This document shows positions 1 to 64,000 of a stretch of 64,000 nt of DNA, one piece after another. The position numbers and the translations under genes were made by a program. Each line of letters begins with the position of its first letter. Within the stretch, counting starts at the first letter, position 1. The DNA comes from Terrabacter sp. Ter38 (GTDB taxonomy: Bacteria > Actinomycetota > Actinomycetes > Actinomycetales > Dermatophilaceae), in NCBI RefSeq assembly GCF_024519435.1, contig NZ_JALJRZ010000003.1, positions 62,001 to 126,000 of the forward strand. The letters run 5' to 3'. A model generated the notes under the pieces. It had not been told where the DNA came from and searched no databases. It was given only the letters and a program-made list of their open reading frames with translations.

Positions 1-97
1 TGCCGTCGAGGTCGCCGATGTCCCGCGGGCCATCGAGGCGATGGGACGCCTCGCCGGTGGACGGTCAACGAGCGCACCGGCCGTCGGCACCGTCTAG
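1..97 (+). CDS. radA: C-terminal end of RadA-like DNA repair protein (partial)
   Basis: The window opens inside a plus-strand reading frame (first full codon at 2, stop TAG at 95-97) that encodes about 31 residues, including VADVPRAIEAMGRL. This resembles the C-terminus of RadA, the Lon-like/RecA-like repair ATPase. In many actinobacteria radA lies directly upstream of disA, which is what follows here 54 bases later. Too little is present to see any catalytic motif, so the assignment rests on the tail sequence and the neighbour. Confidence 0.6.
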   Translation, partial: AVEVADVPRAIEAMGRLAGGRSTSAPAVGTV

Positions 98-151
98 ACT
101 GCGACCGACCGGGTGGACGCGCTCGGCGCCCCCATTGCGAACAGGGAAGTG

Positions 152-1228
152 ATGGACCGGAACGACGAGCTGCTGCTGCGTGCGGCCCTCGCCGCCGTGG
201 CACCCGGAACGGAGCTGCGCGACAGCCTCGAACGCATCCTCCGTGGACGCACCGGAGCCCTCATCGTGCTCGGCTTCGACCGCGTCGTCGACTCGATCTG
301 CACCGGCGGCTTCGTGCTCGACATGGAGTTCTCGGCGACCCGCGTGCGCGAGCTGTGCAAGATGGACGGCGCCGTCGTGCTCGACCGCGAGGGCACCCGC
401 ATCCTGCGCGCCGCCACCCAGCTCGTGCCCGACTCCCGCATCGAGACCACCGAGTCCGGCACGCGTCACCGCACGGCCGAGCGCGTGGCCAAGCAGACGG
501 GCTTCCCCGTCATCTCCGTCAGCCAGTCGATGGGCGTCGTCGCCCTCTACGTCGGCGACCTCCGACACGTCATCGAGGGCTCGCCGACGACGCTCTCGCG
601 CGCCGACCAGGCCCTCCAGACCCTCGAGCGCTACAAGGCCCGCCTCGACGAGGTCACGGGCACGCTGTCCGCGCTCGAGATCGAGGACCTCGTCACCATC
701 CGCGACGTCACCGCGGTGCTCCAGCGCCTCGAGATGGTGCGGCGCATCTCGGCCGAGATCCAGGACTACGTCGTCGAGCTCGGCACCGACGGTCGCCTCC
801 TCAGCCTCCAGCTCGAGGAGCTCGTCGGCGGACTCGGCAACGACCGCGAGCTCGTCATCCGCGACTACCTCCCGGCGACCAAGTCGGGCCTCACCCTCGG
901 CGACGCGCTCGCCAACCTCCAGGCCCTCAACTCGGTCGAGCTGCTCGACCTCGCGGCGGGGGCCCGCGCCGTCGGCTTCTCGGTCGTCGGCGACAGCCTC
1001 GACGCCCCCGTGTCGCCGCAGGGCTATCGCCTCCTGACCAAGGTGCCGCGCCTGCCCACCGCGATCGTCGACCGGCTCGTGTCGCACTTCGAGTCCCTCC
1101 AGCGGCTGCTCGCCGCCGGCATCGAGGACCTCATGCTCGTCGAGGGCGTCGGTGAGGGCCGCGCCCGGGCCGTGCGCGAGGGCCTGTCGCGGCTCGCCGA
1201 GTCGAGCATCCTCGAGCGCTACGTCTGA
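152..1228 (+). CDS. disA: DisA, DNA integrity scanning diadenylate cyclase
   Basis: Synthesises cyclic di-AMP from two ATP and couples this to scanning of branched DNA. The DAC domain carries the DGA motif at residues 72-74 and the RHR motif at 105-107; a linker follows and then a C-terminal helix-hairpin-helix region (around LMLVEGVGEGRAR). I chose ATG 152, preceded by AGGGA, rather than the upstream GTG at 113: it gives 358 residues, the length I recall for M. tuberculosis DisA, and places DGA at the same residue numbers. It sits between radA and mutY, so three genome-maintenance genes are adjacent. The product would be cytosolic and octameric in known homologues. A c-di-AMP-binding-type RCK protein is encoded at 22.3 kb. 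Confidence 0.95.
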   Translation: MDRNDELLLRAALAAVAPGTELRDSLERILRGRTGALIVLGFDRVVDSICTGGFVLDMEFSATRVRELCKMDGAVVLDREGTRILRAATQLVPDSRIETTESGTRHRTAERVAKQTGFPVISVSQSMGVVALYVGDLRHVIEGSPTTLSRADQALQTLERYKARLDEVTGTLSALEIEDLVTIRDVTAVLQRLEMVRRISAEIQDYVVELGTDGRLLSLQLEELVGGLGNDRELVIRDYLPATKSGLTLGDALANLQALNSVELLDLAAGARAVGFSVVGDSLDAPVSPQGYRLLTKVPRLPTAIVDRLVSHFESLQRLLAAGIEDLMLVEGVGEGRARAVREGLSRLAESSILERYV

Positions 1229-1251
1229 CCGGCTCCGCCGCCTCCTTCCGT

Positions 1252-2145
1252 ATGCCGTCCCGCGAGGTCCCGCTGTCGTTGATCCACGAGCGCGTCAACG
1301 CCTGGTACGCCGAGTCCGGGCGCAAGGAGCTGCCGTGGCGGGAGCCGGACGCCAGCCCCTGGGGCGTCTTCCTCTCCGAGGTGATGTCGCAGCAGACCCC
1401 GCTCGCCCGGGTCGAGCCGATCTGGCGCGAGTGGATGGAGCGGTGGCCGACGCCGGCCGACCTCGCGGCCGCTGCACCGGGAGATGCAGTGCGCGCCTGG
1501 GGACGGCTCGGGTACCCCCGGCGCGCCCTGCGGCTGCACGAGGCGGCACGGGTCATGGTCGAGCGTCACGGTGGTGAGGTGCCGGACACCCCCGCTGGCC
1601 TGTTGGCGCTCCCCGGGGTCGGTGCCTACACGGCTGCGGCCGTGTCGTGCTTCGCGTTCGGCATCCCCGAGGTCGTCGTCGACACCAACGTCCGGCGCGT
1701 GCTGGCCCGCACCCTCGAGGGCAAGGCGTTCCCGGGCCTCACGCTCAACCGCGCCGAGGCGCGGCTCGCCGCCGACTCGATGCCGACCGAGGGCGACGCC
1801 GCGAACACGTGGAACGTCGCCGTGATGGAGCTCGGCGCTCTCGTCTGCGTCGCCCGAGGCCCACGCTGCGACGAGTGCCCGGTCGCCGACCTGTGCGCCT
1901 GGAACGTCGCCGGCCGGCCGGCGTACGACGGGCCGCCCCGGCGGGGTCAGTCCTGGCACGGGACCGACCGCCAGGTCCGCGGCGAGCTGCTGCGCCGTCT
2001 GCGCGACGCCCACGCGGCACTACCACTCACTCGTCTCGAGGACTCCGCCGACGACCGGGTGCAAGTCATGCGCTGCCTCGACTCGCTCGTCGCCGACGGT
2101 CTCGTGGAGCCCATGTCGCGCAAGAGGTTCCGCCTGCCCGCCTGA
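1252..2145 (+). CDS. mutY: MutY, A/G-specific adenine glycosylase
   Basis: Removes adenine mispaired with 8-oxoguanine. The 297-residue protein has the EVMSQQTP helix with the catalytic Glu at 43, the helix-hairpin-helix LPGVGAYTA at 120-128, the catalytic Asp at 144 (VVVDTNVRRV) and the [4Fe-4S] ligands Cys199, Cys206, Cys209 and Cys215 (C-x6-C-x2-C-x5-C). After the cluster only about 80 residues remain, so a full C-terminal MutT-like 8-oxoG recognition domain is not obvious; the length is close to mycobacterial MutY. The start ATG 1252 lies inside a copy of the iterated octamer (GTATGCCG, 1250-1257) and is 23 bases after the disA stop, consistent with co-transcription. Confidence 0.92.
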   Translation: MPSREVPLSLIHERVNAWYAESGRKELPWREPDASPWGVFLSEVMSQQTPLARVEPIWREWMERWPTPADLAAAAPGDAVRAWGRLGYPRRALRLHEAARVMVERHGGEVPDTPAGLLALPGVGAYTAAAVSCFAFGIPEVVVDTNVRRVLARTLEGKAFPGLTLNRAEARLAADSMPTEGDAANTWNVAVMELGALVCVARGPRCDECPVADLCAWNVAGRPAYDGPPRRGQSWHGTDRQVRGELLRRLRDAHAALPLTRLEDSADDRVQVMRCLDSLVADGLVEPMSRKRFRLPA

Positions 2146-2183
2146 CCCGGCGTCCTCTCTCCCCGGTCAGGTGAACGACCAAA

Positions 2184-2222
2184 CGCCCCTCGAGCGGGGC
2201 GGGGCGCTCACTGCAGTGAGCG
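2184..2222. terminator. Two adjacent hairpins between convergent genes
   Basis: Between the mutY stop (2145) and the end of the convergent PPOX gene (2233) there is a hairpin with arms CGCCCC (2184-2189) and GGGGCG (2196-2201). It is followed immediately by a perfect 18-base palindrome, CGCTCACTGCAGTGAGCG (2205-2222). No T-tract follows, which is common in high-G+C actinobacteria. Position and structure suggest bidirectional termination; the palindrome could instead be a protein-binding site. Confidence 0.6.
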
Positions 2223-2232
2223 GGCGACGGAG

Positions 2233-2622
2233 TCAGACGTTGCCGAGGACGGCGCGCACGTCGATGGCGATCACCACGCGCTCGGGGTTGGGGCGAGGCT
2301 CGCGGTAGCGGGCGGCATACCTCTGCTCGGCGTCGGTGACCGAGGCCGGATCGTCGACGATGCGGGCGGTGCCCTCGAGCGAGAGCCAGTGGCGCCCGTC
2401 GACCTGGCACAGCACGGCTGCACACCCGGCGAGCGCGTTGCGGGCCTTGCGGCTGTGGCGACTCGTGATGACCCGGGCGACCGACGTCTCGGGGTCCCAC
2501 GTGAAGCCGACCGGCACGACATGGGGCGAGCCGTTGGGCCGCACGGTGGTCAGCGTCGCGAGGTGACGCACCGACATGAACTCGAGGGCCTCGGGGGAGA
2601 GGTCGCGCGGAAGGGTGGCCAC
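2233..2622 (-). CDS. PPOX-class F420/FMN-binding protein
   Basis: A 129-residue protein of the pyridoxamine 5'-phosphate oxidase-like split-barrel superfamily, resembling the probable F420-dependent actinobacterial subgroup. Visible family features are the N-terminal strand pattern around HLATLTTVRPNGSPHVVPVG, the central SRHSRKARNAL loop typical of the phosphate-binding side, and the strand GRHWLSLEGTARIVDD. Start is GTG at 2622 with only a weak ribosome-binding site. It is probably a small cytosolic flavin- or F420-dependent reductase or oxidase; the substrate cannot be told from sequence. It stands alone, convergent with mutY and divergent from the ABC exporter. Confidence 0.75.
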   Translation of the reverse strand: MATLPRDLSPEALEFMSVRHLATLTTVRPNGSPHVVPVGFTWDPETSVARVITSRHSRKARNALAGCAAVLCQVDGRHWLSLEGTARIVDDPASVTDAEQRYAARYREPRPNPERVVIAIDVRAVLGNV

Positions 2623-2726
2623 CTGCGACAGACTACGAGAGCCCGGCAGGTCACCGGCGCACCCCGTTGATCCCGGGCCGTCCCGTCGGTAGCGTGGCCC
2701 CTTGTGCCTGCCCCCGTCCGTGCGTC

Positions 2727-3521
2727 GTGAAGACCTTCTGGCTGCTCCTCCGAGCCGGCTTCAGGAGGCACTCGACCTACCGGCTGGCGCTGCTGGCCGG
2801 GATGACGACGAACTCGGTCTTCGGCTTCATCCGCGCCTCGATCCTGCTCGCCGCGCTCGCGTCGGCCGGCACGGCCATCGGCGGCTACGACGCCCCGACG
2901 ACGATCGCGTTCGTCTGGTGGGGTCAGGCGCTGCTCGGCACGGTCAACCTCTGGGGCTTCGCCGAGGTCAAGGACCGTGTCCGCACCGGTGACATCGCCG
3001 TCGACTTCCTGAGACCGGTCGACCCGCAGATCGCCTATCTCGCAGGCGATCTCGGACGCGCGGGCATCAACCTCATCGGTCGCGGAGTGCCCGCGCTGCT
3101 GCTCGGCGCCCTCCTTTTCGACATGGCGTGGCCACCGTCCGCCGTCAGCTGGGCCGCGGGTGCCGTGTCGATCGTGCTCGCCGTGGTCGTCGCTTTCTCG
3201 GGCAACTTCGTCATCAACCTGCTCGCCTTCTGGCTCGTCGAGATCCGCGGCATCACGCTGCTCTGGATGATCACGGGCGGCCTGCTCTGCGGTCTCTACC
3301 TGCCCGTGCCGTGGTTCCCGGACTGGCTGCGCACCATCGCCAACTGGTCGCCGTTCCCGTCGATGCTGCAGAACCCCATCGACATCCTCGCCGGACGCGT
3401 CGTCGGGCACGACATCGCGTCCGCCGTCGGGGTGCAGGTCTTCTGGGCCGTCGCGCTGCTCGCCCTCGGCCAGGTCGTGCTGCGCGCGGGTCGTCGACGT
3501 CTGGAGGTGCAAGGTGGCTGA
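2727..3521 (+). CDS. ABC-2 type transporter permease, first subunit
   Basis: Integral membrane protein of about 264 residues with six or so hydrophobic segments (for example residues around IAFVWWGQALLGTV, AVSIVLAVVVAFS and ITLLWMITGGLLCG), matching the ABC-2 family (DUF990/ABC2_membrane_6 type) that acts as a heterodimer with a second permease. I chose GTG 2727 because the hydrophobic pattern begins with VKTFWLLLRAGF; the frame stays open upstream to 2667. Its 3' end overlaps the next permease by 8 bases and an ATPase follows, so the three genes form a complete exporter. The substrate is unknown. Confidence 0.85.
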   Translation: MKTFWLLLRAGFRRHSTYRLALLAGMTTNSVFGFIRASILLAALASAGTAIGGYDAPTTIAFVWWGQALLGTVNLWGFAEVKDRVRTGDIAVDFLRPVDPQIAYLAGDLGRAGINLIGRGVPALLLGALLFDMAWPPSAVSWAAGAVSIVLAVVVAFSGNFVINLLAFWLVEIRGITLLWMITGGLLCGLYLPVPWFPDWLRTIANWSPFPSMLQNPIDILAGRVVGHDIASAVGVQVFWAVALLALGQVVLRAGRRRLEVQGG

Positions 3522-4329
3522 GACGACGCTCTCGCAGCGGCTGCGCCCCTACCGGGTGCTGCTCGCGTCCCGCGCCCGGGCGCAGATGCAGTACCGCGCC
3601 TCGTTCGTCACCGACATCCTCGGGACCGTCGGTGTGGGGCTCGCCGAGTTCGCCGAGGTGTGGGTGATCTTCCACAACGTCGACGTGCTCGGTGGGCTCG
3701 ACTTCACGGCGGCCCTGCTCGTCTTCGCACTGTCCAACCTGGCCTTCTCGCTCGCCGACATGTTCGTCGGTCACCTCGACCAGCTGCCGCGCTACATCCG
3801 GGCCGGCCAGGTCGACGCGTTCTACGTACGTCCGCTGCCGCTGCTCGCCCAGCTGATGACCAGCGACCTGTCCCTGCGAAGGGTGGGCCGGCTGTCCGTC
3901 GCCCTCGTCGCGCTCGGCGTCGCCCTGACGACCGCCGACATCGCCTGGTCGCCGGCCACCGTGGCGCTCATCGTGCTCACCGTGGTCAGCGGCACCGCGA
4001 TCTTCTCGGCCCTGTTCACGGCTGCGGGGGGACTCCAGTTCTTCCTCGTCGACGGCGCGGAGTTCACCAACGCCTTCACCTACGGCGGGTCGTATGCCGC
4101 CCAGCAGAGCCAGCAGGTCTTCCCCGACCCGCTGCGGATCTTCTGGACGTTCGTCGTGCCGACGGCCTTCGTCGCCTACATCCCGGCCGTTGCGATCCTC
4201 GGCCTCGACGACCCGCTGGCGCCGTCCTGGCTCGCATGGCTCACCCCCGTCGCCGGGCTGCTGGCCTGGGGCATCGCCGCCACGTGCTGGCGCCTCGGCA
4301 CTCGTCACTACCAAGGAGCAGGCGGATGA
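3514..4329 (+). CDS. ABC-2 type transporter permease, second subunit
   Basis: 271-residue polytopic membrane protein, starting at GTG 3514 inside the end of the preceding permease. Hydrophobic stretches include FTAALLVFALSNLAFSLADM, LSVALVALGVALTT and LIVLTVVSGTAIF. A characteristic segment, PRYIRAGQVDAFYVRPLP, matches the equivalent RTGDIAVDFLRPVDP stretch of the first permease, showing that the two subunits are homologous (the conserved G-[DQ]-[IV]-[AD]-x-F-x-[VR]-P loop of this family). The 3' end overlaps the ATPase gene by 4 bases (ATGA). It is the partner subunit of the same exporter. Confidence 0.85.
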   Translation: MAETTLSQRLRPYRVLLASRARAQMQYRASFVTDILGTVGVGLAEFAEVWVIFHNVDVLGGLDFTAALLVFALSNLAFSLADMFVGHLDQLPRYIRAGQVDAFYVRPLPLLAQLMTSDLSLRRVGRLSVALVALGVALTTADIAWSPATVALIVLTVVSGTAIFSALFTAAGGLQFFLVDGAEFTNAFTYGGSYAAQQSQQVFPDPLRIFWTFVVPTAFVAYIPAVAILGLDDPLAPSWLAWLTPVAGLLAWGIAATCWRLGTRHYQGAGG

Positions 4330-5258
4330 GCATCATCGAGACGCGGGACCTCGTGCGCGACTTCAAGAAGACGCGGGCCCTCGACCGGATGACCTTCTCG
4401 GTCGAGGCCGGCGAGGCCGTCGGCTACATCGGGGCGAACGGCGCCGGCAAGTCGACGACGATCAAGATGCTGACCGGCATCCTCAAGCCCACCTCCGGTC
4501 ACGTGCGCACCTGCGGGCTCGACCCGATGCGGCAGCGGGTCGAGGTGGCCCGGCGCATCGGGGTCGTCTTCGGTCAGCGCTCGCAGCTCTGGTGGGACCT
4601 GCCGCTGCGCGACTCCTTCGCGATCCTCGGGGCCGTCCACCGGATGGACGAGACGGCGACGCGGGCACGCACCGACCTGCTCGTCGAGCAGCTGGAGATG
4701 GGTCCGCAGCTGGGGACGGCAGTGCGCTCGCTGTCGCTCGGCCAGCGGATGCGTGCCGAGATCGCCGCTGCCCTGCTGCACTCACCGGAGCTGCTCATCC
4801 TCGACGAGCCGACGATCGGCCTCGACGTGCTCTCGAAGCAGCGTCTGCGCGAGTTCCTCGTCGCCGAGCGCCAGGAGCAGGGCACGACCCTGCTCCTGAC
4901 GACGCACGACATGGGAGACATCGAGCGGCTCTGTGACCGGGTCCTCGTCGTCGACCACGGCCGGCTCGCCTTCGACGGCACCCTGACCGGGCTCGCGGGC
5001 ACGGTCGGCGCGCAGCGCATCCTCGTCATCGACCTCGCGCAGCCGACACCCGATCTCGCCGACGTCCCCGGCGCGACCCTGGTCGAGAGCGAGTCGGACG
5101 GGCTGCGCCAACGGCTCTCCTTCGACGCCGAGGCCACGACGGTCGCGGCCGTGCTCGCCCACGTGTCCTCGCGCCACGAGGTGCGCGACCTGACGATCGA
5201 GGAGCCGGACATCGAGGACGTCGTCCGGCGCATCTACGCGGCCTCCGGACGCGGCTGA
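4326..5258 (+). CDS. ABC transporter ATP-binding protein
   Basis: 310-residue ATPase that powers the two preceding permeases. The Walker A motif GANGAGKST is at residues 36-44, the signature LSLGQ at 136-140, Walker B LLILDEP at 156-162 and the switch histidine at about 194 (TTHD). The C-terminal 80 residues after the nucleotide-binding domain form an extra accessory domain, as in DrrA- or YbhF-like drug/lipid exporters. Start ATG 4326 overlaps the stop of the upstream permease (ATGA), indicating translational coupling. The substrate is not evident; antibiotic, lipid or polysaccharide export are all possible. Confidence 0.88.
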   Translation: MSIIETRDLVRDFKKTRALDRMTFSVEAGEAVGYIGANGAGKSTTIKMLTGILKPTSGHVRTCGLDPMRQRVEVARRIGVVFGQRSQLWWDLPLRDSFAILGAVHRMDETATRARTDLLVEQLEMGPQLGTAVRSLSLGQRMRAEIAAALLHSPELLILDEPTIGLDVLSKQRLREFLVAERQEQGTTLLLTTHDMGDIERLCDRVLVVDHGRLAFDGTLTGLAGTVGAQRILVIDLAQPTPDLADVPGATLVESESDGLRQRLSFDAEATTVAAVLAHVSSRHEVRDLTIEEPDIEDVVRRIYAASGRG

Positions 5259-5267
5259 CGTCAGCGC

Positions 5268-5367
5268 CGAGAGGCCACGTCCCGGTTGGTGGCCTCTCGA
5301 CGGTGGGGAGGCGGCGGGACGTGGCCTCTCGACGGTGGGGAGGGGGCCGGACGTGGCCTTTCGACGG
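5268..5367. terminator. Inverted repeat plus three direct copies of a 32-base unit
   Basis: Between the convergent ABC ATPase and argA genes, a 17-base arm CGAGAGGCCACGTCCCG (5268-5284) is perfectly complementary to 5315-5331, enough for a strong hairpin. The downstream arm lies within a direct repeat of period 32: GGCCTCTCGACGGTGGGGAG at 5291-5310 and again at 5323-5342, with a third diverged copy, GGCCTTTCGACGGTC, at 5355. Alternative pairings with each copy are possible. It probably acts as a bidirectional terminator whose 3' arm has been tandemly duplicated. Confidence 0.65.
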
Positions 5368-5874
5368 TCAGAGGGTGCGGAGCATCCGGGTGTTGCCCAG
5401 GGTGTTGGGCTTGACGCGCTCGAGGTCGAGGAACTCGGCGACGCCCTCGTCGTAGGAGCGCAGCAGCTCGGCGTAGACGTCCATCGGGACGGCCTGACCC
5501 TCGATGACCTCGAAGCCGTGCCGGACGAAGAAGTCGGTCTCGAACGTCAGGCAGAAGAGCCGCTCGACGCCGATCTCTCGCGCGTCCTCGACGAGCGCCT
5601 CGAGCAGGCGCCCGCCCAGACCGGAGCCGAGCTGGTCCGGGGCCACCGCGAGAGTGCGGATCTCGGCGAGGTCCTCCCACATGACGTGGAGGGCGCCGCA
5701 GCCGACGACGCGGCCGTCGAGGTCGGCCACCCGGAACTCCTGGAGACTCTCGAAGTAGGTGACCGCCTCCTTGCTGACGAGCACCCGACGCTCGGCCAAC
5801 GGCGCGACGAGGGCCCGGATGGCGCGGACGTCGGAGGTGCGGGCCCGCCGGATGACGGGCGTGCCGCCGCTCAC
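5368..5874 (-). CDS. argA: N-acetylglutamate synthase, MSLVRTS/mycobacterial ArgA type
   Basis: GNAT-fold acetyltransferase of 168 residues expected to make N-acetylglutamate for arginine synthesis. It resembles mycobacterial ArgA (Rv2747) closely by eye: it shares the start IRRARTSDV, the core VVGCGALHVMW-DLAEIRTLAV, an acetyl-CoA loop GSGLGGRLL, the segment LTFETDFFVRHGF and the C-terminal GVAEFLDL--VKPNTLGN-RML. I chose GTG 5874, which overlaps the stop of the upstream LCP gene (GTGA). It is therefore the last gene of a minus-strand operon with an ABC/FtsX pair and an LCP protein, an unexpected setting for arginine synthesis. A structured repeat region follows its stop. Confidence 0.88.
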   Translation of the reverse strand: MSGGTPVIRRARTSDVRAIRALVAPLAERRVLVSKEAVTYFESLQEFRVADLDGRVVGCGALHVMWEDLAEIRTLAVAPDQLGSGLGGRLLEALVEDAREIGVERLFCLTFETDFFVRHGFEVIEGQAVPMDVYAELLRSYDEGVAEFLDLERVKPNTLGNTRMLRTL

Positions 5875-7124
5875 GAGAGGTTCCCGTCGCGGAACTCTGC
5901 GAAGAGGGTGCGGGCCTGCCTGCCGAGCACGACGATCGACTGCTGGCCGGCCCATCCGAAGGCCCCCTGGGCGACGCCCCTGCCGACCTGGAGCGGGCTC
6001 AGCTGGTGGAGACCGGCGGCGAACGTGAGGATCTGCTCGGCCGAGAGGTTGCTCCGACCGACCGCGCTGAAGCTCGTCAGCGCCGAGGGGATGGCGATCG
6101 GCCCGGCGAGCTTGGCCTTGATCGCGGCGGCGAGGATGACCTCTCCCTGATGGCGCGACCTGCCGAAGTCCCCATCGGGCAAGGTCTTGCGCTCGCGGGC
6201 ATAGGCGAGCGCCTCGGCGCCGGACAGCGTCTGGGCGCCGGCCTTGATGACGAGGTTCTTGGCGTGCGAGGCCACGACCGTCCTGGGGATGACGATCGGG
6301 ATGCCGCCCTCGTCGTCGACGATCTTCTTGAACCCGGTGAAGCCGAGGACGACGTAGCCCTCGACGGGAAGGCCGGTCACGGACCGGACGGTGCTCACCT
6401 GCGCGCGGGGGCCTCCGAACACCATGGCCGAGTTGATCTTGCCCTTGCCGCCGGTGGCCAGCGGGACCCACAGGTCGCGGGCCATACCCATGACGCCGCC
6501 ACCACCTTTGCCGTCGATGCCGATGACCTGGAGCACGTCGGCGCGGGTGCGCTCGAGCGGCTGGCCCTGACGGGCGTCGGAGCCGATCGCGAGGACCCAG
6601 CGCGGCCCACCACCGAGGCTCGGCTTCGCGACCCCGAGCGACGGCCACCATCCACCGACGACCTTCCATGTCGGCCCGACGGCGAGCGTCACGTCGTCGC
6701 CGGCGGTGACGACGGCGACGGGTGTGCCCATCCACGAGCCGACCTCGGCCCTGGCCGTGACCGGTCCGGGGGACGCCGTGCGCGTCCTGAGGGCAGCCGC
6801 GGCGGAGGGGGAGGAAGTACGCGTGAGGTCGCCGCCGGCATACACCGTCGAGACCAGCGCGGCCAAGGGCGCTGGCGCCCCGCTCACGCGGACCCCCGAG
6901 GACGAGGGTGCGGACGTGGCGCCGTCGGACGAGGCGGACGCTCCGGTCGGCGCGCCGGTCCCGCTCGGTGCCACCGTCGAGCAGCCGGCGAGCGCCATGG
7001 CGACAGCAGCCGAAACGGCCCCGGCACGCGCCAGGACGAACCGCCGCGTGCGGGCCGGGCGACGGGTGTCGGCGGGCATCGCAGACGGCTGGCGGACGTC
7101 GGTGGGGCGGCGCTGGGAGGTCAC
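5871..7124 (-). CDS. LytR-CpsA-Psr (LCP) family lipoprotein
   Basis: 417-residue exported protein. An arginine-rich N-terminus leads into a hydrophobic segment and the lipobox LAGC with the lipidated Cys at about 48, then a Ser/Thr/Pro/Ala linker. The LCP domain is seen in the RTRADVLQVIGIDG, GFTGFKKIVDDEGGI and YARERKTLPDGDFGRSRHQ motifs, the last containing the conserved Arg residues that bind pyrophosphate. LCP enzymes transfer undecaprenyl-linked glycopolymers to peptidoglycan (or arabinogalactan in mycolata). Lipoprotein anchoring instead of the usual single N-terminal transmembrane helix is notable. GTG 7124 is the annotated start; ATG 7079 is an alternative. Downstream argA overlaps by 4 bases; an FtsX-like permease gene lies 22 bases upstream. 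Confidence 0.85.
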   Translation of the reverse strand: MTSQRRPTDVRQPSAMPADTRRPARTRRFVLARAGAVSAAVAMALAGCSTVAPSGTGAPTGASASSDGATSAPSSSGVRVSGAPAPLAALVSTVYAGGDLTRTSSPSAAAALRTRTASPGPVTARAEVGSWMGTPVAVVTAGDDVTLAVGPTWKVVGGWWPSLGVAKPSLGGGPRWVLAIGSDARQGQPLERTRADVLQVIGIDGKGGGGVMGMARDLWVPLATGGKGKINSAMVFGGPRAQVSTVRSVTGLPVEGYVVLGFTGFKKIVDDEGGIPIVIPRTVVASHAKNLVIKAGAQTLSGAEALAYARERKTLPDGDFGRSRHQGEVILAAAIKAKLAGPIAIPSALTSFSAVGRSNLSAEQILTFAAGLHQLSPLQVGRGVAQGAFGWAGQQSIVVLGRQARTLFAEFRDGNLS

Positions 7125-7146
7125 CGCCCCACCGTAGACGACCGGT

Positions 7147-8478
7147 TCAGGCGACGCGGGAGGCCGTCCGCACGAGTGAACGGGACGCCAGCACCGACGC
7201 CAGGACGACCGCCCCGGCGACGGCCGAGGTCACGACGAAACGCACGACGAGGCCGCCGTCGAGGGCGGTCGTGAAGGGCAGCATGAGCACGAGCACGAAG
7301 CCGGCCGACAGCGCGATCGTCACCGACAGCGGGAGCGCGACCTCGAGGGCGCGGGCCCGGTGGAGCGAGCGCTCGCTCGTGCCGGCGAGCGCCAGCGCTC
7401 GGTACTGCTCGCTCTGGTCGAGCACCCGGGCCGCTTGGACGACACCCGTCGACGTGGCGCCGACGATGGTGATGATGACGAGGGTCACGAGCGCGCCCGT
7501 GCCGAGGTCGTCGGCGAGGTAGCGCTCGAGCGGGGTCGTCGGGTCGTCGACCTGCGCGAGGCTCGTGAAGCCCACGACGACGACGGCGAGGCCGAGGGCG
7601 CCGACCGCGCGCCATGTGCTCTTCGGGTCGTCGGCGATGCGCCGGGCCGCCAGCAGCGTCGCCGCGGTCGGGGCGACACGTGCCGCGACCCGGCCGGCCA
7701 CCATGACCACCCACGGCCCGACGGCGTTGACGGCGAGGATCATCGCGCCGAGCACGAGCACGATCGTCATCCGCTGCGGCTCCTTCATCGGGGTGATGAC
7801 GAGCACCCACGCAGCTCCGGCGGCCAGGGCGACGACCACCCGCAGGACACTCAGTCGCTTCGGACTCGTGCGGGCAGCCACGCCGAGCGGGCTGATCGCC
7901 ACCCGGGCGAGGCTCGACGCGCCGGACACGACCGCCACGACGACGACGGCCGCGACGACGGCCAGCGTCTGCCACAGCGGCAGCACCAGTTCGCGCAGCT
8001 CGAACGGGCGCCCCTGGAAGCTCAGCCGGGCCACGAGAGGGAGCACGGTGAGGTAGAGCACGACGCCCGTCAGCGCACCGACGACGGCCTGGGTTGCAGC
8101 CTCGGCCAGCGTCATGAGGGTGACCTGTCCCGACGTCGCACCGGCGAGACGGAGCGCAGCCAGACGCTGGTCGCGGCGGGCGATCGCGAGACGCGCCGCG
8201 ACACCTCCCAGCGTGAGGATCGGGATGACCATGCACGTCGTCGCGATCCACGCGAGGGTCACGTAGAGGTTGCCGATCGCCGCCTCGTCGCTGAGATGGC
8301 CCTCGAGCCCGCCCGGTGGCAGGGGGTTGCGCGCCTCGAACGCGCGGAGCCCGGCGACGCAGACGAGCAGGGCAGCCGTCGCGACGGCGAACGAGACCAC
8401 AGCGAGGATGCCGGGCACCCTGTTGTCGGCCGCGCCCGCGCGCCGCAGGCGCCACCACAGCTCGGTCGCGGCCCTCAT
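7147..8478 (-). CDS. FtsX-like ABC transporter permease
   Basis: 443-residue membrane protein with roughly ten hydrophobic segments arranged as two FtsX-like halves. One follows the N-terminal helix VSFAVATAALLVCVAG and the other begins near LVTLVIITIVGATS and runs to the C-terminus. The segment RRDQRLAALRLAGATSGQV is the typical cytoplasmic coupling element before an FtsX domain, and SEQYRALALAGTSERSL is its counterpart in the second half. Start ATG 8478 overlaps the stop of the upstream ATPase (ATGA). With that ATPase it forms a MacB/LolCDE-like mechanotransmission or lipoprotein-handling transporter; the substrate is unknown. Confidence 0.85.
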   Translation of the reverse strand: MRAATELWWRLRRAGAADNRVPGILAVVSFAVATAALLVCVAGLRAFEARNPLPPGGLEGHLSDEAAIGNLYVTLAWIATTCMVIPILTLGGVAARLAIARRDQRLAALRLAGATSGQVTLMTLAEAATQAVVGALTGVVLYLTVLPLVARLSFQGRPFELRELVLPLWQTLAVVAAVVVVAVVSGASSLARVAISPLGVAARTSPKRLSVLRVVVALAAGAAWVLVITPMKEPQRMTIVLVLGAMILAVNAVGPWVVMVAGRVAARVAPTAATLLAARRIADDPKSTWRAVGALGLAVVVVGFTSLAQVDDPTTPLERYLADDLGTGALVTLVIITIVGATSTGVVQAARVLDQSEQYRALALAGTSERSLHRARALEVALPLSVTIALSAGFVLVLMLPFTTALDGGLVVRFVVTSAVAGAVVLASVLASRSLVRTASRVA

Positions 8479-9407
8479 CGCGCCGCCGTCGGCGCAGCCT
8501 CGACCCGGCCGGTCCCGACGTGGGAGTCGGCGTGGGCGTCGGCGTGGGCGTGGGCGTCGGCGTCGGCGTGGGCGTCGTCGGCGTCGGGCGCGATCCGGCC
8601 GTCGCGGACCCGGACGACGCCGTTGCACCAGCGGGCGACGTTCTCGTCGTGGGTCACCACGACGAGCGACGCTCCGGTGTGCGCCGCGAGCTGCGTCAGG
8701 TGATGCATCACCTCGGCGCTCGTCGTCTGGTCGAGCGCACCGGTCGGCTCGTCGGCGAAGACCACACCGGGCCGGCCCACGAGCGCCCGCGCGATGGCGA
8801 CACGCTGCGCCTGGCCGCCCGAGAGCTCGCCGGGTCGGCGCCTCTCGAGGCCCGAGAGGCCGAGCGGCGGGAAGAGCGTCGCAGCTCGCGCTGCCGCCTC
8901 CGACCGTCTGACCCCGCCGAGCATGAGCGGCAGGGCGACGTTCTCGATCGCCGGCAGCTCGGGGAGCAGCATGCCCTGCTGGAAGACGAAGCCGAAGTCC
9001 TCACGGCGCAGCACCGTGCGCTCGCGGTCCGACATCCGTGCGATGTCCCGGCCGCGCCAGAGCACCTGGCCCCCGGTAGGTCGCAGGATTCCCGCCAGGA
9101 CGTGCAGCAGGGTCGTCTTGCCCGAGCCGGAAGGCCCCATGACGGCGAGGCTCTCGCCGGCGCGGATCGTCAGGTCGACGCCGCCGAGCGCGGGCGGCCC
9201 GGCGGATGCCCCGGAGCGGCCGTAGGTCATGACGAGGTCCCGGGCGACGAGGTCGCGGGCCGGGTCGGCCGATGCCGCCCGTGACGGATGCGACGGGCCC
9301 GGGGCGGCCGCCACGCCGACGCCGGGGCTGACCGGGGAGGCGACGGTGGGGGAGCCGGGGCGCTCGGGCGCGCCGGACGGCATACGGGCTGGATCGTAGT
9401 AGCTCAT
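8475..9407 (-). CDS. MacB/LolD-like ABC transporter ATPase with His-rich tail
   Basis: 310-residue ATPase for the overlapping FtsX-like permease. Walker A GPSGSGKTT is at residues 91-99, signature LSGGQ at 195-199, Walker B VVFADEP near 215-221 and the switch His near 253 (VTHD). The first 50 residues are a Pro/Ser/Gly-rich extension. The last 36 residues are unusual: after the domain ends (VRVRDGRI) comes an alternating Ala/Asp/His stretch with five histidines (residues about 275-296), encoded by an imperfect 6-12 base tandem repeat at 8519-8585. This tail could bind metal or simply reflect repeat expansion. I chose ATG 9407 (MSYYDPAR); the frame is open to 9476. Confidence 0.83.
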   Translation of the reverse strand: MSYYDPARMPSGAPERPGSPTVASPVSPGVGVAAAPGPSHPSRAASADPARDLVARDLVMTYGRSGASAGPPALGGVDLTIRAGESLAVMGPSGSGKTTLLHVLAGILRPTGGQVLWRGRDIARMSDRERTVLRREDFGFVFQQGMLLPELPAIENVALPLMLGGVRRSEAAARAATLFPPLGLSGLERRRPGELSGGQAQRVAIARALVGRPGVVFADEPTGALDQTTSAEVMHHLTQLAAHTGASLVVVTHDENVARWCNGVVRVRDGRIAPDADDAHADADAHAHADAHADSHVGTGRVEAAPTAAR

Positions 9408-9517
9408 GGACCCACACTCGCGGTGGTGGGCCCGGCCCCACATCGGGCCGTGGTCGCCTCCCTGGCGGGACGGCATACGACCCCGGTATGACGCCCGGGA
9501 CGGGGGCGTACGACGAA

Positions 9518-9544
9518 GGGCCGGGGACGTGATGTCCCCGGCCC
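9518..9544 (-). terminator. Hairpin after clpC
   Basis: A perfect 11-base-pair stem, GGGCCGGGGAC (9518-9528) and GTCCCCGGCCC (9534-9544) with a 5-base loop, starts 27 bases past the clpC stop on the minus strand. There is no T-tract. It separates clpC from the ABC/FtsX/LCP/argA operon, so it most likely ends the clpC transcript. Confidence 0.75.
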
Positions 9545-9571
9545 CTCGGCCGTGCTGGCGGATCGCTGCGG

Positions 9572-12190
9572 TCAGCGCTCCGTGCCGGTCAGCCCCGCGT
9601 CGGGGTAGACCTGGTCGTCGGGCACGGGCGGCCCGGCGGTGATGTTGACCCCGAGTGCCTCGTCGAGGGCAGCGCCCTCGGGAAGCTCCGGGAGGTCGTC
9701 GGACGGGCGGTGCGCGGCGTCCGGGTGGGCCATGTCGGAGAAGGTGAACGTCTCCGCCTTGCCCTCACCCTCGGTGTCGACCTTGACGTACTGGCCGGAC
9801 GCGAAGTCCCCGAACAGGATCCGCTCCGACAGGGCATCCTCGATCTCGCGCTGGATGGTGCGGCGCAGCGGGCGCGCACCGAGCACGGGGTCGTAGCCCT
9901 TCTTGGCGAGCAGGTCCTTGGCGGACTGCGTGAGCTCCATGCCCATGTCCTTGTCCTTGAGCCGCTTGTCGAGCTTGGCGATCTCGAGGTCGACGATCTG
10001 GATGATCTCGTCGCGGCTCAGGTGCGGGAAGACGATGGTGTCGTCGACACGGTTGAGGAACTCGGGCCGGAAGTGCTGCTTGAGCTCGTCGGTGACCTTC
10101 GCCTTCATCCGCTCGTAGTCCGAGCGGCTGTCGGGTCCGGCCGAGAAGCCCATGTTGGCCTTGGAGATGTCCCTCGTGCCGAGGTTGGTCGTCATGATGA
10201 TGACCGTGTTCTTGAAGTCGACCATCCGACCCTGCGAGTCGGTGAGGCGGCCGTCCTCGAGCACCTGCAGCAGCGAGTTGAAGATCTCCGGGTGAGCCTT
10301 CTCGACCTCGTCGAACAGCACGACCGAGAACGGCTTGCGGCGCACCTTCTCGGTGAGCTGGCCGCCCTCCTCGTAGCCGACGTAACCGGGAGGCGAGCCG
10401 AACAGGCGGCTCACGGTGTGCTTCTCGGAGTACTCGGACATGTCGAGCTGGATCAGCGCGTCCTCGCTGCCGAAGAGGAACTCGGCGAGCGTCTTGGCGA
10501 GCTCGGTCTTACCGACACCGGTGGGACCGGCGAAGATGAACGAGCCACCCGGACGGCGCGGGTCCTTGAGGCCGGCACGAGTACGGCGGATCGCCTGGGA
10601 CAGCGCCTTGACGGCGTCGTCCATGCCGACGATGCGCTTGTGCAGCTCGTCCTCCATGTGGAGCAGTCGGCTCGACTCCTCCTCGGTCAGCTTGAAGACG
10701 GGGATGCCGGTGCTCGCAGCCAGGACCTCGGCGATGAGCTCCTCGTCGACCTCGGCCACCACGTCCATGTCGCCCGACTTCCACTGGGCCTCACGGGCGG
10801 CCTTCTCCTGGCGCAGGCGCTTCTCGTCGTCACGGACGCGGGCCGCGCGCTCGAAGTCCTGGCCGTCGATGGCCGACTCCTTCTCGCGCACGAGGGCGGC
10901 GATCTTCTCGTCGAACTCGCGCAGGTCCGGCGGAGCCGTCATCCGACGGATGCGCAGTCGGGCGCCCGCCTCGTCGATGAGGTCGATGGCCTTGTCGGGC
11001 AGGAAGCGGTCGTTGACGTAGCGGTCGGCCATGTTGGCGGCCGCGACGAGCGCACCGTCGGTGATCGTCACGCGGTGGTGGGCCTCGTAGCGGTCACGCA
11101 GACCCTTGAGGATCTCGATGGCGTGCGGCAGCGTCGGCTCCTGCACCTGGATCGGCTGGAAGCGCCGCTCGAGGGCCGAGTCCTTCTCGATGTGCTTGCG
11201 GTACTCGTCGAGCGTCGTCGCACCGATCGTCTGCAGCTCACCGCGGGCGAGCATCGGCTTGAGGATCGACGCGGCGTCGATCGCGCCCTCGGCGGCACCC
11301 GCACCGACGAGCGTGTGGATCTCGTCGATGAAGATGATGATGTCGCCGCGGGTGCGGATCTCCTTGAGAACCTTCTTCAGCCGCTCCTCGAAGTCACCGC
11401 GGTAGCGGCTGCCGGCCACGAGCGAGCCGAGGTCGAGGGTGTAGAGCTGCTTGTCCTTGAGGGTCTCGGGCACCTCGCCCTTGACGATGTCCTGGGCGAG
11501 ACCCTCGACGACGGCGGTCTTGCCGACGCCGGGCTCGCCGATGAGGACCGGGTTGTTCTTCGTGCGGCGGGACAGCACCTGCATGACCCGCTCGATCTCT
11601 TTCTCACGTCCGATGACCGGGTCGAGCTTGCCCTCTCGGGCAGCCTGCGTGAGGTTGCGACCGAACTGGTCGAGCACGAGGGACCCCGCGGGCGTCCCCT
11701 CGGTCTGGCTCTGGCCCACACCCGCGCCGGCCTTCTCGCCGCCCTGGCCACCCTGGTAGCCGGAGAGCAGCTGGATGACCTGCTGGCGGACCTTGTTGAG
11801 CTCCGCGCCGAGCTTGACGAGGACCTGGGCGGCGACGCCCTCGCCCTCGCGGATCAGGCCGAGCAGGATGTGCTCGGTGCCGATGTAGCTGTGGCCGAGC
11901 TGGAGCGCCTCGCGCAGCGAGTACTCGAGGACCTTCTTCGCGCGGGGCGTGAAGGGAATGTGGCCGGTCGGAGCCTGCTGCCCCTGGCCGATGATCTCCT
12001 GGACCTGGGCCCGGACCGCTTCGAGCGAGATGTCGAGCGATTCGAGGGCCTTCGCGGCGACGCCTTCGCCTTCGTGGATCAGACCCAGGAGGATGTGCTC
12101 GGTCCCGATGTAGTTGTGGTTGAGCAGGCGAGCTTCCTCCTGCGCGAGGACAACCACCCTTCGGGCCCTGTCGGTGAACCGTTCGAACAT
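9572..12190 (-). CDS. clpC: ClpC, AAA+ unfoldase of the Clp protease
   Basis: 872-residue hexameric unfoldase that feeds substrates to ClpP. Two N-terminal Clp repeats (residues 1-75 and 76-145, each with an [11 protein letters not shown] motif) are followed by AAA-1 (Walker [10 protein letters not shown] at 218-226, Walker B IIIFIDE at 284-290), a UVR-like helical middle domain with [14 protein letters not shown], and AAA-2 (Walker [10 protein letters not shown] near 550, Walker [12 protein letters not shown]). The C-terminal tail beyond the D2 small domain is acidic and Pro-rich. Start ATG 12190 has AGGAGA five bases upstream. A ClgR-type operator lies 132 bases upstream and a hairpin follows the stop, so it is probably monocistronic. 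The lsr2 gene that often neighbours clpC in actinobacteria is absent here. Confidence 0.97.
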
Positions 12191-12321
12191 GTTCTTCTCC
12201 TGACTGATCGAGAGACATCTCGATGCTATCCGTGCCCGCTGTGGACGAGCACACCCCGACCAACGCCGGTGGTGTCCCTCCTGTTCCCCATCCTGAGCGT
12301 GATCGGCTCAGGTTCGGCCGC

Positions 12322-12340
12322 TGTTCGCCGTGAGCGGACA
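12322..12340 (-). promoter_or_regulatory. ClgR-type operator upstream of clpC
   Basis: The inverted repeat TGTTCGC-N5-GCGGACA (one mismatch between arms) fits the CGC-N5-GCG core of the ClgR recognition sequence described in Corynebacterium and Streptomyces (CGC-Y-N-A-N-R-GCG, read here on the minus strand as CGC-TCACG-GCG followed by AAC). ClgR activates clp genes in these genera. The site is 132 bases upstream of the clpC start. No clgR gene lies in this window, so the regulator is inferred. Confidence 0.65.
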
Positions 12341-12476
12341 GATGCCGGGAGGCGTGTCGTGATCCTTGCGTATGCCGTGTCGTACCCGCCCAGTGTCCGC
12401 CCACCGTGTTGCGGCCGCGTTTCACACCCGTGTCGCGCGGGTCGCCGCGGTCGGTCCGGGAGCCCTTCCGACACCC

Positions 12477-12496
12477 AACCGCGCCATGGCGCGGTT
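12477..12496. repeat. 20-base perfect palindrome
   Basis: AACCGCGCCATGGCGCGGTT, centred on GCGCCATGGCGC. It lies 61 bases beyond the 3' end of the DUF559 gene. Two related palindromes with the core GCGCCGTGGCGC lie on the other side of that gene (13546-13618). Confidence 0.6.
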
Positions 12497-12557
12497 CTGG
12501 GTCGGGACGCCCCGTCATCCGGCGCGGAACTGCGCCCGGGCGCGCTTGTCGGCGCCC

Positions 12558-13490
12558 TCATGCCGGCAGGGCGATGTCGCCCGACCTGCTCGGGAAGTGT
12601 CGGCGCCACTCGTGCCGGAGCCGGGGTACCGGCATACCTGCTCGGCGCATGGCCCGCGTGATCCTCGCGAGCGTGTTCGCCGGCGTCGAGTAGATGTCCC
12701 GGGACACGACCACGAGCCTGCGGATCCGCTCGTCGTCGAGGGCCTCGTCGCGGCCGATGTCGCTGAGCCACTGCTCGTCGGACTCGGCGTGCTGCCTGCC
12801 GTCGTACTCGATGATCAGCCGGAAGGGGAGGTAGGAGAGGTCGTAGCGCCGGAGCAGGGTCCCGTCGCCGTCGTGCACCCGGTGGTCGACCTCGGGCTCG
12901 GGCAGGCCGGCGAGGACGATGAGCAGCCGCAGGCGGGTCTCCATCGGCGAGTCGACGCCGGCTCTCACGAGCCTTGCCGCTCGCCGGGCCAGCCTCGAGT
13001 GGGGGCCGCGGTGCTTCTCAGCCAGGGCAACCAGCTCGTCAGGTGTGCAGCGCTTCTTGCGGACCAACGAGTCGCCGAGCACGACGAGATCGACGAGCGT
13101 CAGGCAGTGGGCCAGGTCCAGAAACGTCTGAACCGGCGTCGTCACACGAAGCCCTCGGAAGAGGACGACCTCCTGCCCCTCCTTGACACGGTGGGCCGTG
13201 ATTCCGTCCCGTCGTGTCCGGTTGCGCGGACTCGAGACGTGGATGTCGGGGTGAGCAGGGACGATCCCACCCCACAGTGACGCCGCCGTGTGGTGCGACA
13301 CATGGCTGCCCGGTGTGACCACGAGGAGGGCGGCCTCGATCCGGACGCGCAACGTGACGGGAACCGTTCGCTCGACATGGACCCCACGGAAGAGCGCGAC
13401 GTGCGAGCGGCGGAGCCGATCATCGGTGTTCCCGGCCGCCGTCGCATCAGCCCGTCGGACCGGAGGTGTGCTGCGATCTGGGCGAGTCAT
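12558..13490 (-). CDS. DUF559 (Vsr-like endonuclease fold) protein with AbiEi-like N-terminal region
   Basis: About 310 residues. The N-terminal half (RSHVALFRGVHV, the SHHTAASLWG segment, then LRVTTPVQTFLDLA) matches the winged-helix/AbiEi-antitoxin-like region found in many actinobacterial proteins annotated as DUF559 or type IV TA AbiEi family. The C-terminal half has the DUF559 PD-(D/E)xK-like core, with PMETRLRLLI as the first acidic helix, PEPEVDHRV, and RLIIEYDGRQH as the catalytic E-x-D/Q-like strand, so a nuclease fold is likely. Function in this family is not established. ATG 13490 is my preferred start; the frame continues to 13583. It is flanked on both sides by similar palindromes, which suggests either operators or a mobile-like association. 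Confidence 0.7.
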   Translation of the reverse strand: MTRPDRSTPPVRRADATAAGNTDDRLRRSHVALFRGVHVERTVPVTLRVRIEAALLVVTPGSHVSHHTAASLWGGIVPAHPDIHVSSPRNRTRRDGITAHRVKEGQEVVLFRGLRVTTPVQTFLDLAHCLTLVDLVVLGDSLVRKKRCTPDELVALAEKHRGPHSRLARRAARLVRAGVDSPMETRLRLLIVLAGLPEPEVDHRVHDGDGTLLRRYDLSYLPFRLIIEYDGRQHAESDEQWLSDIGRDEALDDERIRRLVVVSRDIYSTPANTLARITRAMRRAGMPVPRLRHEWRRHFPSRSGDIALPA

Positions 13491-13545
13491 GGTGGAAGCC
13501 TGCCCGGGCGATGGCAATGCGCGAGACGCCTCTCCACAGGTGGGC

Positions 13546-13618
13546 AGAAGCGCGCCGTGGCGCGCTTCTCGTTGTTCGGACACCCATCGTGACGTGCGAA
13601 AGTGCGCCGTGGCGCACT
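13546..13618. repeat. Two related palindromes upstream of the DUF559 gene
   Basis: The first has 11-base arms AGAAGCGCGCC (13546-13556) and GGCGCGCTTCT (13559-13569) around a central GT. The second has 8-base arms AGTGCGCC (13601-13608) and GGCGCACT (13611-13618) around a central GT. Both contain GCGCCGTGGCGC, one base different from the core of the palindrome on the other side of the gene (12477-12496). Confidence 0.6.
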
Positions 13619-13644
13619 CTTGGGCGTATGCCGGTGGGCCGAGG

Positions 13645-14148
13645 TCAGGGGTTGGGGTCGGGGTGGGGGTGACCGTGGGCGAAACGGTCGTGGAGGTCGC
13701 GGACCTCGGCCTCGAGCTCGGGGGCCGGACCGTCGACGACCGCGGCCGGCACGACGTCGCGGATCGACAGTGCCGCGACCGGGGCCGGAGCCGACCCCCA
13801 CGCCGACCGCCACGCGGTCAGCTGGGCCGAGCTCACGGCATACGCGATCCGGCCGAGGCCGACCCACGCGTGCGCGGCCGAGCACATGGGGCAGTGCTCG
13901 CCCGAGGTGTAGACGGTGGCGCCCGCCCGCTCCGAGGCGTTCAGGTGGGCACCGGCCCAGCGCGCGATGGCGAACTCGGGGTGCTGGGTGGCCTCGAGTG
14001 CGACGACGTGGTTGTGGTCCTCGAAGAGCACCTCCCCGTGACCCGAGACGAGGACGGAGCCGAACGGCTCGTCCCCGCGCTCGAGGGCCAGGCGCGCGAG
14101 CGAGACGGCTCGCCGCAGGTGCTCGAGGTCGGTGGCATCGAGGCTCAT
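13645..14148 (-). CDS. CMP/dCMP- or guanine-deaminase-like zinc deaminase
   Basis: 167-residue cytosolic deaminase of the cytidine deaminase superfamily. The zinc site is visible as HPEFAIA (His ligand and catalytic Glu, the H-x-E motif) and EHCPMC (the two Cys ligands of P-C-x2-C type). General architecture matches bacterial nucleoside/guanine deaminases, which act on a free base or nucleoside; TadA-type tRNA editing is less likely given the sequence context. The C-terminus ends in a short His/Pro/Asp-rich tail. Start ATG 14148 overlaps the methyltransferase stop (ATGA), so the two are translationally coupled. Confidence 0.8.
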   Translation of the reverse strand: MSLDATDLEHLRRAVSLARLALERGDEPFGSVLVSGHGEVLFEDHNHVVALEATQHPEFAIARWAGAHLNASERAGATVYTSGEHCPMCSAAHAWVGLGRIAYAVSSAQLTAWRSAWGSAPAPVAALSIRDVVPAAVVDGPAPELEAEVRDLHDRFAHGHPHPDPNP

Positions 14149-14897
14149 GCGACCCTCCCGGTGACGAGGGCGAACGTGACGAAGGCGCCGCCGTCGGCCT
14201 CGAGCATCCCCTGCACCGGTGACGTGGGCTGTCCCTTGAGCTCCATGACGGCACGTTCCCACAGCAGCCAGTTCGCGCAGGCGTCCGGCTGGTTGCGGGC
14301 GGTGACGGTCGCGAAGGCCCGACTGAACTCCCACTGGCTGCGCAGCCAGTCCGCGGTGTGCCACGCGGCCGACTCGGCGCCGACGACGCGGTCGATGTGC
14401 TCCGGGATCTCGCCGAGCTCGCGCACCTCGGTCGTCAGGGCGGGCGTCGCGACCCCGAGCTGGCCGCCCGGCTTGAGGAAGGTCGCGAGGTAGGGCGGGT
14501 AGTGGTCGCCGGTGCCGAAGTACTCCCACGCGTCGATGCTGACGATGGCGTCGAACGAGCCCCGGCCGAAGGGCAGCGCGTGCGCGTCGACCCGCGTCGC
14601 GAGGACGCGGTCGTCGACGCCCTCCTTCCGGAAGACGGCGGCCGCCTCGGTGGGGTCGACCCACAGGTCCGCGGCCACGACGCCGACGCCGTACTCCCGC
14701 GCGAGGAAGACCGACGTCGCGCCCAGTCCGGAGCCGAGGTCGAGCACGCGCATGCCGGGACGCAGGTCGAGGTCTGCGGCGAGGTCCTCGAGCAGCCACA
14801 ACGGGTGCGGGCCCATGTCGAGGTCGACGAGCCACTTCGCGTCGTAGCCGTTCGACTTCGGGTAGGCGTCGCGGGTCAGGTGGTCGAGGGCTGGCAT
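14145..14897 (-). CDS. Class I SAM-dependent methyltransferase
   Basis: 250 residues. Motif I is VLDLGSGLGATSVFLA, followed by the acidic loop VVAADLWV, motif II-like GSFDAIVSIDAWEYFG and motif III-like FLKPGGQLGVATP. This is a Rossmann-fold small-molecule methyltransferase of the type that modifies lipids, sugars or secondary metabolites; the substrate is unknown. ATG 14897 is preceded by GGAGGA eight bases upstream, which fixes the start. Coupled to the downstream deaminase by a 4-base overlap. Confidence 0.82.
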   Translation of the reverse strand: MPALDHLTRDAYPKSNGYDAKWLVDLDMGPHPLWLLEDLAADLDLRPGMRVLDLGSGLGATSVFLAREYGVGVVAADLWVDPTEAAAVFRKEGVDDRVLATRVDAHALPFGRGSFDAIVSIDAWEYFGTGDHYPPYLATFLKPGGQLGVATPALTTEVRELGEIPEHIDRVVGAESAAWHTADWLRSQWEFSRAFATVTARNQPDACANWLLWERAVMELKGQPTSPVQGMLEADGGAFVTFALVTGRVA

Positions 14898-15024
14898 GAC
14901 CCGATCCTCCGGGACGGCGACGGAGCCGTCGAATGAGTTCCACTCCCCGAAACCGCACCGCCGGGCGCCTGCTGGTCCATGATGTGACGGTTCGCACGCC
15001 ACAGTGGACACAGGGAGCGCCGTG

Positions 15025-16089
15025 ATGACGACGACCGGAACGACCGTCCGCAGACGCTTCGTCGTCGTGCTGACCGCCCTCGCAGGGCTCGCGGCGCTGC
15101 TCGTCCCGGCGACGCCCTCGACCGCAGCGACGGCCCCGCCGCCGGTCTCGAGCATCATCGTCACCGAGCGCACGGCCCACCGCGTCACCATCAGCTACGC
15201 CGTCCCGGCGGCGTACTACAGCCCCGGTGGTGGCGGAATCGTGCGCGTGACGCGGGGCCACACGCCCGCGGCGTCCCCGACGGCGGGGTATGCCGTCCCG
15301 GTCACCGGGCGCACCGCGCGCACGACGCTCACCCCGGCTCTCACCCCGAACGTGGCCTACACGTTCGCCGTCTGGGTCAAGGCGAACGGCCTCTACTCGG
15401 CCCGACGCACCATCACCGTCGTCACCCGTCCTGACGTCGTGGCGGACCTCCGTGCCGCCGCCTCGGTGACCCCGCCGTCGTACGACCTCGGTGCGGCGCA
15501 GGTCCGTCTCTCGTGGCGCAACCCCGCGGGTCCCCTCGGGGCCGTCCGCATCATCCGCAACTCGGCGCCCACGACGACGGGCGGCACGGTGGTCACGTTG
15601 AGCGGCTCGGCCACCTCGTTCGTCGACACCACGCTGCCCGCGCAGGTGTGCGGCTCACGGAGCGGCACGGGGTGCAGCACCGAAGCCGTCCACTACTGGG
15701 TCATCCCGGAGTCGACGATCGGTGGCTTCGCCGACCGCTACGTCCGCGCCGACGTCGTCGTGGGCAGCCGCACGATCACCGGCACGGTGTCGGGTGCCAA
15801 CGCCACGGTCGTCGCCCTGTGCTGCCAGAACCTCGTCGACGCCGAGGATGCGCTGATCGCCGGTGCCGCGGCCGACCCCGCGGTCGACGGTGGGGCCTTC
15901 ACGATCCACGTGCCGCCGGGCGTCTACACCGTCTGCACGTTCGCCGCGAACCCGCCGCGGAACCAGGTGGGCACGTGCTGGAGCACGGCCGGCGGCGGGA
16001 CCACGGACCCGTGGTGGGAGGTCGGGGGAGACCCCGTGCCGACCGTCGACGTGCGCGCGGCGACGTCGTACTCGGGCGTACGGCTGTAG
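15025..16089 (+). CDS. Secreted protein with fibronectin type III-like repeats
   Basis: About 354 residues with a clear signal peptide (VRRRFVVVLTALAGLAALL, cleavage probably after STA-AT near residue 37). The mature part holds two FN3-like beta-sandwich units: SSIIVTERTAHRVTISYAVP to NVAYTFAVWVKANG, and AQVRLSWRNPAGPLGAVRII to a HYWVIPES strand. A Cys-containing C-terminal domain with the carboxypeptidase-regulatory-like strand GVYTVCTFA follows. Four or more Cys suggest disulfides. It is probably cell-surface or extracellular; no catalytic motif is visible. I preferred ATG 15025 with GGGAG upstream over GTG 15004. Confidence 0.7.
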   Translation: MTTTGTTVRRRFVVVLTALAGLAALLVPATPSTAATAPPPVSSIIVTERTAHRVTISYAVPAAYYSPGGGGIVRVTRGHTPAASPTAGYAVPVTGRTARTTLTPALTPNVAYTFAVWVKANGLYSARRTITVVTRPDVVADLRAAASVTPPSYDLGAAQVRLSWRNPAGPLGAVRIIRNSAPTTTGGTVVTLSGSATSFVDTTLPAQVCGSRSGTGCSTEAVHYWVIPESTIGGFADRYVRADVVVGSRTITGTVSGANATVVALCCQNLVDAEDALIAGAAADPAVDGGAFTIHVPPGVYTVCTFAANPPRNQVGTCWSTAGGGTTDPWWEVGGDPVPTVDVRAATSYSGVRL

Positions 16090-16105
16090 TGCAGATCCGG
16101 GCGCG

Positions 16106-17392
16106 TCAGCCGACCCGGACGAGCCGCTCGGGGGTGAGGTCGGCGAGCGACGTGCACCCGGTGAGCGCCAGCTGGAGGTCGAGCTCGGCGCGCAGGTTGC
16201 GCAGCACCTCCGACACCCCGTCGGCGCCGGCGAGAGCCAGGCCGTAGACGTGAGGGCGCCCGATACCGACGGCCGACGCGCCCAGAGCCAGGGCGACGAA
16301 CGCGTCTGCGCCGCAACGGATCCCGCTGTCGAAGATCACCGGAGCCTCCGACCCTGCACCGCGCACGGCGTCGACGACCCCGGGAAGGGCGTCGAGCGCG
16401 GCGACCGACCGGTCGACCTGCCGGCCGCCGTGGTTGGAGACGTAGACGCCGGCGACCCCGGCGTCCACGGCGCGTCGGGCGTCCTCGGGGTGCAGGATCC
16501 CCTTGAGCACGATCGGCAGGCTCGTCATCGCCCGCAGCCGCGGCAGGTCGTCCCACGTCAGAGACGGACGGCTGAAGACGTCGAGGAACGTCTCGACCGC
16601 GGCGCGCGGCTCGGGTGCCGTGAGGTTGTGCCGGGTGTCGCCCGGGTGGTTGCGACTCATCGACACGAGCGTCGCGACGGCGGCCGGCGTGGGCCGCGGC
16701 CGGACTGCGGGCCCCGCAGCCGCCACCCGCTCGCGGACGAGCCGCTGGAAGACGGGGTCCGACGTGTACTGCGCGATGCCCTCGCCGCGGGCGAACGGCA
16801 GGTGACCGAGGTCGAGGTCGCGCGGACGCCAGCCGAGGTATGCCGTGTCGAGCGTGACGACGAGGGCGTCGCTGCCGCACGCCTCGGCCCGAGAGACGAG
16901 GCTCTCGACGAGGTCGTCGTCGCTGCTCCAGTAGAGCTGGTACCAGTGCCCCGAGCCGGCGAGCGCGCGGGCGACGTCCTCCATCGGCACCGAGGCCTGG
17001 GTGCTGAGGATCTGGGTGATGCGCTGCGCACGGGCGCCGCGGGCGACGGCGAGGTCGGCCTCGTCGTCGGCCATCGACAGGACCCCCACCGGGGCGACGA
17101 GGAACGGGCTCTCGTGCCGACGGCCGAAGAGCTCGACGGACGTGTCGCGGTGGGTCGTGTCGACGAGCATCCGGGGCACCGTGCGCCACCTCGAGAAGGC
17201 TGCGACGTTGGCGTCGGTGCTCGCCTCGGATCCGGCCGAGCCTGCGACGTAGGCGAACCCGCGCTTCGACATGACCTTGCGGGCTGCCGCCTCGAGGTGC
17301 GTGCCGTCGGTCGGGACCGCTGGTCGGCGGCCAAAGGCACCGGCCCGGTAGATGGCCGACTGGACGGTCCGTCCGATGCCCTCCTGCGGCAT
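16106..17392 (-). CDS. FMN-dependent alpha-hydroxy-acid oxidase (lactate 2-monooxygenase-like)
   Basis: 428-residue TIM-barrel flavoenzyme. Family marks include FLVAPVGVLSMA near the FMN phosphate, WYQLYW in the central barrel, PIVLKGILHPEDA with the FMN-contacting Lys, and SNHGGRQVDRS, which holds the catalytic His and substrate-binding Arg. The long insert between barrel strands and the overall length favour the lactate 2-monooxygenase/lactate oxidase subgroup over LldD lactate dehydrogenase. Start ATG 17392 is fixed by AGGAG eight bases upstream and is embedded in a copy of the iterated octamer. No lactate permease or regulator is adjacent. Confidence 0.85.
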   Translation of the reverse strand: MPQEGIGRTVQSAIYRAGAFGRRPAVPTDGTHLEAAARKVMSKRGFAYVAGSAGSEASTDANVAAFSRWRTVPRMLVDTTHRDTSVELFGRRHESPFLVAPVGVLSMADDEADLAVARGARAQRITQILSTQASVPMEDVARALAGSGHWYQLYWSSDDDLVESLVSRAEACGSDALVVTLDTAYLGWRPRDLDLGHLPFARGEGIAQYTSDPVFQRLVRERVAAAGPAVRPRPTPAAVATLVSMSRNHPGDTRHNLTAPEPRAAVETFLDVFSRPSLTWDDLPRLRAMTSLPIVLKGILHPEDARRAVDAGVAGVYVSNHGGRQVDRSVAALDALPGVVDAVRGAGSEAPVIFDSGIRCGADAFVALALGASAVGIGRPHVYGLALAGADGVSEVLRNLRAELDLQLALTGCTSLADLTPERLVRVG

Positions 17393-17477
17393 ACGAGCTC
17401 CTCTGGTCGCACGGGCCCGGTCCGCGTCGCTGCGGTCCGGGTGCTGCGCCTATCCTGCTACGCGGCCGAGCCGGGGG

Positions 17478-18329
17478 TCACCACGAGATCGAGATGTTCT
17501 CGCGCCACCAGCGCTCCAGCCCCGTGACGGGCTCGGCCGGCTCGGCCGGCTCGGCCGGCTCGGCCGGCTCGGCCGCGCCGCGGCTCCACAGTCGCAGGTA
17601 CAGGTCGACGGGGTCGCCGGTCAGGACGTGGTCGGCGTCGGCCCCACCGGTACCCCCGGACCCCGGCCGGACCCGGCTGGTCCGGACCGGCCGGCCGGTG
17701 TCGAGGTCGACGAGCCAGGCGACGTCGACGCCGTCGGGGCGCACGAGCATCCGGGTCGGGGCGCCGGGTGAGGCTCCCTCCGCGCGGCGGGTGACGAAGC
17801 CGACGAGCAGCTCGTCGATGCCGTCGAGCGCGATGCCGGGGCGGATCCACGTCTCGTCGGCGCGCGCGGGCCGTCCGAGTCGGGCCCCGAGCGCGTCGAC
17901 GGCGTGGACCGTCGTCTCGTGGCACTGTCGGCGCGTCCAGAAGAGTCGTGGGGCCGGCGCGTCCTTGAGGAACACGATCGCGTCGAGGTCGTCCGGCGCA
18001 TCGACGATCGCCTGCAGCAGCGCCGTCGCCCCGTCGTCGAGCCAGCCGAGCACGTCGGCGGACTCGCGGCCCTCACGCTCGAGCGGTTCCGGTGGCTCGA
18101 TGGGCTCGCCGCGCAGATGGCTCGCGGCCCAGCGGTGGACCATGCCCTGGTGGACGACGAGGTCGAGCACCGTCCAGTCGGGGCACGTCGGGACGGGTGC
18201 GTCGAGCCCGGCGGCCATCGCGTTGGCGCGCAGCACGGTCGCGGCACCCCCGAGGGCCTCGCCGAGGTCGTCGAGGGTGACGCCGAGCGGACCTGGCTCG
18301 GCGAGGGCGGCGTCGTCGATCGTGGGCAT
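17478..18329 (-). CDS. Maleylpyruvate isomerase-family (mycothiol-dependent, DinB-like) protein
   Basis: 283 residues. The N-terminal DinB/MDMPI helical bundle shows the family pattern TCPDWTVLDLVVHQGMVHRW, with metal-ligand His residues in helix 2, and CHETTVHAVDA in helix 4. A C-terminal alpha/beta domain follows with TRMLVRPDG and HVLTGDPVDLYLRLW. The family includes mycothiol-dependent isomerases and detoxification enzymes of actinobacteria; the exact reaction is unknown. Near the C-terminus, five 9-base repeats encode an (Ala-Glu-Pro) run. Start ATG 18329 overlaps the stop of the upstream lipoprotein gene (TGATG). Confidence 0.8.
   Translation of the reverse strand: MPTIDDAALAEPGPLGVTLDDLGEALGGAATVLRANAMAAGLDAPVPTCPDWTVLDLVVHQGMVHRWAASHLRGEPIEPPEPLEREGRESADVLGWLDDGATALLQAIVDAPDDLDAIVFLKDAPAPRLFWTRRQCHETTVHAVDALGARLGRPARADETWIRPGIALDGIDELLVGFVTRRAEGASPGAPTRMLVRPDGVDVAWLVDLDTGRPVRTSRVRPGSGGTGGADADHVLTGDPVDLYLRLWSRGAAEPAEPAEPAEPAEPVTGLERWWRENISISW
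17530..17574. repeat. Five perfect tandem copies of GGCTCGGCC
   Basis: Nine-base unit repeated five times without a mismatch inside the C-terminal coding region of the MDMPI-like gene. Read on the minus strand it encodes Ala-Glu-Pro repeats. A perfect array of this kind is prone to slippage, and copy number probably varies between strains without breaking the frame. Confidence 0.9.
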
Positions 18330-19069
18330 CAGAGCCTCTGCACGTCCCGGGCCAGCAGCGCGAGCGCCGTCGACCCCTTCTCGGTCGCGACCTTCGCGTC
18401 GACGGACGAGTAGGTCAGGCGCACGAGCACGTTGCCCACCTGCACGACGCCGACGTAGTCGTGGCGCGTCTCGTCCGGGGACGTCCGGGTCACGTCGACC
18501 CGGCCGAGCGGCATACCCTCCGCCACGTCGCGGCGCTGGTTGGCGACGGTCGTCGTGATGCCCCTGGCCGGCCGGGGCGCCCGACACGCCTGCGCCGCGG
18601 CGAGCAGCGGCTCGGCCGCCTTCGCGGCTGGCGCGAGGTCGGGGTAGATGATCGCGGCGACGTCGGCGCGGACGCCTCCCGGTGCTTCCCAGGAGCGGGC
18701 GTATGCCGTCGGGCCGACGTCCCGGGCCACGGTGGGACCGCCCGGGCACGACGTGAGGACGGCCTCGGTCACCGCCTCGTCGTCCGTGCGGGTCAGCCCC
18801 GTGAGGTCGTGACCACGGAGGTAGGAGGCGACGGCCGCGGTGCCGTGCACGCGGGGTGGCACGACACTCGACGGGGGCGTGAGCGGCGGGTCGTCGGCGG
18901 CCTGGCTCGTCGAGCCACCGGCAGCGCCTGCCGTTCCGGCCGCGCCGGCCGGGCTGGTGGCGGCGGACGGCGTCTCGGCCGGCTCGCCGCACGCGGCGAG
19001 CACGAGAGGCAGCGCTGCGGCCACGAGGGCGGCCGTCACGGGTCGTCGGGTGGCGGTCGGGCGAGCCAT
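18329..19069 (-). CDS. Putative lipoprotein of unknown function
   Basis: 246 residues with an N-terminal signal (RRPVTAALVAAALPLVLAAC) and lipobox LAAC, Cys about 27, then an Ala/Gly/Ser-rich linker. The C-terminal 170 residues form an alpha/beta domain with two Cys (around LTSCPGGP and AQACRAP) that could make a disulfide. The strands GVVQVGNVLVRLTY and the final ALLARDVQRL recall the extracellular PknH-like/sensor domains of actinobacterial lipoproteins, but I cannot name the family with confidence. Its stop overlaps the start of the MDMPI-like gene, so the pair is an operon. It is divergent from the proline dehydrogenase gene. Confidence 0.7.
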   Translation of the reverse strand: MARPTATRRPVTAALVAAALPLVLAACGEPAETPSAATSPAGAAGTAGAAGGSTSQAADDPPLTPPSSVVPPRVHGTAAVASYLRGHDLTGLTRTDDEAVTEAVLTSCPGGPTVARDVGPTAYARSWEAPGGVRADVAAIIYPDLAPAAKAAEPLLAAAQACRAPRPARGITTTVANQRRDVAEGMPLGRVDVTRTSPDETRHDYVGVVQVGNVLVRLTYSSVDAKVATEKGSTALALLARDVQRL

Positions 19070-19256
19070 GGCAGCGAGTCTGCCCCATGGCCCCGACGAG
19101 GACCCTGAGGGGCGGGGCTGGCGGCGCGCGAGCCGGAGCAGCGGAGGGGACCGGCAGGCGCGGGATGTCGGCGGCGGTAGATTTGCCCGGCGGGACGGTC
19201 ACCACCGTCCGCCGCCGTGACCCGAGCGACATCCCGAGCACCACCCGGAGGCCCCC

Positions 19257-20207
19257 GTGGACGCCAGCGACCTGCTGCGCAACTCGCTCCTGCAGCTGTC
19301 CAAGCAGGAGAAGATCCGAGACGTCATCGAGAAGGCGCCCGTGTCGCGCTCGGTCGTCAAGCGCTTCGTGCCCGGTGCCGAGCGCGCCGACGTCGTCGGG
19401 GCCGCCTCCGAGATCGCGGCGTCCGGCCGACTCTCGACGATCGACTACCTCGGCGAGGACACGATCGACCTCGCCCAGGCCCGGCACACGCGCGACGCCT
19501 ACCTCGCGCTGCTGACCGCGCTGCGCGACCAGGGGCTCACCGAGGGTGGCTCCGTCGAGGTCTCGCTCAAGCTGAGCGCGCTCGGGCAGGCCCTGCCGGG
19601 CGACGGCAACGCCATCGCGCTCGACCACGCTCGTGAGATCTGCGAGCTGGCCCGGCAGGCCGGCACGACGGTGACCCTCGACATGGAGGACCACACGACG
19701 ACCGACCTGACCCTCGACGCCCTGCGCGACCTGCGGGCCGACTTCCCGACCGTCGGTGCCGTGGTGCAGGCCTACCTCTACCGCACCGAGGCCGACTGCC
19801 GGGACCTCGCGCACGCCGGGTCCCGCGTCCGTCTCTGCAAGGGCGCCTACAAGGAGCCCGAGTCGGTCGCCTTCCAGTCCGGGGCCGACGTCGACAAGTC
19901 ATACGTCCGGTGCCTCAAGATCCTCATGCAGGGCGAGGGCTACCCGATGGTGGCCTCCCACGACCCGAGGCTCATCGAGATCGCCGGGGCGCTCGCGGGC
20001 CAGGCCGGTCGCGACCCGAGGTCGTTCGAGTACCAGATGCTCTACGGCATCCGGCCCGAGGAGCAGAAGCGCATCTCCGACCGCGGCGACCAGATGCGCG
20101 TCTACATCCCGTACGGCCAGGAGTGGTACGGCTACCTCATGCGCCGGATGGCCGAGAAGCCCGCCAACGTCATGTTCTTCCTGCGCGGCGTCGCCAGCAA
20201 GAACTGA
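19257..20207 (+). CDS. Proline dehydrogenase (monofunctional)
   Basis: 316-residue FAD enzyme oxidising L-proline to 1-pyrroline-5-carboxylate, with electrons passing to the quinone pool. The barrel shows SVEVSLKLSALG, TTVTLDMEDHTTTDLTLD, VGAVVQAYLYRTEAD, VRLCKGAYKEPESVAF and, at the C-terminus, VYIPYGQEWYGYLMRRM-EKPANV with the Tyr and paired Arg that bind the substrate carboxylate. Start GTG 19257 has GGAGG seven bases upstream. proC follows 13 bases after its stop, so enzymes of proline breakdown and proline synthesis appear co-transcribed. No pyrroline-5-carboxylate dehydrogenase gene is nearby. Confidence 0.92.
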   Translation: MDASDLLRNSLLQLSKQEKIRDVIEKAPVSRSVVKRFVPGAERADVVGAASEIAASGRLSTIDYLGEDTIDLAQARHTRDAYLALLTALRDQGLTEGGSVEVSLKLSALGQALPGDGNAIALDHAREICELARQAGTTVTLDMEDHTTTDLTLDALRDLRADFPTVGAVVQAYLYRTEADCRDLAHAGSRVRLCKGAYKEPESVAFQSGADVDKSYVRCLKILMQGEGYPMVASHDPRLIEIAGALAGQAGRDPRSFEYQMLYGIRPEEQKRISDRGDQMRVYIPYGQEWYGYLMRRMAEKPANVMFFLRGVASKN

Positions 20208-20220
20208 GCGGAGACCCACG

Positions 20221-21027
20221 ATGACGACGACGGCCATCTTCGGCGCGGGGGTCATGGGCGAGACCCTCGTCTCCGGCCTCATCCGCTCGGGCCGCACGCC
20301 CAGCGACCTCGTCGTCACCGGACGCACACCCGAGAAGGTCAACGCGCTCGCCGAGCGACACGGGGTGCGCGTGCTGGCCAACCCTGAGGCGGCGGACGTC
20401 GCCGACACGCTCGTGCTCTGCGTCAAGCCGCAGGACATGGCGGCGCTGCTCGACGAGATCCACGACCACGTCGCCCCCGGCAACGCCGTCATCTCGCTCG
20501 CGGCCGGCATCACGACGGAGTTCCTCGAGTCGCGACTGCCCGAGGGCACGTCGGTCATCCGCGTCATGCCCAACACTCCGGCACTCGTCGACCAGGGCAT
20601 GGCCGGCATCTCGCCCGGCAGCCACTGCACCGACGACCACCTCGCCGAGGCGGAGGCACTGCTCAGCTCGTGCGGCCGGGTCGTCCGGCTCGCCGAGAAG
20701 CACCTCGACGCCGTCACGGCGATCTCCGGCAGCGGGCCCGCCTACATCTTCTACGTCGTCGAGGCCATGATCGAGGCCGGCGTCGTGCTCGGTCTGCCGC
20801 GCGCCACGGCCACCGAGCTCGTCGTCCAGACGCTCTACGGGGCGGCGACGATGCTCAAGGAGACCCGCGAGCACCCGACGGTCCTGCGCGAGCAGGTCAG
20901 CTCGCCGGGTGGCACGACGGTGGCGGCGCTGCGCCAGCTCGACGACCACAAGGTTCGGGCCGCCTTCGTCACGGCCATCGAGGCTGCGGCGGCGCGCTCG
21001 AAACAGCTGGCGTCCGGGCAGGTCTGA
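20221..21027 (+). CDS. proC: ProC, pyrroline-5-carboxylate reductase
   Basis: 268 residues, last step of proline synthesis. The N-terminal Rossmann motif is IFGAGVMGETL; VIRVMPNTPALVDQG is the P5CR family loop; the C-terminal dimerisation domain carries the signature ISGSGPAYIF and ends with VSSPGGTTVAALRQLD. ATG 20221 has GGAGA seven bases upstream. In M. tuberculosis proC (Rv0500) immediately precedes the HTH, bS22-like and SDR genes; here those three genes lie 5 kb further on, separated by an insertion of acetyltransferase, RCK, AcuC and AspRS genes. Confidence 0.95.
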   Translation: MTTTAIFGAGVMGETLVSGLIRSGRTPSDLVVTGRTPEKVNALAERHGVRVLANPEAADVADTLVLCVKPQDMAALLDEIHDHVAPGNAVISLAAGITTEFLESRLPEGTSVIRVMPNTPALVDQGMAGISPGSHCTDDHLAEAEALLSSCGRVVRLAEKHLDAVTAISGSGPAYIFYVVEAMIEAGVVLGLPRATATELVVQTLYGAATMLKETREHPTVLREQVSSPGGTTVAALRQLDDHKVRAAFVTAIEAAAARSKQLASGQV

Positions 21028-21042
21028 GGGCATCGTGGGGTG

Positions 21043-21555
21043 ATGGCCGAGCCTCGCACCCACGACCAGCGTCTCCACCTGCACCCCGTCTCGCCGGAGG
21101 ACTGGGAGTCGCACCGCGACGTCCGGCTCGCGATGCTGCAGGAGGCGCCCGACGCCTTCTGGTTCACCTACGCCGACGAGGCCGCCTACGACGAGGCCGA
21201 CTGGCGCGAGCGGATCGAGGGCGCCTGGCTCGTGCAGGCCCGCGACGCCTCGGGCGTGCTCGGCAGCGCGGGGCTCGGTTCCCACTGGGAGCCCGAACGG
21301 GCCACGACCGCAACGCTGTTCGGCATGTACGTCGCCCCGGAGGCCCGCGGTCGCGGTGTGGGCGAGGCCCTGGTCCGAGCCGTCCTCGAGCAGGCGAGGC
21401 GCCTCGGCAAGACCGAGGTCGTGCTCGAGGTGACGAGCTCCAACCCGGTCGCCGAGGGGCTGTACGCGCGGTGCGGCTTCGTGCGCACCGGCGCGGTCCA
21501 CGACCACCCGCGCCGACCGGACCTGCGCGAGATCGAGATGGTCCACCGCTTCTGA
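21043..21555 (+). CDS. GNAT N-acetyltransferase, copy 1
   Basis: 170 residues. The acetyl-CoA-binding motif A is FGMYVAPEARGRGVGEALV (R-x2-G-x-G/A), followed by VVLEVTSSNPVAEGLYARCGF, the typical motif B. It ends with the EIEMVHRF strand. The N-terminus (LHPVSPEDWESHRDVRLAML, then DEAAYDEADWRER) is clearly homologous to the next gene, so the two arose by tandem duplication. Substrate unknown. Start: ATG 21043, with GTG 21040 an alternative. It lies 15 bases after proC. Confidence 0.85.
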   Translation: MAEPRTHDQRLHLHPVSPEDWESHRDVRLAMLQEAPDAFWFTYADEAAYDEADWRERIEGAWLVQARDASGVLGSAGLGSHWEPERATTATLFGMYVAPEARGRGVGEALVRAVLEQARRLGKTEVVLEVTSSNPVAEGLYARCGFVRTGAVHDHPRRPDLREIEMVHRF

Positions 21556-21646
21556 GTCACGCTGTCGGCCAGTCGGTCCCGAGGCGCACCGAACGTTCAC
21601 CGACCCGCGGGTGCGGTCCGGCGGGCTGTCGTGCGAAGGTGGACCC

Positions 21647-22174
21647 ATGAGCGACATCACCGTGCGTCCCCTCGGCGAGGACGACTGGGAGGACTACCGT
21701 TCCGTCCGCCTCGCCGCACTGCGTGAATCGCCCGAGGCATTCGTGGCTTCGGTCGACGAGGAAGAGTCCTACGACGAGGACTTCTGGCGTCAACGCATGC
21801 AGCGCTCCGCACGGCTCGTGGCCGAGCGCGACGGGCGCGCTGTCGGCGTGGTCAGCGTGGGCACCGCCACCGAGAGCGACGGCACGGCCGGCGAGCTCTT
21901 CGGTCTGTGGGTGCGTCCCGAGGCCCGCGGCTCCGGCGTCGCCACCCACCTCGTCAAGGACGGTGCCTCGCTCGCCGCCGAGCGCGGCCACTCCCACCTC
22001 GTCTACTGGGTCGGCACCGAGAACGGCCGCGCCGTCGCCTTCGCGAGCGGCATGGGGTTCCGCCCCACCGACTACCGCAGGCCGATGGGTGTCGTCAGCG
22101 AGGAGGACGGCGAGGAGGAGATCGCCATGGTCCTGCCGCTCGGCGCCGACAACGGACCGGCGCTGCGCCTCTGA
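21647..22174 (+). CDS. GNAT N-acetyltransferase, copy 2
   Basis: 175 residues. Motif A reads FGLWVRPEARGSGVATHLV, followed by VYWVGTENGRAVAFASGMGF. The N-terminus VRPLGEDDWEDYRSVRLAAL and the segment DEEESYDEDFWRQRM align with the preceding acetyltransferase, marking a paralogous pair. ATG 21647 is preceded by AAGGTGG. A clean hairpin terminator follows the stop. Substrate unknown; tandem GNATs of this type are often assigned to small-molecule or protein N-terminal acetylation, but that is only family knowledge. Confidence 0.85.
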   Translation: MSDITVRPLGEDDWEDYRSVRLAALRESPEAFVASVDEEESYDEDFWRQRMQRSARLVAERDGRAVGVVSVGTATESDGTAGELFGLWVRPEARGSGVATHLVKDGASLAAERGHSHLVYWVGTENGRAVAFASGMGFRPTDYRRPMGVVSEEDGEEEIAMVLPLGADNGPALRL

Positions 22175-22206
22175 ACCGGCGGCGCGCGTCGGCCGCCCTG
22201 CGTTTC

Positions 22207-22242
22207 ACGAACCCACCCCCCCGCTCGGGACGGTGGGTTCGT
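22207..22242. terminator. Bidirectional hairpin terminator
   Basis: Perfect 11-base arms ACGAACCCACC (22207-22217) and GGTGGGTTCGT (22232-22242) with a 14-base C-rich loop, between the convergent GNAT and RCK genes. Confidence 0.8.
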
Positions 22243-22264
22243 CTGTGCCGGAAGCAAGCCCGGC

Positions 22265-22933
22265 TCAGGGCCGGGCAGCGAAACGCTCGATGAGCTCGAC
22301 GGGCCCGCTGACGATGAGCATGTGGTGCGCCGAGATCTTCGTCTGCGGGACGGCATACGTGAAGTCCTCGCCGGGCGCCTTGACGCCGACGACCGTGACG
22401 CCGTACTTGCGGCGGATCTGGCTCTGCTCCAGCGTGAAACCGATCGTCTCGGCCGGCGGCTTCAGCTTGACGATGGCGAAACCGTCGTCGAACTCGATGT
22501 AGTCGAGCATCTTGCCGTTGACGAGGTGGGCCACGCGGCGACCGGAGTCGGCCTCGGGCGAGATGACGTGGTGCACCCCGATGCGGTCGAGGATGCGCTT
22601 GTGCTCGGGTGAGAGGGCCTTCGCCCAGATCGAGGGGACGCCCGCGTCGACGAGGTTGGCCGCCGCGAGGACCGAGGACTCGACCGACGAGCCGATGCCG
22701 ACGATCGCGATCCGCGGCTCCGCGTGGCGGATCATGTCGAGCGCCGTCGACTGCGCCATGTCGGCGTGCACGACCTTGGACACCTTGTTGACGTAGCTCT
22801 CGGCGATGGCGTTGTCGCGCTCGACGGCGATGACCCGGTGGCCGAGCTTGGTGAGCTCGAGAGCGACGGCCGAGCCGAAGCGTCCCAGCCCGATGACGAT
22901 CACGTCGTCGTCGAAGAGCCGGTTGCGGCCCAT
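22265..22933 (-). CDS. RCK-domain potassium channel/transporter regulator (TrkA/KtrA type)
   Basis: 222-residue cytosolic protein with an RCK_N Rossmann domain (VIVIGLGRFGSAVALEL, the Asp/Glu at the end of strand 2 as VIAVERD, then PRIAIVGIGSSVESSV) and an RCK_C domain (YGVTVVGVKAPGE to HHMLIVSGPVELIERF). Such proteins gate Ktr/Trk K+ uptake in response to NAD(H)/ADP/ATP; in Firmicutes the RCK_C domain binds c-di-AMP. The membrane partner (KtrB/TrkH) is not adjacent: upstream lies the divergent acuC-like gene. ATG 22933 has GGAGG nine bases upstream. Confidence 0.85.
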   Translation of the reverse strand: MGRNRLFDDDVIVIGLGRFGSAVALELTKLGHRVIAVERDNAIAESYVNKVSKVVHADMAQSTALDMIRHAEPRIAIVGIGSSVESSVLAAANLVDAGVPSIWAKALSPEHKRILDRIGVHHVISPEADSGRRVAHLVNGKMLDYIEFDDGFAIVKLKPPAETIGFTLEQSQIRRKYGVTVVGVKAPGEDFTYAVPQTKISAHHMLIVSGPVELIERFAARP

Positions 22934-22983
22934 GGGTGTTACCTCCGTCGTCCGTGGCGCGTTTCCGCGATAGCGTCTCAATC

Positions 22984-24180
22984 ATGCCAACTCAGGCCCG
23001 GGTCGTCTGGGACTCCTCGTTCACGAGGTACGACTTCGGCCCCACGCACCCCATGGCGCCCGCTCGCCTGGACCTCACGGCCCGGCTCTGCGACGCCCTC
23101 GGGGTCTTCGACGTCGACGGCGTCGAGGTGGTCGGCGCCGGGGTGGCCACCGACGAGCTGCTCGCCACCGTCCACGACGACGACTACGTCGCCGCGGTCA
23201 AGGCCGCCTCGACCGATCCCTCCGCCGCCGACGACGCGTACGGCCTCGGCACCGAGGACGACCCGGCCTTCGTCGACATGCACGATGCCAGCGCCCGGGT
23301 CGTGTCGGGCACGGTCGACAGCTGCCGCGCCGTCTGGGAGCGCGAGGCCGAGCACGCGGTGAACTTCACGGGCGGCCTGCACCACGCGATGCGGGGCAAG
23401 GCGAGCGGCTTCTGCGTCTACAACGACATCGCCGTCGGCATCCAGTGGCTTCTCGACCACGGGGCCGAGCGCGTCGCCTACGTCGACGTCGACGTGCACC
23501 ACGGCGACGGGGTCGAGCGGATCTTCTGGGACGACCCCAGGGTGCTGACGATCTCGGTCCACGAGACCGGCCGGGCCCTCTTCCCGGGCACCGGGTGGCC
23601 GGGCGACGTCGGTGGCCCCGACGCCGAGGGCACCGCCGTCAACGTCGCGCTGCCCCCCGGCCTCAGCGACGCCGGCTGGCTGCGCGCTTTGCACGCCGTC
23701 GCCATGCCACTCATCCGCGCCTTCAAACCCGACGTGCTCGTGACGCAGCACGGCTGCGACACCCACGCGGAGGACCCCCTCGCGCACTTTGCCGTCACCG
23801 TCGACGCCCAGCGGGCGGCGGCCGACGCGCTCCACCGGCTCTCGCACGAGGTGTGCGAGGGCCGCTGGGTGGCCCTCGGCGGTGGCGGCTACGAGGTCAT
23901 CGGTGTCGTGCCCCGCACGTGGACGCACCTGACCGCCATCGCCGCCCACGCCCCCATCCCGACGAGCACCCCGGTCCCCGAGGACTGGCGTGCCCACGTC
24001 GAGCAGATCTTCGGGCGTCCTGGTCCGCTGCGGATGGGCGACCTGACGGCCGAGGACGGACCGCTCTGGTGGCGCTCGTGGGAGATGGGCTACGACCCTG
24101 CGAGCGAGGTCGACCGCGCCGTCATGGCGACGCGCACGGCCGTCTTCCCGCTGCATGGGCTCGACGTCCACTTCGACTGA
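22984..24180 (+). CDS. acuC: AcuC-like histone-deacetylase-family protein
   Basis: 398 residues of the class I HDAC/AcuC fold, a zinc amidohydrolase that removes acetyl from protein lysines (AcuC acts on acetyl-CoA synthetase in Bacillus). Visible are FTGGLHHAMRGKASGFCVYND with the paired active-site His, VAYVDVDVHHGDGVERIFW holding the zinc ligands Asp and His, ISVHETGRALFPGTG, and LVTQHGCDTHAEDPLAH with the later Asp ligand region. The start ATG 22984 was chosen because the conserved sequence begins at VVWDSSFTRYDFG. It may counterbalance the acetyltransferases encoded just upstream, but that link is inference. Confidence 0.88.
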   Translation: MPTQARVVWDSSFTRYDFGPTHPMAPARLDLTARLCDALGVFDVDGVEVVGAGVATDELLATVHDDDYVAAVKAASTDPSAADDAYGLGTEDDPAFVDMHDASARVVSGTVDSCRAVWEREAEHAVNFTGGLHHAMRGKASGFCVYNDIAVGIQWLLDHGAERVAYVDVDVHHGDGVERIFWDDPRVLTISVHETGRALFPGTGWPGDVGGPDAEGTAVNVALPPGLSDAGWLRALHAVAMPLIRAFKPDVLVTQHGCDTHAEDPLAHFAVTVDAQRAAADALHRLSHEVCEGRWVALGGGGYEVIGVVPRTWTHLTAIAAHAPIPTSTPVPEDWRAHVEQIFGRPGPLRMGDLTAEDGPLWWRSWEMGYDPASEVDRAVMATRTAVFPLHGLDVHFD

Positions 24181-24214
24181 ATCGTCTGCGCCTCGCTTCG
24201 CTGCGGCGCGTGCC

Positions 24215-24235
24215 GCGACGCCCTTCAGGCGTCGC
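24215..24235 (+). terminator. Hairpin after acuC
   Basis: GCGACGCC (24215-24222), 5-base loop, GGCGTCGC (24228-24235), followed by CTTCC. It lies 35 bases beyond the acuC stop. Confidence 0.6.
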
Positions 24236-24318
24236 CTTCCTCCGCTCCGCTCGCTCGTTCCTGGCTCGCTTCGCTGCGTCCAGGCGACGCCGGCGCCGCG
24301 GCGCACCCGACAATCGGG

Positions 24319-24348
24319 TTGGTGGGCAGCGGTCTGAGCGCCTAACCT
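24319..24348 (+). promoter_or_regulatory. Candidate housekeeping promoter for aspS
   Basis: TTGGTG (24319-24324), an 18-base spacer and TAACCT (24343-24348) fit the -35/-10 pattern of the principal actinobacterial sigma factor. The -10 is framed by GCGCC and TTGGCGC. It lies about 150 bases upstream of the aspS start. Confidence 0.5.
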
Positions 24349-24494
24349 TGGCGCACGGCGACGACGGGCCTGACGATCCTGAGCCGAGCACGACCAGAGG
24401 CCGTCCGCGATCCGCGGCGGCGAAGGTGTGGTGGCACAGCGACATTCCCCATCGCCCACACCTCCGGGGCACCAACCCTCTGGAGGTGAACGGC

Positions 24495-25811
24495 ATGCAA
24501 CCGACCCAACCCACGACCCTTGCTCCGCGCGTGCTCGCGCGGGACCTCGCGTCCGTCGAACCCGGCGAGCGGGTCACCCTCGCCGGCTGGATCCACCGGC
24601 GCCGCGTCCTCGCGAGCGTCACGTTCCTCGTGCTGCGCGACCGTTCGGGCCTGGCCCAGGTCGTCGTCAAGGACCGCGAGACCGTCGACCAGCTCTCGGG
24701 TCTGCCCGAGGAGACCGTCGTCGAGGTGACCGGCACCGTCTCGGCCAACGAGTCGGCCCCGGGCGGCGCCGAGGTCGTCGAACCCGCGATCACCGCGCTC
24801 ACCGAGCCGGCCGTCGCGCCGCCGACCGAGCTGTGGCGCCCGAGCTTCGGCGCCGGGCTTCCCACCCACCTCGACCACGCGGCGGTGACCCTGCGCCACC
24901 CGCGCCACCGGGCTGCCTGGCAGCTCGCGAGCGCGTCGATGCGCGGCTACCGGGCGGCGCTCGGGAGTCTCGAGTTCACCGAGATCGCCACCCCGAAGCT
25001 CGTCGGCACGGCCACCGAGTCGGGTGCCAACGTCTTCACCGTCGACTACTTCGGACGCACGGCCTACCTCGCGCAGAGCCCGCAGCTCTACAAGCAGATG
25101 CTCGTCGGGGTCTTCGAGCGGGTCTTCGAGGTCGGTCCGGTCTTCCGGGCCGAACCGCACGACACCGTGCGCCACCTCGCGCAGTACACCTCGCTCGACG
25201 CCGAGCTCGGCTTCATCCGTGACCACCACGACGTGCTGGCCGTCCTGCGCGAGGCGGTCGCCGGCATGGTCGAGGGCATCCGGGAGCATGCCGCCGACGC
25301 CGCTGCGCTCCTGGGCGTCGAGCTGCCGCAGGTGCCGGAGCAGTTCCCCGTCATCCACTTCAGCGACGCCCTCGCGAAGGTCGGCGCAGACGCGGACGAG
25401 CCCGACCTCAGCCCCGCGCACGAACGCGCCCTCAGCGAGTGGGCGAAGACGGCATACGGCTCGGACTTCCTTGCGGTGGAGGGCTACCCGATGGGCAAGC
25501 GGCCGTTCTACACGCACCCGCAGCCGGGTGACGAGCGCTGGAGCAACAGCTTCGACCTGCTCTTCCGCGGGCTCGAGCTGACGACCGGAGGGCAGCGCCT
25601 GCACCGACCCTCGGACTACGCCGCGGCGATGGCGCGCACGGGGACCGACTCGACGGTCCTCGTCGGCTACCTCGACGCCTTCGCCCACGGCATGCCTCCG
25701 CATGGCGGGTTCGCCATCGGTCTGGAAAGGTGGGTCGGGCGGCTGACGGGTGCCGAGAACATCCGCGAGGTGACCCTCTTCCCGCGTGACCTGCACCGCC
25801 TGGAGCCATGA
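24495..25811 (+). CDS. Archaeal-type aspartyl-tRNA synthetase (AspRS2, possibly non-discriminating)
   Basis: 438-residue class II synthetase. The N-terminal OB-fold (RVTLAGWIHRRRVLASVTFLV) precedes the catalytic domain with motif 2, FEVGPVFRAEPHDTVRHLAQ, the flipping-loop-side YTSLDAELGF, and motif 3, FAIGLERWVGRLTGAENIRE, ending VTLFPRD. The short length, lack of the bacterial GAD insertion domain and the C-terminus at FPRD-x-HRLEP identify the archaeal/eukaryotic-type enzyme, annotated elsewhere as aspartate-tRNA(Asn) ligase. Such enzymes often charge tRNA-Asn for GatCAB amidation. Start ATG 24495 has GGAGG nine bases upstream. A bacterial-type aspS presumably exists elsewhere in the genome, but this window cannot show it. 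Confidence 0.9.
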   Translation: MQPTQPTTLAPRVLARDLASVEPGERVTLAGWIHRRRVLASVTFLVLRDRSGLAQVVVKDRETVDQLSGLPEETVVEVTGTVSANESAPGGAEVVEPAITALTEPAVAPPTELWRPSFGAGLPTHLDHAAVTLRHPRHRAAWQLASASMRGYRAALGSLEFTEIATPKLVGTATESGANVFTVDYFGRTAYLAQSPQLYKQMLVGVFERVFEVGPVFRAEPHDTVRHLAQYTSLDAELGFIRDHHDVLAVLREAVAGMVEGIREHAADAAALLGVELPQVPEQFPVIHFSDALAKVGADADEPDLSPAHERALSEWAKTAYGSDFLAVEGYPMGKRPFYTHPQPGDERWSNSFDLLFRGLELTTGGQRLHRPSDYAAAMARTGTDSTVLVGYLDAFAHGMPPHGGFAIGLERWVGRLTGAENIREVTLFPRDLHRLEP

Positions 25812-25880
25812 CGAGCCGGGAGATCCATCGCGATCCCACCGGCGTGTCGAGTTGCGCGTGATCGATTAGTTCTCCGGTTC

Positions 25881-25952
25881 GCTTCCCCTCCAGTCACATC
25901 TGCCCCTAATGTTGCTTCTTGCACCTGCGTGCAGTTTCGCCGGAGGGGAAGC
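25881..25952 (+). promoter_or_regulatory. Long inverted repeat enclosing a candidate promoter, upstream of HTH gene
   Basis: GCTTCCCCTCC (25881-25891) is perfectly complementary to GGAGGGGAAGC (25942-25952). Between the arms lie a -10-like TAATGT (25907-25912) and a smaller inverted repeat TGCAC-N4-GTGCA (25920-25933). The start codon of the HTH gene is 42 bases downstream. The element could be an operator array, possibly autoregulatory, or a structured leader. The -35 (TTCCCC) is poor, so the promoter call is weak. Confidence 0.45.
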
Positions 25953-25994
25953 CGTCGACGCGCGGGTGCAACCCACCGAAGATCGGGGTAACAC

Positions 25995-26195
25995 ATGTCG
26001 AATGAGCGCCAGCTCGCCGAGGTGCGGTTTCTGACCGTCGCCGAGGTCGCCTCGATCATGCGCGTGTCGAAGATGACCGTCTACCGGCTCGTCCACGGCG
26101 GAGACCTTCCGGCCGTACGCGTCGGCCGCTCCTTCCGGGTTCCGGAGGATGCGGTGCACAAGTACCTCCAGACGTCCTACATCGACACCGCGTGA
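25995..26195 (+). CDS. Excisionase/MerR-type helix-turn-helix regulator (Rv0500A-like)
   Basis: 66-residue DNA-binding protein: VRFLTVAEVASIMRVSKMTVYRLVHGGDLPAVRVGRSFRV is a single winged-helix of the HTH_17/BldC family (residues 10-50), ending with AVHKYLQTSYID. Close relatives occur throughout actinobacteria next to the bS22-like and SDR genes (Rv0500A-Rv0500B-Rv0501 in M. tuberculosis, recalled). Conservation this high in a tiny regulator suggests a basic cellular role, but its targets are not known to me. ATG 25995 follows a GGGGTAAC leader. A strong terminator lies right after the stop. Confidence 0.88.
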   Translation: MSNERQLAEVRFLTVAEVASIMRVSKMTVYRLVHGGDLPAVRVGRSFRVPEDAVHKYLQTSYIDTA

Positions 26196-26215
26196 CAGCA
26201 GCGTCACCACGCACC

Positions 26216-26257
26216 CCGAGGGGGCGGCCGCGACCACCGGTCCGGCCGCCCCCTCGG
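26216..26257 (+). terminator. Strong hairpin terminator after the HTH gene
   Basis: Perfect 15-base-pair stem, CCGAGGGGGCGGCCG (26216-26230) with CGGCCGCCCCCTCGG (26243-26257), 12-base loop, 20 bases past the stop codon. It separates the HTH transcript from the bS22 transcript. Confidence 0.85.
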
Positions 26258-26286
26258 CATGGGCGCAGGTGGGCTGGAGGACGCTT

Positions 26287-26316
26287 TTGGGCTAGGGAGC
26301 CCGTACGCGCTACCCT
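26287..26316 (+). promoter_or_regulatory. Candidate promoter for the bS22-type gene
   Basis: TTGGGC (26287-26292), 18-base spacer, TACCCT (26311-26316), about 105 bases upstream of the small ribosomal-protein gene. The leader between promoter and ATG is long for a 32-residue product. Confidence 0.5.
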
Positions 26317-26421
26317 GTGAGCCTGTTCGGCTCGTGAAGTTCGACCTACCCCTCTCCGAGGGGTGTCGACGCAGGTCGGCACCAGCTCAGTTCGAGGACA
26401 CGTCTCACGACAAGGACAAAC

Positions 26422-26520
26422 ATGGGTTCTGTCATCAAGAAGCGCCGCAAGCGGATGGCGAAGAAGAAGCACCGCAAGCTGCTGCGCAAGACGCGCCACC
26501 AGCGTCGCAACAAGAAGTGA
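26422..26520 (+). CDS. Small ribosomal protein bS22 (AURKAIP1/COX24-type, 32 residues)
   Basis: ATG 26422 to TGA 26520 encodes 32 residues beginning MGSVIKKRRKRMAKKKHRK and consisting mostly of Lys, Arg and His. It corresponds to the very small actinobacterial protein (Rv0500B in M. tuberculosis) seen in mycobacterial ribosome structures near the decoding centre of the 30S subunit and related to the C-terminal motif of mitochondrial AURKAIP1. The position between the HTH gene and an SDR gene matches the mycobacterial order. It is easily missed by gene callers because of its size. Promoter at 26287-26316; no strong Shine-Dalgarno beyond AAGGAC. Confidence 0.92.
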   Translation: MGSVIKKRRKRMAKKKHRKLLRKTRHQRRNKK

Positions 26521-26816
26521 CCTGACCAGCTCAGGTATCTCGGCGGCATCGCCCCGCACGCTCTCGACCCTCACCTCCGGTGGGGGTCGTTCGCGTTCCG
26601 GGGTCGGTCGGACACCAGGCGCTCGACGAGCGCCCAGGGAGAGTCTCGACACATCCGACCATCCGGTGCCGCGCCCGGGTACGGATCGAGCAGGGTCTCG
26701 GTAGGCTGCGAGAGCGGGGGAGCGAGCACCTTCCTCCGCAGCCCGCGCCACCCTCGAGCCCGCTCGAGCAGCGCCCGCGCACGACGTCCGCACCGACCGA
26801 CGACTGGAGGATTCCG

Positions 26817-27863
26817 ATGGCCAAGGTCGTCCTGGTCACGGGGGTGTCCCGCTACCTCGGTGGCCTCTACGCCCGCAGGCTCTCGACGGATCCGTCGATC
26901 GAGCGCATCCTCGGTGTCGACGTCGTGCCGCCCAAGCACTCCATCGGCCGGGCTGAGTTCGTGCGCGCCGACATCCGCAACCCGATGATCGGGCGCATCA
27001 TGACGCAGGCCGAGGTCGACACGGTGGTGCACATGAACGTCATCGCGACGCCCAAGGACTCCGGCGGTCGGGTGACGCAGAAGGAGATCAACGTCATCGG
27101 CACGATGCAGCTGCTCGCCGCGTGCCAGAAGTCCGAGTCGGTCTCGCGGCTCGTCGTGAAGTCCTCCGCTGCCGTCTACGGCTCCTCGCCCCGCGACCCG
27201 GCGATGTTCAGCGAGGACATGAACCCCAAGACCCTGCCGCGGACCGGCTTCGGCAAGGACTCCGTCGAGGTCGAGGGCTACGTCCGGGGCTTCTCGCGGC
27301 GCCGGCCCGACGTCGAGATCACGATGCTGCGCCTGGCCAACGTCGTGGGACCGAGCATCCACACGGCCATCACCGACTACTTCTCGCTGCCCCTCGTGCC
27401 GATCCCGCTCGGTTACGACGCCCGTTTCCAGTTCATCCACGAGGACGACGCCACCGCGGCCATGATCCTCGCGACCACCGGGCCGCCCGCCGGGATCGTC
27501 AACGTCGCCGGCGACGGTTTCCTCACCGTGACCCAGTGCACCGCCATCGCCCGGCGCCCCGTCGTCCCGGTGCCGCTCTCGGCCGCCGGGCTCATCGGCA
27601 ACATCGTCCGGCGCAGCGGCTTCGCCGACTTCTCCTCCGACCAGCTGACCATCCTCGCCTTCGGCCGCGGGCTCGACACGACCCGGATGCGCTCCGTCCT
27701 CGAGTTCGAGCCGGCCTTCACCACGCGAGAGGCGTTCGAGGACTACGCGCGTCACCTGCGGCCCGCCGTCCCCGGCGTCGAAGGTGTCGGCGAGGTCGTC
27801 AGCGACGCCGCCGGCGGCACCGCCGCAGCCCTCTCCCGCGTCTTCGACAGGATCCAGCCGTGA
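26817..27863 (+). CDS. NAD-dependent epimerase/dehydratase-like SDR (Rv0501-like)
   Basis: 348-residue extended short-chain dehydrogenase. The nucleotide-binding motif is VTGVSRYLGGLYARRL, with the Asp at the end of strand 2 (ILGVDVVPP) and the strand VDTVVHMNVIATP. The Ser-rich active-site strand VVKSSAAVYGSS is present, but the usual Tyr-x3-Lys is not where expected: the segment reads TGFGKDSVEVEGYVRGF, so the catalytic Tyr may be replaced by Phe or displaced. It may bind a nucleotide sugar without classic epimerase chemistry. ATG 26817 has GGAGG eight bases upstream. The stop overlaps the acyltransferase start (GTGA), matching the Rv0501-Rv0502 pairing. Confidence 0.82.
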   Translation: MAKVVLVTGVSRYLGGLYARRLSTDPSIERILGVDVVPPKHSIGRAEFVRADIRNPMIGRIMTQAEVDTVVHMNVIATPKDSGGRVTQKEINVIGTMQLLAACQKSESVSRLVVKSSAAVYGSSPRDPAMFSEDMNPKTLPRTGFGKDSVEVEGYVRGFSRRRPDVEITMLRLANVVGPSIHTAITDYFSLPLVPIPLGYDARFQFIHEDDATAAMILATTGPPAGIVNVAGDGFLTVTQCTAIARRPVVPVPLSAAGLIGNIVRRSGFADFSSDQLTILAFGRGLDTTRMRSVLEFEPAFTTREAFEDYARHLRPAVPGVEGVGEVVSDAAGGTAAALSRVFDRIQP

Positions 27864-29710
27864 GCGCCGACCCGAGCAAGGCCGCCGACTCGACGACGTC
27901 CGGCGAGACCGAGACGACGAAGGCCACGTCCGCCCCGTCGACCTCCACGACGGGAGCACCGAAGCCGACCGCGACGAAGCCAGCGAGAACGAAGCCGGCG
28001 AGAACGAAGCCGACGAAGGCGAAGTCCGCGAAGCCGACCAAGACGAAGACGACGAAGACTCCGAAGACGGCGTCGAGGACCGCGCCGGCCACGAAGGCCG
28101 CCGAGTCGGCCACGGTCACGAGCGACAGGCCTGCCGCGACCTCGGGCCGTCCCGCCCGGGGTGCCTTCGCGGCCGGAGCGGCCCGGGCGTCGGGCGAGCG
28201 CCGGCGCCGCGCGGGAACGCCCCTCGTCCCCACCGCGCCGGTCGAGGTGAGCCCCGCGCGACGTCTCGCGACCAGGGCGGGCGCCGACACCGTCGCCGAC
28301 GACGTCATCGAGGCAGCGGTGACCGAGGGCCCGACCGAGCCCGAGTCCCGCCCCGCCCGGACACCGTCGAGCCCATCCGCGCGCGACGAGGTCGCGAGCG
28401 AGCAGGCCGACGCCGTCGGCTCCGCCGCGCCCACCGAGACCAGCGAGCCCGACCAGCCCGACGAGGCCTTCGAGGTCGCCGACATCACGGAGCCCGGAGA
28501 CCCCGCCGACACCCTGCCCGCCGAGCCGACCCCGCCCCGGACGAGGCCGAGCCGCGCGTCGATGCGTTCGCCCCGTCGCCCGGGCCCGGGGGAGCCCGCC
28601 CGGCTGCGCGCCGTCCCGCCCGTCGAGGAGGTCCCCCAGCGCAGCGTCCGCTCCGAGACCGAGCCGGAGACACGGCATACGCCCGCTGGAGACGGGGGTG
28701 GCTGGGAGCACGCGCTGACGTCGGGGCTTCAGTCGCGGGCCGAGAAGCTCGTCGGCGCGGTGCTCGACGGGGCCGAGCTCAGCTCGGAGTCCCGTCCGGG
28801 CCCGGCCGAGCTCGTCGAGCTCGCCGTCAACGTGCTGCGCGCCGCCGCCACCTCGGCCGGGGTGCCCGCCGAGGAGGTCGAGCGCCAGGTCGCCGAGACC
28901 CTCGCCTACCTCCGGCGCCGGCTCACGGGCGACTACGTCGTCGACGAGTTCGGCTTCGACGAGGACTACACCGTCAATGTCCACCTGCCGCTGCTGCGAC
29001 CGCTCTACCGCTCGTGGTTCCGGGTCGAGGTGCGCGGCATCGAGAACATCCCCGACGTCGGCGGAGCGCTCGTCGTCGGCAACCACTCCGGCACCATCGC
29101 GATGGACTCCCTCATGACGCAGGTGGCCGTCTACGACGAGCACCCGCGCAACCGGCACCTGCGGATGCTCGGCGCCGACCTCGTCTTCCAGATGCCCTTC
29201 ATCGGCACCATGGCCCGTCGCTCGGGCACGACCCTTGCGGCCAACTCCGACGCCGAGCGCCTCCTGAGCAGCGGCTCCCTCGTCGGCGTCTGGCCAGAGG
29301 GCTTCAAGGGTGTCGGCAAGCCGTTCAGCGAGCGCTACAAGCTGCAGCGCTTCGGCCGCGGCGGGTTCGTCTCGGCCGCCCTGCGCGCGGGCGTGCCGAT
29401 CGTGCCGGTGTCGATCGTCGGGGCCGAGGAGATCTATCCGATCCTCGGCAACATGCCCGCCGTCGCCCGGCTGCTCGGGCTGCCCTACGCCCCGATCACG
29501 CCCACCTTCCCGCTGCTCGGCCCGCTCGGCATGGTGCCGCTGCCGAGCAAGTGGCTCATCGAGTTCGGGCCGCCCATCGAGACGACGAGCTTCGGGCCCG
29601 AGGCCGCCGACGACCCCATGCTCGTCTTCGACCTCACCGACCAGGTGCGCGAGACGATCCAGCAGACGCTCTACAGCCTGCTCATGCAGCGCAAGTCCGT
29701 CTTCCTCTGA
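27860..29710 (+). CDS. PlsC-type acyltransferase with long histone-H1-like N-terminal extension
   Basis: 616 residues from GTG 27860. Residues 1-270 are low complexity: a Lys/Thr/Pro/Ala-rich block (about 32-80, repeats of TKPAR and TKxxK type) followed by acidic, Pro- and Glu-rich sequence. Residues 280-355 are helical (LTSGLQSRAEKLVGAVLDGAE to VAETLAYLRRRLTG), and 365-616 form the acyltransferase: VVGNHSGTIAMDSL (His-x6-Asp variant of the NHxxxxD site), LVGVWPEGFKGVGKPFS (the PEG motif) and VPIVPVSIVGAEEIYP. Related to Rv0502. It probably acylates a lipid precursor at the membrane. The basic tail could contact DNA, RNA or acidic lipids; its purpose is unknown. Confidence 0.82.
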   Translation: MSADPSKAADSTTSGETETTKATSAPSTSTTGAPKPTATKPARTKPARTKPTKAKSAKPTKTKTTKTPKTASRTAPATKAAESATVTSDRPAATSGRPARGAFAAGAARASGERRRRAGTPLVPTAPVEVSPARRLATRAGADTVADDVIEAAVTEGPTEPESRPARTPSSPSARDEVASEQADAVGSAAPTETSEPDQPDEAFEVADITEPGDPADTLPAEPTPPRTRPSRASMRSPRRPGPGEPARLRAVPPVEEVPQRSVRSETEPETRHTPAGDGGGWEHALTSGLQSRAEKLVGAVLDGAELSSESRPGPAELVELAVNVLRAAATSAGVPAEEVERQVAETLAYLRRRLTGDYVVDEFGFDEDYTVNVHLPLLRPLYRSWFRVEVRGIENIPDVGGALVVGNHSGTIAMDSLMTQVAVYDEHPRNRHLRMLGADLVFQMPFIGTMARRSGTTLAANSDAERLLSSGSLVGVWPEGFKGVGKPFSERYKLQRFGRGGFVSAALRAGVPIVPVSIVGAEEIYPILGNMPAVARLLGLPYAPITPTFPLLGPLGMVPLPSKWLIEFGPPIETTSFGPEAADDPMLVFDLTDQVRETIQQTLYSLLMQRKSVFL

Positions 29711-29773
29711 CCGGCGCCCGCCCGTGACCGCCGGTCGCGGGCGTCACCGCGAGCGGACCGACACGGGCCCAGG

Positions 29774-31081
29774 TCAGGGCAGGATCTTCGTCGGCAGCGG
29801 CAACGGGACCGTGGGGACGCCGAGGGTCACCGACGGCAGCGGGACCGTCGCGCCGGGAAGCGTGACGCCACCGCCGCCGACCCCGATCGTCGAGGACGTG
29901 ACACCGACCCCCGGCAGGCTGACCGTGACACCGGGGAGCGTGACCCCGCCGCTACCGACGCCCACGGACGAGCTCGTCACCCCGACGCCAGGCAGGTTGA
30001 TCGTGCCGCCCGGGAGGGTGACGCGGCCGGTGACGGTGACGCCGGGCACGGAGACGCCGGGCCCGGGCACGCCGCCCGGGACGGTCGCGGAGACCACCGG
30101 GGGCCGTGGTGCCGAACCGGTGGGCCGTGGGGTCGTCGTGGCCCCCGGTCGCGACGACGCCGGGCCCGGGGCGGGCGTGCCGCTCACCGCGCTGCTGGGC
30201 CGGACCGCACCGGGCAGTCGTGCCAGGGTCTGACGGGCCTGGGTGGCCCGGTCGCCGCAGACGCTGCAGGCAGCCATTTCCCTCAGGGTGGCCACCTGGC
30301 CCGCCCCGAGCAGGTCGCGCAGACGCTGCCAGGACGCGAGCGAGTCGGCAGGCACCCGCGGTCGCATCGCGTCGACCTGCGGGATCGCGCGGGTGTAGAA
30401 GTCGGCCAGCTCGGTCAACGCCTCAGGGCGGTGCTCGGTGCGGTAGACCTCCATGAGGATGGTCTGCGCGCGACCGGTCGCGTCCGTCGCGGCGTCGTAG
30501 GCCGTGTCGAGATCGTGCGGTGACGGCGACCCGCCGTCGATGAGGTCGCGCGCGTCGGCGATGTGCTCCTGCGCCTGGGCGAGGTAGGTCAGGCCCTCGT
30601 CGTAGCGGGAGCCCGCCAGCTGGACGGCGGCGCGGTCGAGCAGCTGCTTGACGCCGTAGAGGGCGTCGCCGGGCACGGCCGAGCGGGACGCGAAGCCGAG
30701 GGCACCGCCGATGACGAGGATGCTGGCGGCCGCGGCGGCGATGAACTTCAGCGGTCGCGCCGCGACACGGAGGATCGACACGGTGCCGCCGTCGCGCGGA
30801 CCGTCTCCGGGTGCATCTGCTCGGGCGGGGCCGTCCTCGTCGCGGTCGACCCGGTCGGGGAGCGCGAGGGGGACGAGGGGCGTGACCGCGGTGGCATCGT
30901 CGGCCAGCAGCCGGGCGCGCAGGTCGGAGACGAACTCGGCCCGCGGCGCCAGGCCGGCCTGGTCGACGGCCTGCACGGCGTGCAGCACCGCGACGAGCTC
31001 GAGGATGCCGGGCTCGGAGACCTGCTCGCCCTCGAGGGCACGCTGGAGGAGCTCGCCGTCGGCGTTCGCACCGATGTCCAT
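29774..31081 (-). CDS. RsbN-like anti-sigma factor / DUF5667 membrane protein
   Basis: 435 residues. An N-terminal cytosolic segment (GILELVAVLHAVQAVDQAG) is the sigma-binding part in DUF5667 proteins. One transmembrane helix (KFIAAAAASILVIGGALGFA, about residues 103-123) is followed by an extracytoplasmic helical DUF5667 domain (DALYGVKQLLDRAAVQLAG to a C-x2-C motif, ACSVCG). The final 130 residues are a Pro/Gly/Val-rich tail containing two copies of a 26-residue repeat (PGVGVTSS[ST][VI]GVG). The gene follows the BldN-like sigma gene, as rsbN follows bldN in Streptomyces, so it likely sequesters that sigma factor. ATG 31081 has GGAGG upstream. Confidence 0.78.
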   Translation of the reverse strand: MDIGANADGELLQRALEGEQVSEPGILELVAVLHAVQAVDQAGLAPRAEFVSDLRARLLADDATAVTPLVPLALPDRVDRDEDGPARADAPGDGPRDGGTVSILRVAARPLKFIAAAAASILVIGGALGFASRSAVPGDALYGVKQLLDRAAVQLAGSRYDEGLTYLAQAQEHIADARDLIDGGSPSPHDLDTAYDAATDATGRAQTILMEVYRTEHRPEALTELADFYTRAIPQVDAMRPRVPADSLASWQRLRDLLGAGQVATLREMAACSVCGDRATQARQTLARLPGAVRPSSAVSGTPAPGPASSRPGATTTPRPTGSAPRPPVVSATVPGGVPGPGVSVPGVTVTGRVTLPGGTINLPGVGVTSSSVGVGSGGVTLPGVTVSLPGVGVTSSTIGVGGGGVTLPGATVPLPSVTLGVPTVPLPLPTKILP

Positions 31082-31403
31082 GTCCCTCCTCCGTCTCTCG
31101 CGTCCGTCGGTCCGTCGTGCTGGGTTGCTGGCTGGTCGTGCCGTCAGGGCGTGTCGAACGTCCTCGCCCGACCCGGCGGCCCCGGCCGAGACGACACGGC
31201 ACGGCATACGACACGTGGTGCGGCGAGGGGTGGGTGGTGCGGGTCGTTCGTCAGGGGCCGGAGCACCGCCATCGCTGCCACCCCGCCGCCTGCGTTCACA
31301 CGTCCCACGGTCGCGCCGGTCAGCGCGCCGAGCGTCGGTCCGGGCGCACACGCACCGTCCCTACGCCATGAGAACGACGAGGGTGCCGGTGGGGTTACGC
31401 GCA
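31082..31403. other. Gap between bldN-like and rsbN-like genes
   Basis: 322 bases between the end of the sigma factor gene and the start of its presumed anti-sigma gene. Frames open across it give no recognisable product. It contains one iterated octamer copy (31202-31209). A separate promoter for the rsbN-like gene may lie here but I cannot point to one with confidence. Confidence 0.5.
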
Positions 31404-32177
31404 TCACAGCTCGACTCCTTCGAGAGCCTTGCGCAGGGCCCGGGTCGCCCGCAGCTGGAGCTGCTTCACGGCTCCCTCGGACTTGTCGAGGACCTTCGCC
31501 GTGTCGGCGAGGCTGAGACCCTGGAGGAAGCGCAGGGTGATGCACTCGGCCTGGTCGGGGCCGAGCTCCTTGATCGCCGAGACGAGGCGCTCGTCGCGCA
31601 GCCGCGTCAGCACCTCGGTGTCGGGGGCGTCGACCCGCTGGTCGGCGTCACGCATGTCGGCGGTCGCCACCTCGAACCGGAACTTCGCCGACTTCACGTG
31701 GTCGGCGATGAGGTTGCGCGCGATGGTGACGAACCACGCCGCGATGTCCTTGCCCTGCCACGTGAACGAGTCGATCCGGCGCATCGCCCGGAGGAAGGTC
31801 TCGGACGTGAGGTCCTCGGCGAGCGCGCGGTTCGCGACCCGGACGAGCACGTAGCGGAAGACCGTGTCGACGTAGACGTCGTAGAGCTGCGCGAAGGCCT
31901 CCTTGTCGCCACCTTGGGCGAGCTCGACGAGGGCAGCGATGCGGGCCTGCTCGTCGGCGTCGCGCTCCGGGTGCCGTCGCCAGCCGGCAGCGCCTGGGGA
32001 GCCCAGGGAGCCCGGGGAGCCCGGGGAGGTGCGGGTCAGACCGCCGCCCTCGGCGCCCGCGTCGGCCAGGGCCGACCAGATCGCGTCGAGCGCCGAGCGC
32101 CACGTCGGCAGGGCGTATGCCGTGGGCGCGAGGATCGCCGGGACCGTGCCCGGGAGCGCCGGGCAGGCAGGCGTCAT
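31404..32177 (-). CDS. bldN: ECF sigma factor of the BldN group
   Basis: 257-residue ECF sigma factor. Region 2 is seen as AFAQLYDVYVDTVFRYVLVR, NRALAEDLTSETFLRAMRRI and DSFTWQGKDIAAWFVTIARN; region 4 as LGPDQAECITLRFLQGLSLA and TAKVLDKSEGAVKQLQLRA. The sequence is strikingly similar to Streptomyces BldN, including the N-terminal extension: residues 18-24 here read PTAYALP, where Streptomyces has PTAYAVP in the pro-region that is processed. ATG 32177 is my start; ATG 32252 is possible. In Streptomyces BldN governs aerial development; here its role is unknown. Downstream lies the RsbN-like gene. Confidence 0.88.
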   Translation of the reverse strand: MTPACPALPGTVPAILAPTAYALPTWRSALDAIWSALADAGAEGGGLTRTSPGSPGSLGSPGAAGWRRHPERDADEQARIAALVELAQGGDKEAFAQLYDVYVDTVFRYVLVRVANRALAEDLTSETFLRAMRRIDSFTWQGKDIAAWFVTIARNLIADHVKSAKFRFEVATADMRDADQRVDAPDTEVLTRLRDERLVSAIKELGPDQAECITLRFLQGLSLADTAKVLDKSEGAVKQLQLRATRALRKALEGVEL

Positions 32178-32351
32178 CGACGCCCGCCCCGGGGTCGTTC
32201 CCGGTGCGAGGACAGGTGGGGGCCGACGACCCGACGTCCTGTTCGCGCGCATTGTGGACAGTCTGTCGGAACGCGCCCGCGCATGGGACCCCGGTGACGT
32301 TTTGTGGTGCACCCGACGTCCGGCGCCGTGAGCGTGCCTACAGTGGACGGC

Positions 32352-32660
32352 ATGACGAGCGAGCAGCCCCTCGACGCTCCAGACGCTCCCGCGGTCCCGG
32401 CTGCCGGAGTCCCGGCTGCCGGGGTCCCACCGCGGGTCGTCCTCCTCGGGCGCGCCGGATGCCACCTGTGCGACGAGGCGCGCGCCGTCGTCGAGCGGGT
32501 GGCGGGCGAGCTCGGCGTGACCTGGCAGGAGCAGTCCGTCGATGACGACCCGGAGCTGCTGCGGCGCTACGCCGAGCAGATCCCGGTGACGTTCGTCGAC
32601 GGGAGGCGCCACGACTTCTGGCGGGTCGACGAGGCACGCCTGCGCGCCGCGCTCCGGTGA
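32352..32660 (+). CDS. Glutaredoxin-like (DUF836) thiol-disulfide protein
   Basis: 102 residues. After a Pro/Ala-rich N-terminus with two PAAGV repeats, the thioredoxin-fold core shows VVLLGRAGCHLCDEARAVV with the redox motif C-H-L-C, the cis-Pro loop QIPVTFVDG and a C-terminal helix. It matches the small glutaredoxin-like protein (Rv0508 type) that precedes hemA in actinobacteria. The reductant and target are unknown. ATG 32352. It lies upstream of the Rex-controlled promoter of rex-hemACDB and may be transcribed separately. Confidence 0.85.
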   Translation: MTSEQPLDAPDAPAVPAAGVPAAGVPPRVVLLGRAGCHLCDEARAVVERVAGELGVTWQEQSVDDDPELLRRYAEQIPVTFVDGRRHDFWRVDEARLRAALR

Positions 32661-32708
32661 CCTGCCTCACCGGTGCATCCCATGCCGTGGTAGGCCGTCG
32701 AAGTCAAC

Positions 32709-32738
32709 TTTGTGCATGGGTTCACAAACGTCTAGCCT
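32709..32738 (+). promoter_or_regulatory. Rex operator overlapping the rex-hemACDB promoter
   Basis: The inverted repeat TTTGTG-N8-CACAAA (32709-32728) matches the outer part of the Rex operator known from Streptomyces (TGTGAAC-N3-TTCACA); the right half TTCACA is exact. It covers the -35 (TTGTGC, 32710-32715) of a promoter whose -10 is TAGCCT (32733-32738), spacing 17. Since rex is the first gene, this predicts autoregulation by NADH/NAD+. Confidence 0.85.
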
Positions 32739-32803
32739 GATCGGGTCCCCACGTGCTCCGCGTGTGGCAGAACGCCTCGTTCGAGAGGAGCCGGTGAGCA
32801 AGA

Positions 32804-33487
32804 GTGTCCGCCGACCCAGCACTGCGTCGCGAGATCCCCGACGCAACCGTCGCGCGGCTTCCCGAGTACCTCCGAACGCTCTCGCGCCTCGCTGAGGACG
32901 GCGTCCTGTCGGTCTCGTCGGAAGAGCTCGCGGCCGAGGTCGGAGTGCGCTCCGCGCAGCTGCGCAAGGACCTCAGCCACCTCGGCTCCTACGGGGTCCG
33001 CGGCGTCGGCTACGACGTCGAGACGCTCGCTCTCGAGATCTCCCGCGCCCTCGGCCTGACCGAGGACTGGCCCGTCGCCATCGTCGGGATGGGCAACCTC
33101 GGGCACGCGCTCGCCTCCTACTCCGGCTTCGTCACCAAGGGCTTCCGCATCGTCGGTCTCTACGACGATGACCCCGCCCTCGCCGACGAGAAGATCGTCG
33201 GGGTGGCGATCCGCCCCCTCGCCGAGCTCACCGAGCACCACGCCGTCGACCCCATCGCCATCGGCGTCATCGCGACGCCCGCGCCGGCTGCGCAGGCCGT
33301 CTGCGACGCCCTCGTCGGCGCAGGCATCAGCTCGATCCTCAACTTCGCGCCCGCCGTGCTCTCGGTCCCGAGCGGCGTGGACGTACGCCGGGTCGACCTC
33401 TCGACCGAGCTGCAGATCCTCGCCTTCCACGCCCAGCGCAAGTCGCTGGCCGCGGGCGACCTCCGGGCGGCGGTGGCCGCCCCATGA
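32804..33487 (+). CDS. rex: Rex, NADH/NAD+-sensing redox repressor
   Basis: 227 residues. N-terminal winged helix (PEYLRTLSRLAEDGVLSVSS, then AAEVGVRSAQLRKDLSHLGSYG, the DNA-recognition region) and C-terminal Rossmann domain with VAIVGMGNLGHALASYSGF and VGLYDDDPA for NAD(H). NADH binding releases Rex from operators in Streptomyces and Bacillus. Start GTG 32804 follows GGAGCCGGTGAGCAAGA. First gene of a tightly overlapping operon with hemA (ATGA), hemC and hemD, followed closely by hemB. Candidate operators lie at 32709, 61631 and 63015. Confidence 0.95.
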   Translation: MSADPALRREIPDATVARLPEYLRTLSRLAEDGVLSVSSEELAAEVGVRSAQLRKDLSHLGSYGVRGVGYDVETLALEISRALGLTEDWPVAIVGMGNLGHALASYSGFVTKGFRIVGLYDDDPALADEKIVGVAIRPLAELTEHHAVDPIAIGVIATPAPAAQAVCDALVGAGISSILNFAPAVLSVPSGVDVRRVDLSTELQILAFHAQRKSLAAGDLRAAVAAP

Positions 33488-34866
33488 GCCTTCTCGTCAT
33501 CGGCCTGTCCCACCACACCGCCCCGCTGTCGGTGCTCGAGGCGCTCTCCGAGCGCCCCGGCCGCGCCGAGGCCATCGCCGCCTCCGTGCTCAGCTCGGCC
33601 ACGGCCACCGAAGCCGTCGTGCTCTCCACGTGCAACCGCCTCGAGGTCTACGCGTCGGTGCCCGCCTTCCACCCCGCCGTCGCCGCCATCGGTGAGGCGC
33701 TCGCCCTCGCTGCCGGCGTCGAGGAGCCCGAGGCCGGGCGCCGGGTCGCCGACCTGCCCCCGGGCGACCCGGCCGACGCCCTCGCCGCCCGCGCCGAGGC
33801 CCTCGCCGAACACCTGTACGTGCGCTACGACGACGCCGCCATCGCGCACGCCTTCACCGTCGCCTGCGGGCTCGACTCGATGGCCGTCGGCGAGGCCCAG
33901 ATCCTCGGTCAGATGCGCGACGCGCTCGCCGGGGCCCAGGGCCGCGGTCAGGTGGGGGAGTCGCTCAACGCGCTCTTCCAGGGCGCCCTGCGCGTCGGCA
34001 AGCGCGCCCACACCGAGACCGACATCGACCAGCACAGCGTCTCGCTCGTGCAGATCGCGCTCGAGGAGGCCGCCGCCGTCCTCGGCCCGCTCGAGGCCGT
34101 CTCCTCCGCCGTCGTCGGGGCCGGTGGCATGAGCGGCCTCGCCGCCGCGACCGTCGCACGCCAGGGCATCGGGTCCCTCACCATCGTCAACCGCACACCC
34201 GAGCGTGCTGAGCGCCTCGCGGTGACGACGTCCGGCGTGGCCCGTCCCTGGGACAACCTGGCCGAGGTCCTCGCCGCGAGCGACCTCGTCATCACCTGCA
34301 CCGGAGCGGTCGGCCACGTCATCACGGCCGACATGCTGGCTGCCAGCGCGAGTCGCCGCGGGGGGCGACCCCAGGTCGTCGTCGACCTCGCCCTCCCGCG
34401 CGACGTCGAGCCCGTCGTGTCCTGGCCCCACGCCGTCCCGGGCGTCTCGCTCATCGACCTCCAGTCGCTGGGGCTCCTGCTCGAGGGTCGCGCCGACACC
34501 TCCCAGGTCGTCCGTGTGCGCGAGCTCGTCACCGGTGAGGTCGCCGACTACCTGACGCGCCGCATGGAGAAGTCCGTGGCGCCCACCGTCGCCGCCCTGC
34601 GCGCCCGCGCCGCCGCGCTCGTCGCGACCGAGATGGAGCGGCTCGACCAGCGGCTGCCCGGCCTCGACGAGGCCACCCGTGCGGAGGTCGGCCTCGCCGT
34701 GCACCGCATCGTCGAGAAGCTGCTCCACACGCCGACCATGCGGGTCAAGGAGTTCGCGATGGAGGGCAGCGGCGACGACTACGCCGCCGCCCTGCGCGAG
34801 CTCTTCGACCTCGAGCCCAAGGATGTCGCCAACGTGTCCACGCCCCCGCAGCGGGCCCAGCCATGA
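33484..34866 (+). CDS. hemA: HemA, glutamyl-tRNA reductase
   Basis: 460 residues; reduces glutamyl-tRNA to glutamate-1-semialdehyde, first step of the C5 haem pathway. The catalytic Cys is at residue 50 in [12 protein letters not shown]; the His and Gly of GLSHHTAP are conserved; [15 protein letters not shown] is the substrate loop. The NADPH domain has [17 protein letters not shown], and the C-terminal dimerisation helices include RHxxKLLHTP-like [14 protein letters not shown]. Start ATG 33484 overlaps the rex stop. A channelling partner, HemL, is encoded at 39.0 kb. Confidence 0.97.
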
Positions 34867-35831
34867 CCGCCCTGCGTCTCGGCACGCGCCGATCGGCCCT
34901 CGCCACCACCCAGTCCCGCTGGGTGGCCGCCCGGCTGCGCGAGGCCGGCCACGAGGTCGAGCTCGTCGAGATCACGACGGAGGGCGACGTCTCGGGTGAG
35001 CTGCTCACCGCGATCGGTGGCACCGGCGTCTTTGCCGCGGCCATCCGACGTGCTCTGCTCGACGGTCGCATCGACGTCGCCGTGCACTCGCTCAAGGACC
35101 TCCCGACAGCACCTGAACCGGGTCTCCTCGTTGCCGCGGTCCCAGTCCGCGAGGACAGCCGCGACGTGCTCGTGGCGCGCGACGGGCTGACGCTCGGCGA
35201 GCTGCCCGCGGGCTCCGTCGTCGGCACCGGCTCGCCGCGTCGCACCGCCCAGATCGCAGCGCTCGGGCTCGGCATCGAGATCCGTCCGATCCGCGGAAAC
35301 GTCGACACCAGGATCGGATTCGTCTCCTCCGGTGCGCTCGACGCAGTCGTGCTCGCGCGCGCCGGACTCGCCCGGCTCGGCCGTCTCGACGAGGCCACCG
35401 AGGTCATCGACCCGATCCAGGTGCTGCCGGCGCCCGGTCAGGGCGCCCTCGCCGTCGAGTGCCGGTCCGACCGCGACGACGTCGTGGCCGCCGTGTCCGT
35501 GCTCGAGGACCCCGACACGCGGGCCTGCGTCGAGGCCGAGCGCTCGCTGCTCGCGACGCTCGAGGCCGGATGCACCGCACCCGTGGGGGCGCTCGCCGAG
35601 GTCGTCGAGGGCGACGACGGCCTCGAGCTGTCGCTGCGCGCCTTCGCCGGCGCGGAGGACGGCTCGGTCGAGCTGCGCCGCTCGCTCGTCGGGCCCTACG
35701 ACGAGCCGGCGGTTCTCGGCTCGCGCCTGGCCCGGATCCTGCTGGAGGACGGCGCCGCCGACCTCCAGGTCGCCACGTCAGCTGGACCTGCCCCAGACCA
35801 CGCCCCACACCAACCGGAGCAAGTTTCGTGA
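34863..35831 (+). CDS. hemC: HemC, hydroxymethylbilane synthase
   Basis: 322 residues, joining four porphobilinogens. It begins [14 protein letters not shown]; the catalytic Asp lies in [22 protein letters not shown] and RGNVDTR bind pyrrole carboxylates, [13 protein letters not shown] is the family signature and [11 protein letters not shown] holds the dipyrromethane-anchoring Cys237. Overlaps hemA at the start and hemD at the end by four bases each, so the three are translationally coupled. Confidence 0.97.
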
Positions 35832-37477
35832 CTCCTTCTCGCCAGCCGTCAGAGCAGACGGACTCGACTCCCACCCACGCGACGACGCCGGCGTGTGTCG
35901 CCTTCGTCGGCTCCGGACCGGGCGACCCCGGCCTCATGACGCTGCGCGGCCGCGACCTGCTCGCCGCCGCTGACGTCGTGGTCCTCGACAGGATCGCCCG
36001 CGACGACGTCGTCCTCGAGCACGCCCGCCCCGACGTCGAGATCATCGACGCCGGCCACGGCGAGCAGGGCCAGGAGCTCACCCACGCGGTGCGCGCCAAG
36101 CTCGTCGTCAAGGCCGCGAAGTCGGTCGCCCCCGGCGGCCTCGTCGTGCGCCTCATGGACGGTGACCCCGCGACCTTCAACGGCCTCGTCGAGGAGGTGC
36201 GTGCCTGCCGCAAGGCCGGCATCACCTACGACGTCGTGCCGGGGGTGTCGGCGCTCACCGCCGGGCCGACGTATGCCGGGGTGCCTCTGACGTCGAAGTC
36301 GACCGGGGCGGTCCACGTCGTCGGGGTCGACCGTTCCTGCGTCGACTGGTCCGCCTACGCCGCCGACACCGACACCCTCGTGCTGCTCGGCGGCACCGAA
36401 GGCATCCGCGCCGCCCTCGCCGCGCTGCGCGCTGCGGGACGTCCGTCGGACGCCCTCGTGGCGCTGACGGCATACGGCACCACCGTGCGCCAGTCCTCCG
36501 TCGCGACGACCCTCGGCGACGCCGACGGGGTCTTCGGTGGCAAGGAGCCGCTGCAGGTGTCGCTCGCCGTCGTGTCTCCCAACGTCGGCCTGCGTGACGA
36601 GTTCTCGTGGTTCGAGTCCAAGCCGCTCTTCGGCTGGAAGGTGCTCGTGCCGCGCACGCAGGCCCAGGCCGGCTCCATGGTCGACCGGCTTGCCGGCTAC
36701 GGCGCCACGGCCGACGTCGTGCCGACCATCTCCGTCGAACCGCCGCGCACGCCGCAGCAGATGGAGAAGGCCGTCAAGGGCCTCGTCACCGGACGCTACG
36801 AGTGGGTCGGGTTCACGTCGGTCAACGCCGTGCGCGCCGTGCGCGAGCGCTTCGAGGAGTTCGGGCTCGACGCCCGGGCCTTCGCCGGCCTCAAGGTCGC
36901 CGCGGTCGGTGGCGTCACCGCCGCTGCTCTCCGCGAGTGGGGCATCAACCCCGACCTCGTGCCCGCGGGCGAGCAGTCCGCTGCCGGCCTGCTCGAGTCG
37001 TGGCCCGAGTTCGACGAGGTCCTCGACCCGATCAACCGCGTGCTGCTGCCCCGCGCCGACATCGCGACCGAGACGCTCGTCGCCGGTCTGCGCGACATGG
37101 GCTGGGAGGTCGACGACGTCACCGCCTACCGGACGGTGCGGGCCGCCCCACCGGCCGCGTCGATCCGAGACGCCATCAAGGGCGGTGACTACGACGCCGT
37201 CCTCTTCACGTCGAGCTCGACGGTGCGCAACCTCGTCGGCATCGCCGGAAAGCCCCACGCCGCGACGGTCGTCGCGTGCATCGGGCCGGCCACGGCCAAG
37301 ACGGCGCAGGAGCACGGCCTCCGGGTCGACGTCCTCGCGCCCGAGGCCTCGGCCCTCAGCCTCGTCGACGCGCTCGCCGGCCACGGCGTCGGGCTCGCCG
37401 TCGCTGCGGCCGAGGCGGGTCAGCCGGTGCAGCGTCCCAGCGACAAGCGTCCGGCCTCGCGCCGCCGCGCCCGCTGA
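35828..37477 (+). CDS. hemD: HemD fusion: uroporphyrin methyltransferase-like domain + uroporphyrinogen-III synthase
   Basis: 549 residues from GTG 35828 (overlapping the hemC stop). Residues 20-265 resemble uroporphyrinogen-III C-methyltransferase ([18 protein letters not shown]), but the SAM-site motif normally written VRLKGGDPF-F-RG reads [15 protein letters not shown], so methyltransferase activity is doubtful. Residues 270-520 are uroporphyrinogen-III synthase ([45 protein letters not shown]). This fused arrangement is common in actinobacteria (Rv0511). The C-terminal 40 residues are basic and low complexity. It contains two copies of the iterated octamer. Confidence 0.9.
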
Positions 37478-37489
37478 GACGGGGCCCCG

Positions 37490-38455
37490 GTGATCGAGCG
37501 TCCCCGTCGCCTGCGCCAGACCTCCGTCCTGCGATCCCTCGTCGCCGAGACCCGGCTGCACCCGCGGGACCTCGTGCTGCCCGTCTTCGTCGGCGAAGGT
37601 CTGACGGAGCCGCGCCCGATCACGAGCATGCCGGGCGTCGACCAGCACACGCTCGAGAGCGTCGTCGACGTCGCCCACCGCTGCGTCGCGGCCGGACTCG
37701 GCGGGATCATGCTCTTCGGCGTGCCACAGGAGAAGGACGCGACGGGCTCGGGCGCCATCGACCCCGACGGCATCCTCAACGTCGCGTTGCGCGCCGTCCG
37801 CGACGCCGTCGGTGACGACCTCGTCGTCATGGCCGACACGTGCCTCGACGAGTTCACCGACCACGGGCACTGCGGTGTGCTCGACGAGCACGGTCGCGTC
37901 GACAACGACGCCACCAACCTCCTCTACGCCGAGATGGCCGTCGCGCAGGCTCGCGCAGGCGCCCACGTCGTGGCGCCCTCCGGGATGATGGACGGGCAGG
38001 TCGCCGTCATCCGTGAGGCGCTCGACGCCGAGGGCCTCACCGACACCGTGATCCTCGCCTACTCCGCCAAGTACGCCTCGGCCTTCTTCGGCCCCTTCCG
38101 CGAGGCCGTCCAGTCGAGCCTGCAGGGCGACCGCCGCACGTACCAGCAGGACCCCGCCAACATCGTCGAGTCCCTCCGCGAGATCGACCTCGACATCGCC
38201 GAGGGCGCCGACATGGTGATGGTCAAGCCGGCGATGTCCTACCTCGACGTCGTCGCGGCCGCGGCCGAGCGGGCATCGGTGCCGGTCGTGGCCTACCAGG
38301 TGTCGGGCGAGTACTCCATGATCCACGCGGCTGCGGCGAACGGCTGGATCGACCTCCGGGCCGCCGCGATCGAGTCCCTCACCTCGATCCGCCGCGCCGG
38401 TGCTCAGGTCGTGCTGACGTACTTCGCGCTCGACGTGACCGAATGGACCGCCTGA
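37490..38455 (+). CDS. hemB: HemB, porphobilinogen synthase
   Basis: 321 residues; condenses two 5-aminolevulinates. The Schiff-base lysines are in [11 protein letters not shown] and [24 protein letters not shown] is conserved. The metal site reads [14 protein letters not shown] (Cys118, Asp120, Cys128): zinc-type enzymes have Cys at all three positions and magnesium-type enzymes have none, so this one is intermediate with the middle Cys replaced by Asp. Start GTG 37490, 12 bases after hemD. Probably the last gene of the rex operon, since marR after it has its own strong ribosome-binding site. Confidence 0.96.
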
Positions 38456-38490
38456 CACCACTACCATCTGTGCAATCTCAGGAGGTTGAC

Positions 38491-38976
38491 ATGTCAGGTA
38501 CAGGGGACGACGGGGTGCGGTGGCTCAGTGACGCCGAACAGGCGTCGTGGCGAGCCGTCCTGCGCGGCACGAGGCTGCTCGAGCGTGCGCTCGACGACGC
38601 GCTCGGCGACGCCGGTCTGCAGCTGAGCGAGTACGAGATCATCTCGATGCTCTCCGAGAGCCCGAACCACCGGCTACGGATGTCCGAGCTCGCGGCCATG
38701 GTCGTGCAGTCGCGCAGCCGGCTGACGCACACCGCGAAGCGGCTCGAGGACCGCGGCTGGGTGACGCGCGAGCAGTGCTCCGACGACAAGCGCGGCGTCG
38801 AGCTCGTCCTGACCACCGGTGGTCTGGCCGCCGTCGGCGACATCGCGCGCGTCCACGTGCAGAGCGTGCGTGCCAATCTCGTCGACATCATGACCCCGAC
38901 GCAGTTCACGGCGATCGGCGACGCCATGGCCATCGTGCGTGACCACCTCGACCCCGACGGCACGAGCGGCCACTGA
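38491..38976 (+). CDS. MarR-family transcriptional regulator
   Basis: 161 residues. The winged helix is LQLSEYEIISMLSESPNHRL, then MSELAAMVVQSRSRLTHTAK (recognition helix) and the wing with DDKRGVELVLT. Dimerisation helices lie at both ends. ATG 38491 has a near-perfect AGGAGG seven bases upstream. Placed between hemB and hemL with 35 and 46 bases on either side, it might be co-transcribed with haem genes and perhaps respond to haem, metals or oxidants; no ligand clue is visible. Confidence 0.88.
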   Translation: MSGTGDDGVRWLSDAEQASWRAVLRGTRLLERALDDALGDAGLQLSEYEIISMLSESPNHRLRMSELAAMVVQSRSRLTHTAKRLEDRGWVTREQCSDDKRGVELVLTTGGLAAVGDIARVHVQSVRANLVDIMTPTQFTAIGDAMAIVRDHLDPDGTSGH

Positions 38977-39022
38977 CGACCCGGCGGTCCGCGCACCCAG
39001 CATCGGTTGAGAGACTGGGTGC

Positions 39023-40360
39023 ATGAGCTCGCAGCCCGTCACCGTCCAGACGACCACCGACGCCCCGGCGTCCGCCGCGCTCCTGGCACGGGCCAGCGAG
39101 GTGATCCCCGGTGGGGTCAACTCGCCGGTGCGCGCCTTCCGGGCGGTCGGTGGCACGCCGCGCTTCATGGCGAGCGGGGCCGGTCCATGGCTCACTGACG
39201 CCGACGGCAAGAGCTACGTCGACCTCATCTGCTCGTGGGGCCCGATGATCCTGGGCCACGCGCATCCCGACGTCCTCGCGGCCGTGACCGAGGCGGCGGC
39301 TCGCGGCTTCTCGTTCGGCACGCCGAGCGAGAACGAGGTGCGCCTGGCCGAGGAGATCGTCCGGCGGGTCGATCCCGTCGAGCAGGTCCGCCTCGTCAAC
39401 TCCGGCACCGAGGCGACGATGTCGGCCATCCGCCTCGCCCGCGGGTTCACCGGCCGCGACGTCGTCGTCAAGTTCGCCGGCTGCTACCACGGTCACGTCG
39501 ACGCCCTCCTCGCCTCGGCGGGATCGGGTGTCGCGACCTTCGCCCTCCCGGACTCGGCCGGCGTCCCGCGCTCGAGCGCCCGCGAGACGATCGTCCTGCC
39601 CTACAACGACGTCCCGGCCGTCGAGGCCGCCTTCGCCGAGCGCGGACACGAGATCGCCGCCGTCATCACCGAGGCCGCGGCCGGCAACATGGGCGTCGTC
39701 CCGCCCGCTCCCGGCTTCACCGAGGCACTGCTCCGCGTCACCAGGGGTCACGGCGCTCTGCTCGTCTCCGACGAGGTGATGACCGGCTTCCGGTGCAGCG
39801 ACTCAGGCTTTTACGGCCTCGAGGGCCCTTATGCCGCAGGGACGCCCGACCTGTTCACCTTCGGCAAGGTGATGGGCGGCGGCTTCCCGACTGCGGCCTT
39901 CGGCGGTCGTGCCGATGTCATGGCGCTCCTCGCTCCGCAAGGGCCCGTCTACCAGGCCGGCACGCTGTCCGGCAACCCTGTCGCCTCCGCCGCTGGTCTC
40001 GCGACGCTCCAGGGCTGCACGCCCGCCGTGTACGAGCGCCTCGACGTCGTGTCGCACACGATCGCCGACGCCGTCGCGAGCGAGCTCTCCGCGGCCTCGG
40101 TGCCGCACACGATCCAGTGGGCCGGCTCGATGTTCTCCGTCTTCTTCCGCGACGGGGCCGTCGCGAACTACGACGACGCCAAGGACCAGGACACCGACGC
40201 CTTCCGCCGGTTCTTCCACTCGATGCTGAGCCAGGGCGTGCACCTGCCGCCGAGCGCCTTCGAGTCGTGGTTCGTCTCGGCCTCGCACGACGACGAGGCC
40301 GTCGACCACGTGCTGGCCGCCCTACCGGCCGCGGCCCGCGCGGCTGCCTCCGTGGACTGA
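39023..40360 (+). CDS. hemL: HemL, glutamate-1-semialdehyde 2,1-aminomutase
   Basis: 445 residues, PLP enzyme making 5-aminolevulinate. Family marks: [55 protein letters not shown] and the PLP Lys in [12 protein letters not shown], followed by [12 protein letters not shown]. Start ATG 39023 follows the spacing expected for a leader with GAGACTGGGTGC. A long hairpin follows the stop and probably ends the haem gene block. Confidence 0.96.
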
Positions 40361-40397
40361 GCGCGCGGACTGACCCGGCGCCACCCTTCACGCAACA

Positions 40398-40450
40398 CCG
40401 GTTCGAGGTGGTCGCGGCCGCCAACGGCCAGCCGCGATCACTCGAACCGG
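40398..40450 (+). terminator. Long hairpin after hemL
   Basis: Arms CCGGTTCGAGGTGGTCGCGG (40398-40417) and CCGCGATCACTCGAACCGG (40432-40450) pair over about 19 bases with one bulge and one G-U wobble in RNA. It lies 38 bases past the hemL stop. No T-tract. An octamer copy (40470-40477) lies just downstream. Confidence 0.75.
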
Positions 40451-40572
40451 CGTGGGGGAGGGCGCGTCACGGCATACGCCGGCGGGGGATTGTGGGCTCG
40501 ACCCACGAGGAGGACGCTGGTCGGTGACGGCGGCGCCGTCGGGGTGCCGCCCCGACCGAGGGAGGTGGGGTC

Positions 40573-41193
40573 GTGCACGCACGCTCCACGACGGTCCTGG
40601 GCCGTCCCGGCATGATCGAGAGCGGCATCGCACACGTGCAGGACGTGGTGATGCCGCAGGTCAGGGCGATGGACGGCTGCGTCGGCCTGTCCATGGTCGC
40701 CGACCGTGTCAGCGGCCAGTGCATCGTCACGACGGCATGGCGCGACGAGGCCGCGATGCGCGCCACCGCCGACACCGTCGTCCCCTTGCGTCGCCAGGCC
40801 GCCGACCTGCTCGGCGGTGAGGCCACCGTCGAGGAGTGGGAGATCGCCTACCTCCACCGGGACCACCGCGTCGCCGACGGCTGCGCCGCCCGGGTGACGT
40901 GGACCGAGGGCGACCCGGCCATGGTCGACCGGATGCTCGACGCCTTCCGGATGGGCATCATGCCGCGGGTCGAGCAGCTCGAGGGCTTCTGCAGCGCCAG
41001 CCTCTTCGTCGACCGTGCCTCCGGCCGGGCGTGCGTCACCGCGACGTACGACTCACTGCAGGCGATGATGGCGACCCGCAACGCGGCGATGGGCCTGCGG
41101 GCCGACCTCGTGCAGGAGACCGGCATGCGGATCACCCAGATCGGCGAGTTCTCCATCGCCATCGCGCACCTCGACGTACCCGAGCTCGTCTGA
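40573..41193 (+). CDS. Tandem ABM-like (dimeric alpha/beta barrel) protein
   Basis: 206 residues made of two homologous halves of ferredoxin-like ABM fold. In the first, VMPQVRAMDGCVGLSMVADR is followed by SGQCIVTTAWRDEAAMRAT; in the second, IMPRVEQLEGFCSASLFVDR is followed by SGRACVTATYDSLQAMMATR. The parallel wording shows an internal duplication. ABM proteins include quinone monooxygenases and haem-degrading IsdG-type enzymes; this one lies right after hemL, but I see no proven haem ligand pattern. Start GTG 40573 with GGAGG upstream. Function unknown. Confidence 0.7.
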   Translation: MHARSTTVLGRPGMIESGIAHVQDVVMPQVRAMDGCVGLSMVADRVSGQCIVTTAWRDEAAMRATADTVVPLRRQAADLLGGEATVEEWEIAYLHRDHRVADGCAARVTWTEGDPAMVDRMLDAFRMGIMPRVEQLEGFCSASLFVDRASGRACVTATYDSLQAMMATRNAAMGLRADLVQETGMRITQIGEFSIAIAHLDVPELV

Positions 41194-41210
41194 CGCCGGT
41201 CGTCCCGGCT

Positions 41211-41828
41211 CTAGTGGACGGCGGCGAGGAGCACCCCGACGCCGACGAAGAGACCGCCGAAGACGCGGTTGAGGGTGCGCTGGCCCGACTCGCGCTGGGT
41301 CAGCCGCCCCAGCCCGCGTGCCGCCGCGGCGAAGAAGAACCACATGACGATGACGTCGATGGCGATCACCGTCGCGGCGAGCACGGCGTACTGCGGTAGC
41401 AGAGGCTGCTCCGGCCGGATGAACTGCGGCGTGAACGCGAGGAAGAAGACGACGGCCTTCGGGTTGGTGAGGTTGACGAGCAGCCCGCGGCGGAACATCG
41501 ACCACACCGGCTCGCGCTGCACCTCACCCACCCGTGCCGCCGCGGCACGCGACCGGAACTGTCGGACCCCGAGGTGGACGAGGTACGCGGCGCCGGCGAA
41601 CCGGATGACGGTGAAGAGCACCGGTGAGCCCGCGACGAGGACGCCGACACCGGCGGCCACGACGGCGATGTGGGTGAGCAGCGCGACCTGCTGGCCGAGG
41701 ATGCCCCAGATCGAGCGGGTCCAGCCGGACCCGAGCGAGTTCGCCATCGTGTTGATGGCGCCGGCCCCGGGGGTGAAGGAGATGAGCGCGCCCGTCGCGA
41801 CGAGCGTCAGCCAGAGTGACCACGACAC
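41211..41828 (-). CDS. LysE/RhtB-family exporter
   Basis: 205-residue membrane protein with six predicted helices. The family loop after the first helix is TPGAGAINTMANSLG (normally PGP-x-x), then GILGQQVALLTHIAVVAAG. VNLTNPKAVVFFLAFTPQF is the diagnostic LysE segment. It exports amino acids or related small molecules (homoserine lactone/threonine-type). Start GTG 41828. It stands alone, convergent with the ABM gene 17 bases away and divergent from the histidine phosphatase. Confidence 0.88.
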   Translation of the reverse strand: MSWSLWLTLVATGALISFTPGAGAINTMANSLGSGWTRSIWGILGQQVALLTHIAVVAAGVGVLVAGSPVLFTVIRFAGAAYLVHLGVRQFRSRAAAARVGEVQREPVWSMFRRGLLVNLTNPKAVVFFLAFTPQFIRPEQPLLPQYAVLAATVIAIDVIVMWFFFAAAARGLGRLTQRESGQRTLNRVFGGLFVGVGVLLAAVH

Positions 41829-42038
41829 GTCACGGAGTGTAGGGCCGCCACCCCTCCCGGGCGCCGGTCGTCCCAACGACGGCGTGACCTCGGCCACGGG
41901 TGCCCGAGACCTCCACCGACGGCGTACGCGTGGGGCCACGTCGGCGGGGCCCGGCTGGGTGTCGCCGCACGTCACAGGGGGTGCACAGGCTCGGGTGCGG
42001 ATTCGGTCCTGAGCACGACGTTTGAGAGACTGTCGCCC

Positions 42039-42707
42039 ATGGGTGAGAGCACGAGCGGGGTGGCGCCGGGCGCCGACGACCTCACGGTCGTGCACCTCAT
42101 GCGACACGGTGAGGTCCACAACCCCGACGGCGTGCTCTACGGGCGCCTCGACGGCTTCCACCTCTCCGACCTCGGCCAGGAGATGGCGCGCCTCGTCGCG
42201 GCTCACCTCCAGGTCAACGACATCACGTATGTCGTCGCCTCACCGCTCGAACGCGCGCAGGAGACTGCGGCTCCCATCGCGGCCGACCACGGCGTCGAGA
42301 TCGCCACCGACGTGCGCGTCATCGAGTCCGAGAACCAGTTCGAGGGCCGGTCGGTCGGGCCCTTGGACCTGCTCCACCCACGCAACTGGCACCTCTTCCG
42401 CGACATCACGAAGCCCTCGTGGGGCGAGCCCTACGAGGACATCGCGACCCGCATGCTCGCAGCCGTGGCCGACGCGCGCGACGCCGCTCGCGGGCACGAG
42501 GCCGTCGTCGTCAGCCACCAGCTACCGGTCTGGACCGTGCGCAACAAGCTCGAGGGACGGCGGCTCTGGCACGACCCGCGCAAGCGCGAGTGCACGCTCG
42601 CCTCGCTGACGTCGCTGACCTACCGCGGCGACGAGCTCGCGTCGATCACGTACTCCGAACCGGCTGCGGAGCTGCTCGCGAGGGCGAGCAAGAGCGTGGG
42701 CGCCTGA
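42039..42707 (+). CDS. Histidine phosphatase (phosphoglycerate mutase-like)
   Basis: 222 residues. The RHG motif is VVHLMRHGEVHN with catalytic His, YVVASPLERAQETA carries the second Arg, and AVVVSHQLPVWTVRN the second catalytic His. Substrate is unknown; the family covers phosphomonoesterases and mutases. It matches Rv0525, which also precedes the cytochrome c maturation genes, and its stop overlaps the next start (TGATG), so it is probably the first gene of the ccm operon. Confidence 0.88.
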   Translation: MGESTSGVAPGADDLTVVHLMRHGEVHNPDGVLYGRLDGFHLSDLGQEMARLVAAHLQVNDITYVVASPLERAQETAAPIAADHGVEIATDVRVIESENQFEGRSVGPLDLLHPRNWHLFRDITKPSWGEPYEDIATRMLAAVADARDAARGHEAVVVSHQLPVWTVRNKLEGRRLWHDPRKRECTLASLTSLTYRGDELASITYSEPAAELLARASKSVGA

Positions 42708-43321
42708 TGGACCACCTCGACCGACGCACCGCACTGCGGTGGGGCGCCGTCGCCATGGCCGGGGGCCTCGTGACGTTCGCTGCCGCCTGCTCGTCCGACC
42801 CGAACTCCGTTGCGGACCAGGCCCGCTCGGGTGACCGCAAGGGCTACGTCGCGGGTGACGGCTCCATCGAGCAGCTGCCCTCCACTGACCGTGGCGAGCC
42901 GGTGAAGCTGGCCGGCACGACCCTCGAGGGCAAGGCGTGGAGCAGCGCCGAGCGCGCCGGCACCGTACTCGTCGTCAACGTCTGGGGCTCGTGGTGCCCG
43001 CCCTGCATCGAGGAGACGCCCGCGTTGCAGAAGGCATGGGAGACCGTGCAGGCGAAGGGCAAGAAGGTCGACTTCATCGGCCTCGACAAGCTCGAGGGAC
43101 CCGAGACGGGGCTCGCCTTCCAGACGGCCAAGGCGGTGACCTACCCCTCGCTGGCCTACGAAGGCGGCCTCCCGATCCTCGCCCTCCAGGGCAAGGCCTC
43201 GGCCACCCCGACGACGCTCGTGCTCGACCAGCAGGCCCGCATCGCGGCCCGAGTCTCCGGTCCTGTCTCCACGACGACCCTGCTCGGCCTCATCGACGAC
43301 GTCCTCGCCGAGAAGGCCTGA
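42707..43321 (+). CDS. TlpA/ResA-like thiol-disulfide lipoprotein (cytochrome c maturation)
   Basis: 204 residues. The signal has a twin-arginine-like start ([16 protein letters not shown]) and lipobox AAAC with lipidated Cys near 28. The thioredoxin fold carries [19 protein letters not shown] (redox motif C-P-P-C), then a cis-Pro loop ATPTTLVLD. It would reduce the haem-binding Cys pair of apocytochrome c outside the membrane, receiving electrons from CcdA encoded next. Corresponds to Rv0526. Confidence 0.9.
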
Positions 43322-43328
43322 GGTCCTC

Positions 43329-44072
43329 GTGGGTACCGAGCTCGCCTCCGGGTCACTCCTCGCCGCGGGGCTCGTCGCCCTCGTGGCCGGGTTCGTCTCG
43401 TTCGCCTCACCGTGCGTGCTTCCCCTCGTGCCCGGATTCCTCGGCTACGTCACCGGTCTGTCCGACGTAGCGCTCGAGAAGCGGTCGCGCGGCCGGCTCG
43501 TCGTGGGGGCGCTCCTCTTCGTCCTGGGGTTCACGGTCGTCTTCCTCATCGCGGCGGCCGCCGTCTCGGCCGTCGGCCTCGCCTTCAGGGAGCACCAGAG
43601 CGCGCTGCTGCGCGTCGGCGGTGCCGTGGTCCTGCTCATGGGTCTGCTCTTCCTCGGGCTCGGCCGGTCGTATGCCGCCCCGGTGAGCTGGCGACCGCGT
43701 GCCGGACTCGCGGGGGCGCCCTTGCTCGGCGCCGCCTTCGCCATCGGCTGGTCGCCGTGCATGGGCCCGACGCTCGGGGCCATCCAGGCCATGGCCGCCC
43801 CGATCTCGGCCGAGTCCGGCTCGATCGGACGCGGCCTCGCGCTGGCAGCCGTCTACTCGATCGGACTGGGTCTGCCGTTCGTGCTCATGGCGGCCCTGTG
43901 GGAACGCGCCGGCACGGCGAGCGACTGGCTGCGCCGGCACCGCCGCGCCCTCCAGAACGTCGGCGGACTGCTCCTCGTCGCGGTGGGCCTGCTCATGCTG
44001 ACCGGGGTCTGGGAGGATGTCATCGTCTGGCTCCAGGTGCGGCTCGTCAACGGCTTCCAGGTGGCGATCTGA
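43329..44072 (+). CDS. ccdA: CcdA, cytochrome c biogenesis transmembrane reductase
   Basis: 247 residues, six transmembrane helices. The two functional Cys are in [16 protein letters not shown] (helix 1) and [14 protein letters not shown] (helix 4), the CcdA signature. It passes electrons from cytosolic thioredoxin to the extracytoplasmic TlpA-like protein. Start GTG 43329, 7 bases after the preceding gene. Contains one octamer copy (43670). Confidence 0.95.
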
Positions 44073-44073
44073 C

Positions 44074-45843
44074 ATGAGCACCGACACCAACCCCGCCACC
44101 GAGAGCACCGAGAGCACCCAGAGCACCGGGAGCACCGGGAGCGCTGAGAAGGGGGCGCCGGGCGCGAAGCCCACGTCGGGCGCGCCGGGCGGCGACGGCC
44201 TACGCACGGGGATGCGTCCCGACCGGCAGGAGCCGGTGCTGCCGACCCTCGGCGCGGTCGGGATGCTCCGCTGGGGCTGGCGGCAGCTGACGAGCATGCG
44301 CACGGCGCTCTTCCTGCTCCTGCTGCTCTCCATCGCCGCAGTCCCGGGCTCGATCTTCCCGCAGCGCAACATCGACGCCGGCCGGGTCGCCGACTACATC
44401 GCCCAGAACCCGACGAGCTCCCCGTGGCTCGACAAGCTCGGCTTCTTCGACGTCTACGCGTCACCGTGGTTCTCGGCGATCTACCTGCTGCTCTTCGTCT
44501 CCCTCGTCGGCTGCATCGTGCCGCGCACGAAGGTGCACCTGTCGGCCCTGCGCTCGCGGCCCCCGCGCGCTCCCGCCCGGCTCAGGCGCCTCGACGAGCA
44601 CGCCGAGATCACGACGACCCTCTCACCCGATGAAGCACTGGCGGCCGCGCGAGCCGTGTTGAGGCGTAAGCGGTTCCGGTTGCACTCGCACGACGCGACG
44701 AGCGTCTCCGCCGAGTCCGGCTACCTCCGCGAGACCGGCAACCTGCTCTTCCACCTGGCCCTGACCGGCATCATCATCGGCATGGCGGTCGGCCACCTGC
44801 TCGGCTGGCGCGGCGACATCATCCTCGCCGAGGGCGACACGTTCGCGTCGTCCGCGGGCACCTACAACACGATCTCGCCCGGCCCGTGGGTCGACACCGA
44901 GACGCTGCCGCCCTTCGTGCTCAAGCTCGACCAGCTGCACGTCGAGTTCAACGAGACGCCCGGCCGCTCGTTCGGCACGCCGCGCCTCTTCGACGCGCAG
45001 ACGACGCTGCAGAGCTCGCCCGGCGCCCCGAAGAACAGCGAGAACGTCTCGGTCAACCACCCGATCACCGTCGACGGCGCCGACATCTTCCTGCTCGGCA
45101 ACGGCTACACGCCCGTCATCACGGTCAAGGACGCCCAGGGCTCCGTGCTCTACCGCGAGGCGACGCCGTTCCTGCCGCAGGACGGCAACTACCGCTCGGT
45201 CGGTGTCATCAAGGTGCCGTCGGCCTCGCCGAAGCAGCTCGGCTTCACCGGCTTCTTCCTGCCGACCGCCGAGCCGACCTTCACCAACGGGCCGGTGTCG
45301 ATCTTCCCCGACACCAACAACCCCGAGGTGGCGCTCTCGGTCTGGGAGGGCAACCTCTTCCCGGGCGGCGCTCCGCAGTCGGTCTACACGCTCAACACCG
45401 ACGAGATGAAGCAGGTGACCAAGGCCGACGGCTCGCCCGCCCTCATCCGCCTCAAGCCGGGCCAGACCTACCAGCTCCCGGGCGACCGCGGCTCGATCAC
45501 CTTCGACAGCGTCAAGCGCTTCGCCGGCCTCTCGGTGCGCACCGACCCCGGCGCACCGATCAGCCTCGTCAGCGCGATCCTCGCGACGCTCGGCCTCATC
45601 CTCGGTCTCACGATCAAGCGCCGCCGCGTCTTCGTCCGCGTGCGCCCGGCCCCCGCGGGCGACGGCCCCGACGGCCCCGACCGCGGCACGCTCGACAGCC
45701 CTGCCGGCGCCGACGGGCGACCGGCTACCGTGGTCACCATCGGTGGCCTCTCGAAGGACTCCGACCCCGGGCTCGCCGCGATCGTCACCGCGATCACGAC
45801 CGGCGTGCACGACCGCCTTGCAGAACGGACCGACCGCTCGTGA
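44074..45843 (+). CDS. resB: ResB (Ccs1), system II cytochrome c synthase subunit
   Basis: 589 residues. N-terminal Ser/Thr-rich repeats (about residues 8-25, 9-12 base DNA repeats) precede three N-terminal transmembrane helices (MRTALFLLLLLSIAAVPGS, FSAIYLLLFVSLVGCIVP, LLFHLALTGIIIGMAVGH), a large extracytoplasmic domain and a final helix (AILATLGLILGLTI). The conserved first segment W-R-Q-L-T-S-M-R-T-A is typical of ResB. With CcsB it delivers and attaches haem to cytochrome c. ATG 44074 chosen; GTGA overlap with ccsB. Confidence 0.93.
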   Translation: MSTDTNPATESTESTQSTGSTGSAEKGAPGAKPTSGAPGGDGLRTGMRPDRQEPVLPTLGAVGMLRWGWRQLTSMRTALFLLLLLSIAAVPGSIFPQRNIDAGRVADYIAQNPTSSPWLDKLGFFDVYASPWFSAIYLLLFVSLVGCIVPRTKVHLSALRSRPPRAPARLRRLDEHAEITTTLSPDEALAAARAVLRRKRFRLHSHDATSVSAESGYLRETGNLLFHLALTGIIIGMAVGHLLGWRGDIILAEGDTFASSAGTYNTISPGPWVDTETLPPFVLKLDQLHVEFNETPGRSFGTPRLFDAQTTLQSSPGAPKNSENVSVNHPITVDGADIFLLGNGYTPVITVKDAQGSVLYREATPFLPQDGNYRSVGVIKVPSASPKQLGFTGFFLPTAEPTFTNGPVSIFPDTNNPEVALSVWEGNLFPGGAPQSVYTLNTDEMKQVTKADGSPALIRLKPGQTYQLPGDRGSITFDSVKRFAGLSVRTDPGAPISLVSAILATLGLILGLTIKRRRVFVRVRPAPAGDGPDGPDRGTLDSPAGADGRPATVVTIGGLSKDSDPGLAAIVTAITTGVHDRLAERTDRS

Positions 45844-46859
45844 ACCTCGCAGCCAATGCCAACGCCGCGCTCTACGCGTCGATGATCGTCTACACGCTCG
45901 CCATGCTCGCCTTCACCTGGCACCTGGCGGCGCGAGCACCCACGGTGGCCGACTCGAAGGCCGTCGCCGAGGTCGCCGCCAACGAGCGCGAGGACGTCCT
46001 CGTCGGTTCCGGCGCACCCACTCCGACCGAGCGCCGCCCCGCGACGCCTGGAGCCGGCGCGAAGCGCCGGAATGCGGCCGGGCCGGGTTTCGAGGAGAGC
46101 CTCAAGAGCCGCCAGCGCGGCAGCATCGCCCTGATGCTCACCTACCTCGCCTCGGCGCTGCTCGTCGCGTCGGTGCTCATGCGCGGCCTCGCCGTAGGCC
46201 GCCCGCCGTGGGGCAACATGTTCGAGTTCGCGACGGCCGCCGCCGCGGCCGTCGGGGCCACCTACAGCGTGCTCGCCAAGCGCAACAACTGGCAGTGGCT
46301 CGGGGTCTTCATCGTCACGCCCATCCTGCTCGTGCTCGGTCTCGCGCTGACGGTGCTCTACACGGAGGCCGGCGAGCTCATGCCGGCCCTCAAGTCCTAC
46401 TGGCTCGGCATCCACGTCACGGTGGCCTTCCTCGCCGTCGCCTTCTTCACGCTGGCCTTCGCGGTCGGCCTGCTCTACCTCGTGCGCCTGCGCCGCGAGG
46501 AGAAGCCGCCGGCCAAGCCCACCTTCATCGAGTCGCTGCCGTCGTCCGCCTCGCTCGAGCGGACGGCATACAGCCTCAACATGGTCGCCTTCATCCTCTG
46601 GACGTTCACGCTCATCGCGGGAGCCATCTGGGCCAAGCAGGCCTGGGGCGCCTACTGGCAGTGGGACCCCAAGGAGGTCTGGACCTTCGTCATCTGGACG
46701 GTCTACGCCGCCTACATGCACAGCCGCGCCACGGCCGGGGTCGACCACCGCAAGTCGATGTACATCGCGCTCGCGGGCTACGTCGCCGTCATCATCAACT
46801 TCACGCTGGTCAACCTCGTCTCGACCTTCGTCGGCATGCACAACTACTCGGGCATGTGA
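45840..46859 (+). CDS. ccsB: CcsB/CcsA, haem-handling cytochrome c synthase subunit
   Basis: 339 residues, eight or so transmembrane helices with the tryptophan-rich haem-binding WWD segment WGAYWQWDPKEVWTFVIW and external His residues (YWLGIHVTVAFL and others). The region between helix 1 and 2 (about residues 35-85) is a long hydrophilic insert. Start GTG 45840 overlaps the resB stop. Corresponds to Rv0529. Contains one octamer copy at 46565. Confidence 0.93.
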   Translation: MNLAANANAALYASMIVYTLAMLAFTWHLAARAPTVADSKAVAEVAANEREDVLVGSGAPTPTERRPATPGAGAKRRNAAGPGFEESLKSRQRGSIALMLTYLASALLVASVLMRGLAVGRPPWGNMFEFATAAAAAVGATYSVLAKRNNWQWLGVFIVTPILLVLGLALTVLYTEAGELMPALKSYWLGIHVTVAFLAVAFFTLAFAVGLLYLVRLRREEKPPAKPTFIESLPSSASLERTAYSLNMVAFILWTFTLIAGAIWAKQAWGAYWQWDPKEVWTFVIWTVYAAYMHSRATAGVDHRKSMYIALAGYVAVIINFTLVNLVSTFVGMHNYSGM

Positions 46860-46871
46860 CGGTGATCTGAC

Positions 46872-47198
46872 GTGGTCCGCTACTCCCTGCTCCGCATCCT
46901 CATCTTCTTCGGCTTCCTCTTCCTCTTCTGGCTCATCGGCCTGCGCAACAACCCCGTGCTCCTGCTCGGTGCCTCGGCGATCGCCTCGGCGGCCGCGTCC
47001 TACATCCTGCTGCGCGGCATGCGTGACGAGATCACGGCCAAGCTCGTCGAGCGCCACGAGGCGAAGCTCGAGGCGAAGCAGGCGGTCGACCCGACGAGCG
47101 ACGAGTTCGCCGAGGACCTCGAGGACGAGCGTCCCGCCCGCGACGCCGACACCACGGGTGCCGCAGCAACCGAGGACCCCCGCAACGCCGACCGCTGA
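46872..47198 (+). CDS. DUF4229-type small membrane protein
   Basis: 108 residues: two transmembrane helices (LLRILIFFGFLFLFWLIGL and PVLLLGASAIASAAASYILL), then a charged C-terminal helix (ITAKLVERHEAKLEAKQAV) and an acidic tail. Actinobacterial proteins of this kind (DUF4229) accompany the ccs genes; function unknown. Start GTG 46872, 12 bases after ccsB, so it is probably the last gene of the operon. Confidence 0.8.
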   Translation: MVRYSLLRILIFFGFLFLFWLIGLRNNPVLLLGASAIASAAASYILLRGMRDEITAKLVERHEAKLEAKQAVDPTSDEFAEDLEDERPARDADTTGAAATEDPRNADR

Positions 47199-47225
47199 CC
47201 GCCACTCGAAGGGCGCCCAGCCCCG

Positions 47226-47288
47226 CTCGAGCGAGCGCCCAGCCCACTCGAGCGAGCGCCCAGCCCACTCGAGCGAGCGCCGGACCCA
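47226..47288. repeat. Three tandem copies of a 21-base repeat between convergent genes
   Basis: CTCGAGCGAGCGCCCAGCCCA at 47226-47246 and 47247-47267 (identical) and a variant at 47268-47288 (CTCGAGCGAGCGCCGGACCCA); a degenerate fourth unit precedes them (from about 47204). There are no spacers, so this is not CRISPR. Each unit carries CTCGAG and GCGC, and the array could act as a terminator or be a simple expansion. Confidence 0.85.
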
Positions 47289-47303
47289 GTCGACGGACGG
47301 AGG

Positions 47304-48527
47304 TCAGGTGGGGAGGCCGAGGCGGGTGGCGATGCGGGTGGCCGTGGCCGTGGCGTCGTCCCCGACCCCGAAGAGCAGGGACGAGCGGCGCCGGCGCAGG
47401 AAGTGGACACCGACGAAGTGCAGGTCGGGAGCCACGACGCTCTCGCCGTCGACGTGCACGGGGAAGCCCTGCTCGTCGACGAGCCCGGGGACGTCGACCC
47501 ACTCGGTGTAGCGCGAGCGGAAGCCCGTGGCGACGACGACCGCTCCGAAGCCCCGCAGGTCCAGCTCGGTGGGCGCCGACGTGTCGAGAGGACCGGGCTC
47601 CGGGATCTCGGGCGCCGGCACGCCGCGGTCCCGGCAGCCGTCGAGGATGGTCTCGCGCACGAACCCGAACCCGGCGTCGCCGGCCGCGATGACCTCGGGG
47701 AGGTCGGGCGCGAACCGCGCCGCGTGCCCGTCGACGTCGACGAGGTGTCCCACGAGACGCACGCCCAGCGCGGCGAGGGTCCGGTAGTGCAGGTCGTGCC
47801 CGCCGCCGGCGCCGGTCGCCTGGACGTTGGCGCCGTGGCGCGCAGCAGGACTCGGCAGCTGGTCGGGCGTCTGCTCGTAGAAGCCCGAGTCCATCAGCCA
47901 GTCGAAGAGGTCGCGGCCGCCGACGCGCCGCAGGAACCATGGCGCCCTGCCGCACGCCATGACGACGTCGCGCCCGGACAGGGCGAGCTCCTCCGCGATC
48001 TGGCACGCGCTCTGTCCGCTCCCCACGACGAGCACCGCGCCGTCGGGCAGCGCGCCCGGGTTCCGGTAGCCGAGCACGTCGACGCACGGTACTTCCGGCG
48101 CGAGCCCGGCCACGGCCGCCGGTCGAAGCGGCTGCTGGTAGGCGCCCGTCGCCACGACGACGATGCGACTGCGGATCGAGTCGTGGTCGGTGCGCAGCTC
48201 GAACGCGTCGTCGCGCCTCCAGAGCCCGTGCACGGGGACTCCCTCGCGCACCCGGCCGAGCCGGCCGGCGTACGCCTGCAGGTGCCCGGTCACCTCGGTG
48301 CGGGTCATGAAGCCGCCGGGGTCGTCGCCGTCGTAGGCAGCGCCCGGCAGGCGGACGGTGTGGTTGGGGCCGACGAGGGTGAAGCTGTCCCACCGGCCGA
48401 GCCATGACGACCCGGGCACGCTCGCCTCGAGGACCACGTGCTCGATGCCGCGCTGGTCGAGCTCGTGGCTCGTCGCGAGGCCCGCCTGCCCGGCCCCGAC
48501 GACGACGACGTCGATCTCCTCGGTCAT
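47304..48527 (-). CDS. FAD-dependent monooxygenase-like oxidoreductase (CzcO/FMO family)
   Basis: 407 residues. Two dinucleotide-binding motifs: VVVVGAGQAGLATSHEL for FAD and VLVVGSGQSACQIAEEL for NADPH, with the connecting VVVATGAYQQP and a late VVVATGFRSRY. The FMO-type WRWDSF-like segment appears as LGRWDSFTLVGP. The substrate is unknown. ATG 48527 selected by the position of the first Rossmann strand. It stands between the ccm operon (convergent) and menA (same strand, 135 bases). Confidence 0.85.
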   Translation of the reverse strand: MTEEIDVVVVGAGQAGLATSHELDQRGIEHVVLEASVPGSSWLGRWDSFTLVGPNHTVRLPGAAYDGDDPGGFMTRTEVTGHLQAYAGRLGRVREGVPVHGLWRRDDAFELRTDHDSIRSRIVVVATGAYQQPLRPAAVAGLAPEVPCVDVLGYRNPGALPDGAVLVVGSGQSACQIAEELALSGRDVVMACGRAPWFLRRVGGRDLFDWLMDSGFYEQTPDQLPSPAARHGANVQATGAGGGHDLHYRTLAALGVRLVGHLVDVDGHAARFAPDLPEVIAAGDAGFGFVRETILDGCRDRGVPAPEIPEPGPLDTSAPTELDLRGFGAVVVATGFRSRYTEWVDVPGLVDEQGFPVHVDGESVVAPDLHFVGVHFLRRRRSSLLFGVGDDATATATRIATRLGLPT

Positions 48528-48661
48528 CCGTCCACGGTGGCACCGGGACGCGTGCCCGTCAGCCGAATGCCGCACCCACCAGGTCGGACGTCGGCCGCCG
48601 CGTCGGGTCACGCGGGACCACCTCGACCCGCTGCGGCTCCGCGGGTCGGCGGTTCACCGGG

Positions 48662-49537
48662 TCAGGCGCGGCCGAGCGCGAGGCCCACGGCGAGCAGCAC
48701 CGACCACGCGAGCTGGAACTGCCCCGTGCCGGCCAGCGCGGGGATGAGGCCTGGACCCGTGGCGCGCCCGACGACGGCCTGCATCGGCCGCACCACGAGC
48801 GGCGCCGCCAGGATCGCGAGCAGGGCCCACGGCGACGTGAGCGAGGCGAGGCCGGTCATGACGAAGGCGACGGCGATGAGCGCGACGTAGAAGGCGCGGG
48901 TGCCCGACTCGCCCATCCGCACGGCGAGCGTGCGCTTGCCGTGCTCGCGGTCGGTCGGGATGTCGCGCAGGTTGTTGGCGACGAGGATGGCCGAGGCGAG
49001 CGAGCCGACTCCGATGGCGCCCCACCAGCCCGCGGCGGTGGGTGGGGTCATCGTCGCCATGGTGCCGAGGGTCGCGACGAGCCCGAAGAAGACGAAGACG
49101 AAGACCTCGCCGAGGCCGAGATAGCCGTAGGGCCGCGTGCCTCCGGTGTAGTACCAGGCCGCGACGATGGCCGCCGCGCCGATCGGGATCATGATCCACA
49201 GCTCCGACAGCCCGACGAGCGCGAGTCCCATGAGCGCGGCGAAGAAGAAGCACGCGAAGGCCGCGATCTTGACCGATCGGGGTGCGGCGAGCCGCTGGCC
49301 CACGAGCCGCACCGGCCCGACGCGCACCTCGTCGGTGCCGCGGATGCCGTCGGAGTAGTCGTTGGCGAAGTTGACCCCGACCTGCAGGGCCAGGGCGACG
49401 ACGAGGGCGAGGACGGCATACGCCCAGACGACGTGACCGGTCTGGTAGGCGGCGCCGGTGCCGACGAGGATGGGCGAGACGGCGGCGGGCAGCGTGCGGG
49501 GGCGAGCGCCCTCGATCCACTGGGACAGGGTGGCCAT
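48662..49537 (-). CDS. menA: MenA, 1,4-dihydroxy-2-naphthoate polyprenyltransferase
   Basis: 291 residues, UbiA-superfamily membrane enzyme with eight to nine helices. The two Asp-rich prenyl diphosphate motifs are NFANDYSDGIRGTD (N-D-x2-D) and NNLRDIPTDREHGKRTLA (D-x3-D). It attaches the polyprenyl chain to DHNA to give demethylmenaquinone. ATG 49537. The PLDc_N gene lies just upstream on the same strand and menE further on, so menE-PLDc_N-menA may be transcribed together. Confidence 0.95.
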   Translation of the reverse strand: MATLSQWIEGARPRTLPAAVSPILVGTGAAYQTGHVVWAYAVLALVVALALQVGVNFANDYSDGIRGTDEVRVGPVRLVGQRLAAPRSVKIAAFACFFFAALMGLALVGLSELWIMIPIGAAAIVAAWYYTGGTRPYGYLGLGEVFVFVFFGLVATLGTMATMTPPTAAGWWGAIGVGSLASAILVANNLRDIPTDREHGKRTLAVRMGESGTRAFYVALIAVAFVMTGLASLTSPWALLAILAAPLVVRPMQAVVGRATGPGLIPALAGTGQFQLAWSVLLAVGLALGRA

Positions 49538-49556
49538 GGAGTTCCGGGGGGTCCTT

Positions 49557-49838
49557 CTACAGCTTGCGGAGGAAGTCGGGGTCGTCGTCGGGGCCCATCG
49601 GGCCTCGGGGCCCGGGTGGCCGGCGGCCGGGCCCGCGCGATGCGGGACCGCGTCCGCCCCGGGCGTCGCTGCGCCCGGCGACGAGCCAGAACACCGGGCC
49701 GAGCACCGGCACGAGCACCGCGAGCAGCCAGACGGTCTTGGGCATGATCCGCACGAGCCGACGATCGGTCTGGAGGCAGTCGACCAGCGCGTAGATCGTG
49801 GCGAAGACGACGAGGGCGATCAGCACGACGCGCAGCAC
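49557..49838 (-). CDS. Small PLDc_N-domain membrane protein
   Basis: 93 residues: two transmembrane helices (LRVVLIALVVFATIYALVDCL and VWLLAVLVPVLGPVFWLVAG) of the phospholipase D nuclease N-terminal type, found alone in many actinobacteria, followed by a Gly/Pro/Arg-rich tail ending in an acidic DDDPDFLRKL. Start GTG 49838 with GGAGG seven bases upstream. Despite the family name it has no nuclease domain. Function unknown. Confidence 0.8.
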   Translation of the reverse strand: MLRVVLIALVVFATIYALVDCLQTDRRLVRIMPKTVWLLAVLVPVLGPVFWLVAGRSDARGGRGPASRGPGRRPPGPRGPMGPDDDPDFLRKL

Positions 49839-49885
49839 GGCGACCTCCTTCGGCGACGGGTGGGACACCCCCATCTTGCCACCGC

Positions 49886-51070
49886 TCAGGCCAGGCCCTG
49901 CACGGCGCGTCGGATGGCGGCCCGATCGGGTTTGCCGGGCCCCCGCTGGGGGATCTCGGCGAGCACGAGGACCCGTCGCGGCAGGGCCGCGTCCGGGAGG
50001 ATGCCGCGCAGTCTCTCGCGGACGGCGCGAGTCGTCAGGTGGCCGGTCGGGTCGACGAGCGTCACTGCGGCACAGACGGCCTCGCCCCACTCGGGGTCGG
50101 GAAGGCCGAGCACGACGACGTCGAGGACGTCGTCGAGGTGCCGGGTCATGGCGTCCTCGACGACACCGGGGTTGATCTTGAGGCCGCCCGTGTTGATGAC
50201 GTCGTCGGCGCGCCCGTCGATGACGAGCAGCCCGTCGTCGTCGAAGTGGCCGAGCTCGTCGGTGCGGAACCACCGGACGCCGTCGGGGTCGACGGTGAAG
50301 GCGTCACGGCTGAGGCGTGCCTCGCCGAGGTAGCCGTGCGCGACCGTGTCGCCGCCGAGCACGACGTGCCGGTCGTTGTCGACGTGGACCCTGCTGACGG
50401 GTAGCGGGATGCCGTCGTAGACGCAGCCCCCGGCGGTCTCGCTCATGCCGTACGTGAGGCTCAGCGCGACGCCGAGCGAGCGGCAGCGCTCGACGAGGGC
50501 GGGCGGCGTCGCAGCACCGCCGACGAGCACCCCGTCGAAGGAGCCCAGCGCCTCGAGCCCCACGGGGTCGTCGACGAGACGGGTCAGCTGCGTCGGCACG
50601 AGCGCCGTGTAGCGCCGGGGTGCCGCGCTCGTGGGCCGCACCCGGCTCGCGGCCTCCGCGAAGCCCTCGACCGAGAAGCCGTCGCGCAGGTCGAGCACCT
50701 CCGGTGTGACACCCGCGGCGAGCGACCGGAGCAGGACCTGGAGTCCCGCGACGTGGTGGGCCGGCATGGCGAGCAACCACGCACCGCTCCCGCCGAGGAC
50801 CTGGTGGGTGGCCCAGGCGGACCGCTCGAGGGCGTCGGCCGTCAGCAGTGCGCGCTTGGGCCGACCGGTCGAGCCCGAGGTGCCGATCGCGACCGCGAGA
50901 CCATCCGGCAGCTCGGCAGGGTCGTGGGACGGCACCGACGGCGGCGGGGACCCCGCGGCATACGGCAGCACGGGGGAGCGACCGGTCAGGGCCGCGTCGA
51001 GGGCGGGCAGCACGTCGAGGACGGCCGGGCCGGCGGGGACCGCCAGCGGGCGGGGGGACGGCGCGGCCAT
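49886..51070 (-). CDS. menE: MenE, o-succinylbenzoate-CoA ligase
   Basis: 394 residues, short acyl-adenylate-forming enzyme. The P-loop is AIGTSGSTGRPKRALLT, then LTYGMSETAGG (A5), DGLLVIDGRADDVINTGGLKI with the A7-A8 hinge (D-G-R-x-D-D-x-I-x-x-G-G), and the C-terminal catalytic Lys in QRGPGKPDRAAI. It activates o-succinylbenzoate for MenB. Start ATG 51070 overlaps the MFS stop (TGATG). The brevity (the N-terminal domain is reduced) is typical of actinobacterial MenE. Confidence 0.93.
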   Translation of the reverse strand: MAAPSPRPLAVPAGPAVLDVLPALDAALTGRSPVLPYAAGSPPPSVPSHDPAELPDGLAVAIGTSGSTGRPKRALLTADALERSAWATHQVLGGSGAWLLAMPAHHVAGLQVLLRSLAAGVTPEVLDLRDGFSVEGFAEAASRVRPTSAAPRRYTALVPTQLTRLVDDPVGLEALGSFDGVLVGGAATPPALVERCRSLGVALSLTYGMSETAGGCVYDGIPLPVSRVHVDNDRHVVLGGDTVAHGYLGEARLSRDAFTVDPDGVRWFRTDELGHFDDDGLLVIDGRADDVINTGGLKINPGVVEDAMTRHLDDVLDVVVLGLPDPEWGEAVCAAVTLVDPTGHLTTRAVRERLRGILPDAALPRRVLVLAEIPQRGPGKPDRAAIRRAVQGLA

Positions 51071-52842
51071 CAGGCACGTCTCGCTCTCGGGGGTGGGGTG
51101 GGGGCGGCGCGCCGGCGCTGGCGTGCGGCCATGGCGACGGTCCAGACGAGCGCGACCGCGCACACGGGGAAGCCGACGTAGGGGTTGAGGGGGAGCACGA
51201 TGCCGAGGGTGCCGCCGACGACCCACAGCACCTGGAGCATCGTCTCGGACCAGGCGAAGACCGAGGTGCGGACGTTCTCGGGGACCTCGCGCTGCACGAG
51301 CGCGTCGAAGCCCAGCTTGGACAGCTGCGCCGACATGCCCTGGACGAAGCCGAGCACGACGAGCGTCCACACGCCGTACCAGATGCCCGTCGCGACGCAG
51401 CAGACGGTCGCGGCGAGCACCGACACCATGGCGATGCGCTCGGGCCGCTGGTCGCGCACGACGTTGCCGACGACGCTGCCCATGCCGTTGCCGACGCCGA
51501 TGGCGACCGCGATGAACGCGAGGACGAGCTCGCCGCGGATGCCGTCGATGGGGTGCTCCTTGGCGAGGAACGCCATGAAGAGGATGAGGAAGCCGGTGAG
51601 CACCCGCGTGCCACCCGTCGACCACATGGCGTGCATGACCGGCCAGGGGATCGCCTGCTTGCGCCGGCGGAAGCGGGCCAGCGGCCCCAGCGAGTCGACG
51701 GTGAGTGCGTCGCCGTCCAAGGGCGTATGCCGCCGGGCCGGGTCGTCGCCCCAGCCGCGCCGGGTGCCGCGGAGCGAGCCGGCCCCCGGCGCGCTCGGGT
51801 CGTCGTGGGCGCCGCGCACCGGGATCGGGGTCGTGTCCTCGATGGAGACCTCGCCGAGCGGGCTGTCGACGCGCGCCGGCAGGCGGATGGCCTGGACGGT
51901 GGCGACGACGAAGACGACGAAGCCGACACGGAGGGCCCAGGACGGTCCGGCGAGCATGGCCAGCCCGCCCAGCGCGCCGCCGACGACCGCACCGACGACC
52001 CCGGCCATCGAGACACGCGAGTTCGCCTTGACGAGGGTCGTGCCCGGCGGCAGCAGACGAGGTACCGCTGCCGCGCGCGTGATGGTGTAGGCCCGGGAGG
52101 CGACGAGGCACCCGAGCGCAGCCGGGAAGAGCCAGCCGCTGTCGTGGGTGATGGCCTCGGCGAGCACCCAGCAGAGGAAGGCCCGGACGGCGAGCGTCGT
52201 GCCGATGGCCCAGCGCCGGCCGTGCGAGAAGCGGTCGAGGAGCGGCCCGATGAGCGGCGCGACGAGGACGAAGGGCACCATCGTCAGCAGCAGGAACGTC
52301 GCGACGTCGCCACGGGCCTGGGCCGTCTGCGGGTTGAAGAAGAGGGTGCCCGCCAGGGCCAGCGTCATGATCGTGTCGCCGGCGGTGTGGCTCGCGTGCA
52401 GCTCGGTCATCCGGGCGAGACCGCTCTCGCCGGCCCCGCCGGCGTGGGTGTACGTGTGCGCCTTCGCGGCGGCGAAGCGTCCCGAGCGTGCGGTCAGGCG
52501 GGCGGTGCCGGTGGCCGCCCGTCCGAGCCCGCGCCCGACGGCGCGCGTCGCGTTCGCCGCGGTCGTGCGCGATGGCTGGCGGAAGTCCGCGGGCCGACCG
52601 CCCTCGGGCACGTCCGGGGCCTCGGGTGCGGGAGGGGGAGCGGCCGATCCGTCAGGCCCGTGCGGGGAGCGTGCTGCGGCGGCATCCTGTGGCGCGGAAC
52701 CGGGCGCGCGACGGCCAGGGCTGGCGCGGCGGTCGTCGCTCGGTTCCACTCCAACATCCTGCCCTGTCCCGGTGCCCGGCGTGCGGCCGACACCGGCTTC
52801 GCCGCGGCCCGGACGTCCGTCCCCCGGAATGTCGGCGTCCAC
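51070..52842 (-). CDS. MFS transporter with long N-terminal extension
   Basis: 590 residues from GTG 52842. The first 135 residues are Pro/Ala/Gly/Arg-rich and probably disordered; a dozen hydrophobic segments follow, with MFS loop features such as LIGPLLDRFSHGRRWAIG (D-R-x-G-R-R-like loop 2-3) and a long cytosolic loop of about 70 residues (residues 330-400, Pro/Gly/Asp-rich) between the two six-helix halves. Substrate unknown. It is fused by overlap to menE, an arrangement I also recall near menE in related actinobacteria. The start may lie further in; ATG-free N-terminal sequence makes it uncertain. Confidence 0.75.
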   Translation of the reverse strand: MDADIPGDGRPGRGEAGVGRTPGTGTGQDVGVEPSDDRRASPGRRAPGSAPQDAAAARSPHGPDGSAAPPPAPEAPDVPEGGRPADFRQPSRTTAANATRAVGRGLGRAATGTARLTARSGRFAAAKAHTYTHAGGAGESGLARMTELHASHTAGDTIMTLALAGTLFFNPQTAQARGDVATFLLLTMVPFVLVAPLIGPLLDRFSHGRRWAIGTTLAVRAFLCWVLAEAITHDSGWLFPAALGCLVASRAYTITRAAAVPRLLPPGTTLVKANSRVSMAGVVGAVVGGALGGLAMLAGPSWALRVGFVVFVVATVQAIRLPARVDSPLGEVSIEDTTPIPVRGAHDDPSAPGAGSLRGTRRGWGDDPARRHTPLDGDALTVDSLGPLARFRRRKQAIPWPVMHAMWSTGGTRVLTGFLILFMAFLAKEHPIDGIRGELVLAFIAVAIGVGNGMGSVVGNVVRDQRPERIAMVSVLAATVCCVATGIWYGVWTLVVLGFVQGMSAQLSKLGFDALVQREVPENVRTSVFAWSETMLQVLWVVGGTLGIVLPLNPYVGFPVCAVALVWTVAMAARQRRRAAPTPPPRARRA

Positions 52843-52880
52843 GCCGCCGCTGCGCCCTCCCGCGTGGTTACCCTCGAGGC

Positions 52881-53860
52881 GTGACGACCGTGCCGGACGA
52901 GGGACCGGCGGGGGCCGGGGCCACGGCCCGACGGCGCCCTCGCGCCCGGTTCACCGTCGTGCTGGGGATCTTCTGGCTCGTCGTGCCGCTCGTGCTCTTC
53001 CTGCTCGACCACTCCGTCCTGCTGGCCGGCAACCCGGCCCAGGTCATCGCACTCGCGGCCAGCGGTCTCATCGGCGTCGTGCTCCTCGTGCGGGACCGCT
53101 CGGAGCCGGACCCGCGACGCCGGGCGACGCGACCGGCGCTTCGGGTCGTCGGCCGGGTGGCCGGGGTCCTGGTCACGGTCGTCGTGCTCGGGGCCCTCGT
53201 CTGGCTGCGGCCCTTCGGAGCGACCCCCGAGGCTGTGGCCGCGATGTCCGGCAGCGCCGACCTCCGCGTCATGGACGCCCCCGCCCAGATCGTCATCGCG
53301 CCGACGAGCGGCACGCCGACCCGCGGCCTGATCTTCCAGCCCGGCGCCCGCGTCGACCCGCGTGCCTACGTGCCGATGCTCTCGGAGGTGAGTCGGCAGG
53401 GGGTGATCGTCTTCGTCGTCAAGCAGCCGTTCGGGATCGGATTCCTCGCGACGACGGCGCCCACGCCGTCATCGACGGTCATCCGGAGGTGACGTCGTGG
53501 ACGATCGCCGGGCACAGTCTCGGCGGCGTCGTCGCGGCCGGCTTCGCCCACGACCACCCCGGCGTCGTCGAGGGACTCGTGCTCTGGGCGTCCTATCCCG
53601 TCGACTCCCTGGCCGACCGCACCGACCTCACGGTGGCCTCGGTGAGTGGCACCCGCGACGGCTTCACGACGCCCGCCGACATCGCGGCCAGCCGGCCGCT
53701 CCTGCCCGGCGACACGGCATACACCGCCGTCACGGGAGCCGTGCACTCCTACTTCGGCGACTACGGCGACCAGCCCGGGGACGGCACCCCAACGGTCAGC
53801 CGCGCCGAGGCGCAGCGTCAGATCGTGGCCGCCACCGTCGCCCTGCTCGACGGGCTCTGA
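52881..53860 (+). pseudogene. Alpha/beta-hydrolase split by a one-base frameshift
   Basis: From GTG 52881 one frame runs to a TGA at 53490 and encodes a membrane-anchored N-terminus (VVLGIFWLVVPLVLFLLDHS and further helices) and the first hydrolase strands (LIFQPGARVDPRAYVPML, VVKQPFGIGFLATTAP). The continuation, HAVIDGHPEVTSWTIAGHSLGGVVAAGF with the nucleophile elbow G-H-S-L-G and the C-terminal H near VTGAVHSYFGDYG, lies in another frame up to 53860. Adding one C in the run at 53460-53462 rejoins them as ATTAPHAVIDGHPEV. So either the gene is recently broken or the base is a sequencing error. Its product would be a membrane-tethered dienelactone-hydrolase-like enzyme. Confidence 0.8.
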
Positions 53861-53863
53861 GCG

Positions 53864-54835
53864 TCAGAAGTACCAGGGGAAGGGCGACCAGTCGGGCTCG
53901 CGCTTCTCGAGGAACTGGTCGCGGCCCTCGACGGCCTCGTCGGTCATGTAGGCCAGGCGCGTCGCCTCGCCGGCGAAGACCTGCTGGCCCATGAGCCCGT
54001 CGTCGGTGAGGTTGAAGGCGAACTTGAGCATCCGCTGCGCCTGCGGGCTCTTGCCCATGATCTCCGTCGCGACCTGCAGGGCCTCGCGCTCGAGGTCGGC
54101 GTGGTCGGCGACGATGTTGACGGCGCCCATCCGCTGCATGTCCTCGGCGGAGTAGGTGCGCCCGAGGAAGAAGATCTCGCGGGCGAACTTCTGGCCGACC
54201 ATCTTGGCGAGGTAGGCGCTGCCGTAGCCGGCGTCGAACGAGCCGACGTCGGCGTCGGACTGCTTGAAGCGGGCCTGCTCGCGGCTCGCGATCGTCAGGT
54301 CGCACACGACGTGGAGGGAGTGCCCGCCGCCGGCCGCCCAGCCGTTCACGACGGCGATGACGACCTTGGGCATGGTGCGGATGAGGCGCTGCACCTCGAG
54401 GATGTGGAGGCGCCCGCCCTGGGCCCGGGCGCGTGCGGCGTCGATGCCCGAAGAGGTGGCGTCAGCGTCCGGCGACGTCGCGTACTGGTAGCCGGAGCGC
54501 CCGCGGATGCGCTGGTCGCCCCCCGAGCAGAAGGCCCACTTGCCGTCCTTGGGGCTCGGGCCGTTGCCGGTGAGCAGGACGACGCCGACGTCGGGCGTCA
54601 TGCGGGCGTGGTCCAGCGCGCGGTAGAGCTCATCGACGGTGTGCGGGCGGAAGGCGTTGAGCACCTCGGGACGGTCGAACGCGATGCGCACGACCCCGGA
54701 CTCCGCGTGCGGGCGACCGGCCACGGGCCGGCGTCGGTGGTAGGTGATGTCGGTCAGGTCGAAGCCTTCGACGGGCGCCCACTCGCTCGGGTCGAAGATC
54801 TCGGAAACGGCGCTCTGGCCCGGCTCGCTGCTCAC
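53864..54835 (-). CDS. menB: MenB, 1,4-dihydroxy-2-naphthoyl-CoA synthase
   Basis: 323 residues, crotonase fold. Family marks: VRIAFDRPEVLNAFRP, WAFCSGGDQRIRG (first oxyanion/CoA loop), VIAVVNGWAAGGGHSL (second oxyanion Gly), DADVGSFDAGYGSAYLA (catalytic Asp and the MenB-specific G-x-F-D loop) and a C-terminal WSPFPWYF typical of MenB. It closes the second ring of menaquinone. Start GTG 54835. It is convergent with the broken hydrolase (3 bases) and divergent from the Nudix gene. Confidence 0.96.
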   Translation of the reverse strand: MSSEPGQSAVSEIFDPSEWAPVEGFDLTDITYHRRRPVAGRPHAESGVVRIAFDRPEVLNAFRPHTVDELYRALDHARMTPDVGVVLLTGNGPSPKDGKWAFCSGGDQRIRGRSGYQYATSPDADATSSGIDAARARAQGGRLHILEVQRLIRTMPKVVIAVVNGWAAGGGHSLHVVCDLTIASREQARFKQSDADVGSFDAGYGSAYLAKMVGQKFAREIFFLGRTYSAEDMQRMGAVNIVADHADLEREALQVATEIMGKSPQAQRMLKFAFNLTDDGLMGQQVFAGEATRLAYMTDEAVEGRDQFLEKREPDWSPFPWYF

Positions 54836-54870
54836 GGACCGACCCTATCGGCGGGGGTAGGGTCGCCCGT

Positions 54871-55389
54871 ATGCCGATCCCTCCGTACGTCTCCCACCTG
54901 CGCACCATGGTCGGCACGGAGCTGCTCTGGATGCCGGGGGTCACGGCCGTCGTGCTGCGCACGTCCGCTGACGGCGCCGACGAGGTGCTGCTCGTCAAGC
55001 GCGCGGACAACGGCGCGTGGACCCCGGTCACCGGCATCGTCGACCCGGGCGAGGACCCGCACGTCACCGCCGTCCGGGAGGTCGAGGAGGAGGCGTGCGT
55101 CGTCGCCGAGGTCGAGCGGCTCGTCTGGGTCTCGGCGAGCGGCGTCGTGACGCACGTCAACGGCGACCTCGGGCAGTACCTCGACCACACCTTCCGGTGC
55201 CGGTGGGTCTCGGGCGAGCCGCGACCGGGTGACGACGAGTCGACCGACGCGCGGTTCTTCCCCCTCGACGCCCTGCCGCCGATGGGCCAGGTCTTCCGCG
55301 ACCGCATCGCCGTGGCCGTCGACAACGCCTCCGACGTCGTGCTCGGACCCCTCTCCCACGCGAGCGAGCGCCCCGCCGCCGTCGAGTGA
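54871..55389 (+). CDS. Nudix hydrolase
   Basis: 172 residues. The Nudix box is GIVDPGEDPHVTAVREVEEE followed by ACVV, matching G-x5-E-x7-R-E-V-x-E-E-x-G-U except that the Gly is Cys; metal-binding Glu residues are all present. The flanking strands TAVVLRTSADGADEVLLVKR and YLDHTFRCRWVSGE are typical of the actinobacterial nucleoside-diphosphate-type subgroup. Substrate unknown. ATG 54871 is embedded in a copy of the iterated octamer (54869). Divergent from menB. Confidence 0.85.
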   Translation: MPIPPYVSHLRTMVGTELLWMPGVTAVVLRTSADGADEVLLVKRADNGAWTPVTGIVDPGEDPHVTAVREVEEEACVVAEVERLVWVSASGVVTHVNGDLGQYLDHTFRCRWVSGEPRPGDDESTDARFFPLDALPPMGQVFRDRIAVAVDNASDVVLGPLSHASERPAAVE

Positions 55390-55419
55390 GCGCTCCGCCG
55401 CGGCCCGCGGAGGTGACAT

Positions 55420-55442
55420 CTGTCAGGGGGAGGCGCTGACAG
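55420..55442. promoter_or_regulatory. Inverted repeat CTGTCAG-N9-CTGACAG
   Basis: Seven-base perfect arms at 55420-55426 and 55436-55442, located between the Nudix stop and the small membrane protein gene. It could be an operator for a dimeric regulator or the stem of a weak terminator. I do not recognise the binding protein. Confidence 0.4.
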
Positions 55443-55524
55443 AGGGACCGGGTCCGCCGGGCGTCGCGCGCCTACCGTCGAGGGAGTACGGGGCCGACCG
55501 GTCCCGCGGACGGAGGAGACCGAC

Positions 55525-55788
55525 GTGTTCTCGCCACGCAAGCTCATCATCGCCGGAGTGGTGCTCATCGCCATCGCGCTCGGGTCGTCGGGCCACGGCG
55601 TCTGGTGGCTCTTCGGGCTCTTCTGGGTGCTCCCGCACGCCGCCGGACGCACCCGCGGCCACACCTGTGGCAGGGCCCGTCGTTCGCACGACCGCGGGCT
55701 CACGCACGACGACCACGCCGCGACGCCTCCGGCCCCGGCGCAGCCCGACCCGACGCAGGACCGGCACGAGGCCTTCCCCGCCCGCTGA
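55525..55788 (+). CDS. Small predicted membrane protein, unknown
   Basis: 87 residues from GTG 55525 (GGAGG upstream). Two hydrophobic segments (LIIAGVVLIAIALGSSGH and VWWLFGLFWVLPHAAG) precede a His/Arg/Pro-rich cytosolic tail. The start site context is good and codon use is ordinary, so I consider it real. Nothing indicates its role; it lies 23 bases before menC on the same strand. Confidence 0.6.
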   Translation: MFSPRKLIIAGVVLIAIALGSSGHGVWWLFGLFWVLPHAAGRTRGHTCGRARRSHDRGLTHDDHAATPPAPAQPDPTQDRHEAFPAR

Positions 55789-55811
55789 GCGCCGTCGGTG
55801 ATGATGGGGAC

Positions 55812-56816
55812 ATGACGACGCTGCCTCCTGCCGACGAGCTCCTCGCCCGGGCCCACGTCGTCGCCCTGCCGATGCGGGTGCGCTTCCGCGGCGTCGACGT
55901 GCGCGAGGCCCTGCTCCTCGAGGGCCCCTCGGGCTGGGGTGAGTTCAGCCCGTTCGTCGAGTACGCCGACCGCGAGGCCGCGCGCTGGCTGTCCGCGGCC
56001 CTGGAGGCGGCGTATGCCGAGTGGCCGGCTCCGGTGCGCGACGCCGTGGCCGTCAACGCGACCGTGCCGGCCGTCGGGCCCGACCGCGTGGCGGAGGTCC
56101 TCGCGCGCTTCGACGGGTGCACGACGGCGAAGGTCAAGGTCGCCGAGCGCGGCCAGACGCTCGACGACGACGTCGACCGGGTCGCGGCCGTCCGGTCCGT
56201 GATGGGTCCGTCGGCGCGCATCCGGGTCGACGCCAACGGAGGGTGGGACGTCGCGACCGCCACGGAGGCGCTGCGGCGGCTCACGGCATACGACCTGGAG
56301 TACGCCGAGCAGCCCTGTGCCAGCGTCGAGGAGCTCGTCGACCTGCGAACAGCCTTGGCACACAACGGGATCGACGTGCTCATCGCAGCCGATGAGTCGA
56401 TCCGCAAGGCCGAGGACCCGATCCGGGTGGCCCGGCTCGGTGCCGCGGACCTCGTCGTCGTCAAGGTCGCGCCTCTCGGTGGCGTCGGGTCGGCGCTCGG
56501 TGTCGTCGAGGCGTGCGGGCTGCCCGCCGTCGTGTCGTCGGCGCTCGACACGAGCGTCGGCGTCGCTGCGGGGGTGGCCCTCGCCGCGGCGCTGCCGGCG
56601 CTCGATCACGCGTGCGGCCTCGGCACGGTGGGTCTCTTCGAGCGGGACGTGTCGGCTGACCCGTGGCGTCCGTCAGCCGGCCTCCTGCGGCCTGGTCGTG
56701 CCGTGGCCGACCCCGAGGCGCTCGCCGACCTCGCGGCTCCAGCGGACCGGCAGCAGTGGTGGCGCGACCGGCTCGTGCGGTGCCACGCCGTGCTCACTGA
56801 GGGGAGCCCCGGATGA
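55812..56816 (+). CDS. menC: MenC, o-succinylbenzoate synthase
   Basis: 334 residues, enolase superfamily. Catalytic residues are visible as TTAKVKVAERG (Lys on the second strand), IRVDANGGWD (first metal Asp), YAEQPC (Glu), LIAADESI (Asp) and LVVVKVAPLGG (second Lys). It dehydrates SHCHC to o-succinylbenzoate. The N-terminal capping domain is short, as in actinobacterial MenC (Rv0553). ATG 55812. Its stop overlaps the next start (ATGA). Two octamer copies lie within it (56012, 56284). Confidence 0.94.
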   Translation: MTTLPPADELLARAHVVALPMRVRFRGVDVREALLLEGPSGWGEFSPFVEYADREAARWLSAALEAAYAEWPAPVRDAVAVNATVPAVGPDRVAEVLARFDGCTTAKVKVAERGQTLDDDVDRVAAVRSVMGPSARIRVDANGGWDVATATEALRRLTAYDLEYAEQPCASVEELVDLRTALAHNGIDVLIAADESIRKAEDPIRVARLGAADLVVVKVAPLGGVGSALGVVEACGLPAVVSSALDTSVGVAAGVALAAALPALDHACGLGTVGLFERDVSADPWRPSAGLLRPGRAVADPEALADLAAPADRQQWWRDRLVRCHAVLTEGSPG

Positions 56817-57577
56817 TCCAGGTCTGCCTCAACGGTGACCGCACCCGGGGCCAGCACCGCACGGTGCCGCAGACGCCCGACGAGCTCGCCCGCGCCGCCG
56901 CGGACGCCGTGGCGGCGGGCGCGTTCATGGTGCACGTGCACCCCCGTGACGACTCCGGCCGAGAGACGCTCGAGACGCGGCACGTCGTCGAGGCCGTCGG
57001 CGCGATCCGGGCTGCGACGCCGGGGCTCCGCGTCAGCGTCTCGACGCGCGACGGCATCGTCGACAGTGCCCGCCGCACGCTGGCCCACGTGTCGGAGTGG
57101 CCGTCACCAGACCTAGGCGGCCCGGACTGCGCGAGCGTGAACTGGCACGAAGAAGGCGCCGCGGACGTCGCAGCAGCCTTGCGCGACAACGGATCCGGCG
57201 TCGAGGCGGGGATCTGGACACCTCAGGCGGCCAGCCGCTTCGTGGCCACGAACTGGCCGTGGCAGGTCGAACGGGTGCTCGTCGAGCTCATCCCGGGCGT
57301 GACCCCCGGCTCCGACGGGCCGTGGGCGGCCGAGCGCATCCTCGCGGCGCTCGGCATGTCGCCGGTACCGGTCCTCGTGCACGGTGAGGGGCGCTGGGCC
57401 TGGCGGGTGCTGCGCTGGGCCCAGGCCGCGGGTTACGACGTGCGCATCGGTCTCGAGGACACCGTCCACCTGCCCGACGGGCGGGAGGCACGTGACAGCG
57501 CCGAGCTCGTCGCGGCGGCGGTGCGGTCCGAGCCGGGCACGCCGTCCCAGTGGCCGGTCCCGGACGCCCCGGGCTGA
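56813..57577 (+). CDS. BKACE-family (DUF849) beta-keto acid cleavage enzyme-like protein
   Basis: 254 residues, TIM-barrel of the BKACE/DUF849 family: the zinc-binding His pair FMVHVHPRDDSGRETL near the N-terminus, SVNWHEEGA, and VRIGLEDTVHLPDG near the C-terminus match the family signature. Known members cleave 3-keto acids with acetyl-CoA (3-keto-5-aminohexanoate and others). This one is somewhat shorter than typical (about 270-310). Start ATG 56813 overlaps menC by 4 bases, so it is translationally coupled to a menaquinone gene, which is unexpected. Substrate unknown. Confidence 0.8.
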   Translation: MIQVCLNGDRTRGQHRTVPQTPDELARAAADAVAAGAFMVHVHPRDDSGRETLETRHVVEAVGAIRAATPGLRVSVSTRDGIVDSARRTLAHVSEWPSPDLGGPDCASVNWHEEGAADVAAALRDNGSGVEAGIWTPQAASRFVATNWPWQVERVLVELIPGVTPGSDGPWAAERILAALGMSPVPVLVHGEGRWAWRVLRWAQAAGYDVRIGLEDTVHLPDGREARDSAELVAAAVRSEPGTPSQWPVPDAPG

Positions 57578-57593
57578 CCCGACGTCGGTGCGG

Positions 57594-59462
57594 TCAGGGG
57601 CGGTCGTCGCGGTGGGGCACCACCTGCTGGGCCAGCTCGCGCAGCCAGGTGGCCTCGGCCCGACGGTCGGCCCGCGACACCGGGACCTCGAGGACCCTGG
57701 TGCCGGAGGGGGACTCGGCGAGCGCCTCGGCCAGGCGGCCGAGGTCGTCGACGCGTTCGTATGCCGTGTGGTGCGCCGCGCACAGCGCCTCGAGGTCGGT
57801 GCCGTGCGGGGTCGCGAAGACGCGCTCGAAGGCGCTCGCATAGCGGGTGTCGCCCTGCTCGAGGGTGCTGAAGATGGCGCCGCCGTCGTCGCTGAGGACG
57901 ACGAAGGTGAGGTCGGGCCGCGGCTGGCCGCGGCCCATGAGCAGGCCGTTCGTGTCGTGGAGGAAGGTGAGATCGCCGAGGTAGGCGATGCTGCGCGCGG
58001 CTCGCGGGCGGCCGAGGGCGACGCCGACGGCCGTCGAGACCATGCCGTCGATGCCGGCGAGCCCACGGTTGCCGACGACGAAGCGGTGCTCGAGCGGCGT
58101 CCACGGTGTGGCCATGACATCGAGGTCGCGCACGGGGTTCGACGAGCCGACGACGAGCGTCGTGTCGGCGGCGACCGCGGCCCCCACGACGGCCGCCACG
58201 GCGAGGGGCGACAGGCCGCCGTGCCCCGTGGCCCGGGACGGATCTCCTTCGGGCCCAGCGAGTCCCGCGTCGACGAGGCCGCCCAGCTGCTGGTCGGCGC
58301 CGCGCCAGGCGTCGAACCAGGCCGGGTCGTCGGCCGCCTCGACCCGGGGCACGACGTCGAGCACGCGCGCCACCCTGCCGGGGTCGGTGGCCACGCCGTC
58401 ACGACCACGGACGGACAGGACCTCGAGGCCCGGGTCACTGATGAGACTGGTGACGGGTCGGGACAGCGTCGGGTGGCCGACGACGACGACGCGTTCGACG
58501 TCCCCGCGCAGGTCGGTGGTGAGCAGCAGCCGTCCCGTGCGCAGGGCCTGCCGCCCGATGCGCGCGCCCGAGGTGGGTTCCGCGACGAGCGGCCAGCCCG
58601 CAGCCTCGGCGAGCAGACGTGCGGCCGGTCCGGCGTCGTCCCCGGCGACGACGACCGTGCGCGGCCCGAGCGGCAGCACCTCGCCGTCGGTCGGCACGGA
58701 CACCGACGCCTCGACGTTCCCGTCCCGACGCGACCCGGGCTGCAACTGCGCCAGGGCGGAGTTGGCGGGCTGGTCTGGCGCGTCTGGCTGCGGGAACTGC
58801 GCCAGGGCGGAGTTGGCGTGCTGGTCTGGCGCGTCTGGCTGTGGGAACTGCGCCAGGGCGGAGTTGGCGTGCGGTGCAGTGCCGGTCGTCGCGGTGGAGT
58901 CGGACCTGGGGCGCTGCCACCACGTGTCGGGGTCAGCGCCCGAGGGCATGAGGTCGCCGTCGAGCTGGACGTTGAGCTGGGTCGGCCCGCGCCGCGAGCA
59001 CGCGTGGGCCACGACGCCGGCCAGCTCGTCGTCGGGGGTGGCTGCCGTCAGGTCGTGACACGTCGCGAAGGTGCCGAAGATGCCGGCCTGGTCGGTCGTC
59101 TGGTTGGCGCCCGTGCCACGCAGGCGGTCGGGCCGGTCGGCACTGACGACGACGAGCCGGCGCCCCGTGTGGTGCGCCTCCATGACCGCCGGGAGCAGGT
59201 TGCCGACGGCCGTGCCCGAGGTCGTGACCACGGCGACCGGTCGGCGTGACCCGGTGGCCAGACCCAGGGCGAGGAAGCCGGCGGACCGCTCGTCGACACG
59301 CACGTGCAGGCGCAGGTCGCCGGCCCGGTCGGCCGCGTCGAGGGCGAGGGCGAAGGGGGCCGACCGAGACCCCGGTGCGAGCACGACGTCACGCACGCCA
59401 GCCAGCCACAGCTGCTGGAGCACGTGCAGCGCGACCTCCGGTGCACTCCGACGCCCGGTCAC
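57594..59462 (-). CDS. menD: MenD, SEPHCHC synthase (with internal repeat insertion)
   Basis: 622 residues, ThDP enzyme joining 2-oxoglutarate to isochorismate. The Pyr domain shows VVLAPGSRSAPFALAL and TTSGTAVGNLLPAVMEA with the catalytic Glu of this family; the PP domain shows IAYLGDLTFLHDTNGLL (G-D-x-x, Mg/ThDP site). Between the Pyr and middle domains (residues about 198-243) lies an unusual insert of a 17-residue unit repeated 2.5 times (NSALAQFPQPDAPDQ), from a 51-base DNA repeat. I chose GTG 59462 with GGAG upstream, 11 bases after menF. Confidence 0.93.
   Translation of the reverse strand: MTGRRSAPEVALHVLQQLWLAGVRDVVLAPGSRSAPFALALDAADRAGDLRLHVRVDERSAGFLALGLATGSRRPVAVVTTSGTAVGNLLPAVMEAHHTGRRLVVVSADRPDRLRGTGANQTTDQAGIFGTFATCHDLTAATPDDELAGVVAHACSRRGPTQLNVQLDGDLMPSGADPDTWWQRPRSDSTATTGTAPHANSALAQFPQPDAPDQHANSALAQFPQPDAPDQPANSALAQLQPGSRRDGNVEASVSVPTDGEVLPLGPRTVVVAGDDAGPAARLLAEAAGWPLVAEPTSGARIGRQALRTGRLLLTTDLRGDVERVVVVGHPTLSRPVTSLISDPGLEVLSVRGRDGVATDPGRVARVLDVVPRVEAADDPAWFDAWRGADQQLGGLVDAGLAGPEGDPSRATGHGGLSPLAVAAVVGAAVAADTTLVVGSSNPVRDLDVMATPWTPLEHRFVVGNRGLAGIDGMVSTAVGVALGRPRAARSIAYLGDLTFLHDTNGLLMGRGQPRPDLTFVVLSDDGGAIFSTLEQGDTRYASAFERVFATPHGTDLEALCAAHHTAYERVDDLGRLAEALAESPSGTRVLEVPVSRADRRAEATWLRELAQQVVPHRDDRP
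58744..58872. repeat. 51-base tandem repeat (2.5 copies) inside menD
   Basis: Copies at 58744-58794, 58795-58845 and a partial third at 58846-58872, nearly identical (one to three substitutions). The period is a multiple of three, so copy-number change preserves the menD frame. Read on the minus strand it encodes a 17-residue Pro/Gln/Asp/Ala linker unit. Confidence 0.92.
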
Positions 59463-59473
59463 CGTCGCTCCGG

Positions 59474-60769
59474 TCAGTCGCTCGCGAGCGCGTCGCGCAT
59501 CGGGATGAGCTTGGCGTTGGACTCGGCCACCTCGGACTCGGGATCGGACCCCGCGACGATGCCGCACCCGGCATACAGCGTGATCTGCGACGGGTTGGCG
59601 GGATCGATGACGCCGCTGCGGAGGGCGATGCCCCACGCGCCGTCGCCGCTCGCGTCCATCCAGCCGACCGGACCCGCGTAGCGCCCCCGGTCCATGTGCT
59701 CGAGCTCGCCGATCAGCTCGACCGCACGTGCCGTGGGGGTCCCACCGACGGCAGCCGACGGGTGCAGCGACGCGGCGAGCGTCAGGGCCGACGCCTCGTC
59801 GGCGCTCACGGCGGCGACGTCGGTCGCGAGGTGCATGACGTTGGGCAGGTGCAGCACGAACGGCGCCTCGGGCACGTTCATCGACGAGCAGTGCGGAGCG
59901 AGGGCCTCGGCGACGGAGCGCACGGCGTACTCGTGCTCCTCGAGGTCCTTCGACGAGCGGGCCAGCGAGGCCGCGAGGGCGAGGTCCTTGGCGTCGTCGC
60001 CGGTGCGGCGGATCGTGCCGGCCAGCACCCGTGAGGTGATGAGTCCCTGGTCGCGGCGCACGAGCAGCTCGGGGGTGGCCCCGACGAGTCCGGCCACCGA
60101 GAAGACCCACGTGTTCTCGTAGCGTTCGGCGAGGCGACGCAGCAGCCACCGCGGGTCGATGGGCCCGGAGGCCGTCGCGACGAGGTCGCGGGCGAGGACG
60201 ACCTTGTCGACCTCACCCGCCCCGATGCGTTGCACGGCCACGGCGACCGCATGGGCGTAGTCGGCGGGCGACACCTGTCCGTCGGCGAACGCGACGTCAC
60301 GAGGAGGCTCGGGATCGCTGGCCAGAGAAAGCTTCTCGAGCAGCGTCAGCTGCGGCTCGAGGGAGACCGTCGTGAGCCAGGTCTGCCCGTCGCGACGGCC
60401 GACGATGGTCGACGGGACGACGAGCCGGGCCGCCTCGGCGGAGTCGGACGCGAAGGGGAACGAGCCGAAGCACACGAGACCGGTGCCCGGCCGGCCGACC
60501 TCGTCGCGCACGACGGCGTGCCGGCTGACCTCGCGCCACCAGGCCTCGGCCTCGTGGAAGCGGTCGTCGCCGTCGGCCTCGAACGTCAGAGCCGAGCCCC
60601 AGCCGACGAGGCCCTCGCCTCGGCGCACCCACGAGAGCAGCTCGTCGTGCGGGAGGTCGGCGGGGAGGTAGGAGAGCAGGGGGTCCGCGGCGTCGAGGGG
60701 CACCGTGCGGACGACGACCGTCGGTCCCGCGGCGGGGGACGGCGCTTCGGGGGCGGGAAGCGTGGACAT
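59474..60769 (-). CDS. menF: Isochorismate synthase (MenF)
   Basis: 431 residues, chorismate-utilising enzyme. The family core appears as [10 protein letters not shown] (Lys base region), [50 protein letters not shown] with the Mg-binding Glu, and [14 protein letters not shown] followed by [20 protein letters not shown] (Glu/Gly active-site loop) and [15 protein letters not shown]. It converts chorismate to isochorismate for MenD, encoded 11 bases downstream. ATG 60769; the upstream region shared with menG (divergent, 94 bases) should hold both promoters. Confidence 0.93.
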
Positions 60770-60863
60770 CGGTGGCAACTCTACGGCCGAACGCGCGCCA
60801 CCCTGCTCGCGTGGTCGCCGGTGCGACCCGACCCACACCCGCCGCGGGTGCGAGGATGAGCGC

Positions 60864-61556
60864 ATGACCCGTGCGCAGCTGGACAAGAAGCCGGTCGACG
60901 TCGCGTCGATGTTCGACACCGTCGCCGAGAAGTACGACGTGACCAACGACGTGCTCTCGCTCGGGCAGGACCGGCTGTGGCGCCGGGCCGTCGTCAAGGC
61001 CGTCGACGCCAAGCCGGGGGAGCGGATCCTCGACATCGCGGCGGGCACGGGCACGTCGAGCGAGCCGTGGGCCGACGAGGAGATCGAGGTCGTCCCGGCC
61101 GACTTCTCGCTCGGCATGCTGCGGGTCGGCCGCCGGCGTCGCCCCGACATGGCCTTCACGGCCGCCGACGCGATGAGCCTGCCGTTCGCCGACGAGAGCT
61201 TCGACGTCGTGACGATGAGCTTCGGGCTGCGCAACGTCGCCGATGCCGAGACGGCCCTGCGCGAGTTCCTCCGCGTCACCAAGCCGGGCGGCCGACTCCT
61301 CGTCTGCGAGTTCAGCCAGCCGGTCAACAAGGTCTTCCGCACCGTCTACTCGAACTACCTCATGCGCGCGCTCCCGCCGGTCGCCCGCCGCACGTCGAGC
61401 AACCCCGACTCCTACGTCTACCTCGCCGAGTCGATCCGCGCATGGCCGCCGCAGGGCGAGCTCGCCCGCGTCGTCGAGGCGGCCGGCTGGCAGCAGGTCG
61501 GCTGGACCAACCTGACGGGCGGCGTCGTCGCGCTGCACCACGGCACCAAGCGCTGA
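60864..61556 (+). CDS. menG: MenG/UbiE, demethylmenaquinone methyltransferase
   Basis: 230 residues, SAM methyltransferase for the last ring methylation. UbiE marks: [26 protein letters not shown], the SAM motif [16 protein letters not shown] (with an unusual Ser-Glu-Pro in the loop), [27 protein letters not shown] and [16 protein letters not shown], then [18 protein letters not shown] 60864. It is divergent from menF and lies just upstream of the menJ-like reductase, separated from it by a hairpin/operator region. Confidence 0.94.
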
Positions 61557-61561
61557 CCGCT

Positions 61562-61599
61562 CGCTTGTCGAGAGTTAGGCATGCCTTATCTGACAAGCG
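61562..61599. promoter_or_regulatory. Hairpin with internal iron-box-like palindrome
   Basis: Perfect 8-base arms CGCTTGTC (61562-61569) and GACAAGCG (61592-61599) enclose the sequence TTAGGCATGCCTTATCTGA (61575-61593), which matches about 13 of 19 positions of the DtxR/IdeR iron-box consensus (TTAGGTTAGSCTAACCTAA, recalled) and contains the palindrome AGGCATGCCT. It lies just after the menG stop and overlaps the -35 of the next promoter. It may terminate menG, bind an iron regulator, or both. Confidence 0.5.
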
Positions 61600-61619
61600 C
61601 GAAATCGCGGGAATAGACT
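61590..61619 (+). promoter_or_regulatory. Strong housekeeping-type promoter for the menJ-like gene
   Basis: CTGACA (61590-61595), 18-base spacer, TAGACT (61614-61619): five of six -35 positions and a good -10. Predicted transcription start near 61626, so the Rex-type operator at 61631-61650 lies immediately downstream in the transcribed leader. Confidence 0.7.
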
Positions 61620-61630
61620 CCCGAAGTTAG

Positions 61631-61650
61631 TTCGTGAAGATCTTCACAAG
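61631..61650 (+). promoter_or_regulatory. Rex-type operator in the leader of the menJ-like gene
   Basis: The core CGTGAAGATCTTCACA (61633-61648) contains a 14-base perfect palindrome and matches about 11 of the 13 defined positions of the Streptomyces Rex consensus (TGTGAAC-N3-TTCACA). Located at roughly +5 to +25 of the predicted promoter, a position suited to repression. Other regulators with TTCAC half-sites are possible. Confidence 0.7.
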
Positions 61651-61674
61651 CGGTTCGGAAGCGTGCAGGGAGAC

Positions 61675-62994
61675 ATGACCAGTTCGAGCGTCGCGCCCAG
61701 CCCCTCGGGGTCTGGTGCCGCACCCGTCGAGCGGGCCGACGTCATCGTCGTCGGCGCCGGTCCGGGCGGCAGTGCGACGGCGGCCTACCTCGCCGACCAC
61801 GGTCTCGACGTCGTCCTCCTCGAGAAGTCGGCCTTCCCGCGCGACAAGATCTGCGGCGACGGCCTGACCCCCCGCGCGACCAAGGAGCTCATCTCCCTCG
61901 GCGTCGACACGAGCGGGTGGCAGCGCACCAAGGGTCTGCGCATCAAGGGCGGCGGCCACACGCTTCAGCTCGACTGGCCCGAGTCCGACGCCTTCCCGGG
62001 CTACGGCATGGTCCGCACCCGCGCCCAGCTCGACGAGACCCTGGCCCGCCACGCCGAGGCGAGGGGCGCGCGGCTCCACGAGCGCACGAGCGTCACCACC
62101 CCGGTCCGCGACGCCTCGGGCCGCGTCACCGGCGTCACGGCCAAGCGCCTCGACGACGCCGGCCGCGCGACGGGCGAGACCGTCTCCTACCGCGCGCCCG
62201 TCGTCGTCGCGAGCGACGGGGTCTCGAGCCGCCTCGCCACCGCCGTCGGCCGACCCAAGCGCGAGGACCGCGTCATGGGCGTCGCCGTCCGCGCCTACTA
62301 CACGACGCCGAAGCGCGACGACTACCTCGAGAGCCACCTCGAGCTGTGGAGCCGCGACGACGACGGCAACCGCATCCTCATGCCGGGCTACGGCTGGCTC
62401 TTCCCGCTCGAGGACGGCCGCACCAACGTCGGCCTCGGCACGCTCGACACGACGTCGGCCTTCCAGAAGACCGACTACAAGGACGTCATGCGTCGCTGGG
62501 TCGAGGACATCTTCCCCGAATGGCAGCTCGAGCACGACGAGTCGGCCGGTCCGATCCGCGGCGCCGCGCTGCCGATGGGCTTCAACCGCACCCCGCTCTA
62601 CGCCGACGGCCTGCTCCTCGTCGGCGACTCCGGCGGCATGGTCAACCCCTTCAACGGCGAGGGCATCGACTACGCCCTCGAGGCCGCGCGCCTCGGCGCC
62701 GAGCTCGTCGCCCAGGCGATGGCGCGCCCGAGCGACGCGGCGCGCGAACGCGTGCTCGCGGCATACCCCAAGGTCATGAAGGACGAGCTGGGCGGCTACT
62801 TCACGCTCGGTCGCTGGTTCGCCCACGCCATCGGCAACCCCGAGGTCATGCGGCTCGCGACGAAGTACGGCCTGCCCCGCAGGAAGCTCATGCCGCTCCT
62901 GCTCAAGATCATGGCCAACCTCGCCGACCCCACGAGCAAGGGCGCGAGCGACCGCCTCATCACCACCCTCTCGCGGCTGGCTCCGAGCGCATGA
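61675..62994 (+). CDS. Geranylgeranyl reductase-family flavoprotein, probable menaquinone side-chain reductase (MenJ-like)
   Basis: 439 residues. The FAD motif is VIVVGAGPGGSATAAYLA, followed by the GGR-family PRDKICGDGLTPRA segment, and LLVGDSGGMVNPFNGEGIDYAL is the second FAD-binding motif. Orthologous by position and sequence to Rv0561c (MenJ), which saturates one isoprene unit of menaquinone in mycobacteria. Location next to menG and upstream of nuo supports that job; archaeal-type lipid reduction is the alternative. ATG 61675 preferred over GTG 61663. Promoter and Rex-type operator precede it. Confidence 0.85.
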   Translation: MTSSSVAPSPSGSGAAPVERADVIVVGAGPGGSATAAYLADHGLDVVLLEKSAFPRDKICGDGLTPRATKELISLGVDTSGWQRTKGLRIKGGGHTLQLDWPESDAFPGYGMVRTRAQLDETLARHAEARGARLHERTSVTTPVRDASGRVTGVTAKRLDDAGRATGETVSYRAPVVVASDGVSSRLATAVGRPKREDRVMGVAVRAYYTTPKRDDYLESHLELWSRDDDGNRILMPGYGWLFPLEDGRTNVGLGTLDTTSAFQKTDYKDVMRRWVEDIFPEWQLEHDESAGPIRGAALPMGFNRTPLYADGLLLVGDSGGMVNPFNGEGIDYALEAARLGAELVAQAMARPSDAARERVLAAYPKVMKDELGGYFTLGRWFAHAIGNPEVMRLATKYGLPRRKLMPLLLKIMANLADPTSKGASDRLITTLSRLAPSA

Positions 62995-63014
62995 GCCACC
63001 CGCCCGTCGGCGCC

Positions 63015-63034
63015 ATTGTGACGCCGAGCACAAT
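63015..63034 (+). promoter_or_regulatory. Rex-type operator upstream of nuoA
   Basis: ATTGTG-N8-CACAAT, with the same arm spacing as the site before rex (TTTGTG-N8-CACAAA). A -10-like TAGGAT (63050-63055) follows, so the site covers the -35 region. Rex control of nuo is known in Streptomyces coelicolor. Confidence 0.75.
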
Positions 63035-63121
63035 CGATGGGGACGCCCCTAGGATGGGTGCGCCGCGCACCTGCGCCCCCGCTTCGCACGTCAAGCACGA
63101 CCGAAAGGCACGTGACCTCGG

Positions 63122-63481
63122 ATGAACTCCTACGTCCCGATCCTGTTCATGCTGGGGCTCGGCTTCGCGTTCGCCGCGCTGTCGGTCTTCACCTCGCTCG
63201 TCGTCGGGCCCAAGCGCTACAACCGCGCCAAGCTCGAGGCGTACGAGTGCGGCATCCAGCCGACGCCGCAGGCCGCCGGCGGTGGCCGCGTGCCGATCAA
63301 GTACTACCTGACGGCGATGCTCTTCATCATCTTCGACATCGAGTCCGTCTTCCTCTATCCGTTCGCGGTGGCCTTCAACAAGCTCGGCCTCTTCGCGCTG
63401 GTCGAGATGGTCCTGTTCATCCTCACGGTGTTCGTCGCGTACGCCTACGTCTGGCGTCGCGGCGGCCTCGAGTGGGACTGA
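63122..63481 (+). CDS. nuoA: NuoA, complex I subunit A
   Basis: 119 residues with three transmembrane helices. The conserved loop between helix 1 and 2 reads KRYNRAKLEAYECGIQPTPQ (Y-E-C-G), and FDIESVFLYPFAV is the acidic helix-2 signature. It belongs to the membrane arm of NADH:quinone oxidoreductase. ATG 63122. First gene of the nuo operon; nuoB follows 78 bases later. Confidence 0.96.
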   Translation: MNSYVPILFMLGLGFAFAALSVFTSLVVGPKRYNRAKLEAYECGIQPTPQAAGGGRVPIKYYLTAMLFIIFDIESVFLYPFAVAFNKLGLFALVEMVLFILTVFVAYAYVWRRGGLEWD

Positions 63482-63559
63482 CGCCAGGTGACCACGTGAG
63501 CACCCGCAGCAGCGGGCACGCGTCCACCGGGTTCGTCAGGAAAGGTTAAGGAGTAAGCA

Positions 63560-64000
63560 ATGGGTCTCGAAGAGAAGCTCCCAGCCGGGTTCCTGCTCTC
63601 GACCGTCGAGGGTCTCGCCGGCTACATGCGCAAGGCCTCGATCTGGCCGGCCACGTTCGGCCTCGCGTGCTGCGCCATCGAGATGATGGCCGTGGGCACG
63701 CCCGACTACGACATCGCCCGGTTCGGCATGGAGCGCTTCTCGGCGACCCCGCGCCAGGCCGACCTCATGATCGTCGCCGGCCGCGTCAGCCAGAAGATGG
63801 CCCCTGTCGTGCGTCAGGTCTACGACCAGATGCCCAACCCCAAGTGGGTCATCTCCATGGGTGTGTGCGCCAGCTCCGGGGGCATGTTCAACAACTACGC
63901 CATCGTCCAGGGTGTCGACCACATCATCCCGGTCGACATCTACCTGCCCGGCTGCCCGCCCCGCCCGCAGATGCTGCTCAACGCGATCATCGAGCTGCAC
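63560..64000 (+). CDS. nuoB: NuoB, complex I subunit B (runs off the window)
   Basis: First 147 residues of the subunit that carries [4Fe-4S] cluster N2. Ligands are visible: the tandem Cys of [13 protein letters not shown], Cys in [12 protein letters not shown] and Cys in [11 protein letters not shown]. Start ATG 63560 has AAGGAG ten bases upstream. The gene continues past 64000. Confidence 0.96.

Follow-up and report, generated by a model that had tools for sequence, protein, structure and literature searches.

DUF559/MTES_1575-type nuclease genes of Terrabacter and its relatives are associated with private, regularly spaced repeats: a probable REPtron-like unit

Why should a single nuclease-like gene stand between members of one family of palindromes? 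The question is raised by a 64,000-nucleotide stretch of the genome of Terrabacter sp. Ter38 (the window, whose positions are used below unless a contig or locus is named). The gene, at 12558-13490 on the minus strand, encodes a DUF559/MTES_1575-like nuclease of 310 aa and has as neighbours a deaminase-domain gene (13645-14148) and clpC (9572-12190), all three being on the same strand. A sequence-only reading had described three palindromes around it; all three are present, but the count was too low, as scoring the window against AASYGCGCCRYGGCGCRSTT brought out a fourth. On the 3' side of the gene, AACCGCGCCATGGCGCGGTT with its 10-bp arms (12477-12496) is accompanied at exactly 51 bp by the weaker AACTGCGCCCGGGCGCGCTT (12528-12547). 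On the 5' side lie AGAAGCGCGCCGTGGCGCGCTTCT (13546-13569), whose 10-bp stem encloses CGTG, and, 52 bp from it, a palindrome at 13600-13619 with the perfect arms AGTGCGCCGTGGCGCACT at 13601-13618. The arrangement is therefore one pair of palindromes per gene side, with starting points 12477 and 12528 (51 bp) and 13548 and 13600 (52 bp). An alternative GTG start of the gene at 13583 would overrun the palindrome at 13546-13569. Searching window positions 12300-13800 against Rfam gave no match at E≤0.1.

The protein seems to be made up of an AbiEi-like N-terminal part and a Vsr-like PD-(D/E)XK C-terminal part. Across 31 homologues E184, E228, D244 and R247 are invariant and D217 and D230 are at least 90% conserved, the acidic ones among them being of the PD-(D/E)XK type and presumably part of the active site. 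At E≤0.1 the models PF18741 (MTES_1575 Vsr-like REase) and PF04480 match 29 and 23 of these 31 homologues respectively, and the AbiEi models of PADLOC match 30 of them; the window protein itself scores below the Pfam gathering thresholds for the nuclease models and has a profile match to 3hrl with E 9e-4. Its AlphaFold model is poor (mean pLDDT 61.6), and a Foldseek search with this low-confidence model returned no match at E≤0.001. Excerpts of PMC3710099 assign the Vsr fold to the MTES_1575 REase, and by the profile matches of most homologues the proteins considered here probably belong to the same fold family as these DUF559/MTES_1575 Vsr-like REases. The AbiEi-like part is shared with the AbiE toxin-antitoxin systems (AbiEi/AbiEii), a candidate that we rejected as the two neighbours encode the deaminase and ClpC and no AbiEii toxin gene is adjacent. 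Of 394 genomes sampled from the same class, 182 have a homologue at E≤1e-30. None of the 180 viral stretches that fitted a search pattern proved to be a relative, and three of 72,556 plasmid records carry a homologue, all below 60% identity. Pfam labels DUF559 as a protein of unknown function, and we know of no established role for the DUF559/AbiEi-like family. Among the literature matches listed there was none for a dedicated repeat family of DUF559/MTES_1575 proteins, and among those listed from open-licence PMC articles none connected dispersed palindromic repeats with DUF559 or with proteins of the AbiEi type.

The association of DUF559 genes with private repeats is nearly certain from the flanks of the homologous genes, which we compared by taking the best ungapped 18-mer match, in either orientation, between the 350 bp upstream and the 250 bp downstream of each gene. 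Matches of at least 17/18 were found in 70 of 100 flank pairs, and in 35 of 4300 comparisons between flanks of different genes. This held in each of the three sets of flanks: 42 of 60 genes in the first (different-gene comparisons 30/3540), 13 of 20 genes from nine other families in the second (2/380) and 15 of 20 loci, mostly new paralogues, in the third (3/380). Control genes drawn from the same stretches and the window reached this level in 1 of 213 cases (Fisher's test of 42/60 versus 1/213, p=7e-34), and at the laxer threshold of at least 16/18 the figures were 51/60 for the DUF559 genes of the first set and 15/213 for the controls. The 100 tests represent 97 distinct genes, three having been entered twice (L094/L192, L087/L322 and L095/L335), and the first set excludes the duplicates L096-L098 and L100, as well as L208 (shorter than 3600 bases) and L184 (the same gene as L078). 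The 30 pairs that fell below 17/18 include the window gene, which scored 16/18, with its true partner fourth of 60 possible ones, owing to wear in the second of its downstream palindromes. That DUF559 homologues might lack such repeats everywhere, which the sequence-only reading had named as a refutation, disagrees with these 70 matched pairs. No single motif serves the whole protein family; it varies with the gene (e.g. CGAAGATCTTCG, CCCGCACGTGCGGG, CCGATATCGG and GCCACTTCTCGTGGC). Protein identity tracks the similarity of the flanks (Mantel r 0.46, 0/2000 permutations), a correlation that is confounded by ancestry and orthologous flanks.

Along with the matched motifs, the spacing of the palindromes recurs. 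A 20-mer repeated (at least 15/20) at an offset of 51-53 bp occurs in at least one flank at 25 of 31 loci and in both flanks at 18 of them, as counted by hand from a listing with the duplicates L096-L098 and L100 left out. Stretches of up to 20 kb were taken from 20 relatives, contig ends shortening three of them. Within 450 bp of the DUF559 genes (18 kb in all) they contain 69 repeats (at least 16/20) with an offset of 51 or 52; the remaining 340 kb contain 16, part of which come from a true solo array. When the near-gene repeats are sorted by offset, 15 loci fall at 51 and 7 at 52, with 0-2 at each of the other offsets from 30 to 80; given that 51 is a multiple of 3, the coding background was compared with the neighbouring multiples of 3.

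The same repeats are also found away from the gene. With up to 3 mismatches AAGTGCGCCATGGCGCACTT has 10 sites in the 4.83-Mb Terrabacter genome and its reversed pattern has none; all 10 sites are members of arrays, and 2 of them adjoin the DUF559 gene. Over 464 kb of contig C33 there are 12 sites of at least 17/20 (reversed control 1) and 38 of at least 16/20 (reversed control 22), and when sites scoring 15/20 or better are paired, the two are spaced by 51 bp in four cases and by 52 bp in two, with no other spacing from 30 to 74 seen more than once. The 12-base core GCGCCGTGGCGC, with 33 matches against 6 for the reversed control, was discarded as a search string, being too weak a marker: stems are just 4-5 bp long at 26 of the 30 core loci read, a few of which are still array members. 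The arrays comprise 2-4 palindromes at a spacing of 50-53 bp, separated by spacers of varying sequence. Besides the two bracketing the DUF559 gene, the genome holds at least six arrays that lack a gene, namely those at C11:582076, C11:750588, C11:797374, C51:249478 and C54:5794, and that at window positions 58744-58865 (C33:120744), in which AACTGCGCCAGGGCGGAGTT is present three times at exactly 51-bp spacing; the number may exceed six since the search patterns were strict. Similar palindromes at unrelated loci had been named as a finding that would speak against a link with the gene, and six such arrays indeed exist, but they fit a dispersed family with one cognate gene. Adjoining a four-palindrome array on C54 we also observed a tandem 9-bp repeat, GCCCAGCAG/GCCCAGCCG (L040:2661-2797), located at a gene 3' end.

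The Terrabacter genome encodes three diverged DUF559 homologues, with one gene copy seen per motif. The second of these (C33:374266-375096; 32% identity) stands between arms made up of four copies of GTGGCCTCTCGACGG in inverted and four in direct orientation, with a period of 32 bp. Over the 464 kb of C33, GTGGCCTCTCGACGG has, at a threshold of 13/15 or better, 17 sites on the plus strand and 16 on the minus strand, as opposed to 1 and 2 for the reversed control. Beyond the arms of the gene four sites are scattered, and the rest fall into four gene-less clusters. In each cluster the minus copies come first and the plus copies follow less than 100 bp away, and at C33:457003 the arms join in a long hairpin. 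One of the four lies in the window at 5264-5367 and consists of one inverted copy followed by three direct copies with a period of 32. Such clusters would look like what is expected of non-autonomous forms of the gene-bearing unit. The gap orthologous to that of the 5264-5367 element is empty in Intrasporangium flavum (G036, L169), where about 11 bp separate the aligned blocks; it contains a shorter version of the element in G007 and related elements in G005, G006 and G008. By eye, the corresponding site of G005 (L165:2280-4720) holds copies of the repeat together with about 2.4 kb of extra DNA with a transporter-like gene. The third homologue (C11:777006-777605, L037; 26% identity) is DUF559-like and has no flanking arrays.

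Around distant homologues arrays often give way, as judged by eye, to flanking inverted repeats of about 55-65 bp. In the distant family f38, 12 of the 22 genomes have between 1 and 50 copies of the element GATCATGGAG...CTCCATGATC, gene flanks included, and its reversed control gave 0 in all. Both flanks of the DUF559 gene carry it at L245, L246, L247, L249 and L254, and both carry a variant, GATCATGGGC, at L250; the pattern is found on one side at L243, L244, L248, L251, L255 and L256, and on neither side of the more distant homologues at L252, L253 and L259-L265. While the pattern allowed distances of 36-64 bp, the distance between the GATC half-sites is 51 bp in 18 and 50 bp in 2 of 20 elements among the matches listed, and thus a fixed spacing of about 51 bp recurs in this distant family. 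In 18 of these 20 elements (two that are one base shorter were left out), the inner stem stays paired despite sequence changes: 90.7% of its cells are paired, versus 34-53% when the arms are slid, and covariation is 0.189 versus 0.100 after shuffling (0/500 shuffles). Pair changes on both sides of the stem number 8, not above the shuffles (7.3; 223/500), and the invariance of the outer stem follows from the pattern used to find the elements. In terms of co-occurrence, a close homologue (70-100% identity to P0002, split in two frames in G363) is encoded by 9 of the 12 repeat-bearing genomes and a homologue, flanked on both sides by a variant repeat, by 1 of the 10 genomes without the pattern, counts that are confounded by ancestry. 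Two further repeat-bearing genomes, G334 and G440, have a distant homologue only (46% and 41%), the fetched flanks of which lack the pattern, and in G343, with 47 repeats, a homologue was not found at E≤1e-15. The repeats of G343 (L223-L236) may have outlived their gene. In G424, GGAGT is present in both flanks of the gene and in the two other genomic copies, and GGAGAA in nearly all other listed copies.

A further set of dispersed elements of about 84 bp was noticed in G015 and G149 (L149-L159), with the form TTTCT-GCGCCATGGCGC ... GCGCCATGGCGC-AGAAA and an inner inverted repeat, CCACCGGCGC/GCGCCGGTGG; their GCGCCATGGCGC palindromes are 60-61 bp apart. The prediction that these elements would match the flanks of a G015 DUF559 gene failed for the two G015 homologues tested.

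The distribution of the 20-bp palindrome among 78 relatives, this genome included, is uneven: Intrasporangium flavum has 21 sites, Terrabacter sp. Ter38 10, and G007 and G008 6 each, with the remaining 74 having 0-2 (reversed control 0-3). The DUF559 gene of I. flavum (74% identity) is preceded by three palindromes and followed by two, 51 bp apart, and nine further arrays lie away from it; one array of G007 comprises five palindromes at exactly 51-bp spacing. G007 and G008 possess solo arrays of GCGCC(A/G)TGGCGC, yet the flanks of their own DUF559 genes hold other motifs. Empty sites, which the sequence-only reading had proposed to look for among strains, do exist. The clpC region was found in 8 of the 9 genus genomes searched, and in two of these 8, G001 and G004, the deaminase gene and clpC are adjacent, the DUF559 gene being absent together with, as judged by eye, the palindromes. 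G004 carries a DUF559 homologue elsewhere, and G003 has a broken DUF559 gene with a worn array. In G006 an array stands at the 3' end of the deaminase gene (L166:17141-17320), about 7 kb from the DUF559 gene next to which it would usually stand, something having intervened.

These observations bear on the possibility that the gene and its repeat arms constitute a transposon with the arrays as terminal repeats, the gene-less copies then being MITE-like deletion derivatives and not REPIN-like copies dependent on an enzyme in trans. The absence of gene and arrays as a unit in G001 and G004 is what such an element would leave, and the second family, with its order of minus arms, gene and plus arms and a gene-less equivalent at four places, has the matching structure. 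However, one gene copy per motif in the Terrabacter genome is not the picture expected of a transposon, no target-site duplication was seen by eye at the empty site, and the gene seems to move rarely, given that its position beside clpC is common to Terrabacter-group genomes, Intrasporangium and two further relatives. Moreover, to our knowledge PD-(D/E)XK proteins include no known class of stand-alone transposases. We hence consider the transposon unlikely.

The location of the solo copies was examined with a simple gene caller. The gene ends facing 20 solo 51-bp arrays are 24 three-prime and 6 five-prime, and those facing 20 f38 elements are 22 three-prime and 7 five-prime; the G015-type elements lack such a bias, with 8 versus 7 (n=10 of the 11 elements of G015 and G149, L158 near a contig end being left out). 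Three loci of the 51-bp and f38 sets and one of the G015-type set seemingly lie inside a long frame. In the 13 solo-array gaps with both neighbours called, the neighbours are convergent in 8, tandem in 5 and divergent in 0, against an own-genome background of 28 convergent, 55 tandem and 23 divergent gaps. This weakens the suggestion of the sequence-only reading that the palindromes are operators of an AbiEi-type regulator. In its full form this explanation would have the AbiEi-like part controlling its own gene and a scattered regulon, with the nuclease fold serving something else. It draws on the AbiEi-like part detected in nearly all homologues, on the natural operator shape of a palindrome and on the fixed 51-bp spacing, which suits a protein binding one face of the DNA. 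Counting against operators are the excess of three-prime ends and the lack of divergent gaps, the presence of repeats also on the downstream side of the DUF559 gene, the strong differences in motif and copy number from one relative to the next, and the retention of the acidic residues of the nuclease. Taken together, this makes an operator function quite improbable.

The preference for gene 3' ends (24 of 30 facing ends for the 51-bp arrays and 22 of 29 for f38) and the capacity of both kinds of element to fold into hairpins would, on the other hand, suit terminators, or hairpins protecting the mRNAs of neighbouring genes at their 3' ends, with the link to the nuclease being secondary. Neither a private motif common to both flanks of the DUF559 genes nor the 51-bp spacing is predicted by such a function, the orthologous gaps are empty in relatives, and several G015-type elements have outer T runs at the 5' side and A runs at the 3' side, i.e. 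the reverse of a terminator. We regard this explanation as very improbable.

The likeness to REP sequences around RAYT genes, to which the sequence-only reading had pointed, fares better, as private matched repeats occur on both sides of the gene, copies are dispersed and some families form inverted pairs. Like the REPIN/RAYT systems in the excerpts of PMC3116915, PMC3733652 and PMC6006769, the present system has a gene located between its own palindromic repeats with a private motif, and gene-less copies dispersed between genes, partly as inverted pairs capable of forming hairpins; the orientation of the 51-bp copies of the window is not readable because the unit is itself palindromic. Unlike what these excerpts describe, the enzyme combines AbiEi-like and Vsr-like nuclease parts in place of an HUH Y1 transposase, the window palindromes, inspected by eye, do not end in a GTAG or CGTC tag, and the repeats recur regularly within arrays, at a constant period of 51 bp (32 bp for the second family). 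A search for the RAYT-class domain PF01797 found it in 0 of 10 genomes, whereas in a control search 5 of 14 named genomes proved positive, and hence this is not a RAYT system. The architecture is REPtron-like, but the system is not a member of the REPtrons. By the same result, the idea that a RAYT encoded elsewhere moves ordinary REPs and that DUF559 is a frequent bystander can be set aside, despite the resemblance of the repeat architecture to REPINs (PMC3116915), the more so as DUF559 genes have private motifs. A CRISPR-like array with captured spacers, to which 20-bp repeats, 31-bp spacers and a constant period might point, is equally far-fetched, as the repeats vary within arrays, some spacers (in the G007 array) or whole units are duplicated, and one array of the Terrabacter genome has no match in 50,697 phage records. 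MIRU, BIME and other tandem intergenic repeats are likewise short tandem units between genes, but we know of no dedicated flanked nuclease gene for any of them.

We therefore favour, as the probable though by no means assured explanation, that the DUF559/MTES_1575-type nuclease and its family of palindromic or inverted repeats form one coevolving REPtron-like unit, in which we infer that the enzyme binds, cuts and disperses the repeats. According to this proposal, a typical DUF559 gene would lie between two clusters of its own repeat, and gene-less pairs or short arrays with fixed spacing (51 bp, or 32 bp for the second gene) would have spread into the spacers between genes, mostly to gene 3' ends. 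A dimer of the enzyme may bind two half-sites at the fixed spacing and nick or cut the repeat DNA, possibly in the form of extruded hairpins, upon which repair or rejoining could copy repeats to new places and lengthen or shorten arrays. Whether the PD-(D/E)XK (Vsr-like) nuclease with its DNA-binding AbiEi part in this way generates its palindromic repeats, preserves them and propagates them, through cuts and their repair at paired half-sites a fixed distance apart, is to our mind evenly poised; it would then represent a genomic parasite, or a domesticated system, of a class that is widespread in this actinobacterial class and of an origin independent of RAYTs.

In this class of bacteria, we conclude, DUF559/AbiEi-like nucleases commonly have private dispersed repeats as their partners. 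If the proposed unit is real, it would provide a role for the large gene family annotated as DUF559 or AbiEi in these bacteria, and the link to private, regularly spaced and dispersed repeats offers a direct and cheap test of DUF559 function. The unit would further exemplify a repeat whose dedicated enzyme is not an HUH transposase. As the excerpts of PMC3733652 describe CGTC repeats of other bacteria without a known dedicated transposase, a different class of enzyme acting on such repeats would be of general interest.
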